Of a DNA stretch of 64,000 nt, positions 1 through 64,000 are shown one piece after another. The notes beneath the pieces were generated by a model. The model did not search any database and was not told where the DNA came from. It saw only the letters and a program-made list of their open reading frames with translations. How positions within the stretch are numbered: the stretch's first letter is position 1; each line of letters begins with the position of its first letter. Source of the stretch: Naasia sp. SYSU D00057 (lineage in GTDB: Bacteria > Actinomycetota > Actinomycetes > Actinomycetales > Microbacteriaceae); the NCBI RefSeq assembly GCF_017916505.1, contig NZ_JAFMSZ010000003.1:1-64000 (forward strand), given 5' to 3'. The translations under genes and the position numbers were made by a program.

Positions 1-397
1 ACGGCCGCTCCGCGGCCTCCTCAATCACCGGGAAGAGGGGCGCGGTTCGAAGCGGCTCGCGTGATCTCGAGACGGCCGCTCCGCGGCCTCCTCAATCACC
101 GGGAAGAGGGGCGCGGTTCGAAGCGGCTCGCGTGATCTCGAGACGGCCGCTCCGCGGCCTCCTCAATCACCGGGAAGAGGGGCGCGGTTCGAAGCGGCTC
201 GCGTGATCTCGAGACGGCCGCTCCGCGGCCTCCTCAATCACCGGGAAGAGGGGCGCGGTTCGAAGCGGCTCGCGTGATCTCGAGACGGCCGCTCCGCGGC
301 CTCCTCAATCACCGGGAAGAGGGGCGCGGTTCGAAGCGGCTCGCGTGATCTCGAGACGGCCGCTCCGCGGCCTTCTCAGTCACCGGGGAAGGGGCGA
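1..397. repeat. Tandem 71-bp repeat array with embedded 39-bp palindrome
   Basis: Five identical 71-bp units begin at 1, 72, 143, 214 and 285; a sixth, diverged unit begins at 356 and fades out near 397. The first unit touches the window edge, so the array may continue upstream. Each unit joins a 39-bp imperfect palindrome (outer arms GTGAT and ATCAC, inner arms GGCCGC and GCGGCC) to a 32-bp spacer. Complete palindromes lie at 61-99, 132-170, 203-241, 274-312 and 345-383 (the last diverged). The same palindrome occurs singly at 7022, 7128 and 7209. No credible gene lies in 1-482; open frames here are products of the repeat. The base-perfect units suggest recent amplification. Confidence 0.95.
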
Positions 398-470
398 GGC
401 CGTCCCCTCCGCCGCGCGGGGGAGGACGGAAACCGCCCGGCGGCGGATGTGGCGTCGTGCGCCCGGTTCC

Positions 471-476
471 TAGCGT
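471..476 (+). promoter_or_regulatory. Probable -10 box, leaderless start
   Basis: TAGCGT lies six bases before the ATG at 483, so transcription would start at or next to the start codon. The GGAG between them is too close to the ATG to act as a ribosome binding site. Confidence 0.5.
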
Positions 477-482
477 GGAGCC

Positions 483-1364
483 ATGATCACCATCGACCAT
501 GTGAGCAAGCGCTTCGGCGAGCGCCTGGCCCTCGACGACGTGAGCTTCGAGATCGGCGCGGGCCGGCTCACCGGCTTCGTCGGCGGCAACGGCGCCGGCA
601 AGACCACCACCATGCGCGTCATCCTCGGCGTGCTCGCCCCGGACGCGGGCGTCGTCCGCCTCTCCGGTCAGCCGATCACGGCCGCCGACCGGCGCCGCTT
701 CGGCTACATGCCCGAGGAGCGGGGGCTCTACCCGAAGATGCGGGTGGCCGAGCAGATCGCCTACCTCGGGCGCCTGCACGGGATGAGCAAGTCGGCGGCG
801 GAGGCGGCGACCGCGGAGCTGCTCGAGCGCCTCGAGCTCGCGCCGCGGGCCGGCGACACGGTCGAGAGCCTGTCGCTCGGCAACCAGCAGCGCGCGCAGA
901 TCGCGGCCGCGCTCGTGCACGAGCCCGAGGTCCTCATCCTCGACGAACCGTTCTCGGGCCTCGACCCGCTCGCCGTCGACGCGGTGGTGGGCGTGCTGCA
1001 GGAGCGCGCGGCCCGCGGGGTGCCGGTGCTCTTCTCGAGCCACCAGCTCGAGCTGGTCGAGCGCCTCTGCGACGACCTCGTCATCATCGCCGGCGGCCGG
1101 ATCCGCGCGGCCGGCAGCGCCGAGAGGCTGCGCGATCAGAACTCCCGGCTCGCGTGGGAGCTGCTGACGAGCGACGACACCGGGTGGCTGCGTGCCGAGC
1201 CGGGCGTGGTCGTCCGCGAGTTCGGCGCCGGCTGGGCGCTCTTCGAGAGCGACGAGGTCACCGCCCAGCGCGTGCTGCAGTCCGCGGTCGCCCGCGGCAG
1301 CGTCGTCTCCTTCACCCGTTCGCGGCCGACCCTGGCCCAGATCTTCACGGAGGTCGTCAAGTGA
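483..1364 (+). CDS. ABC transporter ATP-binding protein, NatA-like
   Basis: Nucleotide-binding subunit of a probable ABC-2 type exporter, energising the permease encoded next. Walker A is GGNGAGKT at residues 34-41, Walker B VLILDEP at about 150-156, and the H-loop His is near 187. The signature motif reads LSLGN (130-134) instead of LSGGQ, a variant common in NatA/YhaQ-type proteins. The 293-residue length fits this group, which carries a C-terminal extension of about 80 residues after the ATPase core. Its TGA overlaps the GTG of the permease (GTGA), indicating translational coupling. The substrate cannot be read from sequence; sodium, drugs and peptides are all known for relatives. Confidence 0.93.
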   Translation: MITIDHVSKRFGERLALDDVSFEIGAGRLTGFVGGNGAGKTTTMRVILGVLAPDAGVVRLSGQPITAADRRRFGYMPEERGLYPKMRVAEQIAYLGRLHGMSKSAAEAATAELLERLELAPRAGDTVESLSLGNQQRAQIAAALVHEPEVLILDEPFSGLDPLAVDAVVGVLQERAARGVPVLFSSHQLELVERLCDDLVIIAGGRIRAAGSAERLRDQNSRLAWELLTSDDTGWLRAEPGVVVREFGAGWALFESDEVTAQRVLQSAVARGSVVSFTRSRPTLAQIFTEVVK

Positions 1365-2446
1365 GTGCCCCCGCCATCCCCTTCTGGAGCAGCGTCGGCC
1401 TGGTCGCCGACCGCGAGATCCGCTCCAAGCTGCGCAGCAAGGCCTTCGTGATCTCGGGCGTCATCCTGCTGCTCGCGGTGCTCGCGTCGATCATCTTCGG
1501 CAGCGTCGCCGCGCAGAACCCGGAGGACATCAAGGTCGCCGCTGCGCCCGGGGCGACCCAGGTGGTCTCCGGTCTCGACGGCGTCGACGTGACGACCACG
1601 GCGGATGTCGCCGAGGCCGAGCAGCTGGTGCGCGACGAGACCGTCGCCGCGGCGGTGGTGCCCGACGACGGCACGCTCGGCTACTCGCTCGTCGCCCTCG
1701 ACTCGGAGCCCGACGACCTCGTGATGCTGCTCAGCGTCTCGCCAGAGGTGCAGCTCCTCGACCCGGCGCCCACTCATCCGATCCTCGTGTACCTGGTCGC
1801 GCTCGGGTTCGGGCTCATCTTCTTCATGGCGGCCCTGACCTTCGGCGCGACGATCGCGCAGAGCGTCGTGGAGGAGAAGTCGACGCGGGTCGTCGAGCTG
1901 CTGCTCTCGGCGATCCCCGCGCGTGCCCTGCTCGCCGGCAAGGTGATCGGCAACAGTGTCCTAGCCCTCGGCCAGATCGTGCTCATCGCCCTCGCCGCGA
2001 CCGCGGCCCTCGCGCTGACCGGGCAGCAGAACCTGCTGACCGCGCTCGGCCCGTCGGTGATCTGGTTCATCGCGTTCTTCGCGGTCGGCTTCGTGCTGCT
2101 CGCCGCGATCTTCGCCGCGAGCGCGGCGCTCGTCTCGCGCCAGGAGGACGTCGGCGCCGTCACGACTCCGGTGACGATGCTCGTGATGATCCCGTACTTC
2201 CTGATCGTGTTCTTCAACGACAACGACCTGGTGCTGACGATCATGTCCTACGTGCCGTTCTCGGCACCCGTCGGGATGCCGATGCGGATCTTCCTCGGCA
2301 CGGCCGAGTGGTGGGAGCCGCTGCTGTCGCTCGCGATCATGCTCGCCACCACCGCCGCGGTGGTCGTGCTCGGGGCGCGCGTCTACGAGAACTCGCTGCT
2401 GCGGATGGGCGGCCGCGTGAAGCTCGGCGAGGCGCTGCGCGGCTGA
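1361..2446 (+). CDS. ABC-2 type transporter permease, NatB-like
   Basis: Membrane subunit of 361 residues paired with the ATPase just upstream. The GTG start at 1361 was chosen because it overlaps the upstream stop as GTGA; the open frame continues further back only as a shadow. There is one membrane segment near residues 27-48, then an extracytoplasmic stretch of about 90 residues with no strong hydrophobic run, then five or so hydrophobic segments from about 145 to the C-terminus. The motif VVEEKSTRVVELLLSAI is typical of NatB/YhaP permeases. Exporter direction is inferred from family. Confidence 0.9.
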   Translation: MSAPAIPFWSSVGLVADREIRSKLRSKAFVISGVILLLAVLASIIFGSVAAQNPEDIKVAAAPGATQVVSGLDGVDVTTTADVAEAEQLVRDETVAAAVVPDDGTLGYSLVALDSEPDDLVMLLSVSPEVQLLDPAPTHPILVYLVALGFGLIFFMAALTFGATIAQSVVEEKSTRVVELLLSAIPARALLAGKVIGNSVLALGQIVLIALAATAALALTGQQNLLTALGPSVIWFIAFFAVGFVLLAAIFAASAALVSRQEDVGAVTTPVTMLVMIPYFLIVFFNDNDLVLTIMSYVPFSAPVGMPMRIFLGTAEWWEPLLSLAIMLATTAAVVVLGARVYENSLLRMGGRVKLGEALRG

Positions 2447-2459
2447 GTGCGCATCCTCC

Positions 2460-3053
2460 TCAGTGCGGCTGCCGGGAGGTGAGGGTCTCGTCCCTCGCCT
2501 CCCGGTATTCGCCGTATCCGGGACCGAGCACCGCGAGCAGGGCGACCGCCCCGATGGTGCCGAGCAGGCCGTCGAACGAGCCGAGCATGTCGGCGGCCTT
2601 CAGATCGAGCAGCGCCGCGAGGATGCCGCCGCCGATGACGACGAGGATGAGCAGCACCCAGCCGACCGAGAGCGACCGCGTGGTGACCGTGCCGCGGGCG
2701 AACCAGCTGAGCCCGGCGCCCAGCCGGAACAGGCGCGTCGCGAGCCCCGCCCCGAGGTAGAGCGCGCAGGTCGCGAGCGCGACGGTGATCACGTTCGTCA
2801 CCGAGACGGCGCCCACCGCGAGGTACACCCCGGACAGCAGCAGGAAGAGGGTGCCGAGCCCGGCCGCGCACCAGTAGAGGGTGAGCCAGAGCGCGACGGC
2901 AGTGCGGCCCTCCGGCCGCAGGGCGAGCGCCTCGGGCACGGTCCCGCCCACGGCCGGCTCGGGCGGAGCGGGCGGCAGGGGCAACGCGGGGGCGGCGGGC
3001 AGCGCGGGGCCGGCCAGCGCGGGAACGACGTTGGGCAGCGGTTCAGCGGACAT
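2460..3053 (-). CDS. Hypothetical multi-pass membrane protein
   Basis: A 197-residue protein that I cannot assign to a named family. The first 45 residues are rich in proline and alanine and probably cytosolic; four or five hydrophobic segments follow, and the short charged tail (GEYREARDE) is at the end. The ATG at 3053 was chosen because GAGGAGG lies seven bases before it; a start further upstream has no ribosome site. It converges with the ABC permease, whose stop is 13 bases away, and is divergent from the VOC gene at 3170. Confidence 0.7.
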   Translation of the reverse strand: MSAEPLPNVVPALAGPALPAAPALPLPPAPPEPAVGGTVPEALALRPEGRTAVALWLTLYWCAAGLGTLFLLLSGVYLAVGAVSVTNVITVALATCALYLGAGLATRLFRLGAGLSWFARGTVTTRSLSVGWVLLILVVIGGGILAALLDLKAADMLGSFDGLLGTIGAVALLAVLGPGYGEYREARDETLTSRQPH

Positions 3054-3169
3054 GGTTCCTCCTCGTGGCGCCCATTCCAGCGGGGGCCGGCCCTCCCGGG
3101 CGTCGATCGCCGACCACTGCAACCGCCGTGCAATGGAATTCGGCGCTCGCGCGAACGGTTGGACGCGAC

Positions 3170-4057
3170 ATGACCGATGCTCACCCCCGCCCGTCGGACT
3201 CCCTCGCCGCGGACACCGGCATGGGGGCCGTCACCCTCGCGGTCGCCGACCTCGACCGGATGATCGCGTACTACCGCGACGGGGTCGGCCTCGACCTGCT
3301 CGCACAGCAGGGCGATCGTGCCGAGCTCGGCCGGGGCGGCGCCGCCGCGCTCGTGCTGGAGCAGCGGCGCGAGCTGAGGCACGCGTCCCCCTCCCAGGCC
3401 GGGCTGTACCACACGGCGTTCCTCTTCCCCGATCAGTCGGACCTCGCCGCCTCGGTGTACTCGGTCGCCACCCGCTACGGCGGATCCTTCAACGGCAGCT
3501 CCGACCACCTCGTCAGCAAGGCGCTCTACTTCGACGACCCCGAGGGCAACGGCGTCGAGCTGTACTGGGACCGCCCGCGCGCCGAATGGCAGTGGGACGG
3601 CTCGCGGGTGCGAATGGGGACGGTGTTCCTCGACCCGAACCGCTTCCTCCAGGAGAACCTCACCGAGCAGGGCGCGACGACGGGCGTGCAGGGCGACGCG
3701 GGCGTCGGGCACGTGCACCTCAAGGTGGGCGACATCGCCACCGCCCGCGCGTTCTACGTCGACACGGTCGGCTTCGAGGTGACGGCCGCGTTCGGCGACT
3801 CCGCCCTCTTCGTCTCCGCGGGCGGCTACCACCATCACCTCGGCATGAACACCTGGCACAGCGCCGGGGCGGGCACCCGCACGCCGGCGCTGGGCCTCGG
3901 CGAGGTGTCGATCGCGGTTCCGACCGTTGAGGACCTCGGCGCGCTGCGGGAGCGCCTCACCGCCCGGGGCGTGCAGCAGCGTGACACCGGCGCGGGCCTC
4001 TCCTTCGAGGACCCGTGGGCCAACACCGTCCGCGTCGCGGTGGCTGCCGCATCCTGA
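3170..4057 (+). CDS. Two-domain VOC protein, catechol 2,3-dioxygenase-like (CatE type)
   Basis: Vicinal oxygen chelate family protein of 295 residues. The first VOC module spans about residues 17-130 (begins MGAVTLAVADLDRMIAYY, ends VELYWDRPR); the second spans about 165-285 (VGHVHLKVGDI to FEDPWANTV). The likely metal ligands are histidine of LYHTAF, glutamate of GVELYW and histidine of GHVHLKV. The order and spacing match Bacillus CatE-type extradiol dioxygenases, but glyoxalase or bleomycin-resistance-like roles cannot be excluded. The start at MTDAHPRP was preferred to one 35 codons upstream, which would run into the divergent promoter region. Confidence 0.82.
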   Translation: MTDAHPRPSDSLAADTGMGAVTLAVADLDRMIAYYRDGVGLDLLAQQGDRAELGRGGAAALVLEQRRELRHASPSQAGLYHTAFLFPDQSDLAASVYSVATRYGGSFNGSSDHLVSKALYFDDPEGNGVELYWDRPRAEWQWDGSRVRMGTVFLDPNRFLQENLTEQGATTGVQGDAGVGHVHLKVGDIATARAFYVDTVGFEVTAAFGDSALFVSAGGYHHHLGMNTWHSAGAGTRTPALGLGEVSIAVPTVEDLGALRERLTARGVQQRDTGAGLSFEDPWANTVRVAVAAAS

Positions 4058-4220
4058 CCCGCCAGGCTCCTACCTGTAGCTGACAGACTCGTCCGCGCGG
4101 TCGCGCAAGGTCGTCAATCGCGATCAAGCGGAGTTGCTCGCCCGCGCCTGCCCGTACGACTCATTCTCCCAGCTACTACCCAAGTCCCAGTGAGCCGCGC
4201 GCACTTCAGCTGCGCCACGA

Positions 4221-4226
4221 TATATT
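4221..4226 (+). promoter_or_regulatory. -10 box of the three-gene cassette, leaderless start
   Basis: TATATT sits six bases before the ATG at 4233, with no purine-rich ribosome site between, so the first gene of the cassette is probably translated from a leaderless mRNA. No convincing -35 box is visible in 4190-4205. Confidence 0.5.
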
Positions 4227-4232
4227 CGATCT

Positions 4233-5003
4233 ATGCCCGGCGCGCCCACGGAAGCTCTCAGGTTTCGAACTCCACCAGTGCGTTCAGTGGATCTGACCCT
4301 TTATTTCCCACCGATTCGGGAGCTGCGCGTTTCCGCCCTCGCAAGCTTCATAAGTGGCTGGACTCAACGCTACTCATTGATAGCTGAAAGTTTCGCGTTG
4401 CCGCCGGTCGAGCCCGACGCGAATCAGTCAGACTACTTCCCTGAGGGCGGGATGCCCTTTCCTTGGCTCGTGTTCCGCGACAGCAAGGGACACCGGGTGG
4501 GTTTCCAGAATGACCGATTCAGTCTTTACTGGCAGTTTGAGGACGGGACCGAGTACGAAGGTTTCGAGACACTGAAGTCCGAACTCCTCGCCCGCTTCAA
4601 CGATTACGCGAAGGCGGTGATGCTGGCGGCAGGCGAAGCTCCACGGCCGATCCGCGCTCAGTGCGAATATTCGAATGATTTCGGCGCCGTAAGCCCTTTA
4701 GAGGTGGCGACAGCAACTCTGTTGAGTGGTGATCATGTCATACCGCCAGCTGATCGATCGATCCAGTACGCCTTCCATATCACTCTGCCGACAGTGAGCG
4801 AGCAGGACGTCGACACCGTTGTCGAAGTGAACGCTGCGACGCGCGAGGGACAGAATGTCATGTGGCTCGACTCCAACGCGAAGGCGTCACGCGAAGACAT
4901 AACGGCCACCGACCTCCTCAATGCGGCCCACGAACAACTGCTCCAAGCTTTCGTATCTTCGTCCTCGAGCAAGCAGTTGGACACTTGGGGGATGGTCCGA
5001 TGA
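4233..5003 (+). CDS. TIGR04255-like family protein, first gene of a foreign-looking cassette
   Basis: A 256-residue soluble protein. The N-terminal block (PPVRSVDLTLYFPPIREL, about residues 14-31), a central segment around WQFEDGTEYEGF, and the C-terminal LLNAAHEQLLQAF resemble the TIGR04255 family, a sporadically distributed group of unknown function. This assignment is from memory of the family pattern and is not certain. It overlaps the next gene as ATGA. Base composition is clearly lower than in flanking genes: two 60-base lines counted by hand give 33 and 35 G+C, that is 55-58 percent. Codons such as TTA, ATA and CGA, rare elsewhere in the window, occur here. No catalytic motif was recognised. 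Confidence 0.6.
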   Translation: MPGAPTEALRFRTPPVRSVDLTLYFPPIRELRVSALASFISGWTQRYSLIAESFALPPVEPDANQSDYFPEGGMPFPWLVFRDSKGHRVGFQNDRFSLYWQFEDGTEYEGFETLKSELLARFNDYAKAVMLAAGEAPRPIRAQCEYSNDFGAVSPLEVATATLLSGDHVIPPADRSIQYAFHITLPTVSEQDVDTVVEVNAATREGQNVMWLDSNAKASREDITATDLLNAAHEQLLQAFVSSSSSKQLDTWGMVR

Positions 5004-5488
5004 GCGCCTCTGCTCTAGTCGCCCCTGAACTCAGACGGTCTTCCCTCCAGTGGAAGCTCGCTCAGCGCAAGCCTTTCCAACGTTCCGTAAATGCGCGCGA
5101 GGCCAGCGAAGCCGCACACTTCGATCCAGCGGTAGTCGGCTATGTCTCGCGCAGATTCTCGCAGCTACACACGCCGCCCGATCCCCGCGCGCAGGCCGCG
5201 TTCCGGCGTATTCTTCAGGGAGTTGTTACGGCGTCAACAGTTTTTCCTTCGGTCTCTGCTGATGAGGACGGGGCAGTGGTCGCGGTATGGAGGTGTGGCC
5301 CCCTCTCGTTGCAGATCGACGTCAATGTCGACGACTCCTTCTATGTGCGCGCGAGCGATCGTGATAGTCACACACTAAGAGAGTGGTATGAGGGCGCCTT
5401 CCCCTACACGGCGATCCAAGGCTTCCTCCGGGACTTGTCCCGCCGTACGGCCAAGGTGAATCCCGAGTGGCATCGACTTTATGAGTGA
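5000..5488 (+). CDS. Hypothetical protein, second gene of the cassette
   Basis: A 162-residue protein without a recognised domain. The ATG at 5000 overlaps the upstream TGA (ATGA), so translation is coupled; the longer open frame upstream is a shadow of the first gene. The N-terminal third is basic (RRSSLQWKLAQRKPFQRS), and the C-terminal half looks like a mixed alpha/beta fold (LSLQIDVNVDDSFYVRA, then TLREWYEGAFPYTAIQGFL). No signal peptide or membrane segment. It shares the lower GC of its neighbours and overlaps the third gene by eight bases. Confidence 0.72.
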   Translation: MSASALVAPELRRSSLQWKLAQRKPFQRSVNAREASEAAHFDPAVVGYVSRRFSQLHTPPDPRAQAAFRRILQGVVTASTVFPSVSADEDGAVVAVWRCGPLSLQIDVNVDDSFYVRASDRDSHTLREWYEGAFPYTAIQGFLRDLSRRTAKVNPEWHRLYE

Positions 5489-5990
5489 TTCCGGAGACTG
5501 GCTCTGGGATGACGCATCGATACGGGACGACGACGAACTTCTACGCAAGGTTCCGCAGAAGCTCTACGAAGACGCCGCAGTGCTCGATCTGGAGTCCGGT
5601 GAACGTGCCGTGGGTCCGGCAATGTTGCGGTACGACTACGCGGAGGATGTAGGCGCCGATCAGGAGGGCATGTCCGTGCACCTCTGGAAGGTGCTCGAGG
5701 ATCGCGGGCGCGACCCTCGCACGTTGCACGCTCTGCCGACTCGGGCTCTGGTGTTCCGGGCTAAGCATGTGAGAGCCGCGCCGGTTGAGGCAGGTGTCAT
5801 TCGAAAGCCAGACTCCGATGAAGAGGACGAGGACCTCTCCTCTGCGCACGGGCTGGTCCGCCATTCTGAGCCTCTCCCTAAACCTCCAGCGAAGAAGAAG
5901 CAACCGATCTGGAACCGTATCCGAAGCGCAATCGCAGAAGAGGCCCGGTGGGTCCAAGCAACCACCGCACCAGAATCGATGTCGCCTTAG
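5481..5990 (+). CDS. Hypothetical protein, third gene of the cassette
   Basis: A 169-residue soluble protein of unknown family. Residues 1-100 look folded (KLYEDAAVLDLESGE, MLRYDYAEDVGADQ); the rest is low complexity, with an acidic run DSDEEDEDL near 112-120 and a proline-lysine run KPPAKKKQP near 134-142. The start codon lies inside the end of the upstream gene, so the three genes form one transcription and translation unit. The acidic then basic tail suggests a flexible linker or a contact surface for partner proteins; this is inference only. There is no known toxin, nuclease or protease motif. Confidence 0.72.
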   Translation: MSDSGDWLWDDASIRDDDELLRKVPQKLYEDAAVLDLESGERAVGPAMLRYDYAEDVGADQEGMSVHLWKVLEDRGRDPRTLHALPTRALVFRAKHVRAAPVEAGVIRKPDSDEEDEDLSSAHGLVRHSEPLPKPPAKKKQPIWNRIRSAIAEEARWVQATTAPESMSP

Positions 5991-6063
5991 CAGCGCGACC
6001 GAGGGACCGCCCGCTCGGCGGGGCCGGTAGAATCGTCGGGTTCCCGATCGGAAGGGTGGCCCC

Positions 6064-6314
6064 GTGCCGACCATCGTCGTCGAAGTCATGCCCAAGGCCG
6101 AGCTCCTCGACCCCCAGGGCAAGGCGGTGGCCGGGGCGCTCAAGCGGCTCGGCAAGTCCGAGTTCTCGTCGGTGCGGATCGGCAAGCGGTTCGAGCTGAC
6201 CGTCGACGGGCCCGTCGACGACGGCGTGCTCGCCGACGTGCGGGACATCGCACAGACCCTGCTCTCGAACGGCGTCATCGAGGACGTCGTCGCCATCCGG
6301 ACGGAGGACGAGCG

Positions 6315-6318
<4 letters not shown>
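6064..6318 (+). CDS. purS: Phosphoribosylformylglycinamidine synthase subunit PurS
   Basis: Small scaffold subunit (84 residues) of the three-part FGAM synthase, which converts FGAR and glutamine to FGAM in purine synthesis. The fold-defining pattern [18 protein letters not shown] and the C-terminal [18 protein letters not shown] are typical. GTG start with GGAAGG about ten bases upstream; a TAGAAT that could be the -10 box lies near 6027. It overlaps purQ by four bases. PurL, the third subunit, is encoded 3.5 kb away. Confidence 0.93.
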
Positions 6319-7010
<692 letters not shown>

Positions 7011-7021
7011 CCGTCCTTCCG

Positions 7022-7060
7022 GTGGTTGAGGAGCCGCCGCAGGCGGCGTCTCGAAACCAC
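7022..7060. repeat. Dispersed 39-bp palindromic element, copy a
   Basis: Starts GTGGTTGAGGAG and ends TCTCGAAACCAC, with a CCGCC/GGCGG stem core. It is 39 bp, in the opposite orientation to the elements of the 1-397 array and with GTGGT/ACCAC outer arms instead of GTGAT/ATCAC. It lies 11 bases after the purQ stop and could fold into a hairpin that ends the transcript. Confidence 0.85.
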
Positions 7061-7127
7061 GCGACCTTGCCCTTGGACTCGGCCACCTCGCCGGCCCGGC
7101 GGATGATCCGGTCCGAAGGCACGTCGC

Positions 7128-7166
7128 GTGATTTCGAGACGGGCGCTCCGCGCCCTCCTCAATCAC
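7128..7166. repeat. Dispersed 39-bp palindromic element, copy b
   Basis: Starts GTGATTTCGAGAC and ends CTCCTCAATCAC, with GGGCGC/GCGCCC core arms. Same orientation and length as the units in the array at 1-397; the core arms differ by compensating changes on both sides. Confidence 0.88.
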
Positions 7167-7208
7167 CGGGGCGGTCTACCGGCGTGGCCGAGTCCGGGAA
7201 CACCTTGC

Positions 7209-7247
7209 GTGATCTCGAGACGGGCGCTTTGCGCCCTCCTCGATCAC
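7209..7247. repeat. Dispersed 39-bp palindromic element, copy c
   Basis: Starts GTGATCTCGAGAC and ends CTCCTCGATCAC, again with GGGCGC/GCGCCC core arms. It is 42 bases after copy b and 22 bases beyond the stop of the cytosine-permease-like gene, so copies a-c fill the gap between two convergent genes. Confidence 0.88.
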
Positions 7248-7269
7248 CGGGTGGCGGCACCGGGGCGGA

Positions 7270-8754
7270 TCAGCGGCGGCCGAGCTCCGTCACGCCGAAG
7301 CGCACCGCCTCGTGGCCGTACTGGAGGCGGTCCTCCTCGGCCACCTTCTCCTCCGCGGCGAAGTCGAGCGTGCGCGCGAGGATCAGGTACGCGACCGCCG
7401 AGGCGAGCAGCCCGACGAACAGGGCGATGTCCGCGCCGCCGAGCAGCGTCGCAACCGGCCCGGTGTACCAGACCGTGACGACGAACGGGATCATGGCGAC
7501 GATGCCGATCGCGTAGGCAGTGAGCCCGCGCCAACCCCAGGCGCCGTAGACGCCGTGCGGGTTGAAGATCTCCCGCACCGCGTACCGGCCCTTCCGGACG
7601 AAGTAGTAGTCGACCAGGTTCACACTCGTCCACGGCACGAGCACGTAGAGCAGCACGACGAGGAAGCTGCCGAAGTTGGCGAGGAACTCGCCCGTGCTGA
7701 GGAGCGACCCGACCACGGCGGCGGCTGCGATGACGAGGCAGCACACCACGCGCAGGGTGCGGGTCGGCTTCACCGGGCGGACCGAGTCGAGGATCGTCAC
7801 GACCTCGAGCGCCGCCGCGTAGATGTTGACCGTGATGACACTGATGAGGCCGGGGAGGGCGGCGACCAGCAGCCAGAGGCCCGCACCGGGGAGGATGAGG
7901 TCCGCGGCGTCACGCACGCCCTCGAGCGGGGACGCTCCCGAGAACGCGGCCGCGATGAGGGCGCCGAGCCCCATCAGCCAGACCGCGCCGACGAAGACCC
8001 CGCCGTAGGTGTAGCCGAGGGCCCGTGCCGGGCTCGTCTGCGGCGGCAGGTAGCGGGAGTAGTCGGAGACGTACGGCGCCCAGCCGAGCGCATACGCGGC
8101 GGCACCGCCGAACTGCACGAGGAACGCGACCCAGTTGAGGTTCGCGAGAGACAGCTGCGCAGGATCGAGCGGTACGACGAACAGCGCGGCGACCGTGAAG
8201 ACGCCGAAGGTGACGAGGAACAGCAGGGTCAGCCACTTCTGCACCCCGTGGATCCAGTGGTAGCCGAAGATCGCGAGCAGCACCGCGAGGCCGCTGATCA
8301 CGAGGTACCAGAGCGCCGGCGCGTCCACGCCGGTGGTCATGACCGCGACGTCGGAGGCGAGCATCTGATTGAACATGTTGAAGCCGACGAGGCTGAACAC
8401 GACGATCGCGCAGATGAGGATGACGCCGCGGTAGCCGAACTGGGCCCGGGACTGGATCATCTGCGGCAGGCCCAGCTGCGGGCCCTGCGCCGAGTGGAAC
8501 GCGGTGAACACGGTTCCGACGGCGACGCCGAGGACGATGGCGAGGAGGGACGCGGCGAGGGAGCCGCCGAGCGCGGCGCCGAGCATGCCGGTGGCGAGGG
8601 TGGTCACGTTCGCGTTCGACATGAACCAGAGCGGAAACAGCGTCCACGGCTTGCCGCCGCGGGCGCTGAGCGGGACCCAGTCGATCGAGCGCGACTCGAT
8701 CGTCTCGGGTGCGGAAGGAGCGACGACAGGCTCGGCGCTGGGCGTGGCGTTCAC
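7270..8754 (-). CDS. NCS1 family purine-cytosine permease-like transporter
   Basis: Integral membrane carrier of 494 residues with about twelve hydrophobic segments. The N-terminal ESRSIDWVPLSARGGKPW and the following FPLWFMSNANVTTLATG are characteristic of NCS1 cytosine/purine permeases (CodB/Fcy2 type), which import nucleobases with protons. The GTG start at 8754 was chosen over an in-frame start 113 codons upstream because GAGGAG lies seven bases before it and because the upstream stretch overlaps the divergent aldolase promoter. The exact substrate (cytosine, purine, allantoin or hydantoin) is not decided by sequence; nearby purine genes fit a nucleobase. The C-terminus is charged and cytosolic. 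Confidence 0.88.
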   Translation of the reverse strand: MNATPSAEPVVAPSAPETIESRSIDWVPLSARGGKPWTLFPLWFMSNANVTTLATGMLGAALGGSLAASLLAIVLGVAVGTVFTAFHSAQGPQLGLPQMIQSRAQFGYRGVILICAIVVFSLVGFNMFNQMLASDVAVMTTGVDAPALWYLVISGLAVLLAIFGYHWIHGVQKWLTLLFLVTFGVFTVAALFVVPLDPAQLSLANLNWVAFLVQFGGAAAYALGWAPYVSDYSRYLPPQTSPARALGYTYGGVFVGAVWLMGLGALIAAAFSGASPLEGVRDAADLILPGAGLWLLVAALPGLISVITVNIYAAALEVVTILDSVRPVKPTRTLRVVCCLVIAAAAVVGSLLSTGEFLANFGSFLVVLLYVLVPWTSVNLVDYYFVRKGRYAVREIFNPHGVYGAWGWRGLTAYAIGIVAMIPFVVTVWYTGPVATLLGGADIALFVGLLASAVAYLILARTLDFAAEEKVAEEDRLQYGHEAVRFGVTELGRR

Positions 8755-8903
8755 AGGTCTCCTCGGTCTCGTCAGTGGTGGGAACGATATGGCCGGCCTG
8801 CACGCGCCACAACGGGACCTGCGCCTTTGCCCGCCACAAGCTCGCCCTATACCACCGCCCGGCCCTCCTCCTCCGTGCGGTGCGGGCGACGACGGGGACC
8901 CGG

Positions 8904-8909
8904 GATAAT
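8904..8909 (+). promoter_or_regulatory. Probable -10 box, leaderless start
   Basis: GATAAT is six bases before the ATG at 8916, and no ribosome binding site precedes that ATG. Confidence 0.45.
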
Positions 8910-8915
8910 CCGGGC

Positions 8916-9665
8916 ATGGGAAACGCCTCACCCGCCCGCGGAATCTGGTGCCTGCTCGGCGAGAGCGCGACCGCGGCGCGGTATGCGGTCGCCGGCTTCG
9001 ACTGGGTGCTGCTCGATATGCAGCACGGGGCATACGACCGCTCGCGAGTGGTGGACACGCTCCGGCTGCGCACCGAGGCGTGGCCGCGCACACTGGTGCG
9101 GGTGCCCGGGCTGGATGCCGCGGCCATCGGCTCCGCCCTCGACGCGGGCGCCCGCGGTGTGGTGGTGCCCCTCGTCGACGGTGCGGCGGACGCGCGCGCC
9201 GCGGTCGATGCGGCGCTGTACCCGCCGCTCGGCCGCCGCAGCTGGGGGCCGCTCGAGCCGCTCTGGGGGCGGGACGCTCCGACGCGCGACGAGGCGAACA
9301 ACCGCACCGAGGTGTGGCTGATGATTGAGACGCGGGGTGGACTCGACGAGCTGGAGGAGATCGTGGCCGTGCCCGGGGTGACCTCGATCTTCGTCGGCCC
9401 CTACGACCTGTCCCTCGCCCTGGGCATCACCCTCGAGGAGCTGCTCGCCGCCCCTGACGAGGACGCCCCGCTGCGGCGCATCCTCGCGGCCTGCCGAGCG
9501 GCGGGGATCCGGTGCGGGGCGTTCGGGGGCGAGCCGGGGAAGGCCGCGCGCCTCCTCGAGCTCGGGTTCGACGATGTCTCGGTGGCGACCGACGCCGGCG
9601 CGATCGACGCCGGTGCCGCCTCGGTGCTGGGTGCTGCGCCGGCTCAGGGGGCCGGCGGGTACTGA
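8916..9665 (+). CDS. HpcH/HpaI family aldolase
   Basis: A class II, metal-dependent aldolase of 249 residues that would cleave a 2-keto-3-deoxy acid to pyruvate and an aldehyde, by family. Visible elements are WVLLDMQHGAYD near 23-34 (catalytic His in the QHG motif), the metal-binding Glu in MIETRGGLDELEEI, and the metal-binding Asp in FVGPYDLSLALG. The start at MGNASPARG was chosen because earlier in-frame starts lie in the divergent promoter. The substrate is unknown; 2-dehydro-3-deoxyglucarate and 4-hydroxy-2-oxoheptanedioate aldolases both belong here. It stands alone, with no pathway partners next to it. Confidence 0.88.
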   Translation: MGNASPARGIWCLLGESATAARYAVAGFDWVLLDMQHGAYDRSRVVDTLRLRTEAWPRTLVRVPGLDAAAIGSALDAGARGVVVPLVDGAADARAAVDAALYPPLGRRSWGPLEPLWGRDAPTRDEANNRTEVWLMIETRGGLDELEEIVAVPGVTSIFVGPYDLSLALGITLEELLAAPDEDAPLRRILAACRAAGIRCGAFGGEPGKAARLLELGFDDVSVATDAGAIDAGAASVLGAAPAQGAGGY

Positions 9666-9690
9666 GCGGACGCGCCGCCCTGGCGTGGCC

Positions 9691-10293
9691 TCACTCCGCG
9701 AGCATTCCGTAGAGCGACTTGCGGAGCTGGTCCATCTGCTCCGTCGCGGTGGCCCTCTGCTCGGGCGACGCGTCGGACGAGAACTGGCGTACCGCCTTCA
9801 CGAGCTTCATGAAGCTGATCCAGAACGGGTCGTCGGCTCCGCCGTCGCGTCCGGGCAGACCGCCCCAGGCGGCGGCGATCTCGTCGGCGTGCTCGTCGAG
9901 GTACGCGCGGCCCTGCTCGGTGAGCGCGTACTCGCCGCCCCGGCCCTCGCCGCTGCCGGCGACGAGCCCCTCGTCGACCAGCTGCTGCAGGGTCGGGTAG
10001 ACCGAGCCGGGGCTCGGGCGCCAGCGGCCCTCGGTGCGCTCGGCGATCGAGCGGATCAGTCCGTAGCCGTTCGAGGGAGCGTCGGCGAGAAGCGACAGGA
10101 GCACGAGCCGGACGTCGCCCCGGCGGGCGCGACCGCGCCCGCGCGGACCGAAGCCGGGACCGAAGCCCGGGCCGAAGCCGGCACCGAAGCCGCCGTGCCC
10201 GTGCGCACCGGGACCGAAGAAGCCGGGGTGGCCGAAGCCGTCGTGGCCGCGGCGGGGATGGCGCGGCCGGTGGTCAGGAGTAGGAGTGAACAT
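9691..10293 (-). CDS. PadR family transcriptional regulator
   Basis: A 200-residue regulator. Residues 1-57 are a low-complexity Gly/Phe/His/Pro tail (repeats of GFGPGFGP); the winged-helix domain follows (RLVLLSLLADAPSNGYGLI, PSPGSVYPTLQQLVDEGLV), then a helical dimerisation arm to the end. PadR proteins usually repress an adjacent exporter, but none is next to this one. The ATG at 10293 has AGAAGGAA upstream. An AT-rich palindrome at 10345-10375, between this gene and purL, is the likely operator, so autoregulation is probable. The His-rich tail could bind metal, which is speculation. Confidence 0.88.
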   Translation of the reverse strand: MFTPTPDHRPRHPRRGHDGFGHPGFFGPGAHGHGGFGAGFGPGFGPGFGPRGRGRARRGDVRLVLLSLLADAPSNGYGLIRSIAERTEGRWRPSPGSVYPTLQQLVDEGLVAGSGEGRGGEYALTEQGRAYLDEHADEIAAAWGGLPGRDGGADDPFWISFMKLVKAVRQFSSDASPEQRATATEQMDQLRKSLYGMLAE

Positions 10294-10344
10294 GGTTCCT
10301 TCTTTCGTGGGTCACCCTTCCGGGTCGATGCCGCTCCGTTCTGA

Positions 10345-10375
10345 GCGATACGGTAACGATATATCGGTATCTATC
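10345..10375. promoter_or_regulatory. Probable PadR operator
   Basis: A rare AT-rich island in a GC-rich gap. It holds the perfect palindrome CGATATATCG (10357-10366), flanked by GCGATACGG on the left and CGGTATCTATCG on the right, giving nested dyad symmetry. The spacing and ATAT core resemble known PadR-type sites. It lies 52 bases upstream of the PadR start. Confidence 0.55.
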
Positions 10376-10434
10376 GTGACACAAGCGCCATTGCTCGGCC
10401 AGTCCTGCCGACGGCGGCGCGGAGGCGCGGAACG

Positions 10435-10440
10435 TAGACT
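10435..10440 (+). promoter_or_regulatory. Possible purL -10 box
   Basis: TAGACT lies 36 bases before the purL start, leaving a leader of about 30 bases that contains the ribosome site GAGGAG near 10463. No good -35 box is visible. Confidence 0.35.
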
Positions 10441-10476
10441 CTGACGGTCCCCATAGCGAAGCTGAGGAGTTCCGCC

Positions 10477-12783
10477 GTGCCCGAGACCTCGCTGCAGGCT
10501 CCCGTCGTCGACACCGTGGAGCGGGCCGCCGCCACCCCCGACCGGGAGCAGCCGTACGCAGCCCTCGGCCTGAAGGACGACGAGTACGCGAAGATCCGCG
10601 AGATCCTGGGCCGCCGTCCCACGAGCGGCGAGCTCGCCATGTACTCGGTCATGTGGAGCGAGCACTGCTCCTACAAGAGCTCGAAGGTGTGGCTTCGCCA
10701 GTTCGGCCAGAAGGTCACGCCCGAGATGAAGAAGAACCTCATGGTGGGCATGGGGGAGAACGCGGGCGTCATCGACGTCGGCGAGGGCTGGGCGGTCACC
10801 TTCAAGATCGAGAGCCACAACCACCCGAGCTACATCGAGCCGTTCCAGGGCGCCGCGACCGGCGTCGGCGGCATCGTGCGCGACATCATCTCGATGGGCG
10901 CCCGCCCCGTGGCCGTGATGGACGCGCTGCGCTTCGGTGCCATCGACTCCCCGGACACCGCCCGCGTGGTGCACGGCGTCGTCGCGGGCATCAGCTTCTA
11001 CGGCAACTGCCTCGGCCTGCCGAACATCGGCGGCGAGACCTGGTTCGACCCGGTGTACCAGGCGAATCCGCTCGTCAACGCGCTCGCGGTCGGCGTCCTC
11101 CGCCACGAGGACCTGCACCTCGCGAACGCCCGCGGCGTCGGCAACAAGGTCGTGCTGTTCGGCGCCCGCACCGGCGGAGACGGCATCGGCGGCGCCTCCA
11201 TCCTCGCCTCGGACACCTTCAGCGAGGGCGGGCCGACGAAGCGGCCGGCCGTGCAGGTCGGCGATCCGTTCGCCGAGAAGGTGCTCATCGAGTGCTGCCT
11301 CGAGCTGTTCCGCGAGGGACTCGTCGAGGGCATCCAGGACCTCGGCGCCGCCGGGATCAGCTGCGCGACCAGCGAGCTCGCGAGCAACGGCGACGGCGGC
11401 ATGGCGATCGACCTCGACCAGGTGCTGCTGCGCGACCCCTCGCTCACCGCGGAGGAGATCCTCATGTCGGAGAGCCAGGAGCGGATGATGGCAGTCGTCC
11501 GCCCGGAGAAGCTCGACGGCTTCCTCGAGGTGGTGCGCAAGTGGGACGTCGAGACGAGCGTCCTCGGCGAGGTCACCGACACCGGCCGGCTGCGGATCAC
11601 CTGGCACGACCAGCTCATCGTCGACGTGGATCCCCGCACCGTCGCGGTGGACAGCCCCGTCTACGAGCGGCCGATCGCGTATCCGACCTGGATGGACGCC
11701 CTCAACGCCGACTCCGCGTCCGCGCTCCCCAGCCCGAAGGACGGCGCGGAGCTCCGCGAGCAGGTGCTCCGCCTCACCGCGAGCCCGAACCTCGCGGACC
11801 CCGCGTGGATCACGGACCAGTACGACCGGTACGTGCTCGGCAACACGGCCCTCAGCTTCCCCGACGACGCGGGCATGGTGCGCGTCGACGAGGAGTCGGG
11901 CCTCGGCTTCGCCGTCGCCACCGACGCCAACGGCCGCTACGCCTACCTCGACCCGTACCAGGGCGCCCAGCTGGCCCTCGCGGAGGCCTACCGCAACGTC
12001 GCCGCAACGGGCGCGACGCCGGCCGCGGTCTCCGACTGCCTGAACTTCGGCAGCCCCGAGAACCCCGAGGTGATGTGGCAGTTCTCCCGCGCGGTGGAGG
12101 GCCTCGCCGACGGATGCCTCGAGCTCGGCATCCCGGTCACCGGCGGCAACGTGTCCCTCTACAACCAGACGGGCGACCAGCCCATCCACCCGACCCCTGT
12201 GGTCGCAGTCCTCGGCACCATCGACGACGTCGCCCGCCGCGTCCCCTCGGGCTGGCAGGACGAGGGCCACAATCTCTACCTGCTCGGCACGACGGCGCTC
12301 GAGCTCGACGGCTCGGCCTGGGCCGGCGTCGTGCACGACCACCTCGGCGGCCGCCCGCCGGCCGTCGACCTGCAGCGCGAGAAGGACCTGGCCGCCCTGC
12401 TGTCGGCGGCCGCGCACGAGTCGCTGCTCGGTTCCGCCCATGACCTCGCCGACGGCGGTCTCGCCCAGGCCCTCGCCGAGAGCGTGCTGCGCTTCGGCGT
12501 CGGCGCCCGCGTCTGGCTCGGCGAGCTCTGCGAGCGCGACGGCATCGACGCGGCGACGGCGCTGTTCAGCGAGTCGACCGGACGCGTGCTCGTCTCGGTG
12601 CCGCGCGAGGACGACGTGCGCTTCGTCGGACTCTGCGAGGGCCGGGGCTACGCGGTGCTGCGCATCGGCGTCACCGACGGGACGGGCGAAGAGGCGGCTC
12701 TGCAGGTGCAGGACCAGTTCGAGATCCCGCTCAGCGAGCTGCGTGGCGGCTGGTCGTCGACCCTTCCCGCTCACTTCGCCTGA
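10477..12783 (+). CDS. purL: Phosphoribosylformylglycinamidine synthase subunit PurL
   Basis: The synthetase subunit (768 residues) of FGAM synthase in the small, three-part form that needs PurS and PurQ. SEHCSYK (61-67), [19 protein letters not shown] and [11 protein letters not shown] mark the ATP and FGAR sites of the first half, and SLYNQT and [10 protein letters not shown] belong to the second half. GTG start with GAGGAG upstream. Unlike in many relatives, purL is not contiguous with purSQ: a permease, an aldolase and a PadR gene lie between. Its 3' end overlaps the antisense SnoaL-like gene by 53 bases. Confidence 0.97.
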
Positions 12784-13438
12784 GCAGCGCCCGGAGCGAA
12801 TGCCACAGCGACCCCTGCCGGTCACTCGACGCGCTGACCGCCGACGGCTCGCGTTCGTCGGGGGGAGCGTCCGCCGACGGCTCCCGATGGCCGGGAGGAG
12901 CGGCATCCGCCGCCTCGACCTGCCGATCCTGTGGCATCCCGGTACCGCTCCCGTACACGTGCTCGGGCTCCGGTTCGGGCAGGAAGTAGGCGTCCGCGGC
13001 GTCCTGCTCGGGGAACAGCTCCTCGAGGCGGCTCATCCGACCGCTGACCTGGGCGAGGAGCCGCTCCACGGGGAGGTAGATGCGGAACGCCGTGATCCTC
13101 CCGTCGGCGACGTCGAAGAAGGTCGAGTAGGCGACCCGCACGAGGCGACCCGTCGCCTCCACTCCCCGGAACTCCCCGGTGTGCCGCCCGGCGAAGGAGA
13201 GCTCGGCGGCCCCGCCGTCCTCGCCGACCACGAGGCGCAGCACCTCCGACCGGGCGTCGAAGGTGACCTCGTGGATGGCCCGAATCGTCGCCTCGACCTC
13301 CTTCGGCCCCTGCGCGCTCTTGTCCGACCAGAGGACGTCGAACGTGATGTCGTCGGCGAAGAAGCGGCCGTAGTCGCCCCGGGTGCAGAGGGCGTCGAGG
13401 TAGCCCTCCACCGTGCTGTGAACCTGCTCGACGGACAC
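12731..13438 (-). CDS. SnoaL-like/NTF2-fold protein with C-terminal extension
   Basis: A 235-residue protein. Residues 1-135 form an NTF2-like cone fold seen in ester cyclases and SnoaL-like proteins ([52 protein letters not shown]). The remaining 100 residues are Pro/Asp/Glu-rich and probably disordered. GTG start at 13438 with GGAGGAG upstream. It is a clear paralogue of the gene at 13554-13982, which follows the same layout but lacks the tail. No catalytic assignment is possible. The 3' end overlaps purL in antisense. Confidence 0.78.
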
Positions 13439-13553
13439 GGGCTCCTCCTTCTTCGAGGCCACCGGTGCCCAAGCTCCCACGCGAGGCACTCCGCGGTTCA
13501 GGGCCGGAAGGCCCGCCGTCGCTTCAGCGGGGAAGGGAGGTCCCGGCATCCGG

Positions 13554-13982
13554 TCAGGGAGTCGCGGCGGCGGCCGGCGCGGCCTGCAGCTGCCCGACCA
13601 GCTGGTCCATGGGCAGATACGCGCGCAGGGCGGTGATCCTGCCGTCCGCGACGTCGTAGAACACCGAGTAGGGCACGCGGACCGACGCGCCCGTCGGCGG
13701 GACTCCGGCGAACTCGCCCGTGTGAGTGCCGGCGAAGATCAGCTCCGCTGCTCCGCCGTGCTCGCCCACGAGGAGCGGTCGGACGACCTCGGGATGCGCG
13801 TCGAAGGCCGCCTCGTGCAGCCAGCGGATCGTCTGCTCCACCGCTTCGGCGCCGTCCGCCTGCTGGCCGGTGCCCATCACCTCGAAGTGGACCGTCGGGG
13901 CGAAGAAGCGGCCGTAGTCGCCGCGCGCCAGCAGGGTGTCGAGATAGTCCTGCACCATCGTGCGGACGGATTCGGCGGTCAT
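13554..13982 (-). CDS. SnoaL-like/NTF2-fold protein, paralogue of the neighbour
   Basis: A 142-residue single-domain NTF2-like protein. The blocks [37 protein letters not shown] and [18 protein letters not shown] line up with those of the gene at 12731-13438, so the two arose by tandem duplication. The ATG at 13982 has GAGGAGG upstream. The order on the minus strand is this gene first and the tailed paralogue second, separated by 115 bases. Homologues act as isomerases, dehydratases or hydrolases on small polar molecules, but the substrate here is unknown. Confidence 0.8.
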   Translation of the reverse strand: MTAESVRTMVQDYLDTLLARGDYGRFFAPTVHFEVMGTGQQADGAEAVEQTIRWLHEAAFDAHPEVVRPLLVGEHGGAAELIFAGTHTGEFAGVPPTGASVRVPYSVFYDVADGRITALRAYLPMDQLVGQLQAAPAAAATP

Positions 13983-14126
13983 GATTCCTCCTCGTCGACG
14001 GCTCGGGACGGCGCTGTCCCGGGGCACGAGCATCCCCGTCGTGCCTCCTCCGGCGTCAGGGCCGGAAGACCCCAGAACCAGACGTGCCCGTCGGGGCGGG
14101 ACGTGCCGTCGAGAGAGGGTCGCGCG

Positions 14127-15635
14127 TCAGGCGCGGGGAGCGGCCTCCTCCGCGGCGGCCGGACGGGCCGGCGCAGCCCAGGCGACGTTCGCCTTCGGCT
14201 TCGTGAAGAACACGACCAGCACCGCGCCGACGAGCGCGACGGCGGCCGGAAGCAGCAGGGACTGCCCCATCGCCGTCGCGAACCCGCCCTGCAGGGCCTC
14301 GTGCAGGGTGCCACCGCCGAACTCCGAGGCTCCGGCGGATCCGCCGCCGGGGAGCTCCGCCGCGAGCCGCGACTCCATCAGCACCGCGATGCCCGCACTG
14401 CCGAGCACGGCACCCACCTGGCGGGTCGTGTTGAACACGCCGGAGCCTGCGCCCGCCGACTCCCGCGGCAGATTGCGGGTCGCGGTGTTCGAGATCGGGG
14501 ACCAGATGCCCGCGTTCGCGAAGCCCAGCACGGCGCTCGGGAGCAGCAGCAGCCAGATCGGGGTGTCCGGCGTCAGCAGGAACGAGTACCAGGCGAGCGC
14601 GACGGCGAGCAGGAGCAACCCGGCCACCGCGAGGTTGCGCGGATTGGTGCGATCGATGATCCTGCCGACGATCGGGGCCAGCACGATGCCGAGCACGGCC
14701 ATCGGCACGAGCATCAGCGCGCTCTGCGTCGGCGTCATGCCGCGCACCGTCTGGTAGTAGAAGACGAGCGGCAGCGACATGCTCGTGATCGCGAAGCCGA
14801 CGGTCGTGATCGCGGCGTTCGCGAGCGAGAAGTTGCGGTCGCGGAACAGCCGGAGCGGCAGCAGCGGCTCGCCCCGGCCGACCGCCTGCCAGACGACGAA
14901 CCCGGCGAGCACGACGAGGCCCGCGATGATGAGCGCCCACACGCTGATCGGGCCCGCGATGACGCCCCAGTCGTACGTCTCTCCCTCCTGGATGCCGAAC
15001 ACCAGGAGGAACATGCCGACGACGCTCAGCACGACTCCGACGAGGTCGAACCGGTGCGAGTGCGTCGGCAGCTTCGGCACGTTCCGCAGGACGAGCACGA
15101 ACGTCAGGATCCCGATCGGCACGTTGATGAAGAAGATCCACTCCCAGCCGAAACCGTCGACGAGCACGCCGCCGAGCACCGGGCCGACCAGGGTGGCGAC
15201 GCCCGCGGTCGCACCCCAGAGGCCCATCGCCGCACCGCGGCGGTCGGGCGGGAAGATGCGGGTGATGACCGCCATGGTCTGCGGCGTCATCAGCGCGGCC
15301 CCGAGTCCCTGCACGGCGCGGGCCGTGATGAGCATCTCGATGCTGCCGGAGAGGCCGCACCAGGCGGAGGACAGCGTGAAGACGACGAGGCCGATGAGGA
15401 ACATGTTCTTCGGGCCGAACCGGTCGCCGAGACGGCCGGTGATGAGCAGCGGCACCGCGTAGGCGAGCAGGTATGCGCTCGTCACCCAGATGACGGCGTT
15501 GATGTCGGCGTCGAGGTCGCCCAGGATCGCGGGGTTCGCGACCGAGACGATGGTCGTGTCGATGAGGATCATGAAGAACCCCAGGACGAGCGACCAGAGC
15601 GCCGGCCAGGGCCGGATGTCCTGCTGCTGATTCAC
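14127..15635 (-). CDS. MFS transporter, DHA2 family (14-TM drug:H+ antiporter type)
   Basis: A 502-residue EmrB/QacA-type exporter of the major facilitator superfamily, located in the cytoplasmic membrane. The DHA2 motif ITGRLGDRFGPKNMF, LGAALMTPQTMA, and GPVLGGVLVDGFGWEWIFFINVP (motif C region with following motif) are all present. GTG start at 15635 overlaps the PadR stop as GTGA, with GAAGGAAG upstream, so regulator and pump form one operon. Substrates are probably toxic hydrophobic compounds, by analogy. The tail after the last membrane segment is Ala/Pro-rich. Confidence 0.92.
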   Translation of the reverse strand: MNQQQDIRPWPALWSLVLGFFMILIDTTIVSVANPAILGDLDADINAVIWVTSAYLLAYAVPLLITGRLGDRFGPKNMFLIGLVVFTLSSAWCGLSGSIEMLITARAVQGLGAALMTPQTMAVITRIFPPDRRGAAMGLWGATAGVATLVGPVLGGVLVDGFGWEWIFFINVPIGILTFVLVLRNVPKLPTHSHRFDLVGVVLSVVGMFLLVFGIQEGETYDWGVIAGPISVWALIIAGLVVLAGFVVWQAVGRGEPLLPLRLFRDRNFSLANAAITTVGFAITSMSLPLVFYYQTVRGMTPTQSALMLVPMAVLGIVLAPIVGRIIDRTNPRNLAVAGLLLLAVALAWYSFLLTPDTPIWLLLLPSAVLGFANAGIWSPISNTATRNLPRESAGAGSGVFNTTRQVGAVLGSAGIAVLMESRLAAELPGGGSAGASEFGGGTLHEALQGGFATAMGQSLLLPAAVALVGAVLVVFFTKPKANVAWAAPARPAAAEEAAPRA

Positions 15636-16216
15636 GAGTGCTCTTCCTTCTGCCAGTCGAGCCGGCCGGTCGCGATGCGCTCGAGCAGGCGCTCGAGCCA
15701 GTCCAGGTGGGCGCGCAGCATGGCCCGCTCGTGGTCCAGGTCGACCCAGTACTTCTCCGGCAGATCCCGTTCCGCGAGCTTCCGGGCACTCTCGTCGAGC
15801 TCGTCCACCCGCGCGCGGAGCGCATCCCGCCGCCGGCCGAGCAGCAGCACCACGTCGTCCGCGGGGAGGTTGTGGGCCTGGCTGAGCGCGAGCGGGAACT
15901 CGGGATACTCCTCCGCGGGAGCGGCGAGCATGGCGGTCAGCCGCGCCGCTAGCGCGGCCCGTCCTGCCTCCGTCACCCGGTACGTCGTGCGCTCGGGACG
16001 GTTGCCCGCCCGATCGGTGCCGACGGCCTCGGCGAGGCCGTCCCGGGTGAGTCTGTCGATGGTGTGGTACAGCGATCCGGGCCGGACCTTCACCCTGCGG
16101 TCGTCCCGCCGCTGCAGCATCAGCTGATACATCTCGTAGGGGTGCATCGGACGCTCGGCGAGCAGCGCGAGCGCTGACACGGCGAGAGGGCTGAGGGAGG
16201 GCGACCGGTCTTCCAT
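15632..16216 (-). CDS. PadR family regulator of the adjacent efflux pump
   Basis: A 194-residue PadR regulator: winged helix at about residues 8-95 (LSPLAVSALALLAERPMHPYEMY, then RPGSLYHTIDRLTRDGLAE) and a long helical C-terminal dimerisation region. It is co-transcribed with the MFS exporter. Such pairs usually work as a repressor released by the pump's substrate. A TATATT at 16235-16240 (minus strand) could be the -10 box, and a perfect palindrome at 16223-16238 overlaps it, so the protein probably represses its own operon. The ATG has no obvious ribosome site; the leader would be about 12 bases. Confidence 0.9.
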   Translation of the reverse strand: MEDRSPSLSPLAVSALALLAERPMHPYEMYQLMLQRRDDRRVKVRPGSLYHTIDRLTRDGLAEAVGTDRAGNRPERTTYRVTEAGRAALAARLTAMLAAPAEEYPEFPLALSQAHNLPADDVVLLLGRRRDALRARVDELDESARKLAERDLPEKYWVDLDHERAMLRAHLDWLERLLERIATGRLDWQKEEHS

Positions 16217-16222
16217 ATGGAC

Positions 16223-16238
16223 TATTCCGAAAGGAATA
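16223..16238. promoter_or_regulatory. Probable operator of the PadR-MFS operon
   Basis: TATTCC, four bases, GGAATA: a perfect six-base inverted repeat. It starts seven bases upstream of the PadR start codon and overlaps a TATATT -10 candidate on the minus strand. Confidence 0.6.
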
Positions 16239-16252
16239 TACAGGAGATCCGG

Positions 16253-16594
16253 TCAGTCCGTCGAGCGCTCCGAGCTCGCGGAGGCGATCCGCTCGTGGTG
16301 GTGGATGACCTCGGCGACGACGAACCCGAACCACTTCTCGGCGAAGGCGGGGTCGAGGTGGGCGTCCTCTGCGAGCGCCCGGAGGCGCTGGATCTGCTGC
16401 CGCTCGCGGTCCGGGTCGGCGGCCGGGAGGCCGTGCACGGCCTTCAGCTCGCCGACCCGCTGGGTGAACTTGAACCTCTCGGCGAGCAGGTGCGTGAGCG
16501 CGGCGTCGATGTTGTCGATGCTCTGGCGGAGCGAGAGCAGGTCGGCGAGCGCCTCCTGCTCCTCGGGCTCCAGCGGGCGGTCGGAGAGGGTCAT
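16253..16594 (-). CDS. Chorismate mutase, AroQ type
   Basis: A 113-residue monofunctional chorismate mutase that would convert chorismate to prephenate for phenylalanine and tyrosine synthesis. The all-helical AroQ pattern is visible: LLSLRQSIDNIDAALTHLL (helix 1, with the Arg of the LR-SIDNID motif), RVGELKAVHGLPAADPDRE (active-site Lys and loop) and the closing helix with AFAEKWFGFVVAEVIHHHE. There is no signal peptide, so it is cytoplasmic. TAGGGT lies six bases upstream of the ATG at 16594. It stands between the PadR regulator and a GNAT gene, with no other aromatic gene near. Confidence 0.87.
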   Translation of the reverse strand: MTLSDRPLEPEEQEALADLLSLRQSIDNIDAALTHLLAERFKFTQRVGELKAVHGLPAADPDRERQQIQRLRALAEDAHLDPAFAEKWFGFVVAEVIHHHERIASASSERSTD

Positions 16595-16600
16595 GCTCCG

Positions 16601-16606
16601 ACCCTA
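16601..16606 (-). promoter_or_regulatory. Probable -10 box, leaderless start (chorismate mutase)
   Basis: On the minus strand TAGGGT is followed by six bases and the ATG at 16594. Confidence 0.5.
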
Positions 16607-16619
16607 GCCCCGCCTCCGG

Positions 16620-17237
16620 TCACCCGTTCGACGAAGCGGGGAGGCCCAGGCGCCGCTCGAGTCCGGCCCTCACGGCGGGCCACTCGTCGGCCAGGATCGA
16701 GTACACCGCCGAGTCGCGCCAGCTGCCGTCGGCCCGCGGCCGGTCGCGGCGGACGACGCCCTCGAAGGTGGCGCCGAGCTTAAGGATGGCCGCCCGCGAT
16801 CGGTCGTTGAGCAGGTCGGCCTGCAGCTTCACGCGCCCGAACCCGCAGGCGAACGCGTGCCCGAGGATCAGCAGCTTCGCCTCCGGGTTCACCTCGGTGC
16901 CCCAGACCTCGGGGGCGTAGGCGGTCCAGCCCAGGTGGGCGTGCTCGTTGCGGAGGTCGAGGTCGCCGAGGGTCGTCGTGCCGACGATGCCGCCGTCCGC
17001 AAGGCGCCGGACCGCCCAGCTGACGCCCGGGCCGTCCCACAGGTAGTAGCCGTCCGCGAACTCGAGGAAGCCGTCGAGAGTGTCCCGATAGCCGGCGGGG
17101 CCGCCGCCGTAGCCGCCGGCGAACACCTCCGGACGGCCGATCGCGGCGAAGAGCTCCGGCAGGTCCTCCCGGGCGAGCGGATCGAGCCGGACGAAGCGGC
17201 CGACGAGCGGCGTGCGCGCCGGCGGCTGAGCGGTCAC
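16620..17237 (-). CDS. GNAT family N-acetyltransferase
   Basis: A 205-residue acetyltransferase of the RimJ/RimL-like branch. LVGRFVRLDPLAREDLPEL opens the fold, LGWTAYAPEVWGTEVNPEAK covers strand 4 and the acetyl-CoA region, and NDRSRAAILKLGATFEGVVR is the typical RimJ-like C-terminal motif. It uses acetyl-CoA to modify an amine; the acceptor may be a protein N-terminus, an antibiotic or a small amine. GTG start, one base after the purA stop, so it is probably co-transcribed downstream of purA. Confidence 0.85.
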   Translation of the reverse strand: MTAQPPARTPLVGRFVRLDPLAREDLPELFAAIGRPEVFAGGYGGGPAGYRDTLDGFLEFADGYYLWDGPGVSWAVRRLADGGIVGTTTLGDLDLRNEHAHLGWTAYAPEVWGTEVNPEAKLLILGHAFACGFGRVKLQADLLNDRSRAAILKLGATFEGVVRRDRPRADGSWRDSAVYSILADEWPAVRAGLERRLGLPASSNG

Positions 17238-17238
17238 G

Positions 17239-18525
17239 TCAGTCGAGGAGGTCGTGGCGGACGACGATCGCGTCGCGGTCCGGTCCGACGCCGATCGCCG
17301 AGAACCGGGATCCGCTCATCTCCTCGAGGGCGAGCACGTAGTCCTGGGCGGCCTTCGGCAGGTCGCCGAACTCGCGGGCGCCGCTGATGTCCTCGCTCCA
17401 GCCCTCGAACTCCTCGTAGATCGGCTTCGCGTGGTGGAAGTCGGACTGCGAGACGGGCACCTCGTCGACGCGCCTGCCGTCGACGTCGTACGCGACGGCG
17501 ACGGGGATCCGCTCGAGCCCGGTGAGGACGTCGAGCTTCGTGAGCACGAAGTCGGTGACGCCGTTGATGCGGGCGCTGTAGCGCGCGATCGGAGCGTCGT
17601 ACCAGCCGGTGCGGCGGGGGCGGCCGGTGGTGGTGCCGAACTCGAAGCCGCGTCCGCGCAGCCACTCGCCGCTCTCGTCGTGCAGCTCTGTGGGGAACGG
17701 CCCCGCGCCGACGCGTGTGGTGTACGCCTTGACGACGGCGATGACCCGGTCGATGCGATTCGGTGCGACGCCCGACCCGGTCGCAGCGCCGCCGCTCGTG
17801 GCGTTCGAGGACGTGACGAACGGGTACGTGCCGTGGTCGACGTCGAGCATGGTGGCCTGCCCGCCCTCGAACAGGACGGTGCGCCCCGCCTCGAGCGCCC
17901 GGTTCAGCTCGAGCGAGGTGTCGGAGACCATCGGGCGCAGGCGGTCGGCGTAGGAGAGGAGGTCGTCGACGATCTCCTCCGTGCTGATCGCGCGGCGGTT
18001 GTAGATCTTGAGGAGCAGGTGGTTCTTCTGCTCGAGCGCGCCCTCCACCTTCTGGCGGAGGATGCCCTCGTCGAAGATGTCCTGCACGCGGATGCCGACG
18101 CGGTTGATCTTGTCGGCGTACGTCGGTCCGATGCCGCGGCCGGTCGTGCCGATCTGGCGCTTGCCGAGGAAGCGCTCGGTGACCCGGTCGATGGTGCGGT
18201 GGTAGTGCGTGATGACGTGCGCGTTCGCGCTCACGAGCAGGCGCGAGACGTCGACGCCCCGGGCGCTCAGCGCATCCAGCTCGTTGAAGAGCACCTCGAT
18301 GTCGACGACGACGCCGTTCGCGATGACCGGCACGACCCCCGGCGACAGGATGCCCGACGGCAGCAGATGCAGCGCGTACTTCTCGTCGCCGACGACGACG
18401 GTGTGGCCGGCGTTGTTCCCGCCGTTGAACTTGACGACGTAGTCGACGCGGCTGCCGAGCAGGTCGGTCGCCTTGCCCTTGCCCTCGTCGCCCCACTGCG
18501 CGCCGATCAGTACGACCGCGGGCAT
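17239..18525 (-). CDS. purA: Adenylosuccinate synthase PurA
   Basis: 428 residues, full length. GTP-dependent joining of IMP and aspartate to adenylosuccinate, the first committed step to AMP. The N-terminal GDEGKGK (12-18, with Asp13 and Lys16) and NNAGH (37-41, His41) are the catalytic elements; [32 protein letters not shown] and [11 protein letters not shown] are the other conserved blocks. The gene starts a minus-strand unit with the GNAT gene behind it. Confidence 0.97.
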
Positions 18526-18609
18526 GCCATCCCCTTCCGTCGGCCGAAAGACCCCCTCCAGCCTAGTGGTCGCGGTCCCGGCCCCTCGGCGGCGGTCACC
18601 GCTCCTCGG

Positions 18610-19239
18610 TCAGCGGAGCGCGTGCACCCGGATCCACTCGTGCATCACGATCGCGGCAGCGGCGGACGCGTTGATCGAGCGCGTCGAGCCGAACTGCGGG
18701 ATGTCGACCACGGCGGAGGCCGCGGCGAGCGCCTCGGGAGTGAGCCCCGGCCCCTCCTGGCCGAACAGCAGCACGCAGCGCTCGGGCAGAGCCTGGTCCT
18801 CCACATGCACCGAGCCGGGCACGTTGTCCACAGCGACGAGCGGGAGGCTCTGAGACGCGGCCCAGGCGGCGAGGTCCTCGATCGTCTCGTGGTGCACCAC
18901 GTGCTGGTAGCGGTCCGTCACCATCGCGCCGCGGCGGTTCCACCGCCGTCGTCCCACGATGTGCACGGCCGTCGCGAGGAACGCGTTCGCGGTGCGGACG
19001 ATGGAGCCGATGTTGAGGTCGTGCTGCCAGTTCTCGATGGCGACGTGGAAGGGGTGACGGCGGGTGTCGAGGTCGGCGACGATGGCGTCCATCCGCCAGT
19101 ACCGGTACCGGTCGACGACGTTGCGGCTGTCGCCGTGCTCGAGCAGCTCGGGGTCCCAGTGCTCGCCGATCGGCCACTCCCCCGGCCACGGGCCGACGCC
19201 GGCGGTGCTCAGCTCCGCGCTCGGTCCCGGCTCTCCCAT
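18610..19239 (-). CDS. TrmH/SpoU family RNA methyltransferase
   Basis: A 209-residue SPOUT methyltransferase that would transfer a methyl group from SAM to a ribose in rRNA or tRNA. The three SpoU motifs are visible: motif 1 NIGSIVRTANAF, motif 2 LFGQEGPGLTPE and motif 3 IPQFGSTRSINASAAAAIV, which together form the trefoil-knot SAM site. There is no long N-terminal extension, so the target nucleotide cannot be guessed. TAGCCT lies six bases before the ATG, indicating a leaderless start. Confidence 0.88.
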   Translation of the reverse strand: MGEPGPSAELSTAGVGPWPGEWPIGEHWDPELLEHGDSRNVVDRYRYWRMDAIVADLDTRRHPFHVAIENWQHDLNIGSIVRTANAFLATAVHIVGRRRWNRRGAMVTDRYQHVVHHETIEDLAAWAASQSLPLVAVDNVPGSVHVEDQALPERCVLLFGQEGPGLTPEALAAASAVVDIPQFGSTRSINASAAAAIVMHEWIRVHALR

Positions 19240-19245
19240 GCGCCC

Positions 19246-19251
19246 AGGCTA
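19246..19251 (-). promoter_or_regulatory. Probable -10 box, leaderless start (TrmH-like gene)
   Basis: Minus-strand TAGCCT, six bases, then the ATG at 19239. Confidence 0.5.
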
Positions 19252-19289
19252 CGGCGCGTGCCTAGGCTGAAGCAGACGGAAGGATGCCG

Positions 19290-20252
19290 ATGCCCCAGGC
19301 GATCGAGTTCGAGCGGACCGGAGGACCGGAGGTCCTGGAGCTGCGGGAGGTGGAGCGGCCGGCGCCAGGACCGGGTGAGGTGCTCATCAAGGTGGCGGCA
19401 ACCGGAGTGAACTTCATCGAGACCTACCAGCGGAGCGGCATCTACCCCGTGCGGTTCCCCTTCCGGCTGGGCGCCGAGGCCGCCGGCACGGTCGTCGAGG
19501 CGGGTGAGGGAACCGGCTTCGCGGAGGGCGACCGGGTCGCCACCGCCGAAGCCCGGGGAACATATGCCGAATTCGCCATAGTCCCCGCCGAGAAGGCCGT
19601 GCGCGTGCCGGATGCCGTCGACGATCGGACCGCGGCGGCCCTCCTCCTGCAGGGCTACACAGCCCACTTCCTCTCCGCCTCGACGTTCCCGGTGGGTCCC
19701 GAGCACACCGTGCTGCTGCACGCCGGCGCCGGCGGCGTCGGCCTCCTGCTCACGCAGCTGCTCAAGGCGCGGGGTGCCCGCGTCATCACGACGGTGAGCA
19801 ATGACGAGAAGGCCGAGCTCTCCCGCGGCGCGGGCGCCGACGAGGTGCTCCGCTACGACGGCTTCCGCGAGCGCGTCCGCGAGCTGACGGACGGCCGCGG
19901 CGCGGACGTCGTCTACGACGGGGTGGGCAGGGACACGTTCGACGAGTCGCTGGCGTCGGTCGCCGTGCGCGGCTATCTGGTGCTGTTCGGGGCAGCGTCG
20001 GGTCCCGTCCCGCCGGTCGACCCGCAGCGGCTGGCGGCCGCCGGCTCGGTCTACCTGACGCGGCCGACCATGAGCTTCTACCTGCGCGATGCCGAGGAGC
20101 GGCAGTGGCGGGCGGGCGAGCTGTTCGACGCGGTGCAGTCCGGCCGGCTGTCGGTGCGCATCGGCGCCACCTATCCCCTCGCCGAGGCGGCCCGCGCCCA
20201 CGAGGACCTGCAGGCCCGCCGCACCACCGGCAAGGTGCTCCTCCTCCCCTAG
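19290..20252 (+). CDS. Quinone oxidoreductase-like MDR protein (zeta-crystallin type)
   Basis: A 320-residue NADPH-dependent medium-chain reductase without zinc. TGGPEVLELREVERPAPGPGEV opens the GroES-like domain, NFIETYQRSGIYP and GAEAAGTVVEAGEG complete it, and the Rossmann motif HAGAGGVGLLLTQL binds NADPH. It probably reduces quinones in the cytosol. GGAAGG sits six bases before the ATG at 19290, which is why that start was preferred to the ATG at 19284, which almost touches the ribosome site. It is a single-gene unit. Confidence 0.88.
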   Translation: MPQAIEFERTGGPEVLELREVERPAPGPGEVLIKVAATGVNFIETYQRSGIYPVRFPFRLGAEAAGTVVEAGEGTGFAEGDRVATAEARGTYAEFAIVPAEKAVRVPDAVDDRTAAALLLQGYTAHFLSASTFPVGPEHTVLLHAGAGGVGLLLTQLLKARGARVITTVSNDEKAELSRGAGADEVLRYDGFRERVRELTDGRGADVVYDGVGRDTFDESLASVAVRGYLVLFGAASGPVPPVDPQRLAAAGSVYLTRPTMSFYLRDAEERQWRAGELFDAVQSGRLSVRIGATYPLAEAARAHEDLQARRTTGKVLLLP

Positions 20253-20314
20253 GCGGTGCGGCTCGAGTACGCCGGCGTGCGCTCGGCCGCCCGAGCCGGG
20301 AGGCACTCGTCACG

Positions 20315-20320
20315 TAGGGT
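20315..20320 (+). promoter_or_regulatory. Probable -10 box, leaderless start (DNA methyltransferase)
   Basis: TAGGGT, six bases, then the GTG at 20327; no ribosome site is present. Confidence 0.5.
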
Positions 20321-20326
20321 CGAGCC

Positions 20327-21226
20327 GTGTCCGACCCCCAGCCGATCGCGCCCGCCCGGGATCTCCCGGCGGCGGACCCGCTGTGGACGCCGGACGGGCC
20401 CGACCTCGTGCTGCACGCCGACAACCTCGACGCGGTGCGCCGGCTGCCGGACGGGGCATTCCGCCTCGTGTACCTCGACCCTCCGTTCAACACCGGGCGG
20501 CAGCAGAAGCGGACGACGCTGACCACCGTCCGCTCCGAGGCCGGCACACGCGTCGGCTTCAAGGGCGCGACCTACGAGACGCTGAAGGGCGTCGCCTACG
20601 CCTACGACGACCGGTTCGCCGACTACTGGGACTTCCTGGAGCCGCGGCTGGAGGAGGCGTGGCGTCTCCTCGACGAGCGCGGCACCCTCTACCTGCACCT
20701 CGACTACCGGGAGGTGCACTACGCGAAGGTGCTCCTCGACGGGCTGTTCGGCCGCGAGTGCTTCCTCAACGAGATCGTCTGGGCCTACGACTACGGCGGC
20801 CGCGCCACCCGCCGGTGGCCGTCCAAGCACGACACGATCCTCGTCTACGTGAAGGACCCGGACCGGTACCACTTCGACTCCGCAGCCGTCGACCGGGAGC
20901 CGTACATGGCGCCCGGACTCGTGACGCCCGAGAAGGCGGCACGCGGCAAGCTGCCCACCGACGTGTGGTGGCACACGATCGTCTCCCCGACCGGCGCCGA
21001 GAAGACCGGCTACGCGACGCAGAAGCCGCTCGGCGTGCTGCGCCGCATCGTCGCGGCGTCGAGCGCGCCGGGCGACTGGGTTCTCGACTTCTTCGCCGGC
21101 AGCGGCACGACCGGCGCCGCGGCCCGCGAGCTCGGCCGCCGCTTCGTCCTCGTCGACGAGAGCGACCAGGCGATCGAGGTCATGCGCGCCCGCGTCGGCG
21201 ACACCGCGGAGTTCCGCACCCTCTGA
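20327..21226 (+). CDS. Orphan site-specific DNA methyltransferase (N6-adenine/N4-cytosine type)
   Basis: 299 residues. Catalytic motif IV DPPFNTG at 51-57 precedes the SAM-binding motif DFFAGSGTTG at 254-263, the beta-class order (CcrM/HinfI-like). The central region (about 70-240) would hold target recognition. DPPF in place of DPPY is a variant seen in this class. No restriction endonuclease, specificity subunit or second methyltransferase lies nearby, so it looks like a solitary enzyme acting in regulation or replication. Its base composition matches the neighbours, so recent transfer is not indicated. Confidence 0.87.
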   Translation: MSDPQPIAPARDLPAADPLWTPDGPDLVLHADNLDAVRRLPDGAFRLVYLDPPFNTGRQQKRTTLTTVRSEAGTRVGFKGATYETLKGVAYAYDDRFADYWDFLEPRLEEAWRLLDERGTLYLHLDYREVHYAKVLLDGLFGRECFLNEIVWAYDYGGRATRRWPSKHDTILVYVKDPDRYHFDSAAVDREPYMAPGLVTPEKAARGKLPTDVWWHTIVSPTGAEKTGYATQKPLGVLRRIVAASSAPGDWVLDFFAGSGTTGAAARELGRRFVLVDESDQAIEVMRARVGDTAEFRTL

Positions 21227-21315
21227 TCCCGCCGCCGGTGGACGAGCGCACGCCCCCGAAGCGGAGCGTTCACCCCGCTTCTGTAGGGTCGATAGCACCT
21301 GACCGGAAGGACGAG

Positions 21316-22116
21316 ATGGGCACGTCACGCGACGAGATCGACTGCTGGCTCACCGACATGGACGGCGTGCTCGTGCACGAGAACCAGCCGATCCCGGGGG
21401 CGTCCGAGCTCATCCAGCAGTGGACCGACCAGGGCAAGCCGTTCCTGGTGCTCACCAACAACTCGATCTTCACGCCGCGCGACCTCAGCGCGCGCCTCCG
21501 CGCATCGGGTCTGATCGTCCCGGAGGAGTCGATCTGGACGTCGGCGCTCGCGACCGCCGACTTCTGCGCCTCCCAGATGCCGGGCGGCAGCGCGTTCGTG
21601 ATCGGCGAGGCCGGCATGACGACGGCCCTCCACGAGGCCGGCTTCATCATGACGGAGACCGACCCGGACTACGTGGTCGTCGGCGAGACCCGCAACTACT
21701 CGTTCGAGGCGATCACCAAGGCCATCCGCCTGATCAACAACGGCGCCCGCTTCATCGTCACCAACCCGGACGCGACCGGCCCGAGCGCCGAGGGCGCCCT
21801 GCCGGCGACCGGCGCGATCGCGGCGCTCATCGAGAAGGCGACCGGCAAGTCCCCGTACATCGTGGGCAAGCCGAACCCGATGATGTTCCGCTCCGCGATG
21901 AACCGGATCGGCGCGCACTCGGAGAACACCGCGATGATCGGCGACCGCATGGACACCGACATCGTGGCCGGCATCGAGGCGGGCCTGCACACGATCCTCG
22001 TGCTGACCGGCATCAGCGATCGCAGGGTCATCGAGCAGTACCCGTTCCGGCCGGACGAGGTGATCGACTCGGTCGCCGACCTGCTCGCCACGGAGCCGAT
22101 CGAGGTCGAGATCTAG
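21316..22116 (+). CDS. HAD-IIA family hydrolase, NagD-like
   Basis: A 266-residue phosphatase of the haloacid dehalogenase superfamily. Motif I LTDMDGVL (Asp14 nucleophile, Asp16 acid), motif II LTNNS, lysine in VGKPNPMMF, and motif IV IGDRMDTDI are all present, and the C2-type cap lies between motifs II and III. Likely substrates are nucleotides or sugar phosphates. The start was set by GGAAGGACGAG just before the ATG. Its stop overlaps the stop of the oppositely oriented next gene (CTAG). Confidence 0.9.
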   Translation: MGTSRDEIDCWLTDMDGVLVHENQPIPGASELIQQWTDQGKPFLVLTNNSIFTPRDLSARLRASGLIVPEESIWTSALATADFCASQMPGGSAFVIGEAGMTTALHEAGFIMTETDPDYVVVGETRNYSFEAITKAIRLINNGARFIVTNPDATGPSAEGALPATGAIAALIEKATGKSPYIVGKPNPMMFRSAMNRIGAHSENTAMIGDRMDTDIVAGIEAGLHTILVLTGISDRRVIEQYPFRPDEVIDSVADLLATEPIEVEI

Positions 22117-22775
22117 CTGGCGACCGCCACGCTGCCGGTCAGCGGCTCCCCGGAGCCCCGGAAGACGAAGCAGAAGTAGGACCGGTCCCCGGCCGCCCAC
22201 TGCTCCTCCGTCGCCGGATACGCGGCCTGGTACTGGAGGTCGGCGTACTGCTCGGCGGTCACCAGGTCGACGACGTCGGGCGACGCGCAGCGCAGGCCCA
22301 GCTGCGAGGTCAGGGCCTGCTCGCCCGGGTAGGGGGCGAGCGCGTCCCCATCGAAGACCCCGCGGGCGACGAGCTGCGCGCGATGCGGCTGCACGCAGTC
22401 GACGACGGTGAACTCGCGGGCCCACGGCGACGCCCAGGGGTCGAGGCACTCGCCTCCGCCGAGCTCCTCCCAGGACACGACGCCGGGGGCCGCCGGTGCG
22501 GCGGGGAGCGGCGCGAGCGTCGGCGTCGGTGTCGGCGTCGGGGTGGGAGTGACGGGCGCGGCGGTCGTCTCCGGCGCCGGCGGAGGCGGGGCCGGCTGGA
22601 GGCGTGTGCCGACTAAGAAGGCGAGCGCGAGCCCGGCGAGCGCCAGCACCGCGATCGAGACGATCACGACGATGCGGGAGCGGCGGTCGCGGGCCGCCGC
22701 CTCCCCTTCAGCAGGAGCGTCCGGGTCCGGGTCGGGGGTCGCCGGAGCCGGGACGGAGCCGCCTCCGCCGGTCAC
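22113..22775 (-). CDS. Membrane-anchored hypothetical protein with Pro/Thr linker
   Basis: 220 residues. A cytosolic N-terminus of about 37 residues is followed by one membrane segment (about 38-60) and a low-complexity linker with repeated TPTP (about 75-95), then an extracellular domain that contains several cysteines (GGGECLDPW, VVDCVQPH, LRCASPDVV, YFCFVF). The cysteines suggest disulfides outside the cell. This layout, with VVDCVQPHRAQLVARG, resembles the septum-formation-type domain of actinobacterial membrane proteins, but this is a weak guess. GTG start overlaps the pyrE stop as GTGA. Confidence 0.75.
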   Translation of the reverse strand: MTGGGGSVPAPATPDPDPDAPAEGEAAARDRRSRIVVIVSIAVLALAGLALAFLVGTRLQPAPPPPAPETTAAPVTPTPTPTPTPTLAPLPAAPAAPGVVSWEELGGGECLDPWASPWAREFTVVDCVQPHRAQLVARGVFDGDALAPYPGEQALTSQLGLRCASPDVVDLVTAEQYADLQYQAAYPATEEQWAAGDRSYFCFVFRGSGEPLTGSVAVAS

Positions 22776-23326
22776 TGCTCCGCGAGGCCGAGGTCGGCGA
22801 GGCTCAGCGCGGCGAGGTACGGGTATCCGGCTGCCTCGATGCGCTCCTTCGCGCCCGTCGCGCGGTCGACGACGACGGCGACGGCGGCGATCTCGGCGCC
22901 GACCTTCTCGAGCGCTTCGATCGCCTTGAGGGGGGACCCTCCCGTCGTGGAGGTGTCCTCGACGACGATGACGCGCTTGCCGGCGAGGTCGGGTCCCTCC
23001 ACCTGGCGGCCGCGGCCGTGGTCCTTCGGCTCCTTGCGCACGACGAACGCGTCGTAGCCGGCGCCGCGCGCCGCGCCCTGGTGCAGGATCGCGGCGGCGA
23101 TCGGATCCGCGCCCATGGTGAGGCCGCCGACCGCGGCGACGTCCGGGACGTCGGCGATGAGGTCGAGCATGACCTGGCCGATGAGCGGGGCGACGCGGTG
23201 GTCGAGGCTCACCTTGCGGAGGTCGACGTAGTAGGTCGCCTTCTTGCCGCTCGTGAGCGTGAAGTCGCCGTGGAAGACGGCGTCCGAGGCGATGTAGTCG
23301 ATCAGCTGGCTGCGGGCGTCGGTCAC
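22772..23326 (-). CDS. pyrE: Orotate phosphoribosyltransferase PyrE
   Basis: 184 residues, of normal length for the monomer of a dimeric enzyme that joins orotate and PRPP to give OMP in pyrimidine synthesis. The PRPP-binding motif VIVVEDTSTTGGS and the catalytic loop with RKEPKDHGRGRQVEG are clear. GTG start. TAGGCT lies six bases upstream on the minus strand, so the mRNA may be leaderless. The next gene on the strand (membrane protein at 22113) overlaps it by four bases. Confidence 0.95.
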   Translation of the reverse strand: MTDARSQLIDYIASDAVFHGDFTLTSGKKATYYVDLRKVSLDHRVAPLIGQVMLDLIADVPDVAAVGGLTMGADPIAAAILHQGAARGAGYDAFVVRKEPKDHGRGRQVEGPDLAGKRVIVVEDTSTTGGSPLKAIEALEKVGAEIAAVAVVVDRATGAKERIEAAGYPYLAALSLADLGLAEQ

Positions 23327-23332
23327 CCGACA

Positions 23333-23338
23333 AGCCTA
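23333..23338 (-). promoter_or_regulatory. Probable -10 box, leaderless start (pyrE)
   Basis: Minus-strand TAGGCT, six bases, then the GTG at 23326. Confidence 0.5.
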
Positions 23339-23410
23339 GGCCGCGCCCGCTCCGAGGTCGGGAGCGGCGGCGACGAGCTCCGCCGGGGCGGGAGCGTCAG
23401 CGGGGCTGGG

Positions 23411-23416
23411 TATCGT
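23411..23416 (+). promoter_or_regulatory. Probable -10 box, leaderless start (xth-like gene)
   Basis: TATCGT, seven bases, then the ATG at 23424, with no ribosome site. Confidence 0.4.
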
Positions 23417-23423
23417 GGGCGGC

Positions 23424-24260
23424 ATGCGGGTCGCCACGTGGAACGTCAACTCGATCCGGGCTCGAGTGGACCGCGTGGTCGAGTGGCTGGTCCGCGAGGA
23501 CGTCGACGTGCTCGCGATGCAGGAGGTCAAGAGCCGCGCCGATCAGTTCCCGGTGCTGGCCTTCACCGAGGCCGGCTACGACGTCGAGGTCAACGGGTTC
23601 AGCCAGTGGAACGGCGTGGGCTTCGCCAGCCGCCTGCCGATGGAGGACGTCACCAACGGCTTCGCCACCATGCCGGGCTTCGGCAGCGCCGCCGAGGACG
23701 GCACGCTGCCCCGGGAAGCGCGGGCGATGGGCGTCACGGTCGAGGGCGTGCGGCTGTGGAGCCTCTACGTGCCCAACGGCCGCGAGCTCGACCACGCACA
23801 CTACGACTACAAGCTCGACTGGCTCGCGAAGCTCGCCGCCGAGACCAAGGGCTGGCTCGACGAGAAGCCGGACCTGCCGCTCGCGCTGATGGGCGACTGG
23901 AACATCGCGCCGCTCGACTCGGACGTGTGGGACATCCACCTCTTCAACGGCGCCACGCACGTCTCGCCGCCCGAGCGTGCCGCCTTCGCGGAGTTCGAGC
24001 GCATCGGCCTCACCGACGTGGTGCGAGAGCGCGTCCCGGAGGGCTTCACCTACTGGGACTACAAGCAGCTGCGCTTCCCCCGCAACGAGGGCATGCGCAT
24101 CGACTTCATCCTCGGCTCGCCCGCGTTCGCCGAGCTGGTGACCTCGGCCGCCATCCACCGCAACGAGCGCAAGGGCACCGCCCCCAGCGACCACGTGCCG
24201 GTCGTCGTCGACATCGCCCTGCCGAGCGAGCTCGACGAGGACCGCCCGATGATCTTCTGA
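23424..24260 (+). CDS. xth: Exodeoxyribonuclease III family AP endonuclease
   Basis: A 278-residue EEP-superfamily nuclease for base-excision repair: it cleaves DNA 5' of abasic sites and trims 3' blocks. Catalytic elements are visible: MRVATWNVNSIRAR at the start, Glu in AMQEVKSR, GDWNIAPLDSDVWD (Asp and Asn), and the C-terminal SDHVPVVVDI with the catalytic Asp-His pair. The ATG at 23424 gives the usual N-terminus of the family; the GTG nine bases upstream is less likely. Confidence 0.93.
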   Translation: MRVATWNVNSIRARVDRVVEWLVREDVDVLAMQEVKSRADQFPVLAFTEAGYDVEVNGFSQWNGVGFASRLPMEDVTNGFATMPGFGSAAEDGTLPREARAMGVTVEGVRLWSLYVPNGRELDHAHYDYKLDWLAKLAAETKGWLDEKPDLPLALMGDWNIAPLDSDVWDIHLFNGATHVSPPERAAFAEFERIGLTDVVRERVPEGFTYWDYKQLRFPRNEGMRIDFILGSPAFAELVTSAAIHRNERKGTAPSDHVPVVVDIALPSELDEDRPMIF

Positions 24261-24332
24261 GCGCTCGACGCCTCAGCGACAGAACCGCAACGTCCGGTGC
24301 GATCCGCAACCGGAGAACGCTGCGTCGAGCGC
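24261..24332. repeat. Stem-loop with 11-bp perfect arms after xth
   Basis: GCGCTCGACGC (24261-24271) pairs perfectly with GCGTCGAGCGC (24322-24332), with a 50-base loop. It starts immediately after the TGA of the xth-like gene. There is no run of T after it, so it is either a factor-independent terminator of the GC-rich type or an mRNA-stabilising element. The loop holds two copies of CCGCAAC. Confidence 0.6.
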
Positions 24333-24358
24333 TTGCCGTTGCGGATAGCGCGACGGCG

Positions 24359-24745
24359 TCAGCCGAGTGCGAGGACGAAGCCGAGTGCGGCGAGCACCGT
24401 GACGACGGGCGTCATGACGTAGCGCTCCGGCTTGCTGCGCGAAGCGAGGTTGAGCAGGATCCCGAGCGCCAGGTATCCGGCGACGACCCACATCGCGATG
24501 TGCACGAGCGTGTCCGCCCCCGCCGGCAGCAGCTCGACCACTCCGGCCCGCTCGAGGCCGAGCAGGCCGAAGGCGGCGTAGAGCACGACCGAGACCACGC
24601 TTCCCCAGCGCTTCTGCGGCGGCAGCACCCGGTCCTGCCCGCCCCAGGCCAGGTGCCCGAGCGGCGCACCCGCGATGAGGGCGATCTGGAACACGGCGAC
24701 GGCGGCGAGGATCAGGGCGAACGCGACAGCGGCGAACTGGGGCAC
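24359..24745 (-). CDS. Small hypothetical integral membrane protein
   Basis: 128 residues with four predicted membrane segments (about 5-27, 49-68, 81-101 and 110-127). It is unassigned. RVLPPQKRWGSV between the first and second segments is the only charged loop of note. GTG start, with TAGTCT six bases upstream on the minus strand. The flanking genes are unrelated, so context gives no clue. Confidence 0.72.
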   Translation of the reverse strand: MPQFAAVAFALILAAVAVFQIALIAGAPLGHLAWGGQDRVLPPQKRWGSVVSVVLYAAFGLLGLERAGVVELLPAGADTLVHIAMWVVAGYLALGILLNLASRSKPERYVMTPVVTVLAALGFVLALG

Positions 24746-24751
24746 CGCCAG

Positions 24752-24757
24752 AGACTA
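24752..24757 (-). promoter_or_regulatory. Probable -10 box, leaderless start (small membrane protein)
   Basis: Minus-strand TAGTCT, six bases, then the GTG at 24745. Confidence 0.5.
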
Positions 24758-24828
24758 GGGCACGGGCGGGTCCGACGCCGACGCGCCGGACCGCTCGACA
24801 CCGTCCCGCAACCGGCGGCGCGGCGGCG

Positions 24829-25299
24829 TCAGCAGCTGCCGGTGCTCTCGTACTGCTCGATGACGGCGACCTTGGCCGCGGAGGCCGAGCTCGGGTCGAA
24901 GCGGTAGGTCAGCCACTCCCGCACCAGACGGCGGGCCAGCTCGATGCCGACCACCCGCTGGCCCATGGTGAGCACCTGGGCGTCGTTGGAGAGCACGCCC
25001 CGCTCCACCGAGAAGCTGTCGTGCGCGGTCACGGCGCGGATGCCGGGCACCTTGTTCGCCGCGATCGCCACCCCCAGGCCGGTGCCGCAGATCAGCAGGG
25101 CCCGGTCGGCCTCGCCCTTGGCGACCAGCTCGGCGGCCGCCACGGCCACCTTCGGATACGCGGTGTGGCCGTCCGAGTCGACGCCCACGTCCACGACCGA
25201 GGCGACGCCGTCGCTGTTCTCGAGGTCCTTCTTCAGGATCTCCTTGTAGTCGAACCCGGCGTCATCGCTTCCGATGACCAGGCGCAGAGGCTCCGCCAT
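24829..25299 (-). CDS. RpiB/LacAB family isomerase, possible D-erythrulose-4-phosphate isomerase
   Basis: 156 residues. The aldose-ketose isomerase fold is shown by the N-terminal [10 protein letters not shown] and by [21 protein letters not shown], which holds the active-site Cys and phosphate loop. In common RpiB proteins the N-terminal motif has His (SDHAG); here Asp takes that place, hinting at a substrate other than ribose 5-phosphate. It starts one base after the stop of the DhaK-DhaL kinase gene, the pairing known for tetrulose catabolism (DerK with DerI in mycobacteria), which supports erythrulose 4-phosphate as substrate. That link is inference from gene order. Confidence 0.85.
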
Positions 25300-25300
25300 G

Positions 25301-27046
25301 TCAGCTCCTCTCGGTGGGGCCGCCGTCGAGCACGTCGCCCACGGCACGCACGATCAGGGCGAACGAGTGCGCCCCGGGGTCAGGGGTGCCGAGGCTCTTC
25401 TCGGCGTGCGGACGGGCCCGGCCCATCCGGGGCAGCAGGTCAGCGGTACCGGCCGCAGCGGCCGTGGCCGCATCGGCGGCCCAGGTCCAGGCCTCGAGCA
25501 GGCTCGTTCCCGCCGCGACCTCGCGGGTCAGGGTCTCGGCGAAGGGCAGCAGGGCGTCGACCATCGTCTTGTCGCCGAGCTGCGCCTTGCCGTAGGAGGT
25601 GATGCCGGCCGCGGCCGCGGCGACACCGCTCGCGACCATGGCGGCGTTCGGCCGCGCCTCGTCGCCCAGGGCGTCGCCGAGGGCGCGGAGCGCGACGCCC
25701 CACAGGGCGCCCGAGGTGCCGCCGGCGCGGTGCGACCACGCGTCGCCCGCCTGCAGGAGGACGGTGCCCGCGCCCGCACCCGCGGCAGCGGCTTCACGTG
25801 CCGCGGCGACCGCTGCCCGTGAGCCCCGCTGCATGCCGATGCCGTGATCGCCGTCGCCCGCGATCGAGTCCATGCGGCCGAGCTCGTCGACGTTCGCGTC
25901 GACCGTGGCGGCCAGCGCCTCGATCGCCGCCACGACCTGGCGTGCGGCGTCCTTCGACTCGGGGGTCGCGGCGGGATACCCGGAACGGTCCTCCTGCTCC
26001 CCCTGCTGCGCGGACGTGGCGACGCGCTCGGCGGCGACCACGGAGCCCTTGCGGTAGGCGGGGCTGTCGACGGGAGCGTCCCAGAGCCGCTCGAGCTCCT
26101 CGTCCAGCCAGAACAGGGTCAGCGAGGTGCCGGCCATGTCGAAGCTCGTGCAGAACTCGCCCACGTGCGGGTCGACGATCTCGACCCCCGCCTCCTCGAG
26201 CAGCCGGGCGATGCGCCGGTAGACGACGAACATCTCCTCGTACTTCACCGAGCCCAGCCCGTTGAGGATCGGCACCACGCGGGCGCCCCGCGCGCTCTCG
26301 ACGCCCTCCGGGAGCTCCTCGAGCAGCCGGGCGACCAGCATCCCGGCGAGCTCGTCCGCGGTCGGGATGTCGGTCTCGCCGATGCCCGGCTCGCCGTGGA
26401 TGCCCATCCCCACCGCCATCCGCCTCTCCGGCACGGTGAACAGCGGCTCGGCAGCACCCGGCAGCGTGCAGCCGGTGAAGGCCACACCGAAGGACCGGGT
26501 GCGCTCGTTCGCGAGGGCGGCGACACGCACGACCTCGGCGAGGTCGTAGCCGGCCTCCGCGGCCGCCCCCGCCGACTTGAACACCGTCAGGTCGCCGGCG
26601 ATGCCGCGCCGCTTGTGCTTCTCGGCGAGCGGCGCGCTCGAGACGTCATCGGTCACCGTGACCGTCTCGCACGGGATGCCCGCCGCGCGGATGCGGTCCT
26701 GCGCGGCGTCGAAGTTGAGCACATCGCCCGCGTAGTTGCCGTAGGAGAGCAGCACTCCCCCGCCGTTCGAGGCGGCGCGAGCGACCGACTCCACCTGCTG
26801 GGTCGCCGGCGAGGCGAACAGGTTGCCCATCGCGGCGCCGTGCGCCAGCCCCTGACCGACCAGCCCGCCGAAAGCCGGATAGTGCCCCGAGCCGCCGCCG
26901 ATGACGAGGGCGACCTGCCCCTCCGGCGACACCGTCGAGCGGGCCACCCCACCGGGCACCGCCCGGACGTAGCGGGCGTTCGCCGCGACGAAGCCCTCGA
27001 TCATCTCGTCCGCGAACGCCGCCGGCTCGTTGTACAGCCGGGTCAT
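25301..27046 (-). CDS. DhaK-DhaL fusion kinase, possible tetrulose (erythrulose) kinase
   Basis: 581 residues, the single-chain ATP-dependent form of dihydroxyacetone kinase. The DhaK domain (about 1-330) has [22 protein letters not shown] and the covalent substrate His217 in GIHGEPG; the DhaL domain (about 370-575) has [11 protein letters not shown], which binds Mg-ATP, and [11 protein letters not shown]. Such fusions phosphorylate dihydroxyacetone, and in several actinobacteria D- or L-erythrulose. A co-transcribed RpiB-type isomerase and the neighbouring four-carbon-acid genes favour a tetrulose. A terminator-like hairpin separates it from the upstream tctA. Confidence 0.9.
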
Positions 27047-27093
27047 CGGCTCGCCTCAGTGTGCGGCACCATCCACCTGTCTCCTGTCCTGAT

Positions 27094-27125
27094 CGGGCTC
27101 CCCGGACTCGCACCCGGGGAGCCCG
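27094..27125 (-). terminator. Terminator-like hairpin between tctA and the kinase gene
   Basis: CGGGCTCCCCGG (27094-27105) and CCGGGGAGCCCG (27114-27125): twelve perfect pairs with an eight-base loop. In the direction of transcription it lies 54 bases after the tctA stop and 48 bases before the kinase start, so it could stop or weaken readthrough. Confidence 0.65.
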
Positions 27126-27179
27126 ACGGTACTCCTCGCCGAGGGCTGTTCCGAGACCCCGGCACTTCGCTTCCCCCGG

Positions 27180-28700
27180 TCAGCGGGAGACCGAATCCTT
27201 CTCCTTGGCCGCGGCCTGCTGCACCCGGCGGCTCGCCGTCACCTTGCGCAGCACGGTCGGCCCGACCGCGAGCGCGAGGGCGACGAGAAGGATGCCGACG
27301 CTGATCGGGTGCTGAAGCAGCACGAGGAAGCTCCCCTGGCCGATCGCCGAGGTCTGCACCAGCGACTTCTCGAGCAGCGGCCCGAGCACCAGGCCCAGCA
27401 CGAGGGGCGCCATCGGCAGGTCGATCTCCTTCATGACCCAGCCGACCAGCCCGAACACCAGCACGATGAGCACGCTGAACATGTTGTTGCTGACCGCGTA
27501 GGCGCCGACGAAGCTCGTGAGCAGGATGATCGGGTAGAGGTAGCCGTACGGGATGCGGAGCATCTGCCCGAACACCGGGGCGAGCGGCAGGTTCAGCACC
27601 AGCAGCAGCACGTTGCCGATGAAGAACGACACGAGCAGGCCCCAGATGAGGGTCGGCTGGGTCTCGAACAGCAGCGGCCCGGGCTGCAGGCCGTAGATCG
27701 TGAACGCGCCGAGGAGCACCGCGGTCGTGCCGCCGCCGGGGATGCCGAGGGCGAGCGTGGGCACGAAGTTGGCGTTGGCGGCGGCGTTGTTGGCGCTCTC
27801 GGGAGCCGCGACGCCCTCGATGGCGCCCTTGCCGAACTCGCCCCGGCGCTTCGACACCCGCTTCTCGATGCCGTACGCCATGAAGGACGCGAGCGTGGAC
27901 CCGGCACCGGGGAGGATGCCGAGCAGGAAGCCGATGCCGGTTCCGCGGAGGATCGGCGCCGCGCTGCGCTTCAGCTCGGACCGCGTGATCATGAGGTCGC
28001 GGAAGCGGGTGCGGATCGGCGCCGCCGCCCCGACGCGGATCTGGTGGAGCACCTCGCCGACCGCGAAGAGCCCGATCATCACCTCGACGAAGGGGATGCC
28101 GCTCAGGAGGTCCACGTTGCCGAAGGTGAAGCGGGCGCTGGAGAAGCCGGTCGCGACGCCCACGGTCGAGATGAGCAGGCCGAGCGCCGCCATCATCATG
28201 CCCCGCGAGAAGGCGCCGCCCGCGAAGCTGACCACGATGACGAGACCGAGGATCATGATCGCGAGGTTCTCGACCGGCCCGAATTCGAGGGCGAGGTCGG
28301 CGAGAGGCGGGGCGAGGGCCATCAGCAGCGCGAGCGAGATGATCGCGGCGACGAAGGAGCCGATCGCGCTGATGGCGAGGGCGGCGCCGGCGCGGCCGTT
28401 GCGCGCCATCTTGTAGCCGTCGAGTGTGGTGACGACGCTGGCCGCCTCACCCGGTGTGGAGATCAGCACGGACGTGATCGTGCCGCCGTACTGGGCGCCG
28501 TAGTAGATGCCCGCGAGCATGATCAGCGCGGTGACCGGCTCCAGGGTGAGCGTGAGGGGAATGAGGATCGCGACGCCGGTCGTGGACCCGAGGCCCGGCA
28601 GCAGCCCGATCACGGTGCCGGCGAGCACGCCGATGAAGCACCACAGGACGTTCTCCGGCGTCAGCGCCGTCTGGAACCCGAGGAGGAGGTTGTCGATCAT
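27180..28700 (-). CDS. tctA: Tripartite tricarboxylate transporter, large permease TctA
   Basis: 506 residues, the large membrane subunit of a TctABC-type secondary transporter that takes up an organic acid captured by the periplasmic-type binding protein. About eleven or twelve membrane segments. The family signature [17 protein letters not shown] near the N-terminus and [17 protein letters not shown] further on are the paired conserved loops. The start was set at the ATG at 28700, with GGAG ten bases before it; a GTG at 28706, overlapping the tctB stop, is an alternative. The substrate is not known. Confidence 0.93.
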
Positions 28701-28702
28701 GA

Positions 28703-29254
28703 TCACAGGGCTCCGAAGACGCCTTCGGGCAGCGGCACCCGGAGGAACGTGACGAACAGGAGGTAGACGACCGCACAGGTGACGAGCGTGACCGCGAGCG
28801 ACGGCAGCCACTTGCGCCGCTCCACGAAGACCGCGATCACGAGGAGCATCACGCCGAAGGCCGGGATGAAGCCGAGCACCTGGACGAGCAGGAGGGTGGC
28901 GACGAGGATGCCGACCACGATGGCGAGCATGCGGGTGCGCTGCCGCTGGGTGCGGCCGAAGATGTCGAGGTCGCTGCTCTCGGCGGCCGCGAGGTCCGCT
29001 CGCAGCTCCTCGTCGACCTCGGGTGCGACCACCTCGTGGATCGCGTCGTGCGGACGACGTCGCCGCAGCCGGCCGGCCACGTCGATCGCCGCGAAGAGGG
29101 CGACGAGCGCTCCCGCGAAGACGGGAAGGAACCCGGGGCCGACCTCGCCGCCGTCCACGAACATCCCGTAACCGACGCCGCCGAGGACGGCCGCGATTCC
29201 GATGAGCGCGAGAACGATGCTGGCCGCGAGGCCGGCACTCCGGGTGGTGATCAC
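28703..29254 (-). CDS. tctB: Tripartite tricarboxylate transporter, small permease TctB
   Basis: 183 residues with four membrane segments (about 7-27, 38-58, 108-128 and 148-175), the small subunit of the TctABC system. A charged insert, residues about 62-105, is exposed to the cytosol. GTG start overlapping the tctC stop as GTGA, which sets the reading start and implies coupling. TctB is the least conserved subunit, so its assignment rests on topology and position. Confidence 0.87.
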   Translation of the reverse strand: MITTRSAGLAASIVLALIGIAAVLGGVGYGMFVDGGEVGPGFLPVFAGALVALFAAIDVAGRLRRRRPHDAIHEVVAPEVDEELRADLAAAESSDLDIFGRTQRQRTRMLAIVVGILVATLLLVQVLGFIPAFGVMLLVIAVFVERRKWLPSLAVTLVTCAVVYLLFVTFLRVPLPEGVFGAL

Positions 29255-30222
29255 TTGACGAGCACCTTCTCGAGCTCGGCGCGGTTGCCCTCGAGGTAGT
29301 CGACGAAGTCGTCGCCGTAGACCGCGTTGGCCTGCATCACGTTGTCCGCGATGTAGGTGTCGTAGGCGTCGCTCTCGGCGAACTCCTCCGCAGCCTCGAT
29401 CCAGAAGTCGCGCGCCTCGTCGGTGATGTTGCCCGGCGCGATGAAGCCGCGGAACTGGGCGAAGGAGACGTCGATGCCCTGCTCGGTCGCGGTCGGGATC
29501 TCGGCGAGCGCCTCGTACTCGTACCGCTCGTCGGAGAACGCGCACAGCGCCTTCAGGTCGCCCGACTCCAGCTGGCCGAGGACCTCGGAGGGGTTGAGAG
29601 AGGCGACGTCGACCTGTCCGCCGAGCAGACCCGCGAGCACCTCGCTGCCGGACTCGAACGGAACGCGGTCGAACTCGACGTCCTGGTCCTGCTCGACGAG
29701 CGTGAAGACGATCTCGTCGAGGCTCGTCGCACCGGACACCGCGGCCACGACGCGGCCGTCCCCGGCGGCGGTGACGACGTCGGAGCAGGTGTCCCACTCG
29801 GAGTCCGCGGGCACGACGAGCAGCGTGTAGTCGTCGCCGAGCTTCATGATCGGGGTGAAGCTCTCGTAGGAGAACTCGACGTCCTGGGTGAGCGGCAGCG
29901 CGAGCAGCGCGGTCTCCGCGGCGAGCAGGTAGTTCGGGTTCGCGTCCTGGCCGAGGAAGAACGAGTAGCCGACGGCGCCCGAGCCTCCCTCGCGGTTCTC
30001 GACGCTGATGTTGAGTCCCGTGCCGTCCTCGAGGCCTGCGGCGATGGCGCGGCCGGACTGGTCGCTGCCGCCTCCCGCGCTGAACGGGACGATCATGCGG
30101 ACGTCACCCGACGGTGCCCCGTCCTCGGCGGCCGGCGAGCCGCCGGCTGCTCCTGAGCACGCGGTGAGCGCGAGGAGGGCGGCGGTGCCGAGAGCGGCGG
30201 CGCCGATTCTTCCTGACTTCAT
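29251..30222 (-). CDS. tctC: Tripartite tricarboxylate transporter substrate-binding lipoprotein TctC
   Basis: 323 residues. A signal peptide ends in the lipobox LTAC (Cys22), so the mature protein is a lipid-anchored receptor on the outer face of the membrane. MIVPFSAGGGSDQSGRAIA is the typical Bug-family loop that grips a carboxylate, and the two-lobed fold follows. Start ATG with AGGAGA upstream. The gene opens its own unit with tctB and tctA, preceded by a GntR-type operator at 30261-30278. The ligand is likely a small organic acid, perhaps a four-carbon sugar acid, judging by its neighbours. Confidence 0.92.
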   Translation of the reverse strand: MKSGRIGAAALGTAALLALTACSGAAGGSPAAEDGAPSGDVRMIVPFSAGGGSDQSGRAIAAGLEDGTGLNISVENREGGSGAVGYSFFLGQDANPNYLLAAETALLALPLTQDVEFSYESFTPIMKLGDDYTLLVVPADSEWDTCSDVVTAAGDGRVVAAVSGATSLDEIVFTLVEQDQDVEFDRVPFESGSEVLAGLLGGQVDVASLNPSEVLGQLESGDLKALCAFSDERYEYEALAEIPTATEQGIDVSFAQFRGFIAPGNITDEARDFWIEAAEEFAESDAYDTYIADNVMQANAVYGDDFVDYLEGNRAELEKVLVK

Positions 30223-30260
30223 TGTCTCTCCTGTTTCCGGGGCCTCTGCGACCCGATGCG

Positions 30261-30278
30261 AATATCCTATCGGATATT
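30261..30278 (-). promoter_or_regulatory. GntR-type operator and -10 box before tctC
   Basis: AATATCC, four bases, GGATATT: a perfect seven-base dyad. The minus strand carries TAGGAT inside it (30264-30269), a fit to the -10 box. The core TCCTATCGGA matches the operators at 32384-32397 and 33131-33146. Confidence 0.65.
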
Positions 30279-30295
30279 TTATTTGGGGGAAGGGA

Positions 30296-31288
30296 TCAGG
30301 CAGTGCGATCCATGCGCCGGGAGGCGATGGCGACCGCGAGGTCGAAGGCGTGCTCGGTCGCTCCAGGATCGGCGATGCCCTTTCCGACGATGTCGAACGC
30401 GGTGCCGTGCGCCGGCGTCGCGATGACGACGGGGAGCCCGCCCTGGATGGTGACTCCGCGGTCGAAGCCGATGAGCTTCATCGCGATCTGGCCCTGGTCG
30501 TGGTACATCGTGACGACGCCGTCGTAGTCGCCGCGCTTCGCACTGAGGAACACGGTGTCGGAGGGGAAGGGCCCCTTGGCGTCGATGCCCTCCGCGACGG
30601 CGGCGGCGATCCCCGGCGCGATCTCGTCGATCTCCTCACGTCCGAAGTTGCCGTTCTCGCCGGCGTGCGGGTTGAGGGCGGCCACCGCGAGCCGCGGCGA
30701 CGCGAGACCGGAGTCGCGCAGCGTCTCGTGCAGCAGCCGGATCGCGGCCGTCACCGCCGGTGCCTTGATGCGCTCCGCGACGGCGGACACGGGGACGTGG
30801 GAGGTGACGCGGGCCGTGATGAGCCCGGGCAGGATGTTCAGCTCGCTGGTGACGCCCTCGTGGCCGAGCTCCTTGGCGAACCAGCGCAGCTCGTCCTCCT
30901 CGTGCATGCCGGCGAGGTGGAGACTCGTCTTGTTGAGCGGCGCGAAGACGATGGCGCCGATCCTCCCCTGCCGGGCCATCTCCAGGGCGCGGAGCAGCTG
31001 GTGCTTGACGCGCTGCCCCGCCTCGACGCTCACCTTGCGCAGCGGGATCGGCTCCGTGGGAGCGGTGCCGTCCTCGAGCACGACGGCATAGCCGGGGGCC
31101 GGCTCGTCGGCGAGCGGGATCTCGACGCCGGCGGCAGCGGCGGCCGCCTCGACCTCGCTGCGGTCGGCGAGGATGTAGACCTCGGCCTTCTGCAGCGTCT
31201 CGGGCCGGGCGAGGAGCTTGGCCGCGAGCTCGGGGCCGACACCGGCGGGGTCGCCGAGGGTGAGAGCGATGGCGGGGCGGGCGGTCAT
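30296..31288 (-). CDS. pdxA2: PdxA-family 4-phosphate dehydrogenase, probably a catabolic PdxA2
   Basis: 330 residues. The three metal-binding histidines of the PdxA family are in place: His164 (SHVPVS), His208 (NPHAGENG) and His263 (MYHDQGQ), so it is a metal- and NAD-dependent dehydrogenase that oxidises and decarboxylates a phosphorylated four-carbon acid. Actinobacteria generally make PLP by another route and do not need PdxA for it, and here it sits among transporter and sugar-isomerase genes, so a catabolic role (D-erythronate or D-threonate 4-phosphate to dihydroxyacetone phosphate, as in PdxA2 pathways) is likely. ATG with AAGGAG upstream. Confidence 0.88.
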   Translation of the reverse strand: MTARPAIALTLGDPAGVGPELAAKLLARPETLQKAEVYILADRSEVEAAAAAAGVEIPLADEPAPGYAVVLEDGTAPTEPIPLRKVSVEAGQRVKHQLLRALEMARQGRIGAIVFAPLNKTSLHLAGMHEEDELRWFAKELGHEGVTSELNILPGLITARVTSHVPVSAVAERIKAPAVTAAIRLLHETLRDSGLASPRLAVAALNPHAGENGNFGREEIDEIAPGIAAAVAEGIDAKGPFPSDTVFLSAKRGDYDGVVTMYHDQGQIAMKLIGFDRGVTIQGGLPVVIATPAHGTAFDIVGKGIADPGATEHAFDLAVAIASRRMDRTA

Positions 31289-31382
31289 GACGGATCTCCT
31301 TGAGTCGTGCGCGGAAGCGCCGCGTCCAGGCGGACGGCGGCAGATGCGGTGAGGGCGGGCCGGGCGGCGCCGGAGGGGCCCA

Positions 31383-32360
31383 TCAGGCGACCCGCCGATC
31401 GAGCGGCCGGCCGGCCGGGTCCTGCCCGGCCGGGGTTTCGCTCGGCAGGATCGTGCGCAGGTAGCGCATGTTGCGGGCACTGACGCCCAGGCCGTCTCCG
31501 CCGTAGTGCTCGCAGGTGATGACTCCCCGGAAGCCGGCGGCGACGGCGTCCCGGATCGCGCTGCGGTAGTCGATGACGCCGAGCTCGAGCGGAGCCGGCA
31601 TGGTGACGATGGCGCCGGTCCGCGGGTCCTCGTCCCTCGTGTAGTTCTTCACCTGCCAGTAGTTCGTGTAGGGCAGGGTCTTCGCGAGCATGTCCTGCCA
31701 CCGCTCGACGGGGCGGTGCAGCCGGATGAGGTTGCCGAGGTCCGGGTTGATCCCCACGTTCGGCAGGTCGACGTCCTGGATGAAGCGCACGGCGCTGTCC
31801 GCGGTGCCGAAGAAGGTGTCCTCGTACAGCTCGATGGACACGTCCATCCCGTACTGGGCCGCGTGGCGCCCGACCTCCTGGATCCGGGCGACCGCCGAGC
31901 TCCACGCCTCAGGATCGTCGACGTCGTCCCCGCCGCCCGGAGCGTTCCAGAACCAGAGGTGCTCCTGCTGCGCCGGCGTGAGCGGCTGGTGGAAGCCGAT
32001 GGAGAGCAGCCCGATGCCGAGGGCGGCGGCCGCCTCGATGGTGCGGTGGGCGTAGGCGAGGTTCTCGTCGCCGTCCACCGGATCCGCGACGCTGCGCCGG
32101 GTCACGGACACGACGGGGACGTCGAGGCCGAGCTGGTCGGCGACGGCCTTGAACTCCTCGAGGCGCGCAGAGGGGAGATCGCCGATGCGCAGCCAGCTGT
32201 CCGTCAGGTCCACCGCCGAGAAGCCGAGCGCGCGCACCTCGGCGAGCGTCGCGCTCCATGCCTCCGCCGGCGCGTCCTGCACCGAGCGCCCGTCCCGCGT
32301 TCTGCCGGGGAACTGCAGGAGGGCGGCCGCGATGGGCCAGGTGTCGGCGGTGTAGCTCAT
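31383..32360 (-). CDS. Sugar phosphate isomerase/epimerase, TIM-barrel (AP_endonuc_2 fold)
   Basis: 325 residues of the xylose-isomerase-like TIM barrel. Metal-ligand-bearing blocks are SIELYEDTFF (Glu), VGINPDLGNL (Asp), and VITCEHYGGDG (Glu), with QVKNYTRDED between. Enzymes of this fold isomerise or epimerise sugars, sugar acids and inositol derivatives. The upstream operator at 32384-32397 puts it under the adjacent GntR repressor, and it leads the transcription unit that includes the PdxA-type gene 94 bases downstream. The exact substrate cannot be stated. Confidence 0.83.
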   Translation of the reverse strand: MSYTADTWPIAAALLQFPGRTRDGRSVQDAPAEAWSATLAEVRALGFSAVDLTDSWLRIGDLPSARLEEFKAVADQLGLDVPVVSVTRRSVADPVDGDENLAYAHRTIEAAAALGIGLLSIGFHQPLTPAQQEHLWFWNAPGGGDDVDDPEAWSSAVARIQEVGRHAAQYGMDVSIELYEDTFFGTADSAVRFIQDVDLPNVGINPDLGNLIRLHRPVERWQDMLAKTLPYTNYWQVKNYTRDEDPRTGAIVTMPAPLELGVIDYRSAIRDAVAAGFRGVITCEHYGGDGLGVSARNMRYLRTILPSETPAGQDPAGRPLDRRVA

Positions 32361-32383
32361 GTCACTCCGTTGTGCTGATCGTG

Positions 32384-32397
32384 TTTCCTATAGGAAA
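32384..32397. promoter_or_regulatory. GntR-type operator before the isomerase gene
   Basis: TTTCCTATAGGAAA is a perfect 14-bp palindrome, 24 bases upstream of the ATG at 32360. It shares the core TCCTATAGGA with the sites at 30261 and 33131. Confidence 0.7.
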
Positions 32398-32433
32398 TAG
32401 TAACAGCAAGAGAAGGAGGGGCAAGGCGCGCCG

Positions 32434-33126
32434 CTAGGAGCGCGCGGCTCCCGTGGACTCCTCGATCGCCCGGTGCTTCACGAGCCCGACGTGGTGGTGC
32501 ATCGCGCGGAACGCGCCCTCCGCGTCGCTCGCGCCGATCGCGTCGATGATCAGCTGGTGCTCGCGGACCGCCGCGTCGGCATCGCGCACGCCCAGGCCGC
32601 CGAAGAGGCGGAAGCGCTGCACGTGCCCGCCGAGCGCGGAGTAGGCCGAGAGCAGGAAGCGGTTGTGCGCGCCCTCGGCGATGAGCCGGTGGAAGCGCTC
32701 GTCCGCCTGCCAGTAGGAGGCCAGGGATTCGCCGGCGTCCTGGCCGTACCGCGCCAGGGCCGCGTTCGAGTCCTGCAGCGCCGCGACGAGGTCCGCTCCG
32801 GGGGCCTCGCCGGCGAGCCGCGCCAGCTGCGGCTCGATCGCGAGCCGGGCCTCCATCAGCTCCGCCAGCTCCTCGGCGGAGAAGAGCGGGGCGACGCGGT
32901 AGCCGCGCAGCGCTTCCCGCACCACGAGCCCGGTCGACTCGAGCCGGGCGAGGGCCTCGCGGATGGGCGTCTGGGAGATGTCGAGCTCGCGGGAGAGGGC
33001 GTCGATGTTGAGGCTCTCGCCGGCGGTGAGCCGGCCCTCGACGAGCGAGGTCATCAGCGCCTGGTACACGTGGTCGGCCAGCATCTGGCGCGCCGGCGGC
33101 CGCTCGATCCGTGAACCCGTCCCCAC
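32434..33126 (-). CDS. GntR family regulator with FCD ligand domain
   Basis: 230 residues, FadR/FCD type. The N-terminal winged helix (about 12-75) has LTAGESLNIDALSRELDISQTPIREALARLE, the usual GntR pattern. The FCD domain follows, with metal-binding candidates in ERFHRLIAEGAHN and in EHQLIIDAI and MHHHVG; FCD proteins often bind a small organic acid with a metal at that site. It probably represses the catabolic genes from the three related palindromes near 30261, 32384 and 33131. GTG start; the third operator overlaps its own -10 box. Confidence 0.9.
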   Translation of the reverse strand: MGTGSRIERPPARQMLADHVYQALMTSLVEGRLTAGESLNIDALSRELDISQTPIREALARLESTGLVVREALRGYRVAPLFSAEELAELMEARLAIEPQLARLAGEAPGADLVAALQDSNAALARYGQDAGESLASYWQADERFHRLIAEGAHNRFLLSAYSALGGHVQRFRLFGGLGVRDADAAVREHQLIIDAIGASDAEGAFRAMHHHVGLVKHRAIEESTGAARS

Positions 33127-33130
33127 GCCG

Positions 33131-33146
33131 CGATCCTATACGAAAT
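33131..33146 (-). promoter_or_regulatory. GntR-type operator overlapping the gntR -10 box
   Basis: CGATCCTATACGAAAT reads TCCTATACGAA in the core, the third member of the operator set. Minus-strand TAGGAT (33133-33138) inside it lies six bases before the GTG at 33126, so the regulator would have a leaderless mRNA and cover its own promoter. Confidence 0.6.
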
Positions 33147-33171
33147 CGGTGCCGCGAGGTCCGGAAGGCGG

Positions 33172-34092
33172 TCAGGGATGCAGGAAGAGCGCGACCAGCA
33201 GAAGGATCGGCAGGGAGCCGACGGTGGTCGTCAGCACCGTGTCGCGGGCGAGGACGACGCCGCGCTCATACCGCTGCGCGTAGTTGAACACGTTCTGCGC
33301 GGTCGGCAGGGCGCCGAGCACGGTCACCGCGTACAGCTCCTGTCCGCGCAGACCGAGCAGGTATCCGGCGAGCGCCGCGATCGCCGGCATGATCGCGAGC
33401 TTCAGCGCGCTGGCGAGCAGGATGTCCCGCCGCCCGGAACCGGGAGCCAGCGGTCGCTGACCGTGCAGCGACATGCCGAAGTTGAGGAGCATGACGGGCA
33501 CGGCGGCCGCCCCCACGAGCTCGAAGGGCTCCATCACGGGCTCGGGCAGCCGGACGTGCGTCACCGCGAGGACGACCCCGAGGGCCGAGCCGATGAGCAG
33601 CGGGTTCAGGAACGGCCGCAGCAGGATCCGCCGCACCGAGACCTTGCCGCTCGTCGACACATCGAGCAGGGTGAGCGCGATCGGCGTCAGGATGAGCAGC
33701 TGCAGCAGGATGATCGGCGCGGGGTACGCGGGATCGCCGAGAACGTAGACGGCCACCGGCAGACCGATGTTGTTGGCGTTGACGTATCCCGCGGAGAGGG
33801 AGCCGACCACCGCCTCCGGCAGCCGGCGCCGCCACAGCAGCAGCGCGAAGAGCGCGAAGATCAGGGTCGACGCGAGGGCCGCGATCACCGATGCCAGGAG
33901 CAGCGACGAGAAGAGCATGGCGACGTCGGCTCGCGCGAGCACCGTGAACAGCAGACACGGCGACAGGACGAAGAACGCGAGCCGCGCCAGCACGCCGCTC
34001 GACGCACTGCCGAGGATGCCCGAACGGCCGACGAAGTAGCCGGTGGCGATGATCGACGCGATGATGGCGAAGCCGATCAGCACGCCCGTCAT
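33172..34092 (-). CDS. AEC family transporter (auxin-efflux-carrier type)
   Basis: 306 residues with about nine or ten membrane segments and two hydrophobic halves. NANNIGLPVAVYVLG (about 97-111) and, in the second half, LNFGMSLHG are conserved family motifs. AEC transporters move organic acids and related small molecules across the membrane; export of malate or malonate is known for some. It is transcribed toward the GntR gene, which may be read from the same mRNA. Here it could export or exchange a product of the four-carbon pathway; that is inference from position. Confidence 0.87.
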   Translation of the reverse strand: MTGVLIGFAIIASIIATGYFVGRSGILGSASSGVLARLAFFVLSPCLLFTVLARADVAMLFSSLLLASVIAALASTLIFALFALLLWRRRLPEAVVGSLSAGYVNANNIGLPVAVYVLGDPAYPAPIILLQLLILTPIALTLLDVSTSGKVSVRRILLRPFLNPLLIGSALGVVLAVTHVRLPEPVMEPFELVGAAAVPVMLLNFGMSLHGQRPLAPGSGRRDILLASALKLAIMPAIAALAGYLLGLRGQELYAVTVLGALPTAQNVFNYAQRYERGVVLARDTVLTTTVGSLPILLLVALFLHP

Positions 34093-34133
34093 GCGAGATC
34101 GCTCCGTCCTTCGGGAGGGACCTCCTCCCCCGC

Positions 34134-34139
34134 TACTCT
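34134..34139 (+). promoter_or_regulatory. Probable -10 box, leaderless start (small membrane protein)
   Basis: TACTCT, six bases, then the ATG at 34146. Confidence 0.45.
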
Positions 34140-34145
34140 CTCACC

Positions 34146-34532
34146 ATGTCTCCGCCGTCCCCCGCCGCGCCGGCGGCGGTGCAGGTCCGGCGCCCCCTCC
34201 GCACGTGGGATCTCGTGCTCTCGATCGTGCTGCTCCTGCTGACGGCGGGGCTCGGGCTGCTGCTCCTCGTGATGTCGCCGTTCCTCGTCATGGCGAGCGA
34301 CCCGTGCGGCTCGGGCGTGCAGTGCGACCTGGACCAGATGGGGGTCGGCTTCGGCATCGCCCTGCTCGGCCCGGTGCTCGTGGTCGTCGCCGGGATCGTC
34401 GTCACCGTGGTGCTGCTCGTGCTGCGGCGGCTCGCGTTCTGGGTGCCCCTCGTCACCTCGGCGCTGGCGGCCGGGGTGTTCGTCCTCGGGCTGGCGCTGA
34501 TCATCGGCGCGGTGCCCGGCGCCACCTTCTGA
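34146..34532 (+). CDS. Small hypothetical membrane protein
   Basis: 128 residues with three hydrophobic segments (about 21-47, 66-91 and 99-122). A short extracytoplasmic loop with two cysteines (DPCGSGVQCDLDQ) could form a disulfide. I do not recognise the family with confidence; some actinobacterial DUF6264 proteins look similar. Right after it the bases CGCAAC recur several times (near 34534, 34552 and 34571). Confidence 0.7.
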   Translation: MSPPSPAAPAAVQVRRPLRTWDLVLSIVLLLLTAGLGLLLLVMSPFLVMASDPCGSGVQCDLDQMGVGFGIALLGPVLVVVAGIVVTVVLLVLRRLAFWVPLVTSALAAGVFVLGLALIIGAVPGATF

Positions 34533-34635
34533 CGCAACATTCCTGCGTCGACCGCAACTTACCCGCTGGTCAGCGCAACCCTCTGCCGCGCCCGCGCTCA
34601 ATAGCCTCGGTAGGACACCGACCTACGGAGGACGA

Positions 34636-36015
34636 ATGGACGCCACGCTGACGACGAACGAGACCCGCCGGACGGGCTCGGTCGACCCGGCGCTGGCGCC
34701 CGGCTGGGACCGCCTCGCCTCCGCGGTGGGCGGGCTGCGCGAGCTGCAGCAGCGCGACGGCTCGCTCCGCGAGGACGCCGATCGCGCCGAGGCGGCCCGA
34801 CTCGTCGCCGACCTCGACGCCGCCGTCGAGGAGCTCGCGCCGGCGTTCGAGCACGACGCGGACTACCTCGCCGCGATGCGAGCGGACCTCGCCGCCTGGG
34901 CGGCCGCCGGCTTCGGCGTGCCGGACTTCACGCGCGCCGTCGCCGCGTTCCGCCCGGAGCTGCAGCGCGAGGACGGGCTGCAGCACCTCGTCGTGTTCCC
35001 CATGTACACGCAGAACGGCAGCACCGAGCGCCTGTTCGAGGCGGTGCTCGTCGAGGTCGTGTGGCCGGAGTTCATCGCCGAGCTCGAGACGACGGCGTAC
35101 TCGAACGCGCTGTTCGTGCCGATCCGCTTCCTCGCCTTCACGGGCGGCTACGACACCAACTCGGCCGTGCTCTTCCCCGAGACGGTGGCGACCGGAGCCG
35201 TCGTACCGAAGTTCACCTGGGGCGCGATCTTCGCGGACCGCGAGGCGGCGCGCTTCCGCCGCGTCGTGAACCGCGCGTCCGAGATCACGCAGCTCGAGCT
35301 GCCCGAGGACGCGCGCCGGCTGCTGAGCGACCAGGAGCTCGCGGAGGAGACCTTCGTGCTCTGGGATCTCATCCACGACCGCACCCACATGCGCGGCGAC
35401 CTGCCGTTCGATCCGTTCATGATCAAGCAGCGGATGCCGTACTTCCTCTACTCGCTCGAGGAGCTGCGGTGCGACCTCACCGCGTTCCGCGAGAGCGTCC
35501 GCCTGGTGCGCGCGGAGGACACCGACGAGGTGACGCGCGACCGCGCCCGGCTCGCGCAGTACGCGATCCTGTTCGACCGCCTGTTCCGCTTCCCCCTCAC
35601 CGGTAGCCGCGTCCGCAACTACGACGGCCTCGGCGGGCAGCTGCTGTTCGCGTGGCTGCACCAGCGGCGCGTGCTGCACTGGACCGACACCCGCCTCGCC
35701 TTCGACTGGGCGGAGGTGCCGGATGCGGTCGTCGCGCTGTCGGACGCCATCGACGAGCTCTACTGGGCGTCGATCGACCGGCCGAAGACGGCGCACTGGC
35801 TCGCCGCGTACGACCTCGTCCGCAGCACGCTGACGCCGCATCCCGCGTCGCAGTGGGCGCGTGGCCTTCCCGACGAGGTCCTCTCGGGGCCGCCGAAGGG
35901 CATGACGGACGCCGTGCTCGACGACGAGTTCCCGCTGTCGATGTTCTACGAGGCCCTCGGCAAGAAGATGGGCGACGTCATCGCCTCGACGTCGGGCATC
36001 ACCGGCCGCGACTGA
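34636..36015 (+). CDS. DUF6421-like protein with HxxxH motif
   Basis: 459 residues, cytoplasmic (no signal or membrane segment). Assigned to DUF6421 from its overall pattern (VVFPMYTQNGSTERLFEAVLVEV, FTGGYDTNSAVLFPE); this is moderately sure. The block LIHDRTHMRGDLPFDPF near 251-267 has His-x3-His, followed by EELRCDLTAF near 275-284, an arrangement that resembles a metal-binding site of metallopeptidase-like folds. No activity is known to me. Ribosome site CGGAGGA lies upstream of the ATG. A 16-bp-arm hairpin follows the stop. Confidence 0.68.
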   Translation: MDATLTTNETRRTGSVDPALAPGWDRLASAVGGLRELQQRDGSLREDADRAEAARLVADLDAAVEELAPAFEHDADYLAAMRADLAAWAAAGFGVPDFTRAVAAFRPELQREDGLQHLVVFPMYTQNGSTERLFEAVLVEVVWPEFIAELETTAYSNALFVPIRFLAFTGGYDTNSAVLFPETVATGAVVPKFTWGAIFADREAARFRRVVNRASEITQLELPEDARRLLSDQELAEETFVLWDLIHDRTHMRGDLPFDPFMIKQRMPYFLYSLEELRCDLTAFRESVRLVRAEDTDEVTRDRARLAQYAILFDRLFRFPLTGSRVRNYDGLGGQLLFAWLHQRRVLHWTDTRLAFDWAEVPDAVVALSDAIDELYWASIDRPKTAHWLAAYDLVRSTLTPHPASQWARGLPDEVLSGPPKGMTDAVLDDEFPLSMFYEALGKKMGDVIASTSGITGRD

Positions 36016-36024
36016 CCCCTCTGA

Positions 36025-36082
36025 GTGCCCGTTGCGGCGCGGAGTGACCCCTGCAGCGGGAACTCGGCGCCGCAACGGGCAC
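36025..36082. terminator. Long hairpin with 16-bp perfect arms
   Basis: GTGCCCGTTGCGGCGC (36025-36040) pairs perfectly with GCGCCGCAACGGGCAC (36067-36082) across a 26-base loop. It stands between convergent genes (the DUF6421-like gene and the lipoprotein gene) and could end both transcripts. The size is the same as the elements at 40148 and 48858. Confidence 0.6.
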
Positions 36083-36106
36083 CTCGGCTCTGCGGAACGC
36101 GACGGG

Positions 36107-36667
36107 TCAGCCGCCCGCGCTCTCCCCGAAGCCGCTCTTCCCGCTCGTGCCGAAGCCGCCCTTCAGCGGCGCCCGCTCTCCCACCTTCGAGCCGGCCGGC
36201 GCCGGCTGCACCATGTCGGCCTGCAGCCGGGACCCCGGGGCGGCGAAACCGCCGTTGCCGACGGGTGCCCAGGCGGCGACCCGGGGCGAGTTCCAGCGGG
36301 CGGCGGCGAAGATGAGCGGCCCGATCCAGGCGTGGGTGTACGCGCCCCGGTAGCCCTCGGTCGATTCGCACAGGTCCTCGGGCTCGTCGACGATGTCCTC
36401 GCCCTGCGCCTCCAGCAGACGGATCTGCTCCTCGACGTCGGCGAGGCAGTCCTCCCGCGAGTCGTACTGCGGCCGCTCCGTCCCCTCCGGGACCACGTAC
36501 CTCTCACCGTCCGCGCCCTCCAGCACGACCCCCTCGTCGGGGGCGGTGCAGCCGGAGAGGGCGAGCGTGGCGCCCGCGATCGAGGCGATCGCGACCGTGC
36601 GCCGGGTGGTGGCTCGGCGTGCCGCGATGCCGGACAGAGACACAGACCTCGTCCTGCGGATGCTCAT
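36107..36667 (-). CDS. YgiB-like (DUF1190/UPF0441) lipoprotein
   Basis: 186 residues. The signal peptide ends in LSGC (Cys40 is the lipidation site after a basic start, RRTRSVSLSG). The mature part has YDSREDCLADVEEQ and a C-terminal Gly/Ser block, KGGFGTSGKSGFGESAGG. This matches the layout of E. coli YgiB (AGC lipobox, TREDC, RGGFGES tail). It starts inside the stop of the upstream GSP-synthase-like gene (ATGA), so the two are translated together, as in ygiB-ygiC. Function is unknown; E. coli YgiB is linked to envelope stress. Similarity was judged by eye. Confidence 0.72.
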   Translation of the reverse strand: MSIRRTRSVSLSGIAARRATTRRTVAIASIAGATLALSGCTAPDEGVVLEGADGERYVVPEGTERPQYDSREDCLADVEEQIRLLEAQGEDIVDEPEDLCESTEGYRGAYTHAWIGPLIFAAARWNSPRVAAWAPVGNGGFAAPGSRLQADMVQPAPAGSKVGERAPLKGGFGTSGKSGFGESAGG

Positions 36668-37863
36668 GCTCGACCTCCTTCGATGAAGTGGGGGACGAAC
36701 TCGGCGAGGTCTCCCGTGACGGGGCCGCTCGTCTCGCGGAGGTCGATGCCGGCGGGCGAGTCCCCGACGATCCAGCTGCCGATCACGGCGGTCTTGCCCG
36801 GGATGGGCGCGAACCGGGCGCGCTCCTGGAACACGAAGCCCTCCTCGCCGTACGGACCGCTCGCCACGGCGGCGACGCTGCCGTCGGCCTCGAACACGGT
36901 GACGTTGGCGCCCTCGCGGCCGAGTCGCGGCTTGGAGACGTAGGGGCGGCCCGCGAGCGGCTCCCGCGTCGTGAATGCAGGCAGCAGGTTCCGGTGGCCG
37001 GGGAAGAGCTCCCACAGCACGACGAGCAGCTGCTTGTTGCTGAGCAGCAGCTTCCACGCCGGCTCCACCCAGGCGGTTCCGGAGCGGCTGGTCGGCAGGA
37101 AGGCGGCGAACTGCTCGCGCGCCATCCACTCCCACGGGTACAGCTTGAAGATGCGGTCGATCGGCTCACCGTCGCCGTCGAGGAAGCGGAGGCGGTCGAC
37201 GTCCCACTGGACGTCCTCCATGAAGATCAGCTTCGGCTCGAACCCGCCAGCGGCGGCGGTCTCCGCCATGTACGCGACGGTGTCGGCGTCCTCGACGATC
37301 AGCTCGCCGTCACCGGAGTCGTGCAGCGACGCGAGGTGCAGCCGGCTCCCGGGCGCCACTCCCCAGCGGGCGGTGCGGATGTGCTCCCACTGCTCGATGA
37401 GCTGCTCGTGCAGGCCGTTGAACTGATCCGCCTGCTCGCCGTGCACCTCGGTGAGCCACTGCCACTGGGCGGCGGCCGACTCCACGAGCGACGTGGGGGT
37501 GTCGGCGTTGAACTCGAGCAGCTTCACGGTGAGGTCGCCGTCGTACGCGAGGTCGAAGCGGCCGTACACGGTGGGGTCGTCCTCGTCCCACGACTGCCGC
37601 ACCAGCTCGTGCAGCGACGGCGGTATGCCGAATTCGGCATACCTTCTCCTGCGGACGACGTGCTCGACGGCGTCCATGCACAGGTCGAACAGGGCCTTGG
37701 TGGCCGCCTCGATCACCTCGATCTCGCCGAGCGTGAACGAGTACGCCGCCGACTCGTTCCAGTAGGGGCGGCCGCCCTCGGACGGCAGGTCGTAGAAGGT
37801 GAACCCGACCTCGTCGCAGCGCCGGCGCCAGTCGGCGCGAGGAACGCTCTCGACCCTCCGCAT
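36664..37863 (-). CDS. Glutathionylspermidine synthase family ATP-grasp ligase (YgiC/YjfC-like)
   Basis: 399 residues, the synthetase domain only (no amidase domain). NADTPTSLVESAAAQWQW near 118-135, and PRLGREGANV and GEEGFVFQERARFAP toward the C-terminus, are the ATP-grasp motifs of GSP_synth. E. coli YgiC and YjfC have this length and do not make glutathionylspermidine in simple assays; peptide-polyamine ligation has been proposed for such enzymes. Actinobacteria of this kind use mycothiol, not glutathione, so the true acceptor must differ. Start at MRRVESVPR, no strong ribosome site. Coupled to the YgiB-like lipoprotein. Confidence 0.88.
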   Translation of the reverse strand: MRRVESVPRADWRRRCDEVGFTFYDLPSEGGRPYWNESAAYSFTLGEIEVIEAATKALFDLCMDAVEHVVRRRRYAEFGIPPSLHELVRQSWDEDDPTVYGRFDLAYDGDLTVKLLEFNADTPTSLVESAAAQWQWLTEVHGEQADQFNGLHEQLIEQWEHIRTARWGVAPGSRLHLASLHDSGDGELIVEDADTVAYMAETAAAGGFEPKLIFMEDVQWDVDRLRFLDGDGEPIDRIFKLYPWEWMAREQFAAFLPTSRSGTAWVEPAWKLLLSNKQLLVVLWELFPGHRNLLPAFTTREPLAGRPYVSKPRLGREGANVTVFEADGSVAAVASGPYGEEGFVFQERARFAPIPGKTAVIGSWIVGDSPAGIDLRETSGPVTGDLAEFVPHFIEGGRA

Positions 37864-37926
37864 TGCTTCACGGTATGGCACGGTCCGCGCTTCCCGGGGC
37901 GGTCCGGCGACCCCTTGCGGACAGGC

Positions 37927-37932
37927 GAGAAT
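37927..37932 (+). promoter_or_regulatory. Probable -10 box, leaderless start (threonine aldolase)
   Basis: GAGAAT, six bases, then the GTG at 37939. Confidence 0.4.
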
Positions 37933-37938
37933 TGAGGA

Positions 37939-38985
37939 GTGAGACTGCATGATCCCGAGATCCGCACGTTCGCCAGCGACAACTACGCGGGGGTGCATCC
38001 CGAGGTCCTCGCCGCGCTTGCGGCGGCCAACGGCGGCCACCAGATCGCCTACGGGGAGGACGCCTACACCGCGCGCCTGAACGAGGTGGTGCGCGAGACG
38101 TTCGGCGAGCGGGCCGAGACGTTCCCCGTCTTCAACGGCACCGGCGCCAACGTGGTCGGGCTGACCGCGATGATGCCCCGCTGGGGCGCCGTCATCTCCA
38201 CCGGGACGGCGCACATCCACACCGACGAGGCCGGGGCTCCGGAGCGGGTGAGCGGGCTCAAGCTGCTGCCCGTCGCGACGCCGGACGGCAAGCTGACCCC
38301 CGAGCTGATCGCGACGGAGGCGTGGGGCTGGGGCGACGAGCACCGTGCCCAGCCGCTCGTCGTGAGCATCACCCAGTCGACCGAGCTCGGCACCGTCTAC
38401 ACGCCCGCTGAGGTGCGCGCGATCGCCGAATACGCGCACGAGCACGGCATGGCGCTGCACATGGACGGGGCCCGCATCTGGAACGCGGCCGCCGCCCTCG
38501 GCGTCCCGCTGCGCGAGTTCACCTCCGACGCGGGCGTCGACGTCCTGAGCCTCGGCGGCACCAAGAACGGCCTGCTCGGCGCTGAGGCGGTCGTCGTCCT
38601 GAACCCCGACCGCGCCGAGGGACTCCTCTACCTGCGGAAGCTGAGCATGCAGCTCGCGAGCAAGCTGCGCTTCATGAGCGCCCAGCTGCTCACCCTGTTC
38701 GACGACGGTCTCGGGCTGCGGTCCGCGTCGCATGCGAACGCGATGGCGCAGCGCCTCCGCAGCGCGCTCGAGGGGACGCCGGGCCTCTCGTTCTCGCAGC
38801 CGACGGACGCGAACGCGATCTTCGCGGTGCTCGACAACGCGGCCGCCGACCGCCTGCGCGAGCGCTACCGCTTCTACGACTGGAACCGCGCGGCGGGTCA
38901 GGTGCGCTGGATGTGCAGCTTCGACACCACCGAGGCGGACGTCGACGCGTTCGTCGCAGCGGTGCGCGAGGAGCTCGCCCGCTGA
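37939..38985 (+). CDS. ltaE: Low-specificity L-threonine aldolase, beta-eliminating lyase family
   Basis: 348 residues, PLP-dependent. SDNYAGVHPEVL near 13-24, Asp176 in MDGARIWNA (binds the PLP ring nitrogen) and Lys209 in GGTKNG (Schiff base) are clear. It would split L-threonine or L-allo-threonine into glycine and acetaldehyde in the cytosol. GTG start with GAGAAT before it. Start and length agree with the family. Confidence 0.92.
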   Translation: MRLHDPEIRTFASDNYAGVHPEVLAALAAANGGHQIAYGEDAYTARLNEVVRETFGERAETFPVFNGTGANVVGLTAMMPRWGAVISTGTAHIHTDEAGAPERVSGLKLLPVATPDGKLTPELIATEAWGWGDEHRAQPLVVSITQSTELGTVYTPAEVRAIAEYAHEHGMALHMDGARIWNAAAALGVPLREFTSDAGVDVLSLGGTKNGLLGAEAVVVLNPDRAEGLLYLRKLSMQLASKLRFMSAQLLTLFDDGLGLRSASHANAMAQRLRSALEGTPGLSFSQPTDANAIFAVLDNAAADRLRERYRFYDWNRAAGQVRWMCSFDTTEADVDAFVAAVREELAR

Positions 38986-39054
38986 TCGCCCGCGAGATGC
39001 CGGTAGGTGCTCCCATCCGAATGGAATGGGGACACCTACTGGCAACTCGGGCGC

Positions 39055-40107
39055 TTACGGGCGGAGCAGGACCTTGATCGCGCGGCGCTCGTCCATCGCC
39101 GCGTACGCCTCGGCCGCCTCCGTGAGCGGAAGCTCGAGGTCGAAGACGCGGCCCGGGCGGATCGTGCGGCTGAGCACGTCGGGCAGGAGCTCCTCGATGT
39201 AGTTGCGGACCGGGGCGACGCCGCCGCGGACGCCGACGTTCGTGTTGAACATCGTGCGCACGGGCAGCTCGGGCCCTCCGTTCGGGACGCCGACGAAGCC
39301 GACCTGGCCGCCGGGCCGCGCCGAGCGCAGCGCCTGGTGCATCGACTCCTTCGTGCCGACGCACTCGAGCACGCAGTCGGGGCCGATGCCGTCGAACAGG
39401 TCCTTCACGCGCCGGACGCCCTCGTCGCCGCGCTCCTCGACGATGTCGGTGGCGCCGAACTCGCGCGCGACCGCCTGCCGTGCCTCGTGTCGCGACATCG
39501 CGACGATGCGGGAGGCGCCGAGCCGCTTGGCGGCCAGCACGCCGCAGAGGCCGACCGCGCCGTCGCCGACCACGACGACGGTGGAGCCTTCGCGCACGCC
39601 GGCGCTCACCGCGGCGTGGTGCCCCGTGCCCATGACGTCGGAGAGGGTCAGCAGGTCCGGGATCAGGTCGGCGTCCGGCATTCCGCCGGGCACGACCGCG
39701 AGGGTGCCGTCGGCGTGCGGCACCCGGACGCGCTGGCCCTGGCCGCCGTCGGCGAAGCCGCCCATCCGGTCCTCCGAACCCCACCAGCCGCCGTGCAGGC
39801 ACGAGGTGCTGACGCCGTTCCGGCAGTTGGCGCACGTCATATCGCAGTCGTAGAACGGGGCGATCACGAAGTCGCCGGGCGCCACGTTCGACACGTCGTC
39901 GCCGATCTCCTCGACCACGCCGATGAACTCGTGCCCGATCCGGTGCGGCTCGGTGGTGGGCTGCACGCCCCGGTAGGGCCAGAGGTCGGAGCCGCAGACG
40001 CAGCTCGCGACGACGCGCACGATCGCGTCGCCGCCGGTCGAGAGCGTCGGGTCCGGAACCTCCTCCACTCGGATGTCGCGTTCACCGTGGATGAGAGTCG
40101 CCAGCAT
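39055..40107 (-). CDS. Zinc-dependent alcohol dehydrogenase family protein
   Basis: 350 residues of the medium-chain dehydrogenase family. Catalytic zinc ligands are Cys in CVCGSDLW and the His-Glu pair of GHEFIGVV; the structural zinc site CDMTCANCRNGVSTSC has its cysteines. VVVVGDGAVGLCGV is the NAD(P) motif. It oxidises an alcohol or reduces an aldehyde, but the substrate is not evident. ATG with TAGGGT six bases upstream on the minus strand. Its end lies three bases past a partial palindromic sequence at 39002-39051. Confidence 0.9.
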   Translation of the reverse strand: MLATLIHGERDIRVEEVPDPTLSTGGDAIVRVVASCVCGSDLWPYRGVQPTTEPHRIGHEFIGVVEEIGDDVSNVAPGDFVIAPFYDCDMTCANCRNGVSTSCLHGGWWGSEDRMGGFADGGQGQRVRVPHADGTLAVVPGGMPDADLIPDLLTLSDVMGTGHHAAVSAGVREGSTVVVVGDGAVGLCGVLAAKRLGASRIVAMSRHEARQAVAREFGATDIVEERGDEGVRRVKDLFDGIGPDCVLECVGTKESMHQALRSARPGGQVGFVGVPNGGPELPVRTMFNTNVGVRGGVAPVRNYIEELLPDVLSRTIRPGRVFDLELPLTEAAEAYAAMDERRAIKVLLRP

Positions 40108-40113
40108 CCTTCG

Positions 40114-40119
40114 ACCCTA
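40114..40119 (-). promoter_or_regulatory. Probable -10 box, leaderless start (alcohol dehydrogenase)
   Basis: Minus-strand TAGGGT, six bases, then the ATG at 40107. Confidence 0.5.
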
Positions 40120-40147
40120 CGCCGCCCAGCGACGCCGCCTCACGCGG

Positions 40148-40206
40148 CCGAGTTGCCACTTTCGGCCCTCATACCGCTCGGGAAGGGGCGGAAAGTGGCA
40201 ACTCGG
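40148..40206. repeat. Dispersed 59-bp hairpin element, copy 1
   Basis: CCGAGTTGCCACTTTC (40148-40163) pairs perfectly with GAAAGTGGCAACTCGG (40191-40206) over a 27-base loop containing CCCTCAT. The copy at 48858-48916 shares outer arms, size and loop. It lies 18 bases beyond the clpB stop and could terminate clpB. Confidence 0.85.
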
Positions 40207-40224
40207 AAGGCCTCACTACGGGGA

Positions 40225-42390
<2,166 letters not shown>

Positions 42391-42428
42391 GGTTCTCCTC
42401 GGAACTGAAGGGTGGAAAGTCTACTTAT

Positions 42429-42449
42429 GTTGAGTCGTTCCGGCTCAAG
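42429..42449 (-). promoter_or_regulatory. HAIR operator of clpB (HspR site)
   Basis: On the minus strand CTTGAGC, seven bases, ACTCAAC, fitting the HspR inverted repeat CTTGAGT-N7-ACTCAAG. The preceding GAATAAACTTGAGCC is shared with the dnaK promoter, so a TAAACT -10 box overlaps the site. Confidence 0.85.
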
Positions 42450-42481
42450 TTTATTCCGGTGTTCCGCTCCGCGCCAGGAAG

Positions 42482-42919
42482 TCAGTCCTCGATCGTCTCG
42501 AGCAGGTCCGACAGCACCCACCCGAGCCAGTCGGACACCTCGGCGAGGATCGGATCCGGGCGCTCGGCGGCGCGCTCGGCGAGCACCAGCCGCAGGTCGG
42601 TGAGCCCGCGCAGCCACAGGGGGACCCGCTCGTGCGGGATGCGGACCGGGTCCGGTGCCGCGAGGTCGGCGAGGATCGCCTCCGCCGACGCGACCTTGCC
42701 CTCGGTGAGTCGAGGGCGCGCGAAGTCCGCGAATTCGGCCGCCGCGGTGGCGTCGTCCGGGTAGGCCTTGGGCAGGAGCCGGGCGATAGCCCGGTCCCCG
42801 GGCACGGAGTCGGCCGCCCGGAGCAGGTCGGCGAGATCGCCGGAGAGGTCGGCGAGGAGCGCGCGCTCCCACGGCTGGAAGACGCGCTCGACGCCGTCCT
42901 CGGTGCGGACGAAGCCCAT
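42482..42919 (-). CDS. DUF2017 family protein
   Basis: 145 residues. MGFVRTEDGVERVFQPWERALLADLSGDLADLL and the helical remainder match the DUF2017 pattern of actinobacteria. It has no known biochemical role, but it usually follows clpS. The start codon overlaps the clpS stop (TGATG). It lies at the end of the dnaK operon before the clpB promoter. Confidence 0.85.
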   Translation of the reverse strand: MGFVRTEDGVERVFQPWERALLADLSGDLADLLRAADSVPGDRAIARLLPKAYPDDATAAAEFADFARPRLTEGKVASAEAILADLAAPDPVRIPHERVPLWLRGLTDLRLVLAERAAERPDPILAEVSDWLGWVLSDLLETIED

Positions 42920-43239
42920 CAGGGCTCCGCCGGCCGCAGAGTCGCGAGCAGTCCGTAGCCGTGCATCGCCTCGACGTGCCGCTCCATCTCCTCGCGGCTG
43001 CCGGTGGCGACGACGGCGGATCCCTCGGTGTGCACCTGCAGCATGAGGCGCTCCGCCTTCTCCTTCGCGTAGCCGAAGTAGCTGCGGAACACCCACGACA
43101 CGTACGTCATGAGGTTGACGGGGTCGTCCCAGACCACGGTGTGCCAGGGGGCGCCGAGCCGGAGGTCCTCCTCCAGCCGGAGGTCCTCCTCCGTGCCGGT
43201 CGCCTCCAGCACATCGGGTTCCGTCGCGGCGCGCGGCAT
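42919..43239 (-). CDS. clpS: ATP-dependent Clp protease adaptor ClpS
   Basis: 106 residues. The core, TVVWDDPVNLMTYVSWVFRSYFGYAKEKAERLMLQVHTEG, holds the Asn and Asp residues that line the N-degron pocket and the Met-rich helix of ClpS. It delivers N-end-rule substrates to the ClpAP/ClpC protease. It starts eight bases after the hspR stop, so it is in the heat-shock operon here, an uncommon location. The N-terminal 30 residues are acidic (LRLEEDLRLG). Confidence 0.93.
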   Translation of the reverse strand: MPRAATEPDVLEATGTEEDLRLEEDLRLGAPWHTVVWDDPVNLMTYVSWVFRSYFGYAKEKAERLMLQVHTEGSAVVATGSREEMERHVEAMHGYGLLATLRPAEP

Positions 43240-43247
43240 CCGCGACC

Positions 43248-43673
43248 TCAGTCCTGGGACCCGGGCCGCCAGAGCACGAGCTCGGTGCGGCGGCTCGTCC
43301 GCATGCCGGCGCGCAGCGGGGTCACGCCGTCGTCGCCGACGGCGAACACGCGGCGGCCGGGACGGCGCAGCAGCTCGTCGGCGAGCGCCGACTCGAGCTC
43401 CCGCACGCGGCCGCGCAGCGCCGCCACCTCGTTCTCGAGCTCGAGGATGCGCCGGATGCCCTCCAGGCTGATGCCCTCGGCGCCGAGGCGGGCCACCTCA
43501 CGCAGCTGGGCGATGTCCCGCATCGAGTAGCGGCGGGACTTGCCCGCGGTGCGGCGGGGTGAGACGAGTCCGATCCGGTCGTACTGCCGCAGCGTCTGCG
43601 GGTGCATGCCCGCGAGCTCGGCGGCGACCGCGATCGCGAAGAGCGGCGCGGATGCCATCTCCTCCTCGTCCAT
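43248..43673 (-). CDS. hspR: HspR, MerR-family heat-shock repressor
   Basis: 141 residues. The MerR winged helix (about 11-75) reads FAIAVAAELAGMHPQTLRQYDRIGLVSPRR and then SMRDIAQLREVARLG, with a coiled region after it. HspR binds HAIR sequences with DnaK as co-repressor; when DnaK is titrated by unfolded proteins repression lifts. Three HAIR sites lie in this window (42429, 47276 and 47339). It starts three bases after dnaJ. The C-terminal tail is about 35 residues. Confidence 0.93.
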   Translation of the reverse strand: MDEEEMASAPLFAIAVAAELAGMHPQTLRQYDRIGLVSPRRTAGKSRRYSMRDIAQLREVARLGAEGISLEGIRRILELENEVAALRGRVRELESALADELLRRPGRRVFAVGDDGVTPLRAGMRTSRRTELVLWRPGSQD

Positions 43674-43676
43674 GGG

Positions 43677-44675
43677 TCACACCGCCCGGGCCCGGTCGAT
43701 CAGCTCGCGGCGGGGGTTCTCCGGCGGACCGGCGGCGACGAACGCCTCGAGGGCCTCCCGCTGCTCGCGGGTCAGGTGCGCGGGCACGACGACCTCGACG
43801 CGGGCGAGGAGGTCGCCCGTGCCCTTCGAGGTGTGCACGCCGCGGTCCTTGACCCTCAGCACCTTGCCGCTCGACGTGCCGGGCGCCACCTTCAGGCGCA
43901 CCGGCTCGCCGCCGAGCGTCGGGACCTCGATGGTCGCCCCGAGCGCCGCCTCGGCGAACGTGACGGGCACGGTGACCTTGAGGTTGAGTCCGTCGCGCTC
44001 GAACACCGGGTGCTTGCGCACCGTGACGGTGAGCACGAGGTCGCCCGGCTCGCCGCCGTCGGGGCTCGGCTGGCCCTTGCCGCGCAGCTTGATCTTCTGC
44101 CCGTCCTGCACGCCGGCGGGGATCTTCACGTTGATCGGGCGGCCGTCCGCGCCCTGCAGGCGCACGGTGTCGCCCTGGGTCGCGGTGACGAAGTCGATGG
44201 TGGTCGTCGCCGAGATGTCACCGCCCGGTGTCGGGCCGCCGAAGCCGCGGAACCCTCCGCTCGGCTGCCCGAAGCCGCCGCCGCTCCCGCCGCCGAACAT
44301 CGAGCCGAAGATGTCCTCGAAGCCGCCCGCGGGATAGCCGGCACCGGGCCGGCCCCCTCCGCCGCCGCCGAACATGTTGCCGAAGACGTCCTCGAATCCG
44401 CCGCCGCCGGAGGACCCGGGCGCCGCGAAGCGGGCGCCCGAGCCCATGGCGCGGATCTGGTCGTACTCACGCCGCTGCTGGGCGTCGGAGAGCACCGAGT
44501 ACGCCTCGCTGATCTCCTTGAACTTCGCCTCCGCGGCGGCGTTCCCGGGGTTCGAGTCGGGGTGGAACTGCCGCGCCAGCTTCCGGTAGGCCTTCTTCAG
44601 CGTCGCCTCGTCGGCGTCCTTCGCGACGCCGAGGGTCTTGTAGAAGTCCTTGTCGAACCAGTCCTGGCTTGCCAA
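43677..44675 (-). CDS. dnaJ: J-domain co-chaperone without zinc finger (DnaJ/CbpA type)
   Basis: 332 residues. J-domain at 1-75 with HPD (38-40), then a Gly/Phe-rich region of about 60 residues with repeats of GFEDVFGNMFGG and GFEDIFGSMFGG (about 93-150), then C-terminal beta-domains I and II (GDISATTTIDFVTATQGDTV, and later VPVTFAEAALGATIEVPT). None of the four CxxCxGxG zinc repeats of a type-I DnaJ is present, so it is a type-II J-protein. It stimulates DnaK ATPase. Start TTG, with GAGAGGG ten bases upstream; no better start exists. Confidence 0.93.
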   Translation of the reverse strand: MASQDWFDKDFYKTLGVAKDADEATLKKAYRKLARQFHPDSNPGNAAAEAKFKEISEAYSVLSDAQQRREYDQIRAMGSGARFAAPGSSGGGGFEDVFGNMFGGGGGGRPGAGYPAGGFEDIFGSMFGGGSGGGFGQPSGGFRGFGGPTPGGDISATTTIDFVTATQGDTVRLQGADGRPINVKIPAGVQDGQKIKLRGKGQPSPDGGEPGDLVLTVTVRKHPVFERDGLNLKVTVPVTFAEAALGATIEVPTLGGEPVRLKVAPGTSSGKVLRVKDRGVHTSKGTGDLLARVEVVVPAHLTREQREALEAFVAAGPPENPRRELIDRARAV

Positions 44676-44702
44676 TGTCGGTAGTCCCTCTCCTGGGTGG
44701 TA

Positions 44703-45344
44703 TCAGTCGGCCGGGGTGTCGACGACGACCTTGGCCGCGCGCAGCGTCACCTCGCCGATCCGGTAGCCGCGCTCGACGACGTCCGCGACGGTCGGCGCGG
44801 TCACCTCCGGGTTCGGCTTCTGGAAGATCGCCTCGTGGTGGGCGGGATCGAAGCTCTCCCCCGCCTCGCCGAACGCGACGAGGCCGATGCGCTCGACGCT
44901 CCCGCGGAGCTTGGACGCGATCGTGGTGAACGGACCGCCCTCCTCGAGGTCGCCGTGCTTCTCGGCCCGGTCGAGGTCGTCGAGCACCGGCAGCAGGAGC
45001 TTCACCACGTCGCTCACGGCGCGGTCGCGCTCGAGCTGGCGGTTGGCCTCCGTGCGGCGGCGGTAGTTCGCGTACTCGGCGGTGACCCGCTTCAGGTCCG
45101 CGAGGTGCTCGTCGACCTGCTCCGTCGGAGCGGTCGCCGCGCCGGCCGTGCCGGCGGAGACGTCCTCGAGGAACGACAGATCTTCGGGCGAGAACGACTG
45201 GTCGCCGCTTCCCCCGGTCGGGGTCTCGACGTCCGGTCCCTCCATCGACATGAACTCGCCGGCCCCGGCGGGGTCGCGCGGCTCACCCGCGCGACCCCCC
45301 GGCTGCTGCTCCGGCTGCTGGTCGTCATCATCCTTGTCAGCCAT
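44703..45344 (-). CDS. grpE: Nucleotide exchange factor GrpE
   Basis: 213 residues. An acidic, flexible N-terminus (about 1-70) is followed by a coiled coil (EHLADLKRVTAEYANYRRRTEANRQLE) and the beta-domain VVDTPAD end with GYRIGEVTLRAAKV. It releases ADP from DnaK. It starts three bases after the dnaK stop. The acidic lead, rich in Pro/Gly/Gln, is longer than in E. coli, as is normal for actinobacteria. Confidence 0.95.
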   Translation of the reverse strand: MADKDDDDQQPEQQPGGRAGEPRDPAGAGEFMSMEGPDVETPTGGSGDQSFSPEDLSFLEDVSAGTAGAATAPTEQVDEHLADLKRVTAEYANYRRRTEANRQLERDRAVSDVVKLLLPVLDDLDRAEKHGDLEEGGPFTTIASKLRGSVERIGLVAFGEAGESFDPAHHEAIFQKPNPEVTAPTVADVVERGYRIGEVTLRAAKVVVDTPAD

Positions 45345-45347
45345 CGA

Positions 45348-47294
<1,947 letters not shown>

Positions 47295-47296
<2 letters not shown>

Positions 47297-47322
47297 TTTA
47301 TTCCCGGCCCTAGGGGTGTCAA
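47295..47322 (-). promoter_or_regulatory. dnaK promoter
   Basis: Minus-strand TTGACA (47317-47322) and TAAACT (47295-47300) spaced by 16 bases form a good primary-sigma promoter. HAIR operator 1 overlaps the downstream box, and operator 2 lies 17 bases upstream of the -35 box. Confidence 0.75.
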
Positions 47323-47338
47323 GTCGGCCCGGGCCAGG

Positions 47339-47359
47339 GTTGAGCCTACGGGACTCAAC
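47339..47359 (-). promoter_or_regulatory. HAIR operator 2 of the dnaK operon (HspR site)
   Basis: GTTGAGC, seven bases, ACTCAAC, symmetrical on both strands. Its centre is 63 bases from that of HAIR 1, about six helical turns, so both may be held by HspR on the same face. The UMF1-type gene on the plus strand starts 99 bases further on. Confidence 0.85.
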
Positions 47360-47445
47360 AGCCGCTCGCGCCCCCCGTTCTGCCCCCGCCCGCGTCCCCC
47401 GGACTGGTGGGGGCACGTTCTTCACCCGCCGTTTCCCGCCGCCGC

Positions 47446-47451
47446 TACGGT
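47446..47451 (+). promoter_or_regulatory. Probable -10 box, leaderless start (UMF1-type MFS)
   Basis: TACGGT, six bases, then the ATG at 47458. Confidence 0.45.
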
Positions 47452-47457
47452 GAGCGC

Positions 47458-48840
47458 ATGAGCACTCCCCCGCCGGACGTCGTCGTCCCGGCCACCGGTC
47501 TCGAGCTGCACGCGGACCGTGCCGTCCCCCGCAGGCAGGTGCTGTCCTGGGCGCTATGGGACTGGGCCGCCCAGCCGTTCAACTCGGTGATCCTCACCTT
47601 CATCTTCACGGCGCTGTACCTCACCACTGACGTGTTCCTGGAGCCCGAGGTCGCCGCGCTCGGCGAGGGCGACCCGGCGTACGAGGCCGGCATCGCGGGC
47701 CTCGCCTCCGGGCTCGGGCTCGCCGGAACGGTGGCGGGCGTGCTCGTCGCCCTGATCGCGCCCGTGCTCGGTCAGCGCAGCGACGGCACGGGCCGGCGCA
47801 AGCGGGCGCTCGCAGTCAACACGGGTCTGCTGGTCCTCTGCATGGCGGCCCTGTTCTTCGTGCAGGGCGCCCCCGCCTACTTCGTGCTCGGTGTCTCGCT
47901 CGTCGCCGTGGGCAGCGTCTTCAACGAGATCGCCGGTGTGCACTACAACGCCATGCTCGTCCAGGTCTCGAACCCCTCCACCGTCGGCCGGGTCAGCGGC
48001 CTCGGCTGGGGCTTCGGCTACCTCGGCGGGATCGTCGCGCTGGTCCTCGTCGTGATCGCCTACGCCGCCGACTGGTTCGGCCTCCCCGAGGACGACGGGC
48101 TGCCGTTCCGCATCGTCGCGGTCGGCTGCGCCCTGTGGACCCTGCTCTTCGCGATCCCCATCTTCCGCAACGTGCCGGAGCTGCCCGCGGCCGAGCGGCA
48201 GGAGCGGGTCGGCTTCTTCCGCAGCTACGTGCTCCTCGCCCGCCACGTCGCGCGGCTCTGGCGGGAGTCGCGGACGACGTTCTGGTTCCTGCTCGCGAGC
48301 GCGGTGTTCCGTGACGGCCTCGCGGGTGTGTTCAGCTACGGGGCCGTCATCGCGGCCGCCGTCTTCGGCTTCGGGTTCCTGCAGGTGGTGGCGTTCGGCA
48401 TCGCGGCCAACCTCGTCGCCGGCGTCTCGACGATCGTCGCGGGGCGCTTCGACGACCGGCTCGGCCCGAAGACGGTCATCGTCGGCAGCCTGGTCGGCCT
48501 CGTGGTCGCGGGCACCGCGGTGTTCGTGCTGCGCGACCTCGGCGACGTCGTGTTCTGGATCGGCGGCCTGCTGCTGTGCCTGTTCGTCGGCCCCGCGCAG
48601 TCGGCGAGCCGCTCGTTCCTCGCCCGCGTCACGCCCGCCGGCCGGGAGGGCGAGGTGTTCGGCCTGTACGCGACGACGGGCCGCGCCGCCTCGTTCCTCT
48701 CCCCCGCGCTCTGGACGCTGCTCATCGCGGTCTCCGGCGTGACCGCGTGGGGCATCCTCGGCATCGTCGCGGTGCTCGCGGTCGGCCTCGTCCTCATGCT
48801 GCTCGTCCGCGTGCCCCGCGAGGCGCGCCCGTCCGCCTGA
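47458..48840 (+). CDS. MFS transporter, UMF1 family (Atg22-like)
   Basis: 460 residues with about twelve membrane segments. VLSWALWDWAAQPFNSVILTFIFTALYL is the family's entry motif, and GQRSDGTGRRKRAL is the loop between segments 2 and 3. Members are related to the vacuolar effluxer Atg22, and bacterial members are poorly studied; movement of amino acids or sugars has been suggested. It is divergent from dnaK; the start is chosen by the TACGGT box. There is a hairpin element after its stop. Confidence 0.85.
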   Translation: MSTPPPDVVVPATGLELHADRAVPRRQVLSWALWDWAAQPFNSVILTFIFTALYLTTDVFLEPEVAALGEGDPAYEAGIAGLASGLGLAGTVAGVLVALIAPVLGQRSDGTGRRKRALAVNTGLLVLCMAALFFVQGAPAYFVLGVSLVAVGSVFNEIAGVHYNAMLVQVSNPSTVGRVSGLGWGFGYLGGIVALVLVVIAYAADWFGLPEDDGLPFRIVAVGCALWTLLFAIPIFRNVPELPAAERQERVGFFRSYVLLARHVARLWRESRTTFWFLLASAVFRDGLAGVFSYGAVIAAAVFGFGFLQVVAFGIAANLVAGVSTIVAGRFDDRLGPKTVIVGSLVGLVVAGTAVFVLRDLGDVVFWIGGLLLCLFVGPAQSASRSFLARVTPAGREGEVFGLYATTGRAASFLSPALWTLLIAVSGVTAWGILGIVAVLAVGLVLMLLVRVPREARPSA

Positions 48841-48857
48841 CCCGTCCCCCACCCCGG

Positions 48858-48916
48858 CCGAGTTGCCACATTCCGCCCTCATCTCGGCCGGATAGGGGCG
48901 GAAACCGGCAATTCGG
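48858..48916. repeat. Dispersed 59-bp hairpin element, copy 2
   Basis: CCGAGTTGCCACATTC (48858-48873) and GAAACCGGCAATTCGG (48901-48916) pair with four mismatches over a 27-base loop that reads CCCTCATCTCGG near its start. Same layout as the copy at 40148. It stands 17 bases after the MFS stop and 37 bases beyond the crtEb stop, between convergent genes. Confidence 0.8.
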
Positions 48917-48952
48917 CAGCAAGGGGACCCAGCCATGGGCGGACGGGTCGGG

Positions 48953-49816
48953 TCAGCGGATGAGCGAGTACCAGATCAGGAGCAGGGTGACCGGGAAGCC
49001 GACGGCGTAGTTGAGCCAGAGGAAGCGCTTCCAGCCCGCGTTCGCGCGCTCGGCGTCCGCGTCCGTCACCCGGAGGAACGGGACGACGTTGAGCGCGTAC
49101 GGCAGCACGAGGATCGCGGCGAGCGGTCCGGGCCAGTCGCTCGGCAACAGCAGCACGGCCGCGAGCAGGTAGGCGGCGAGCGCGAGGACGACCGTCGCGC
49201 GGGCGCCGATCACGGTCGCGACGGAGGCGATGCCGCCCTCCCGGTCGGCGTTCACGTCCTGCACCGCCCCGAACGCGTGGCTCGCGATGCCCCACAGGAA
49301 GAACGCCGCGAGCACGGCGATCAGCGGCGGGGTCGGCTCCGCCCCGGCGAGCGCGAGGCCGTAGACGGCGGGACTCACGAAGTGGGTGCTCGAGGTGAGC
49401 GAGTCGAGGAACGGCCGCTCCTTGAACCGCAGCCTCGGCGCGCTGTAGGCGAGGACGGCCGCGATGCTGATCGCCAGCACGAGCCAGGACAGCGGTCCGC
49501 CGAGCAGCACGAGCGGGACGAGGAACGGCACGTTCGTGAGCACGACCGCCCAGAGCGTCGTGCGGTGCAGCCGGCGGTCGAGCACGGCGCCCTCGACTCC
49601 GCCCTTGCGCGGGTTCCGCAGGTCGGACTCGTAGTCGAACACGTCGTTGATGCCGTACATCGCGAGGTTGTAGGGGATCAGGAAGTAGAGCGTGCCGATG
49701 ACGAAGGCGGCGTCCACGCGGCCCTCGGTGAGCAGGTACGCGGCCGCGAAGGGGTAGGCCGTGTTCACCCAGGACAGCGGCCGCGACGACGTGAGGAGGG
49801 CTCTAGCGGGATTCAC
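48953..49816 (-). CDS. crtEb: Lycopene elongase / UbiA-type prenyltransferase (CrtEb-like)
   Basis: 287 residues with eight or nine membrane segments. The aspartate motif NDVFDYESDLRNPRK (about 57-71) and a second, DVNADREGG, are the Mg-prenyl-diphosphate sites. It would add C5 units to C40 lycopene, giving a C50 carotenoid. GTG start at 49816, overlapping the crtYf end by 14 bases. Last gene of the crt operon, with the same order as in Corynebacterium glutamicum. Confidence 0.9.
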   Translation of the reverse strand: MNPARALLTSSRPLSWVNTAYPFAAAYLLTEGRVDAAFVIGTLYFLIPYNLAMYGINDVFDYESDLRNPRKGGVEGAVLDRRLHRTTLWAVVLTNVPFLVPLVLLGGPLSWLVLAISIAAVLAYSAPRLRFKERPFLDSLTSSTHFVSPAVYGLALAGAEPTPPLIAVLAAFFLWGIASHAFGAVQDVNADREGGIASVATVIGARATVVLALAAYLLAAVLLLPSDWPGPLAAILVLPYALNVVPFLRVTDADAERANAGWKRFLWLNYAVGFPVTLLLIWYSLIR

Positions 49817-50117
49817 GGCGCAGCAGGATCCACAGGGACGGGAGGCCGAGGACGGCGGCGACGGCGTACGCGAAGTCCTCGATGGGGGCGACGCCGATGC
49901 GGATGCCGCTGATGCGCGACTCGTCGTAGCCGACGATGCCCAGGCCGACGAGCACGTTGTCGAACACGGCGGTGAGGAGCAGCACCACGGCGAGTGCGAT
50001 GCCCGCCGCCGTCAGCAGGGGCGCCGGGCGCCGGCTGCGCCGCAGCTTGAGCAGCGCGAACACGAACAGCAGCACGGGCGCGACGAGGAACGCCGCGTTC
50101 AGCGCGAGGTAGGTCAC
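49803..50117 (-). CDS. crtYf: Lycopene cyclase subunit, CrtYf-like (C50 epsilon/beta type)
   Basis: 104 residues with three membrane segments. VAPIEDFAYAVAAVLGLPSLW holds the PxE(D) cyclase motif. It works as a heterodimer with the CrtYe-like protein to cyclise the ends of flavuxanthin-type C50 carotenoids in the membrane. GTG at 50117 overlaps the upstream stop (GTGA). Confidence 0.88.
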   Translation of the reverse strand: MTYLALNAAFLVAPVLLFVFALLKLRRSRRPAPLLTAAGIALAVVLLLTAVFDNVLVGLGIVGYDESRISGIRIGVAPIEDFAYAVAAVLGLPSLWILLRRESR

Positions 50118-50434
50118 GCCCGCCTCCGCTCGAGGAGGATCCGCGCGGCCGCGAACGCGTTCATGGTCACGTAGCAGAGCAGGGCCAGGAAGAAGACCTC
50201 CTCGAGCGGCAGCTCGGGCGCGAGCACGATGCCGGTCAGGAGCGGTGAGCCGCCGCGGAAGAAGATTCCGAGCCCGATGCCCGCGACGTCCCAGGCGAGG
50301 AAGAACAGGATGCCGACCGCGAGCACGATGCCCGCTCGTCGCGCGTCCTTGGCGAAGAAGAGCCGGTACCTGCGGTCGAGCACGACCATGCCGAAGAGGG
50401 AGACGAGGAGCGCGGCCAGGTAGAGGAAGCTCAC
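50114..50434 (-). CDS. crtYe: Lycopene cyclase subunit, CrtYe-like
   Basis: 106 residues with three membrane segments. APELPLEEVFFLALLCYVTMN carries the catalytic PxEE motif of this small-subunit family. GTG at 50434, overlapping the crtI end (GTGA). Both cyclase halves are of normal size, and the split arrangement is typical of high-GC Gram-positive C50 clusters. Confidence 0.88.
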   Translation of the reverse strand: MSFLYLAALLVSLFGMVVLDRRYRLFFAKDARRAGIVLAVGILFFLAWDVAGIGLGIFFRGGSPLLTGIVLAPELPLEEVFFLALLCYVTMNAFAAARILLERRRA

Positions 50435-52005
50435 CGCGTCGCCTCGAGCGGAACCGGCAGCGGCCCGGCGGACACATCGCCGCGGAGCCGCTTGACGACC
50501 AGCTCCGCGCTGATGAGACACATCGGCAGCCCGATGCCGGGAATGGTGGAGCCTCCGGCGTAGAGCAGGCCGTCCACCCGCTTGCTGACGTTGCCGGCTC
50601 GGAAGAACGCACTCTGCATCAGGGTGTGGGCGGGGCCGAGGGCGCTGCCCCGCCAGACGCCCAGCCGGTCCGCGAGATCACCGGGGGCCACCGTGCGACG
50701 CACGACCACGCGCTCGTGCAGGTCCGGGATGCCCGCCCACTCCGCGATCTGGTCGAGCACCGCGTCCCCGAGGCGCTCCACGTGCGCGTCTCCCCCGTGC
50801 CCGATGCCGGGGTCCGCGGGAACGGGCACCAGCACGAAGACGTTCTCGTGGCCCTCGGGGGCGACGCCCGGATCGGTCGCGCTCGGCTTGCAGATGTAGA
50901 GGGATGCCGGATCGGGAATGGACGGGTCGGAGCCGAAGATGGCGTCGAAGTTGGCGCGCCAGTCCTTCGCGAAAAGCAGCGTGTGATGGCCGAGCTGCGG
51001 CAGCTCGCCGCGGATGCCGAGGTGCAGGAGCAGCGCGCCGGGGCCGGGCGTGCGCTTCCGCCACCACGACTCCGGATAGGTGCGCAGCTCGGGCGGCAGC
51101 AGTCGGGTCTCGGCGGCGTGCAGATCGCAGGCCGCCACGACGGTGTCGGCGGCGAAGAACCGCTCGGCACCGTCCGCGTCCCGGTAGCGCACCCCGGTGA
51201 CGACCGACTTCGCGCCACCGATCGACTCGGTCGCGATCTGCGTCACCGGCGACGACGTGCGGATCGTGACGCCCGCCTCCTCGGCGAGGGCCGCGATGGT
51301 GTCGATCACCCGCACGAGCCCGCCCTGCGGGTAGAGGACGCCGTCCTCCAGGTCGAGGTGGCTCATCAGGTGGTACATGCTCGGTGTGGCGAACGGGGAC
51401 GAGCCGAGGAACACGGCCGGGTAGCCGAGCAGCTGGCGCAGCCGCGGATCGGCGAACCGGCGGGCGACGAACGCGTCGAGCGACCGGGTCAGCAGGCCGA
51501 GCAGGCGCCCGAGGGAGCCGCGGACCTCGCCCGCGAACACGGGCCGCAGGTCGGCGAAGGTCGTGTAGAGGAAGCGCTCCTTGGCGAGCTCGTACACCTC
51601 GGCAGCCGAGTCGAGGTACTCCTCGAGCGCCCGGCCGGCGCCCGGCTCGACGCTCTCGAAGAGCGCGACGTTCTCCGCGCGGGTCGCCCCCACGCGCAGC
51701 CTCTCGGCCGTGCCGCCGGGCTGCGGCTCGTAGAGGATGTCGTAGCCGGGGTCGAGACGGACCAGGTCGAGCTGCTCGTCGGCGGTGGTGCCGAGCAGCC
51801 GGTAGAAGTGGTCGAACACCTCGGGCATGAGGTACCAGGACGGGCCCTCGTCGAACCGGAAGCCGTCGAGCTCGAGCAGGCTGGCGCGACCGCCCAGTCG
51901 CTCCCGCGACTCGAAGAGGGTGACGTCGAGACCCTCCCGGGCGAGCAGGGCCGCGGTCGCGAGACCGCTGATCCCTCCCCCGATGACGGCGGCGCGCTCC
52001 CTCAC
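50431..52005 (-). CDS. crtI: Phytoene desaturase CrtI
   Basis: 524 residues. The FAD-binding AAVIGGGISGLATAALLAREG begins at residue 5, and the C-terminal GLLYAGGSTIPGIGLPMCLISAE is the bacterial CrtI signature. It introduces four double bonds into phytoene to give lycopene. GTG start at 52005 overlaps the crtB end (GTGA). Confidence 0.95.
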   Translation of the reverse strand: MRERAAVIGGGISGLATAALLAREGLDVTLFESRERLGGRASLLELDGFRFDEGPSWYLMPEVFDHFYRLLGTTADEQLDLVRLDPGYDILYEPQPGGTAERLRVGATRAENVALFESVEPGAGRALEEYLDSAAEVYELAKERFLYTTFADLRPVFAGEVRGSLGRLLGLLTRSLDAFVARRFADPRLRQLLGYPAVFLGSSPFATPSMYHLMSHLDLEDGVLYPQGGLVRVIDTIAALAEEAGVTIRTSSPVTQIATESIGGAKSVVTGVRYRDADGAERFFAADTVVAACDLHAAETRLLPPELRTYPESWWRKRTPGPGALLLHLGIRGELPQLGHHTLLFAKDWRANFDAIFGSDPSIPDPASLYICKPSATDPGVAPEGHENVFVLVPVPADPGIGHGGDAHVERLGDAVLDQIAEWAGIPDLHERVVVRRTVAPGDLADRLGVWRGSALGPAHTLMQSAFFRAGNVSKRVDGLLYAGGSTIPGIGLPMCLISAELVVKRLRGDVSAGPLPVPLEATR

Positions 52006-52865
52006 GCCCGGGTTCCCCGAGCGCCGGCGACGCCGGCCGCCACGATGCGCAGCTTCACGTGCTGCGGCACGCTCACGCGCTCGGCGGCGATCCGCTCGGC
52101 GGGCGTCTCCCGCAGGCGCCGGGACAGCTCCGCGAACAGGCCGTGCGCGACCGCGACCGCGCGCCGGCTTCCGACCGGCAGGGACGGGAGCACGTCGGCC
52201 GCCTCCGCGAGGTCGCGGTCGAGGTCGTCGAGCAGCCGGTTCTTCACGTCCTCGTCGAACTCCTGCACCCGGACCCCGGGGAAGTAGCTGCGGCCGAGGG
52301 ACCCGAAGTCGGCCGAGAGGTCGCGGAGGAAGTTCACCTTCTGGAAGGCGGCCCCGAGGGCGCGGGCGCCGCGCTCGAGCCGGGGCAGGTCGGCGGGCCT
52401 GCGGCCGTCGAGGAACGCGGCGAGGCACATCAGCCCGACCACCTCGGCGGACCCGTACACGTACTCTGCGAACGACTCCGGCGTGTGCTCGTTCGCGGTG
52501 AGGTCTGCGCGCATCGACGCGAAGAACGGCACGACGAGGTCGTCGCCGAAGCCGGTCCGCCGGGCGGTGCGCGCGAACGCGTGCACGATGAGGTTGCTGC
52601 TGTAGCCGGTGCGGATGGCCCGCAGCACGTCCGCCTCAAGAGCGTCCAGCTGCTCGCCGACGGCCGGGGTCGGCAGCCCCGCGGACGCCGCGACGCCGTC
52701 GACGACCTCGTCCGCGACGCGGACCAGCCCGTAGATGTTCTGGATGTCGGCGCGGTTGCGGCGCGGCAGAAGCCGGGACGCGAGCCCGAACGACGTCGAG
52801 TAGCGGCGGATGACGACGCCGGCCGCCTCCTCGGCGACGCGGCCGTACTGCTCGAGCGGCGTCAT
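52002..52865 (-). CDS. crtB: Phytoene synthase CrtB
   Basis: 287 residues. YSTSFGLASRLLP near 22-34, the first Asp-rich motif ADEVVD (51-56) and the second block NFLRDLSADFGSLGRSYFP are those of head-to-head prenyl synthases. It joins two geranylgeranyl diphosphates to phytoene. The ATG overlaps the crtE stop (ATGA). Confidence 0.95.
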   Translation of the reverse strand: MTPLEQYGRVAEEAAGVVIRRYSTSFGLASRLLPRRNRADIQNIYGLVRVADEVVDGVAASAGLPTPAVGEQLDALEADVLRAIRTGYSSNLIVHAFARTARRTGFGDDLVVPFFASMRADLTANEHTPESFAEYVYGSAEVVGLMCLAAFLDGRRPADLPRLERGARALGAAFQKVNFLRDLSADFGSLGRSYFPGVRVQEFDEDVKNRLLDDLDRDLAEAADVLPSLPVGSRRAVAVAHGLFAELSRRLRETPAERIAAERVSVPQHVKLRIVAAGVAGARGTRA

Positions 52866-53929
52866 CGGATGCGGTCCAGGGCCTGCCGCGCGAGCGGGGC
52901 GAGCTCCTCGGCGACGGGCGCGGGCAGTCGGTCGAGCAGCTGAACGGCCTCCGCCGCCTTGCGCGACGCGAGCCCGCGCGTAAAGACCTCGGCACCGCAG
53001 GCGATGAGCGCTTCTCGAACGCGGTCCGCCTCGCCGGCCGAGAGGTCCGGCTTGCCGAGGAACTGTCGTATGCCGGGCCAGGCATCCGTCGTGGCCGCGA
53101 ACGCGATGGGCACCGTCCGCTTGCCCTCGCGCAGGTCGCCGAGCGTGGTCTTGCCGGTCTCCCGCTCGTCGCCGAAGACGCCGAGGAGATCGTCGGTGGC
53201 CTGGTAGGCGATGCCGAGGTCGCGGCCGAACGCGGCGAGCACCGGCAGGTGCGACTCGTCGGCGCCGGCGAGCACCGCGCCGGCCTGCAGCGGCGTCTCG
53301 AACGTGTAGACGGCGGTCTTCAGCCGCTCCATCTCGACCACCTGCTCCACGGTGGGCATCTCCCTCGAGATGCTGTAGTCGACGTCGATGAGCTCGCCCG
53401 CCGCCGAGGCGAAGACGGCGTCGTCGAGCAGGCGCACGACCCGGTCCTTCGTCGCGGGCGAGATGCCGTCGTAGTCCATCACCCGGTACGCGCCGGTGAG
53501 AGCGAGGTCGCCGGCGATGATCGCGGTCGAGATGCCGCGGTGCTCGGCGGTGGGGATCGGGATGCCGGCGGTCGTCGCGTCGTCGCGGTATCGGCCGGAG
53601 ACGTTGGGAGCTCCGCGCCGGGTGAAGTCGCGGTCGATCACGTCGTCGTGCACGATCAGCGCGGTGTGCAGGAGCTCGAAGGCGGCCCCCACGTGCGCCG
53701 CCGCCTCGCGGTCGTCGCCGCCGAACGCGGTGTAGGCCTGGAGCACGAGCCGCGGCCGCAGCCGCTTGCCGCCGGCCGCACTGCTGCGGAGCGCCGACCA
53801 CAGCTCCTCGTAGGCGGCGCCGATCTCGCGGGCGCGGGACCCGGCTACGCTGAAGAAGCGCTCGAGGACGGCGTCCACGGCGGACAGCCCGCCCGCGATG
53901 ACAGGCGGACTCCCCGATGACGCATCCAC
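52862..53929 (-). CDS. crtE: Geranylgeranyl diphosphate synthase CrtE
   Basis: 355 residues. First Asp-rich motif DDVID (95-99) and second DDLLGVFGD (246-254), with the usual GGKRLRPRL near 53-61. It builds C20 GGPP from IPP for the carotenoid operon. The GTG start at 53929 was preferred over earlier in-frame codons that lie beyond idi's start. CACACT sits six bases upstream as a weak -10 box. It is divergent from idi with only 28 bases between start codons. Confidence 0.92.
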   Translation of the reverse strand: MDASSGSPPVIAGGLSAVDAVLERFFSVAGSRAREIGAAYEELWSALRSSAAGGKRLRPRLVLQAYTAFGGDDREAAAHVGAAFELLHTALIVHDDVIDRDFTRRGAPNVSGRYRDDATTAGIPIPTAEHRGISTAIIAGDLALTGAYRVMDYDGISPATKDRVVRLLDDAVFASAAGELIDVDYSISREMPTVEQVVEMERLKTAVYTFETPLQAGAVLAGADESHLPVLAAFGRDLGIAYQATDDLLGVFGDERETGKTTLGDLREGKRTVPIAFAATTDAWPGIRQFLGKPDLSAGEADRVREALIACGAEVFTRGLASRKAAEAVQLLDRLPAPVAEELAPLARQALDRIR

Positions 53930-53957
53930 GCGGTCAGTGTGACATACGGCGGTGAAG

Positions 53958-54491
53958 ATGAACTCAGGCGAGGAGCTCGTCGTCCTCCTCGACGACGACG
54001 CCCGGCCCATCGGCACCGCCGCGAAGGCGGACGTGCACACCACCGACACGCCCCTCCACCTCGCCTTCTCCTGCCATGTGCGGGACGACGAGGGGCGCAT
54101 CCTCGTCACCCGCCGCGCGCTCGGCAAGCGGGCCTGGCCCGGAGTCTGGACCAACTCGTTCTGCGGTCACCCCGGTCCCGGTGAGGACATCGGCGAGGCC
54201 GTCGTGCGCCGCGCGCGGCAGGAGCTCGGCATCGAGCTGGACGACCTCGAGCTGACACTCCCCGACTTCCGCTACCGCGCGGTCGACGCCTCGGGCATCG
54301 TCGAGTACGAGGTGTGCCCCGTCTATGTGGCGCGGGTCCGCGGCCCGGTCAGCCCGGACCCCGACGAGGTCATGGACTGGCAGTGGGTCGACGAGGACCG
54401 GCTCACCGCAGCGGTCGAGAGTGCCGGATGGGCGTTCAGCCCGTGGCTCGCACTGCAGCTGCCGGCGCTGGCGCAGCTGCGCCGCCACTGA
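53958..54491 (+). CDS. idi: Isopentenyl-diphosphate delta-isomerase, type 1
   Basis: 177 residues of the Nudix-type isomerase that interconverts IPP and DMAPP. Cys69 in SFCGHP and the catalytic Glu in RRARQELGIE and EYEVCPVY are in place; metal ligands are His in the HLAFSCHV region. It supplies precursors for the divergently transcribed crtE operon. Start at the ATG at 53958; a GTG at 53952 in the same frame is an alternative. Its promoter probably lies inside crtE's 5' end. Confidence 0.93.
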   Translation: MNSGEELVVLLDDDARPIGTAAKADVHTTDTPLHLAFSCHVRDDEGRILVTRRALGKRAWPGVWTNSFCGHPGPGEDIGEAVVRRARQELGIELDDLELTLPDFRYRAVDASGIVEYEVCPVYVARVRGPVSPDPDEVMDWQWVDEDRLTAAVESAGWAFSPWLALQLPALAQLRRH

Positions 54492-54529
54492 GCGGCGGGA
54501 TACGAAGCCGCCGCTACTGCTGGGGTGAG

Positions 54530-55135
54530 CTACGCGCCGGTCCGCCCGTCGTCCCGTGCCGAGACGTCGGTGCGGTGGAAGTTGACGTGCGACCGCGACG
54601 CGGTCGGCCCACGCTGACCGTGATACCGCGATCCGTAAGGGCCGGTGCCGTAAGGGTGCTCGGCGGACGAGGTGAGCCGGAAGAAGCACAGCTGCCCGAT
54701 CTTCATGCCCGGCCACAGCTTGATCGGCAGGGTGGCGACGTTGCTGAGCTCCAGGGTGACGTGACCCGAGAAGCCGGGATCGATGAAGCCCGCCGTCGAG
54801 TGGGTGAGCAGCCCCAGCCGGCCGAGCGAGCTCTTGCCCTCGAGCCGCGCGGCGATGTCGTCGGGAAGGGTGACCTGCTCATAGGTCGAGCCGAGCACGA
54901 ACTCACCGGGGTGCAGGATGAACGGCGCCTCCGGCCTCGCCTCGACGAGCCGCGTCAGGTCGGGCTGGTCCTCGGCCGGGTCGATGTAGGGGTACTTGTG
55001 GTTGTCGAACAGCCGGAAGTACCGGTCCAGTCGCACGTCGAAGCTCGACGGCTGGAGGAGCTCGGGATCATGCGGCTCGAGCCCGATGCGGCCCGAGGCG
55101 ATCTCCGAGCGGATGTCACGATCCGAGAGCAGCAC
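54530..55135 (-). CDS. dcd: dCTP deaminase (possibly bifunctional with dUTPase)
   Basis: 201 residues, trimeric-fold family. [31 protein letters not shown] (about 110-140) contains the catalytic Glu and the phosphate-binding loop. It converts dCTP to dUTP on the way to dTTP; actinobacterial members often also split dUTP to dUMP, but that depends on residues I cannot judge by eye. GTG start with TACAGT six bases upstream on the minus strand. Confidence 0.94.
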
Positions 55136-55141
55136 ACCGCC

Positions 55142-55147
55142 ACTGTA
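55142..55147 (-). promoter_or_regulatory. Probable -10 box, leaderless start (dcd)
   Basis: Minus-strand TACAGT, six bases, then the GTG at 55135. Confidence 0.5.
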
Positions 55148-55189
55148 GCGGCTCCCCTAAGATGGACCCGGTCGCCCTCGGCGGCACAC

Positions 55190-55263
55190 GCGGGTGTAGT
55201 TCAATGGCAGAACTCCAGCTTCCCAAGCTGGTAGCGCGGGTTCGATTCCCGTCACCCGCTCCA
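55190..55263 (+). tRNA. tRNA-Gly, anticodon CCC
   Basis: The acceptor arms GCGGGTG (55190-55196) and CACCCGC (55253-55259) pair; discriminator T at 55260, encoded CCA at 55261-55263. The anticodon stem CCAGC/GCTGG encloses loop TTCCCAA, so the anticodon is CCC, reading GGG. The TTCGATT of the T-loop is standard. It is the only tRNA seen in the window. Confidence 0.97.
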
Positions 55264-55290
55264 TCTCCCGCTCCGCGCTCGATCGTCGAA

Positions 55291-55350
55291 CGCGCCCCTG
55301 AGCACCGAAAGCCCCCTGTGCACGGGGTGCGCTCGGTGTTTCGGGGCGCG
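55291..55350. terminator. Imperfect nested hairpin after tRNA-Gly
   Basis: CGCGCCCC (55291-55298) pairs with GGGGCGCG (55343-55350); inside, CACCGA pairs with TCGGTG and CCCC with GGGG around a TGTGCAC tip. It could stop tRNA transcription. No clear T run. Confidence 0.45.
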
Positions 55351-55379
55351 CTCGGTAGCAGGAGTGGGCGAACGCGAAC

Positions 55380-55418
55380 GAGCCCCCTCGACCTCCGTGA
55401 GGAGAGCCGAGGGGGCTC
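55380..55418. terminator. Bidirectional terminator-like hairpin
   Basis: GAGCCCCCTCG (55380-55390) and CGAGGGGGCTC (55408-55418), eleven perfect pairs with a 17-base loop. It lies 17 bases beyond the end of the sugar-dehydrogenase gene and would end its transcript, and the tRNA transcript from the other side. Confidence 0.7.
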
Positions 55419-55434
55419 GTCGTGCTCGGAAGCG

Positions 55435-56733
55435 TCAGAGGCGCTCGACGTTCGCGCCCACCAGCTTGTTGCGGGCGTCGAAGACCGGCACGCTGGCGTC
55501 CTGCAGGGCACCGTAGTCGACGTCGTCGTGGTCGGTCAGCAGGATCGCGAGGTCGTAGTCGTCGTACCTCACCTCGGTCGGCGCGACCCGGGTCACGGTG
55601 GCGGGCCACTGGTGATCCTCGACGTGCGAGTCGACGGCCGATACGGCGGCCGAGTGCTCGTTGAGGAGGTCGACGAGGTGGAGCGCCGGGGACTCGCGGA
55701 TGTCGCCCGTGTTCTTCTTGTAGGCGAGCCCGAGGAGCAGGATCTTCGCGCCGCCGAGCGCCCGCTGCGACTCGTTCAGCAGGCGCTGGACGCGCTGCAT
55801 CACGTAGGTCGGCATGTTGTCGTTCACGTCGTTCGCGAGCTCGACGAACCGGAAGCTCTTGCCGAGCTTGCGGCGCACCTGCCAGGACAGGTAGCTCGGG
55901 TCGACGGGGAGGCAGTGGCCGCCGACGCCGGGACCGGGCGTGAACTTCATGAAGCCGAAGGGCTTCGTCGCCGCCGCGTCGATCGACTCCCACACGTTCA
56001 CGCCGAGCTGATTGGCGAACACCGCGAGCTCGTTGACGAGGGCGATGTTCACGTGACGGAAGGTGTTCTCGAGGAGCTTCGCCATCTCGGCCTCGCGTGG
56101 CGAGCTGACCGGCACGGTGCGGTCGACGATCGCGTCGTAGAACTCCCTCACGCGCTCGAGGGAGGCCGGATCGGTGCCGGAGATGATCTTCGGCGTCTCC
56201 TTGAGGCCCCACGTCGGGTTGCCCGGGTCGATGCGCTCCGGGCTGTAGCCGACGAAGAGGTCCTCGCCGGTGGTGAGGCCCGACTCCTCCTCGAGGATCG
56301 GCACGAGGAGCTCCTGGGTGGTGCCCGGGTAGGTGGTCGACTCGAGGATGACCGTCGCGCCGGGCTTCAGCCGGGCGGCGAGGGAGTGCGCGGCGCTCTC
56401 GATGAACGAGAGGTCGGGCAGCGTCTCCTTGAGCGGCGTGGGGACGCTGATCACGGCGATGTCGAAGCCGTTCGCCACGTCGTAGTCGTCGGTGATGCGG
56501 TAGCGACCGGAGGACAGCGCCTCCTGCAGCTGGGCGTCCGGGATGTCGTCGACGTGCGAGCGGCCGGCGCCGAGCGAGGCGATCCTCCGCTGGTCGAGGT
56601 CGATGCCGACGACGTCGTAGCCGACCTCGACCGCTCGCATCGCGACGGGCAGGCCGACGTAGCCCTGTCCGATGACGGCGACCGTCTGATTCCTCGACTC
56701 CACGGCTCCGCTGTCCTTCCCAGTGCCTTCCAT
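55435..56733 (-). CDS. Nucleotide-sugar dehydrogenase, WecC/UDP-GlcDH family
   Basis: 432 residues. VAVIGQGYVGLPVA near 18-31 is the NAD site; the catalytic Cys is in GPGVGGHCLPVDP. It oxidises the C6 hydroxyl of a UDP-sugar (UDP-ManNAc, UDP-GlcNAc or similar) to a uronic acid using NAD, for cell-surface polysaccharide. GGAA lies ahead of the ATG. Neighbouring deacetylase and glycosyltransferase genes suggest one glycan pathway. The donor sugar is not decided. Confidence 0.9.
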   Translation of the reverse strand: MEGTGKDSGAVESRNQTVAVIGQGYVGLPVAMRAVEVGYDVVGIDLDQRRIASLGAGRSHVDDIPDAQLQEALSSGRYRITDDYDVANGFDIAVISVPTPLKETLPDLSFIESAAHSLAARLKPGATVILESTTYPGTTQELLVPILEEESGLTTGEDLFVGYSPERIDPGNPTWGLKETPKIISGTDPASLERVREFYDAIVDRTVPVSSPREAEMAKLLENTFRHVNIALVNELAVFANQLGVNVWESIDAAATKPFGFMKFTPGPGVGGHCLPVDPSYLSWQVRRKLGKSFRFVELANDVNDNMPTYVMQRVQRLLNESQRALGGAKILLLGLAYKKNTGDIRESPALHLVDLLNEHSAAVSAVDSHVEDHQWPATVTRVAPTEVRYDDYDLAILLTDHDDVDYGALQDASVPVFDARNKLVGANVERL

Positions 56734-56744
56734 CGATGTTCCTT

Positions 56745-57479
56745 TCAACGGCGGAACCAGAGTCCGCGAGTGGGGGTCCCCGATGCGAGCGCATCGGACA
56801 GTGTGGTGGCGCGCAGGCCGAGCTGCTCGTACGCGTCGAGGACGAGGGACGCCAGCTCCCCGCGGTCGAGATGGGGGCGGCCACCGCCACGGCCTCCGTC
56901 CTCGGCTTCCGCGTAGGCGTCGTGGGAGAGCACGATGGCGCCGCGGCCGGCGCCGGAGCGGACGCGGGTCAGCCGCTCCTCGGTGGTGGCGTCGCGCGAG
57001 TCGAGGGCGGTCGGCCCCCAGAGCACCGGCTCCAGCCCGGCGGCGCGGACGGCGCGGAACGAGGTGAGCGACTGGTGTCCGTAGGGGGGACGCAGCCACC
57101 GCACCGGCCGGCCGATCGCGTCCTCGAGCTCCGCCTTCCCGTCCGCGGTGCGCTGCAGCACCTTGCGGTAGGGCATGCGGGAGATGGACCGGTGGTCGAC
57201 GCCGTGCAGGGCGATCTCGTGCCCCGCCTCCAGCACGTCCTTCAGCAGCGAGGGATACCGGCGCACGCGGGTCAGCAGGACGAAGAAGGTGGCGCGGGCG
57301 CCGCGCGCCTCGAGCACGGGCAGGATCGCGTCCGTGCCGCCCGGCTCCGGCCCGTCGTCATAGGTCAGGACGAACTCGGGCGCCTCGGTGCGCACGGCGA
57401 CGACGGACCCGAGTGGTCCCCCGTGCGTGCGCAGGAATCGGCGAGCGCTCCCCGGCAGGAGTCGCGTCGCTCCGCTCAC
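56745..57479 (-). CDS. Polysaccharide deacetylase (CE4/NodB family)
   Basis: 244 residues. Motif 1 FVLTYDDGPEPGGT (TYDDG, catalytic Asp and metal Asp), motif 2 HGVDHRSIS (metal histidines HxxxH), and motif 3 WLRPPYG are present. It removes N-acetyl groups from amino-sugar polymers or precursors, cytosolic or membrane-bound since no signal peptide is seen. GTG start at 57479 overlaps the glycosyltransferase stop (GTGA). Confidence 0.88.
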   Translation of the reverse strand: MSGATRLLPGSARRFLRTHGGPLGSVVAVRTEAPEFVLTYDDGPEPGGTDAILPVLEARGARATFFVLLTRVRRYPSLLKDVLEAGHEIALHGVDHRSISRMPYRKVLQRTADGKAELEDAIGRPVRWLRPPYGHQSLTSFRAVRAAGLEPVLWGPTALDSRDATTEERLTRVRSGAGRGAIVLSHDAYAEAEDGGRGGGRPHLDRGELASLVLDAYEQLGLRATTLSDALASGTPTRGLWFRR

Positions 57480-58459
57480 GCGCTCACCGGCGCCGCGTGC
57501 GCGCCGGCGTAGGCAGCGTAGGAGCGCCCGAGGCTCCCGGCGATCATGCCCGCACCGCGATAGGCGAGGCGGAGGCCGCGGGCGTGGTGCCGCTGCGACC
57601 GGGACACGAGGCCGAAGGCGGCGCGGAGGATGCCGACGACGATGCGCGCGACGCCTCCCGCCACGCCCTTGGCGCGGAGGACGGCGCGGCGGACGCGGTT
57701 CGGCTCGAGCTTGACGTGGACCCCGGCGGACACGTTGCCGTGGCTGTAGGCGCGCTTCAGCGCCCAGGCGCGGGTCTGGCGGTCGATCTCGACGGTGTCC
57801 TCGGTGACCGACTCGTTGCACCAGACCATGCGAGCGCCGGTGCGCATGAGGGTCATGCTGAAGTGCGTGTCGGACCCTCCGGCGAGCCCGATCGACTCGT
57901 CGAAGCGGACGCCGCTCGCACGCACCTGATCGAGGTCGAGCAGCAGGTTGCCCGTCGCGGCGACGGAGATCTCGGTGCCGGTGGGACGCTCGGGGCGCTG
58001 GAAGAGCCCGGAATGCGTCACCCAGGGATCGACGTCCGGGGCGAAGATCGACACCACCCGTCCCATCACCGCGGTCGGGCGGCCGTGCTCTTTCCAGGTC
58101 AGAACGAGAGAGCGCAGCCATTCCGCTCGCGGCAGCTCATCGTCGTCGATGAATGAGAGCAGCCGGAAGTCCTTCGATTCATCCATGGCACGATTGCGGA
58201 CGGCGGGAATGCCCTTCGTCGTCTCGATCGCATATCTCGTGGGGATCCCCGAGAACGACGGCTCGACCGCGCTCTGGCCGGAGCCCGCGCTGTCGTTGTC
58301 GACGACGACGATGCCGCCGCGGGAGACGAGTCCTTCGGCGCACAGCTCCGACAGCTGCGCTCCCACGAGCGGCAGCAGCTGCGCCAGTCGCTCCGGTCGC
58401 TTGAACGTCGGAATGGCCACGACGAGGCTCGGGGCGTCGCCGGTCGGGGAAGTGTGCAT
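57476..58459 (-). CDS. Glycosyltransferase, GT2 family
   Basis: 327 residues. Residues 12-30 (VVAIPTFKRPERLAQLLPL) and the acidic FIDDDELP block (DXD-type, metal-binding) are typical of GT-A fold inverting enzymes. The C-terminus, about 245-327, is basic and amphipathic, suggesting membrane association. The sugar and acceptor are unknown, but the downstream deacetylase and dehydrogenase suit surface-polysaccharide synthesis. The gene opens the unit; the 173-base gap ahead has dyads (see findings). Confidence 0.87.
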   Translation of the reverse strand: MHTSPTGDAPSLVVAIPTFKRPERLAQLLPLVGAQLSELCAEGLVSRGGIVVVDNDSAGSGQSAVEPSFSGIPTRYAIETTKGIPAVRNRAMDESKDFRLLSFIDDDELPRAEWLRSLVLTWKEHGRPTAVMGRVVSIFAPDVDPWVTHSGLFQRPERPTGTEISVAATGNLLLDLDQVRASGVRFDESIGLAGGSDTHFSMTLMRTGARMVWCNESVTEDTVEIDRQTRAWALKRAYSHGNVSAGVHVKLEPNRVRRAVLRAKGVAGGVARIVVGILRAAFGLVSRSQRHHARGLRLAYRGAGMIAGSLGRSYAAYAGAHAAPVSA

Positions 58460-58606
58460 TGCCTACCTCAGGGCCGCCGATCGGGTGGGTGGCGGCGCCT
58501 GCGACGATAGCAAACAGCAAGTAACCGGAGAATATCCGGACCCGGATCAGGAGGACCCCAGTACGGGGTTCACAAGGATTTGTCACCGCCCCGATAAGCG
58601 CGCGCA

Positions 58607-58626
58607 AAAGGGCCGGAAGTCCCTTT
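58607..58626 (-). terminator. Weak terminator hairpin downstream of a membrane-protein gene
   Basis: AAAGGG (58607-58612) and CCCTTT (58621-58626) around an eight-base loop, followed in the minus direction by T. It is just past the TAA at 58633 and nested in a longer CCGATAA/TTATCGG dyad (58591-58597 and 58633-58639). Confidence 0.4.
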
Positions 58627-58632
58627 CTCCGG

Positions 58633-59301
58633 TTATCGGTTCAGGGCGATCAATTCCATTGGGCCGACCTCGACCTGCACCAGGCCTGCTGCCTCCGAGG
58701 ACTGCTCCTGGCGGGCCGCATTCGCACCCGGCTGGGCCATGATCAGTCCGATCGCCGCCACGAGGAACACCCCCGCCGCGATCGGCGCGATGCGGCGCAT
58801 CCTGAGGCCGGTCGGCGAGCGGCGGTCGAGGAGGACGGCGAGGAGCGCCGGCAGCCAGCCCCACACGAGTCCCCAGTGCGCGACCGCCACGAGATGCTCG
58901 GCGGCGAGGGCGAAGGGGGCCTGACGCTCGCGGAGTGCGACCACCACCACGACGAACGCGGGCACGGCGGCGACGCAGCTGCCCGCCGCGACCGCGCAGA
59001 ACCAGAAGGCGGCGAAGTCACGCGAGCCGCGGCCCTCGTGACCTCGATGGTCGCCCCGCACGAGTGAGAAGAAGGTGGCGTATGCGGCGGCCAGAGCGAG
59101 CGCGGAGAGGGCGGTGAGGAGCGCACTCCAGGGAGCGGGCGCGGTCAGGTCGAGGAGGGGGACCGTCTCCGGTGTCAGCAGCGACAGCACGTGGCGCACG
59201 GGTCCCGGCAGGAGCTGCCGGCCCAGGAGCTCGAGATAGCCGCTCAGGAGCCACACGACCGCGGCCACCGCGGCGGGGAGGAGGAGCCGGAGGGTGCGCA
59301 T
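58633..59301 (-). CDS. Hypothetical membrane protein
   Basis: 222 residues with five hydrophobic segments: near 6-26, 60-80, 97-123, 130-160 and 170-190. A soluble tail of about 35 residues, with GLVQVEVGPMELIALNR, follows. No family is recognised. GGAGGACC precedes the ATG. The position, upstream of the glycan genes on the same strand with a weak hairpin between, does not prove a joint unit. Confidence 0.7.
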   Translation of the reverse strand: MRTLRLLLPAAVAAVVWLLSGYLELLGRQLLPGPVRHVLSLLTPETVPLLDLTAPAPWSALLTALSALALAAAYATFFSLVRGDHRGHEGRGSRDFAAFWFCAVAAGSCVAAVPAFVVVVVALRERQAPFALAAEHLVAVAHWGLVWGWLPALLAVLLDRRSPTGLRMRRIAPIAAGVFLVAAIGLIMAQPGANAARQEQSSEAAGLVQVEVGPMELIALNR

Positions 59302-59611
59302 GGTCCTCCGATCCTCGCGCCCGCGGCCGTGACTCGGCCAGTGCCACGCGAGAAGATCATCGGCGGCGGCAGCACCCCCGAATTGGGGGGGGGTCGTCCC
59401 GCCGCGAGGAAGCGGTGCGCGGAGACGGGCGAGCGGGGAGAAGCCCTGAAAGTAGCCCTCCGGTTCACTGTGAAAGCGCCCGTAACTGCACAGGGTGATC
59501 TACCGGTGCGCAAAGGGCAAGCCCCTGCGAGGATCCTGCGCCAAACCGTAGCGTCTGCTGTGTCGAATACCGTGTGCGGCTCGAAGTCGCGCTGACAACG
59601 GAAGGTACGAA
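59302..59611. other. 310-base non-coding gap with G9 tract and dyads
   Basis: Holds a run of nine G (59385-59393) next to CCCCC (59375-59379), so CCCCCGAATTGGGGG folds into a palindrome. TTCAC-T-GTGAA (59464-59474) is an inverted repeat further on, then GGAAGG before the ATG at 59612. It probably contains the promoters of both flanking genes. No coding frame is credible. Confidence 0.6.
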
Positions 59612-60052
59612 ATGAGCACAGCATCCGGCTCCGCAAGAGCCCCCCTTACTCGGTCTCCCAACCGGCTCGTCGCGACGATCTTCGGCGCGGTCTACACGCT
59701 GGTCGGTTTGGTCGGCTTCTTCGTGACCGGCGGGGTCGACTTCGCCGGGACCGAGGGTGCGAGCCTCCTCGGATTCGAGGTGAACCCCCTGCACAACATC
59801 GTCCACCTCCTGATCGGCATCGCCCTGCTCATCGGAGGCCTGAGCAGCGTCTCCGCCGCCAAGTCGGTCAACGGCATCGTCGGCGCGGTCTACCTGCTCG
59901 TCGGCATCCTCGGGTTCTTCATCGAGAACACCGGCGCCAACATCCTCGCCCTCAACACGGCGGACCACTTCCTGCACCTCGTGAGCGCCGTCGTCCTGCT
60001 CGGCGTCGCGATCGGCGCGGACAAGTCCGCGGCCCGCGCACGCGTGGCCTGA
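59612..60052 (+). CDS. DUF4383 family membrane protein
   Basis: 146 residues with four membrane segments. VNPLHNIVHLLIGIALLIGG and NTADHFLHLVSAVVLLG have repeated histidines (HNIVH, DHFLH) inside or beside membrane helices, typical for DUF4383. The function is not known. GGAAGG upstream. A GNRA-loop hairpin follows before the next gene. Confidence 0.85.
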   Translation: MSTASGSARAPLTRSPNRLVATIFGAVYTLVGLVGFFVTGGVDFAGTEGASLLGFEVNPLHNIVHLLIGIALLIGGLSSVSAAKSVNGIVGAVYLLVGILGFFIENTGANILALNTADHFLHLVSAVVLLGVAIGADKSAARARVA

Positions 60053-60062
60053 TCTCTCCCCG

Positions 60063-60092
60063 GTGCGGCCGGCGCGGAAGCGCCGGCCGCAC
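60063..60092 (+). terminator. Perfect 13-bp hairpin with GGAA tetraloop
   Basis: GTGCGGCCGGCGC (60063-60075), GGAA loop, GCGCCGGCCGCAC (60080-60092). A GNRA tetraloop on 13 GC-rich pairs is extremely stable. It lies 11 bases after the DUF4383 stop and 24 bases before the next start, so it may attenuate or process the joint mRNA. Confidence 0.75.
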
Positions 60093-60116
60093 TCCCCTTC
60101 GACCCCGAGGAGCGCA

Positions 60117-60659
60117 GTGCTCGCCCTGACCCGGATCTGGATCGCCTTCGCCGCCCTCGGCGCCGGCCTGATCCACCTCGCCGTGGCCGCCGGCGCGCCC
60201 CCTGTCCTGCTCGTGGTGTTCCTCATCCTCGGCGCAGCCGAGATCGCCTGGAGCGTGACCACCATGCTCAAGGCGCGCTACGCCCTCCGGCAGCTGGCGC
60301 TCGTCGGAGCACTGCTCCCCCTCGTGGCGTGGGCGTCGGCTCTCGTGGCCGGCGAGGCGATCGGCGTGACCCCCGAGACCCTGCCGATCCTGCCGCTCGC
60401 GAGCGCCACGGTGCTCGACCTCGTGGTGGCCGTCGCCATGGCGCTCTCGCTGCGCCGCTCGCCCGACGTCTCCCCCGGCCCCGCCGCGGAGCCCGCGGCC
60501 GGTTGGACGGTGCTCGGCATCGCAGGCGGCGCGATCGTGATGAGCGCGCTCACGCTGCCCGCCCTCGGCCAGACTCAGGCCGGCATCGCGGCCCTCGACG
60601 GCCCGCACAATCACTCGCAGGTCGACCTGCCCGGGGTCTCCGAGCACGAGGGCCACTAG
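60117..60659 (+). CDS. Hypothetical membrane protein
   Basis: 180 residues with five hydrophobic segments from about 3 to 160, and a tail carrying HNHSQVDLPGVSEHEGH. The GTG at 60117 was chosen because GAGGAG lies six bases before it and the earlier GTG at 60063 is inside the hairpin stem. The His-rich end could bind metal, a guess. Its stop overlaps the stop of the helicase gene on the other strand (CTAG). Confidence 0.7.
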   Translation: MLALTRIWIAFAALGAGLIHLAVAAGAPPVLLVVFLILGAAEIAWSVTTMLKARYALRQLALVGALLPLVAWASALVAGEAIGVTPETLPILPLASATVLDLVVAVAMALSLRRSPDVSPGPAAEPAAGWTVLGIAGGAIVMSALTLPALGQTQAGIAALDGPHNHSQVDLPGVSEHEGH

Positions 60660-61951
60660 AGGGCAGCGGGCGCCGGCTCCACGCGGACGCGCGCCGCGCT
60701 CGTCATGAACCGGATGACGTCCTTGTCGACGATGATGTCCCGCGGCACGAGCGGCCGCGTCAGGTAGAGGCCGTCGAGCGACGTGAGCCGGCTCAGCGCC
60801 ACGTACGTCTGACCGGCCGAGAACACCCGCGTGCCGAGGTCCACAACGGCGGCGTCGTAGGTCTTCCCCTGGGACTTGTGGATCGTGACCGCCCACGCCA
60901 GCCGGAGCGGGAACTGCGTGAACTCCGCCACCACCTCGCGGGTCAGCTTCTTCGTGGCCGGCGAGTAGGTGTAGCGCTGCCGCTCCCAGACAGCCGGGCC
61001 CACTTCGTGCTCCTCGCCGTCCACCTCGACGACGACCACCGGGTTGCGCACCCGCCGCACCACTCCGACCGTGCCGTTCACCCAGCGCTGATCCGGGTCG
61101 TTGCGGAGGAACATCACGTGGGCGCCCGGCTTGAGCTCGAGCGCCTCCTCGGCGGGGAACGCTCGGCCGCCGAAGTCGCCGTTGATCTCCGCCCTGGCCG
61201 TGGACGTCTTGCCGGGCAGCGCGGCGAGCGCCCTCGCGTTGATGCGGGTGACGCTGTCGTTGCGGGTGGCGAGGGTGATGGGCGGATCGCTGGGGACGGG
61301 ACGCGCGCCCGCGCCGTTGAGCATCCCGGCGATCTCCGCGGTGACCCGTCCGGCGCGGACCGCGTTGAGCATCGCCTTGAAGCCGTCGTCCTGCTGCCGG
61401 TGGATCTGCCGCAGCTCGAGCACCGACAGCTCCGTCTGGTCCCACACCTTGGCGTCGAAGAACCACATCGACCGGTAGTTGTCGGCGAAGTAGGCCCGCT
61501 CGTCTCCGTCGCCGGGCACCGGCGCGAGCTGGAACGGGTCGCCGAAGAGCACGATCTGGACGCCGCCGAACGGCTCCTTCCGCTGTCGGGCCCACCGGAG
61601 GCGCCGGTCCACCGCGTCGAGGAGGTCGGCGTTCACCATCGACACCTCGTCGATGACGACGGTGTCGACGGCGCTCAGCAGCTTGCGGAGGTCGCGGTCG
61701 TCGTCGAGGTCGCGGTCGGCGATCACGCCGATGGGCAGCTTGAACAGGGAGTGGATGGTCTGGCCACCGACGTTCAGTGCGGCCACCCCGGTCGGCGCAC
61801 AGACGACGAGCTGCTTCTCGCTGTGCCAGGAGAGGTGGTTGAGGAGCGTCGACTTGCCGGTGCCCGCCCGACCGGTGACGAAGATGTGCCGGCGGGTGCC
61901 CTCGATCACGTCGAAGACGGCTTGCTGCTCGGCCGACAGTGCGGGAGGCAT
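60656..61951 (-). CDS. Pif1/RecD-like DNA helicase (superfamily 1B)
   Basis: 431 residues. Walker A VTGRAGTGKSTLLNHL (motif I), CAPTGVAALNVGG (Ia), VIDEVSMVNADLL (II), FGDPFQLAPV (III), and the C-terminal TIHKSQGKTYDAAVVDLG and YVALSRLTSLDGLYL (motifs V/VI). It would unwind DNA 5' to 3' with ATP in repair or replication. ATG with TAGATT six bases upstream on the minus strand. Confidence 0.9.
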   Translation of the reverse strand: MPPALSAEQQAVFDVIEGTRRHIFVTGRAGTGKSTLLNHLSWHSEKQLVVCAPTGVAALNVGGQTIHSLFKLPIGVIADRDLDDDRDLRKLLSAVDTVVIDEVSMVNADLLDAVDRRLRWARQRKEPFGGVQIVLFGDPFQLAPVPGDGDERAYFADNYRSMWFFDAKVWDQTELSVLELRQIHRQQDDGFKAMLNAVRAGRVTAEIAGMLNGAGARPVPSDPPITLATRNDSVTRINARALAALPGKTSTARAEINGDFGGRAFPAEEALELKPGAHVMFLRNDPDQRWVNGTVGVVRRVRNPVVVVEVDGEEHEVGPAVWERQRYTYSPATKKLTREVVAEFTQFPLRLAWAVTIHKSQGKTYDAAVVDLGTRVFSAGQTYVALSRLTSLDGLYLTRPLVPRDIIVDKDVIRFMTSAARVRVEPAPAAL

Positions 61952-61957
61952 CCGGTC

Positions 61958-61963
61958 AATCTA
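61958..61963 (-). promoter_or_regulatory. Probable -10 box, leaderless start (helicase gene)
   Basis: Minus-strand TAGATT, six bases, then the ATG at 61951. Confidence 0.5.
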
Positions 61964-62007
61964 CCCGCTCCGCCCCCGCCTTCCCGGGCGCCGAGGCGGT
62001 CGGTGCA

Positions 62008-62013
62008 TAGGAT
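62008..62013 (+). promoter_or_regulatory. Probable -10 box, leaderless start (secreted-domain protein gene)
   Basis: TAGGAT, six bases, then the ATG at 62020. Confidence 0.5.
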
Positions 62014-62019
62014 GGCGGC

Positions 62020-63048
62020 ATGGGGGGCTGGGACGGCGACGCCCCCCGCGCCCCGGAGCGGCGCATCCCCCGCGGCGTCCTCCCCTGGGCCGTGCTCACC
62101 GCCCTGGTGCCCCTGGTGTTCGCCGTCGTCGTGCTCGTGCTCAACGCGTCGTACTACAGCGCCGGCGGCTTCGTCTCCCGCTACCTCGACTCGCTCGAGC
62201 GCAGGGATCTCGCAGTCGCGCTGGCGACGCCTGGCGTGCGGCTGCCGGAGGGCGTCTCGGACGCGGCCCTGACCCGGGAGACCATGGGGACGCTGAGCGG
62301 CGCCCGGATCGTCGAGGACCGCGTCGGCGACGACGGGCTCCACCGGGTGACCGCGGAGTATCGACTCGGCAGCGAGAGCGCCCGCACCGAGTTCCTCGTG
62401 GAGAGCGGTTCACCGATCGCGCTCCTCTTCTCCGGCTGGCGGTTCGCGGAGTCGCCCACCGCCGTGCTGCGCGTCCGGGTGCTGCACGACACGGGCTTCC
62501 GGATCGACGGCGAGCCGGTCTCCGCGGCGGACGGCACGCCGGCGGCCGAGACCGTGCTCGACCTCGCCGTCCTCGCACCGGTGCGCCTCGTCCTCGACCA
62601 GGACACCGCCTACCTCACGGCCGAGCCGGTGACCGCGGCGGTGACGGAGGCGGGCAGCACCGTTGAGGCGAACGTCGACGTGCAGGCGAACCGCCGCTTC
62701 AACCGCGCGGTTCAGGACGAGGTGAACGAGTTCCTCGACGCGTGCGCCGAGCAGACCGTGCTGCAGCCCGCCGGCTGCCCCTTCCGGCGCCTGATCGAGG
62801 ATCGCGTGCTCGACGCGCCGGAATGGTCCGTGACGGCATATCCCCAGATCGGCATACAACCAGGGCTCGCCCCGGACGGCACCTTCGCGTGGTCGGTTCC
62901 GCCCACGCCCGGCACCGCGCACATCCGGGTGCGCGTCGTCTCGCTCTTCGACGGCTCGGTGTACACGGTCGACGAGGACGTCCCGTTCGACGTCTCCTTC
63001 GTCCTCACGATGCGGGGGGACGGCGGACTGGACATCCGCGGCACCTGA
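62020..63048 (+). CDS. Membrane-anchored hypothetical protein with large extracellular domain
   Basis: 342 residues. A basic cytosolic start (RAPERRIPRG) and one membrane segment (about 20-42) are followed by about 300 residues outside, with two cysteines (DACAEQTVLQPAGCPF, near 247-258) likely bridged. No family is recognised. Some actinobacterial mycolate- or cell-wall-related proteins have the same shape. It converges with the CtaG-type gene, whose stop is two bases away. Confidence 0.75.
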   Translation: MGGWDGDAPRAPERRIPRGVLPWAVLTALVPLVFAVVVLVLNASYYSAGGFVSRYLDSLERRDLAVALATPGVRLPEGVSDAALTRETMGTLSGARIVEDRVGDDGLHRVTAEYRLGSESARTEFLVESGSPIALLFSGWRFAESPTAVLRVRVLHDTGFRIDGEPVSAADGTPAAETVLDLAVLAPVRLVLDQDTAYLTAEPVTAAVTEAGSTVEANVDVQANRRFNRAVQDEVNEFLDACAEQTVLQPAGCPFRRLIEDRVLDAPEWSVTAYPQIGIQPGLAPDGTFAWSVPPTPGTAHIRVRVVSLFDGSVYTVDEDVPFDVSFVLTMRGDGGLDIRGT

Positions 63049-63049
63049 C

Positions 63050-64000
63050 TCAGCCGCGGCGGCCGGCCCGCTCGAGCATCGCGCGGTAGCGGGAGTCGAC
63101 CGGCGCCGGCTGCTTCGGCGCCGTGCGCTCCGTCCGGCCGCGACGGGTGGCGAGCACGGCGAGCGCGAGCAGCGCCGGCACGGCGGCGACGAGCAGCACG
63201 GCTCCCCCGGCCCGCTGATCGGCCAGGGCGTCCGTTCCCCAGCCCATCGCGCCGTACCAGTCGGCGAGCAGCAGGGAGTCGGATGCGAGCAGCACGGCAC
63301 CCGCCGCGGCCCAGGCCACCGCGGCGACCGCGGCGGGCAGCGCCCGCCGCCGTCCCGATCCGGCTCCGTGCAGCGCCGCGCGCACGACGATCAGCCCGCC
63401 CGCGAGAAGCAGAGCCTCGCCCCACTGCCGCCCGGCGGCGTCGGTGACGATCCAGCGGAACGCGGGGGTGAAGACGAGCAGCCAGGGCAGGAGCGCCGCG
63501 AGCACCGTGACCGGCAGGGGCGCGCCCAGCGCACGCACGATCGGCGCCGAGCGAACGGCGCCCGCCCACTCGCGCACCCCGCGGCTGCCGTCGGTCCGTG
63601 CCTCGGCGGCGGCATCGAGCAGTCGCAGCGGGGCGCCTGCCAGAAGGAGGATCGGCACGAGCACGGCCAGGGCGGCCTCGAGCATCATCTGCGCGCTGAA
63701 GAGGTGGCGCGCGTAGACACCGACGCCGCCGCTCGTCCCCACGACGAGCACGACCAGGCCGGCGAGCCAGGACGCGGTGCGCGCGCCGGGCCAGCGCTCC
63801 CCCCGCCGTGCCAGTCGGATCACTCCGGCGACGTAGTACGCCGCGGCGATGCCCGCCACGACGAGCCACAGCAGGTCGAGCCGGAAGGCGGTGAGCAGCG
63901 AGCCGAGGTCCGGAGCGGGCGGCAGCGGGTAGGTGGTCAGGAGCTCGGAAGGGGACGTGCCGATCGAGAGCTCCTCGTCGTCGACGGGAGGCGATGTGCG
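63050..64000 (-). CDS. CtaG-type cytochrome c oxidase assembly protein (partial), possibly a CopD-CtaG fusion
   Basis: The visible 317 codons (start outside the window) encode seven or so membrane segments. Reading on upstream of the GTG at 63859 the frame stays open to the edge: the peptide YPLPPAPDLGSLLTAFRLD and then LLWLVVAGIAAAYYVAGV is the normal N-terminal end of the CtaG fold, so the real gene goes on. Many actinobacteria have CopD-CtaG fusions, and the preceding acidic stretch (PPVDDEELSIG) looks like a linker. The protein is involved in copper delivery to oxidase, by family. Confidence 0.78.
   Translation of the reverse strand, partial: RTSPPVDDEELSIGTSPSELLTTYPLPPAPDLGSLLTAFRLDLLWLVVAGIAAAYYVAGVIRLARRGERWPGARTASWLAGLVVLVVGTSGGVGVYARHLFSAQMMLEAALAVLVPILLLAGAPLRLLDAAAEARTDGSRGVREWAGAVRSAPIVRALGAPLPVTVLAALLPWLLVFTPAFRWIVTDAAGRQWGEALLLAGGLIVVRAALHGAGSGRRRALPAAVAAVAWAAAGAVLLASDSLLLADWYGAMGWGTDALADQRAGGAVLLVAAVPALLALAVLATRRGRTERTAPKQPAPVDSRYRAMLERAGRRG

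Follow-up and report, generated by a model that had tools for sequence, protein, structure and literature searches.

The tandem array at the start of the window (the whole 64,000-base stretch analyzed here, bases 1-64000 of contig C15 of genome G000, a draft of 3.36 Mb in 21 contigs) is best explained, with a probability of roughly three in four, as a duplicated arm of a composite element belonging to a mobile hairpin-repeat family, in which a GIY-YIG nuclease reads one stem base pair, X:X', by way of a C-terminal residue. This reading draws on the dispersal of the family, the covariation of its hairpins, the anatomy of its composites, the existence of empty sites, the association with a nuclease gene and a residue/base-pair code, all of them seen by comparing sequences. 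In the mechanism proposed here the 42-nt units would be the recognition hairpins of the family; the non-autonomous element would be a composite of ~140 bp, and the full element would add the GIY-YIG gene in mid-spacer. The nuclease would recognize the hairpin, read X:X' by its C-terminal residue (R90 with G:C) and probably cut the hairpin when extruded or single-stranded, after which host repair or replication would spread and duplicate the copies; in the window one composite arm would have had its outer hairpin duplicated in tandem. The case for recognition of the hairpin by the nuclease is strong; binding to it and the strand state are presumed, cleavage is expected from protein family membership, and mobility is suggested by the empty sites and by composites that resemble internal deletions of the nuclease element.

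The 39-nt hairpin of the array recurs at 7022, 7128 and 7209, as the first-pass annotation of this DNA had recorded, and the hairpin pattern has 8 matches in the window and none in 100 dinucleotide shuffles. The compensating changes in the core arms that were also described there are seen in three core variants (GGCCGC/GCGGCC, GGGCGC/GCGCCC and CCGCC/GGCGG); the statement that the palindrome is always exactly 39 bp holds in the window but not genome-wide, where the core measures 11-20 nt over the units listed. Sixty aligned units have the form GTGRTYTCGAGACG - core - CTCCTCRAYCACCGG; almost no variation is seen in the foot, in a two-base bulge or in an internal mismatch, and the core stem is very variable yet paired. 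Standard pairs make up 95.5% of the cells of this alignment, and changes on both sides are found in 117 cells vs. 44.9 ± 4.4 in shuffles, with none of 500 shuffles as high; pairing falls to 34-53% when partners are slid by 1-3 columns. The earlier suggestion that structure is conserved over sequence is borne out. Of the 60 units, 44 have A-U at position 4 and its partner, 15 have G-C and one has G-U; the two are therefore paired within the unit in every case, while in several composites this position is not the same in the left as in the right unit, which identifies the single-unit hairpin as the conserved structure. A four-way junction of the whole composite was also considered, since the folding programme often favors a long cross-shaped form, but was set aside because the position-4 pairing is within-unit. 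The core stems of copies in this genome differ greatly and are almost always paired, as if their arms had repeatedly been corrected against each other.

Beyond the window, CCTCRAYCACCG occurs 159 times in the genome vs. once for its reversed control, and a covariance model identifies at least 135 units among 150 scored candidates; the genome thus holds far more than the few copies with which the earlier mobile-element reading would have been hard to reconcile. More than 100 dispersed, mostly extragenic copies are typical of REP and REPIN families, and here 135 units are found, with only 4 of 63 blocks inside ORFs (the blocks having been assembled from fetched loci and their gene context taken from a rough ORF caller). 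The basic composite of ~140 bp consists of two inverted hairpins with their 3' arms outward and a self-complementary spacer of ~50 nt. Inverted pairs forming a larger hairpin, as in REPINs, are seen in the 26 of 63 blocks that are plain outward inverted pairs; further blocks carry extra units, and extra partial units sit on the outside of the block and are oriented like their neighbor. Spacers in the 27 longer pairs are 48-67 nt long, and in folds of these 27 composites the two halves are largely complementary in most. The composite in the window has its left REP hairpin at 7019..7060 on the minus strand and its right one at 7128..7169 on the plus strand (both by pattern and covariance-model matches), separated by the spacer at 7061..7127, whose halves are largely complementary in most copies by spacer comparison and folds; to its right a further copy of the right spacer half and REP hairpin (7209-7250) has been duplicated outward (7170..7250, plus strand). 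Outside this genome the exact 29-base hairpin pattern was found in four records, namely two Agromyces, one Pseudoclavibacter and one MAG labelled Asaia, in all of which units were confirmed by model matches. Searches of plasmid and phage collections returned 23 records each, every one at <60% identity.

The candidate enzyme is encoded on another contig of the same genome. On C17 the gene of a 110-aa nuclease (locus L069, 2881-3222; 113 codons from GTG, 110 from the methionine of MPW) lies within a composite made up of an inverted hairpin pair and both spacer halves, in agreement with the first-pass proposal that an enzyme encoded beyond the window serves a REP-like element. The protein matches GIY-YIG (PF01541) with 53.7 bits against a cut-off of 22.6, and R25, H29 and E62 are invariant among eight aligned nuclease proteins. 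GIY-YIG enzymes cut DNA and are not known to rejoin it, which counts against a role in movement. The closest solved structures by sequence are UPF0213-type GIY-YIG proteins (PDB 1zg2 and 1ywl), whose match to the nuclease stops at residue ~78-83, before the C-terminal part that carries the code residue. Like MITEs, the non-autonomous composites share their hairpins and spacer halves with the larger GIY-YIG element. Some nuclease copies whose match contains a stop might have been taken as broken; this was rejected, since where read the stop is the natural gene end and the match runs beyond it.

Protein and hairpin are also linked by the code. The motif GGYYGAG...TCGARRCC is present at 33 of 46 GIY loci (190 instances), compared with 19 instances in 230 shuffles, 1 of 11 control loci and 2 of 19 window chunks; the 13 loci that do not have it include that of G000 itself (L093) as well as L090, L091 and L098, whose hairpins depart from the pattern. 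X:X', the two motif positions that directly follow GAG and directly precede TCGA, is complementary in 187 of 192 instances (T:A 79, G:C 64, C:G 44). At all 26 scorable loci (those of the 46 with at least two motif instances and a 70% majority) a single protein column agrees with X: lysine with T at 11, arginine with G at 9 and glycine with C at 6. The MI of this column is 1.54 bits with z 14.2, and the next-best column reaches z 5.4, both judged against label shuffles that ignore kinship; the pattern had been noticed by eye before it was computed. At none of the 26 loci does the codon concerned overlap a motif, the nearest one being 11-371 bp away. The G000 nuclease fits the code, with R90 and G:C hairpins. 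Among the 20 non-scorable loci, 9 agree, partly by eye (L090, L093, L098, L099, L104, L117, L127, L130 and L193, with L104 mixed at 4 T:A vs. 2 C:G); L121 is a tie for X, L136 has serine with X = C, and L091 is counted against the code as aligned (R with X = C), the alignment there being ambiguous. The other 8 have no usable pair or residue, including L132, with R and a single C:G match. A second-best protein column, alignment column 53 (Y48 of the G000 nuclease), has Y mostly with T:A and W mostly with G:C or C:G.

Residue and base pair appear to have changed together repeatedly. On a tree of 35 loci calculated without the code column and its neighbors, X requires 9 changes and the residue 9 changes, and closely related proteins switch both together (L119/L129; L100/L092, which lie in one genome; and L124 within a T/K clade). 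Many branches of this tree are weak; the well-supported ones leave 2-4 independent pairs per letter, all of which agree, at a number for which the sign test is not significant. When 15 further nuclease copies were fetched from multi-copy genomes as new data, all 10 decided by script agreed with the code, and L200, which the script scored as a failure since the profile had cut off its residue and which agrees on direct reading afterwards, brings this to 11 of 11 decidable; these loci are not fully independent, because they were drawn from genomes already sampled. L210 agrees on one motif instance, and L211, L212 and L213 give no call.

Within the genus, hairpin-model matches accompany 8 of 9 small GIY-YIG loci at E ≤ 1 and 5 of 9 at E ≤ 0.01 (the weak ones being L092 at E 0.018, L099 at E 0.04 and L089 at E 0.35), compared with none of 11 control GIY-YIG loci, which comprise 9 of UvrC type and 2 other GIY sequences recognized by eye. 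The ninth small locus, L091 (the gene of G003), has a different short palindrome. Short core-less variants (CCCGTTGAGCYCGTCGAAACG and CCCTGAGCCTGTCGAAGGG) form tandem arrays of ~39 and ~35 bp beside GIY-YIG genes at L091 (1240-1400) and L136 (1158-1380). Across the class the nuclease subfamily is present in 30 of 296 genomes sampled (G000 included) and in 10 of 115 genera. An inverted repeat spanning the gene scores at least 16, a threshold chosen after the scores were seen, at 25 of 38 GIY loci and at none of the 11 controls, the best of which scores 14; one of the 25, L125, is a parS-like palindrome, and the best arms of L132 and L134 are likewise parS-like palindromes, with scores under 16, these three loci belonging to three genomes other than G000.

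The association between hairpins and gene is modest at the scale of whole genomes: in 37 genomes of the family the nuclease gene is present in 9 of 18 with model matches vs. 2 of 19 without (Fisher p 0.013, a value that ignores kinship). Counted against it are G006, with at least 108 scored units vs. at least 106 in G000 yet no small GIY-YIG gene, and G033, with 39 units, as well as G020 (13 units), G017 (8), G007 (6) and, with 1-2 units each, G004, G005, G024 and G031, all of them without the nuclease gene; conversely, G003 and G010 have the gene and no hairpin-model matches in the genome scan. The many hairpins of G006 and G033 are real difficulties, although the nuclease may possibly have been lost, or horizontally lost, there. 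The G006 assembly is 90% complete. Its uvrC-like gene (L096) is frameshifted, with in-frame stops soon after the GIY-YIG domain, so the assembly may be error-prone.

Comparison with relatives shows loci at which an entire block is either there or missing. Where G000 has the nuclease block (945 bp of query, bounded by two flanking genes), G006 has 36 bp, G004 has 3 bp and G001 has 115 bp; in G003, the fourth genome searched, the two flanking genes do not follow one another in this arrangement. In place of the composite C17:186433-186572, G006 has 14 bp. The simplest reading of these sequence differences is insertion in this lineage, though absence could also reflect loss in the relatives. The G006 site without the element is too diverged at the junction to show a target-site duplication. 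The window site at 7019 has no clean empty counterpart among seven relatives that have the upstream gene without hairpins, since the next gene differs; at the L076 sites the G004, G006 and G002 loci searched gave no hairpin with E < 0.5, and the junctions involve other gene changes. Also at L076, a gene segment of ~4.6 kb flanked on both sides by composites (3578-8465; C15:294.4-299.3 kb) is missing in G004, which has 130 bp there.

The presence/absence pattern bears on the most serious alternative, which we regard as less likely than not: that the nuclease is a gatekeeper and not a mover, cutting single strands that bear the hairpin (e.g., incoming DNA in transformation), with hairpins accumulating for some other reason, such as self-marking, and spreading by recombination. 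The code demonstrates recognition, not transposition, and G006 and G033 retain many units without the gene, both as such a role would allow. It would also have a parallel in Neisseria, where Ssn enzymes are reportedly small GIY-YIG nucleases specific for single-stranded DNA of particular sequence, with dispersed cognate repeats; the hairpin composites and the residue code come from the present analysis. Against the gatekeeper reading, a gene lying inside a composite between the spacer halves is what one would expect of an autonomous element from which non-autonomous ones derive, and at fixed loci entire blocks are either there or missing. The odds given for these two readings are not exclusive, because the recognition step is common to both. 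It is slightly better than an even bet that the mobile family represents a class of its own among actinobacterial mobile elements, consisting of autonomous hairpin-GIY-YIG-hairpin elements and hairpin-only swarms, with a one-residue code that switches repeatedly and with nuclease cutting plus host repair in place of a transposase.

The array itself occupies 1..397 on the plus strand, cut off by the contig end at base 1. Tandem Repeats Finder reports 1-396 with period 71, 5.6 copies and 98% match; bases 1-355 are five identical 71-bp units, so that the base-perfect array of the first-pass annotation stands, and the final partial unit is diverged. Pattern and covariance-model matches place plus-strand REP hairpins at 61..102 (full, GTG..CACCGG), 132..173, 203..244, 274..315 and 345..386, the last with a diverged 3' arm. 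Each 71-bp unit consists of the right half of the composite spacer, one hairpin and ~12 bp of 3' flank, and the array is therefore read as an outward tandem duplication of the outer hairpin of one composite arm, lying between a LuxR-type gene and an ABC transporter gene (ATPase, PF00005; 483..1364, plus strand). The same array is found at the end of contig C14 (locus L068). Near full-length homologues of the ABC gene occur in five relatives, and in four of these (G006, G003, G008 and G002) a LuxR-type regulator gene resembling the one at the C14 end lies just upstream, from which C14 and C15 are very probably joined through the array; a hairpin array is consistent with a break in the draft assembly at that point. 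The intergenic gap would then be 792 bp if the contig ends do not overlap and ~0.7 kb if their identical part is shared. The corresponding gap in G006 is 105 bp with no hairpin match; that of G003 has a weak match (E 0.0018, L216 1319-1356), and the gap may therefore have been hit more than once. Recent amplification of the array is plausible, with a unit number that is a draft value only, because one contig starts and the other ends inside the same array. For the same reason the count, though not the array, might have been inflated by assembly, with two overlapping ends and fewer real copies; this is improbable, as whole units are present on both ends, the outermost units are not identical to those between them, and duplications of this outward kind are also seen elsewhere, at loci within contigs.

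A role at the RNA level, in which hairpins 3' of genes are retained for their effect on termination or on the stability of mRNA and are passively amplified, would suit the setting of the 63 blocks: 29 lie between convergent genes, 25 between tandem genes and 2 between divergent ones, with 3 more at edges and the 4 inside ORFs. This account is nonetheless very unlikely: it leaves unexplained the strict foot and bulge beside a free core, the inverted composites and the code between protein and base pair, and no Rfam family other than one tRNA was matched in the six sources searched. Hardest of all to sustain is a REP/REPIN system driven by a RAYT that has been lost or has escaped the search, since the resemblance in inverted pairs, copy number and tandem clusters to the REPINs of PMC3116915 is outweighed by the residue code linking the hairpins to the GIY-YIG protein and by the failure of the REP-associated tyrosine transposase foreseen in the first-pass annotation to appear, PF01797 having no match in a genome rated 100% complete and the same search being positive in 5 of 14 control genomes.

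Because of that missing Y1 transposase the family is REPIN-like in its working yet not a RAYT-REP. As described in PMC2817692 and PMC3116915, RAYT-REPs and REPINs are alike in being dispersed extragenic palindromes with inverted pairs, tandem clusters and compensating changes, and in having an enzyme gene flanked by two inverted palindromes and an enzyme that co-evolves with its repeat; unlike them, the present family has a GIY-YIG nuclease in place of the Y1 tyrosine transposase, a free core stem and a fixed foot and bulges. CGTC-tagged REPs are similar in that PMC3733652 describes a REP family apparently without a dedicated transposase, with a stem, tail and tag unlike ours. No unpaired GTAG or CGTC tag is present here, the consensus ending GTGATT..AATCAC in paired form. 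The word "actinobacteria" does not occur in the main text of PMC3733652, nor do "palindrom", "YhbQ" or "UPF0213" in PMC1564403, and our literature search found no paper linking GIY-YIG to REPs. The analysis names a candidate enzyme for REP-like repeats in a genome that has no tyrosine transposase, together with a testable rule of one residue and one base pair, which was correct in its calls at new loci. Should cutting be confirmed, the enzyme would be a small nuclease with hairpin specificity and a readable code, and would point to a second route by which bacterial genomes could gain REPIN-like populations.

The genome also contains a second hairpin subfamily, represented by two pairs with spacers of 21-22 nt. 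Palindromes of the sequence TGTTTCACGTGAAAC, which we take to be parS-like, adjoin hairpins of this subfamily at locus L070 (~2030-2750; C15:92.2-93.0 kb).
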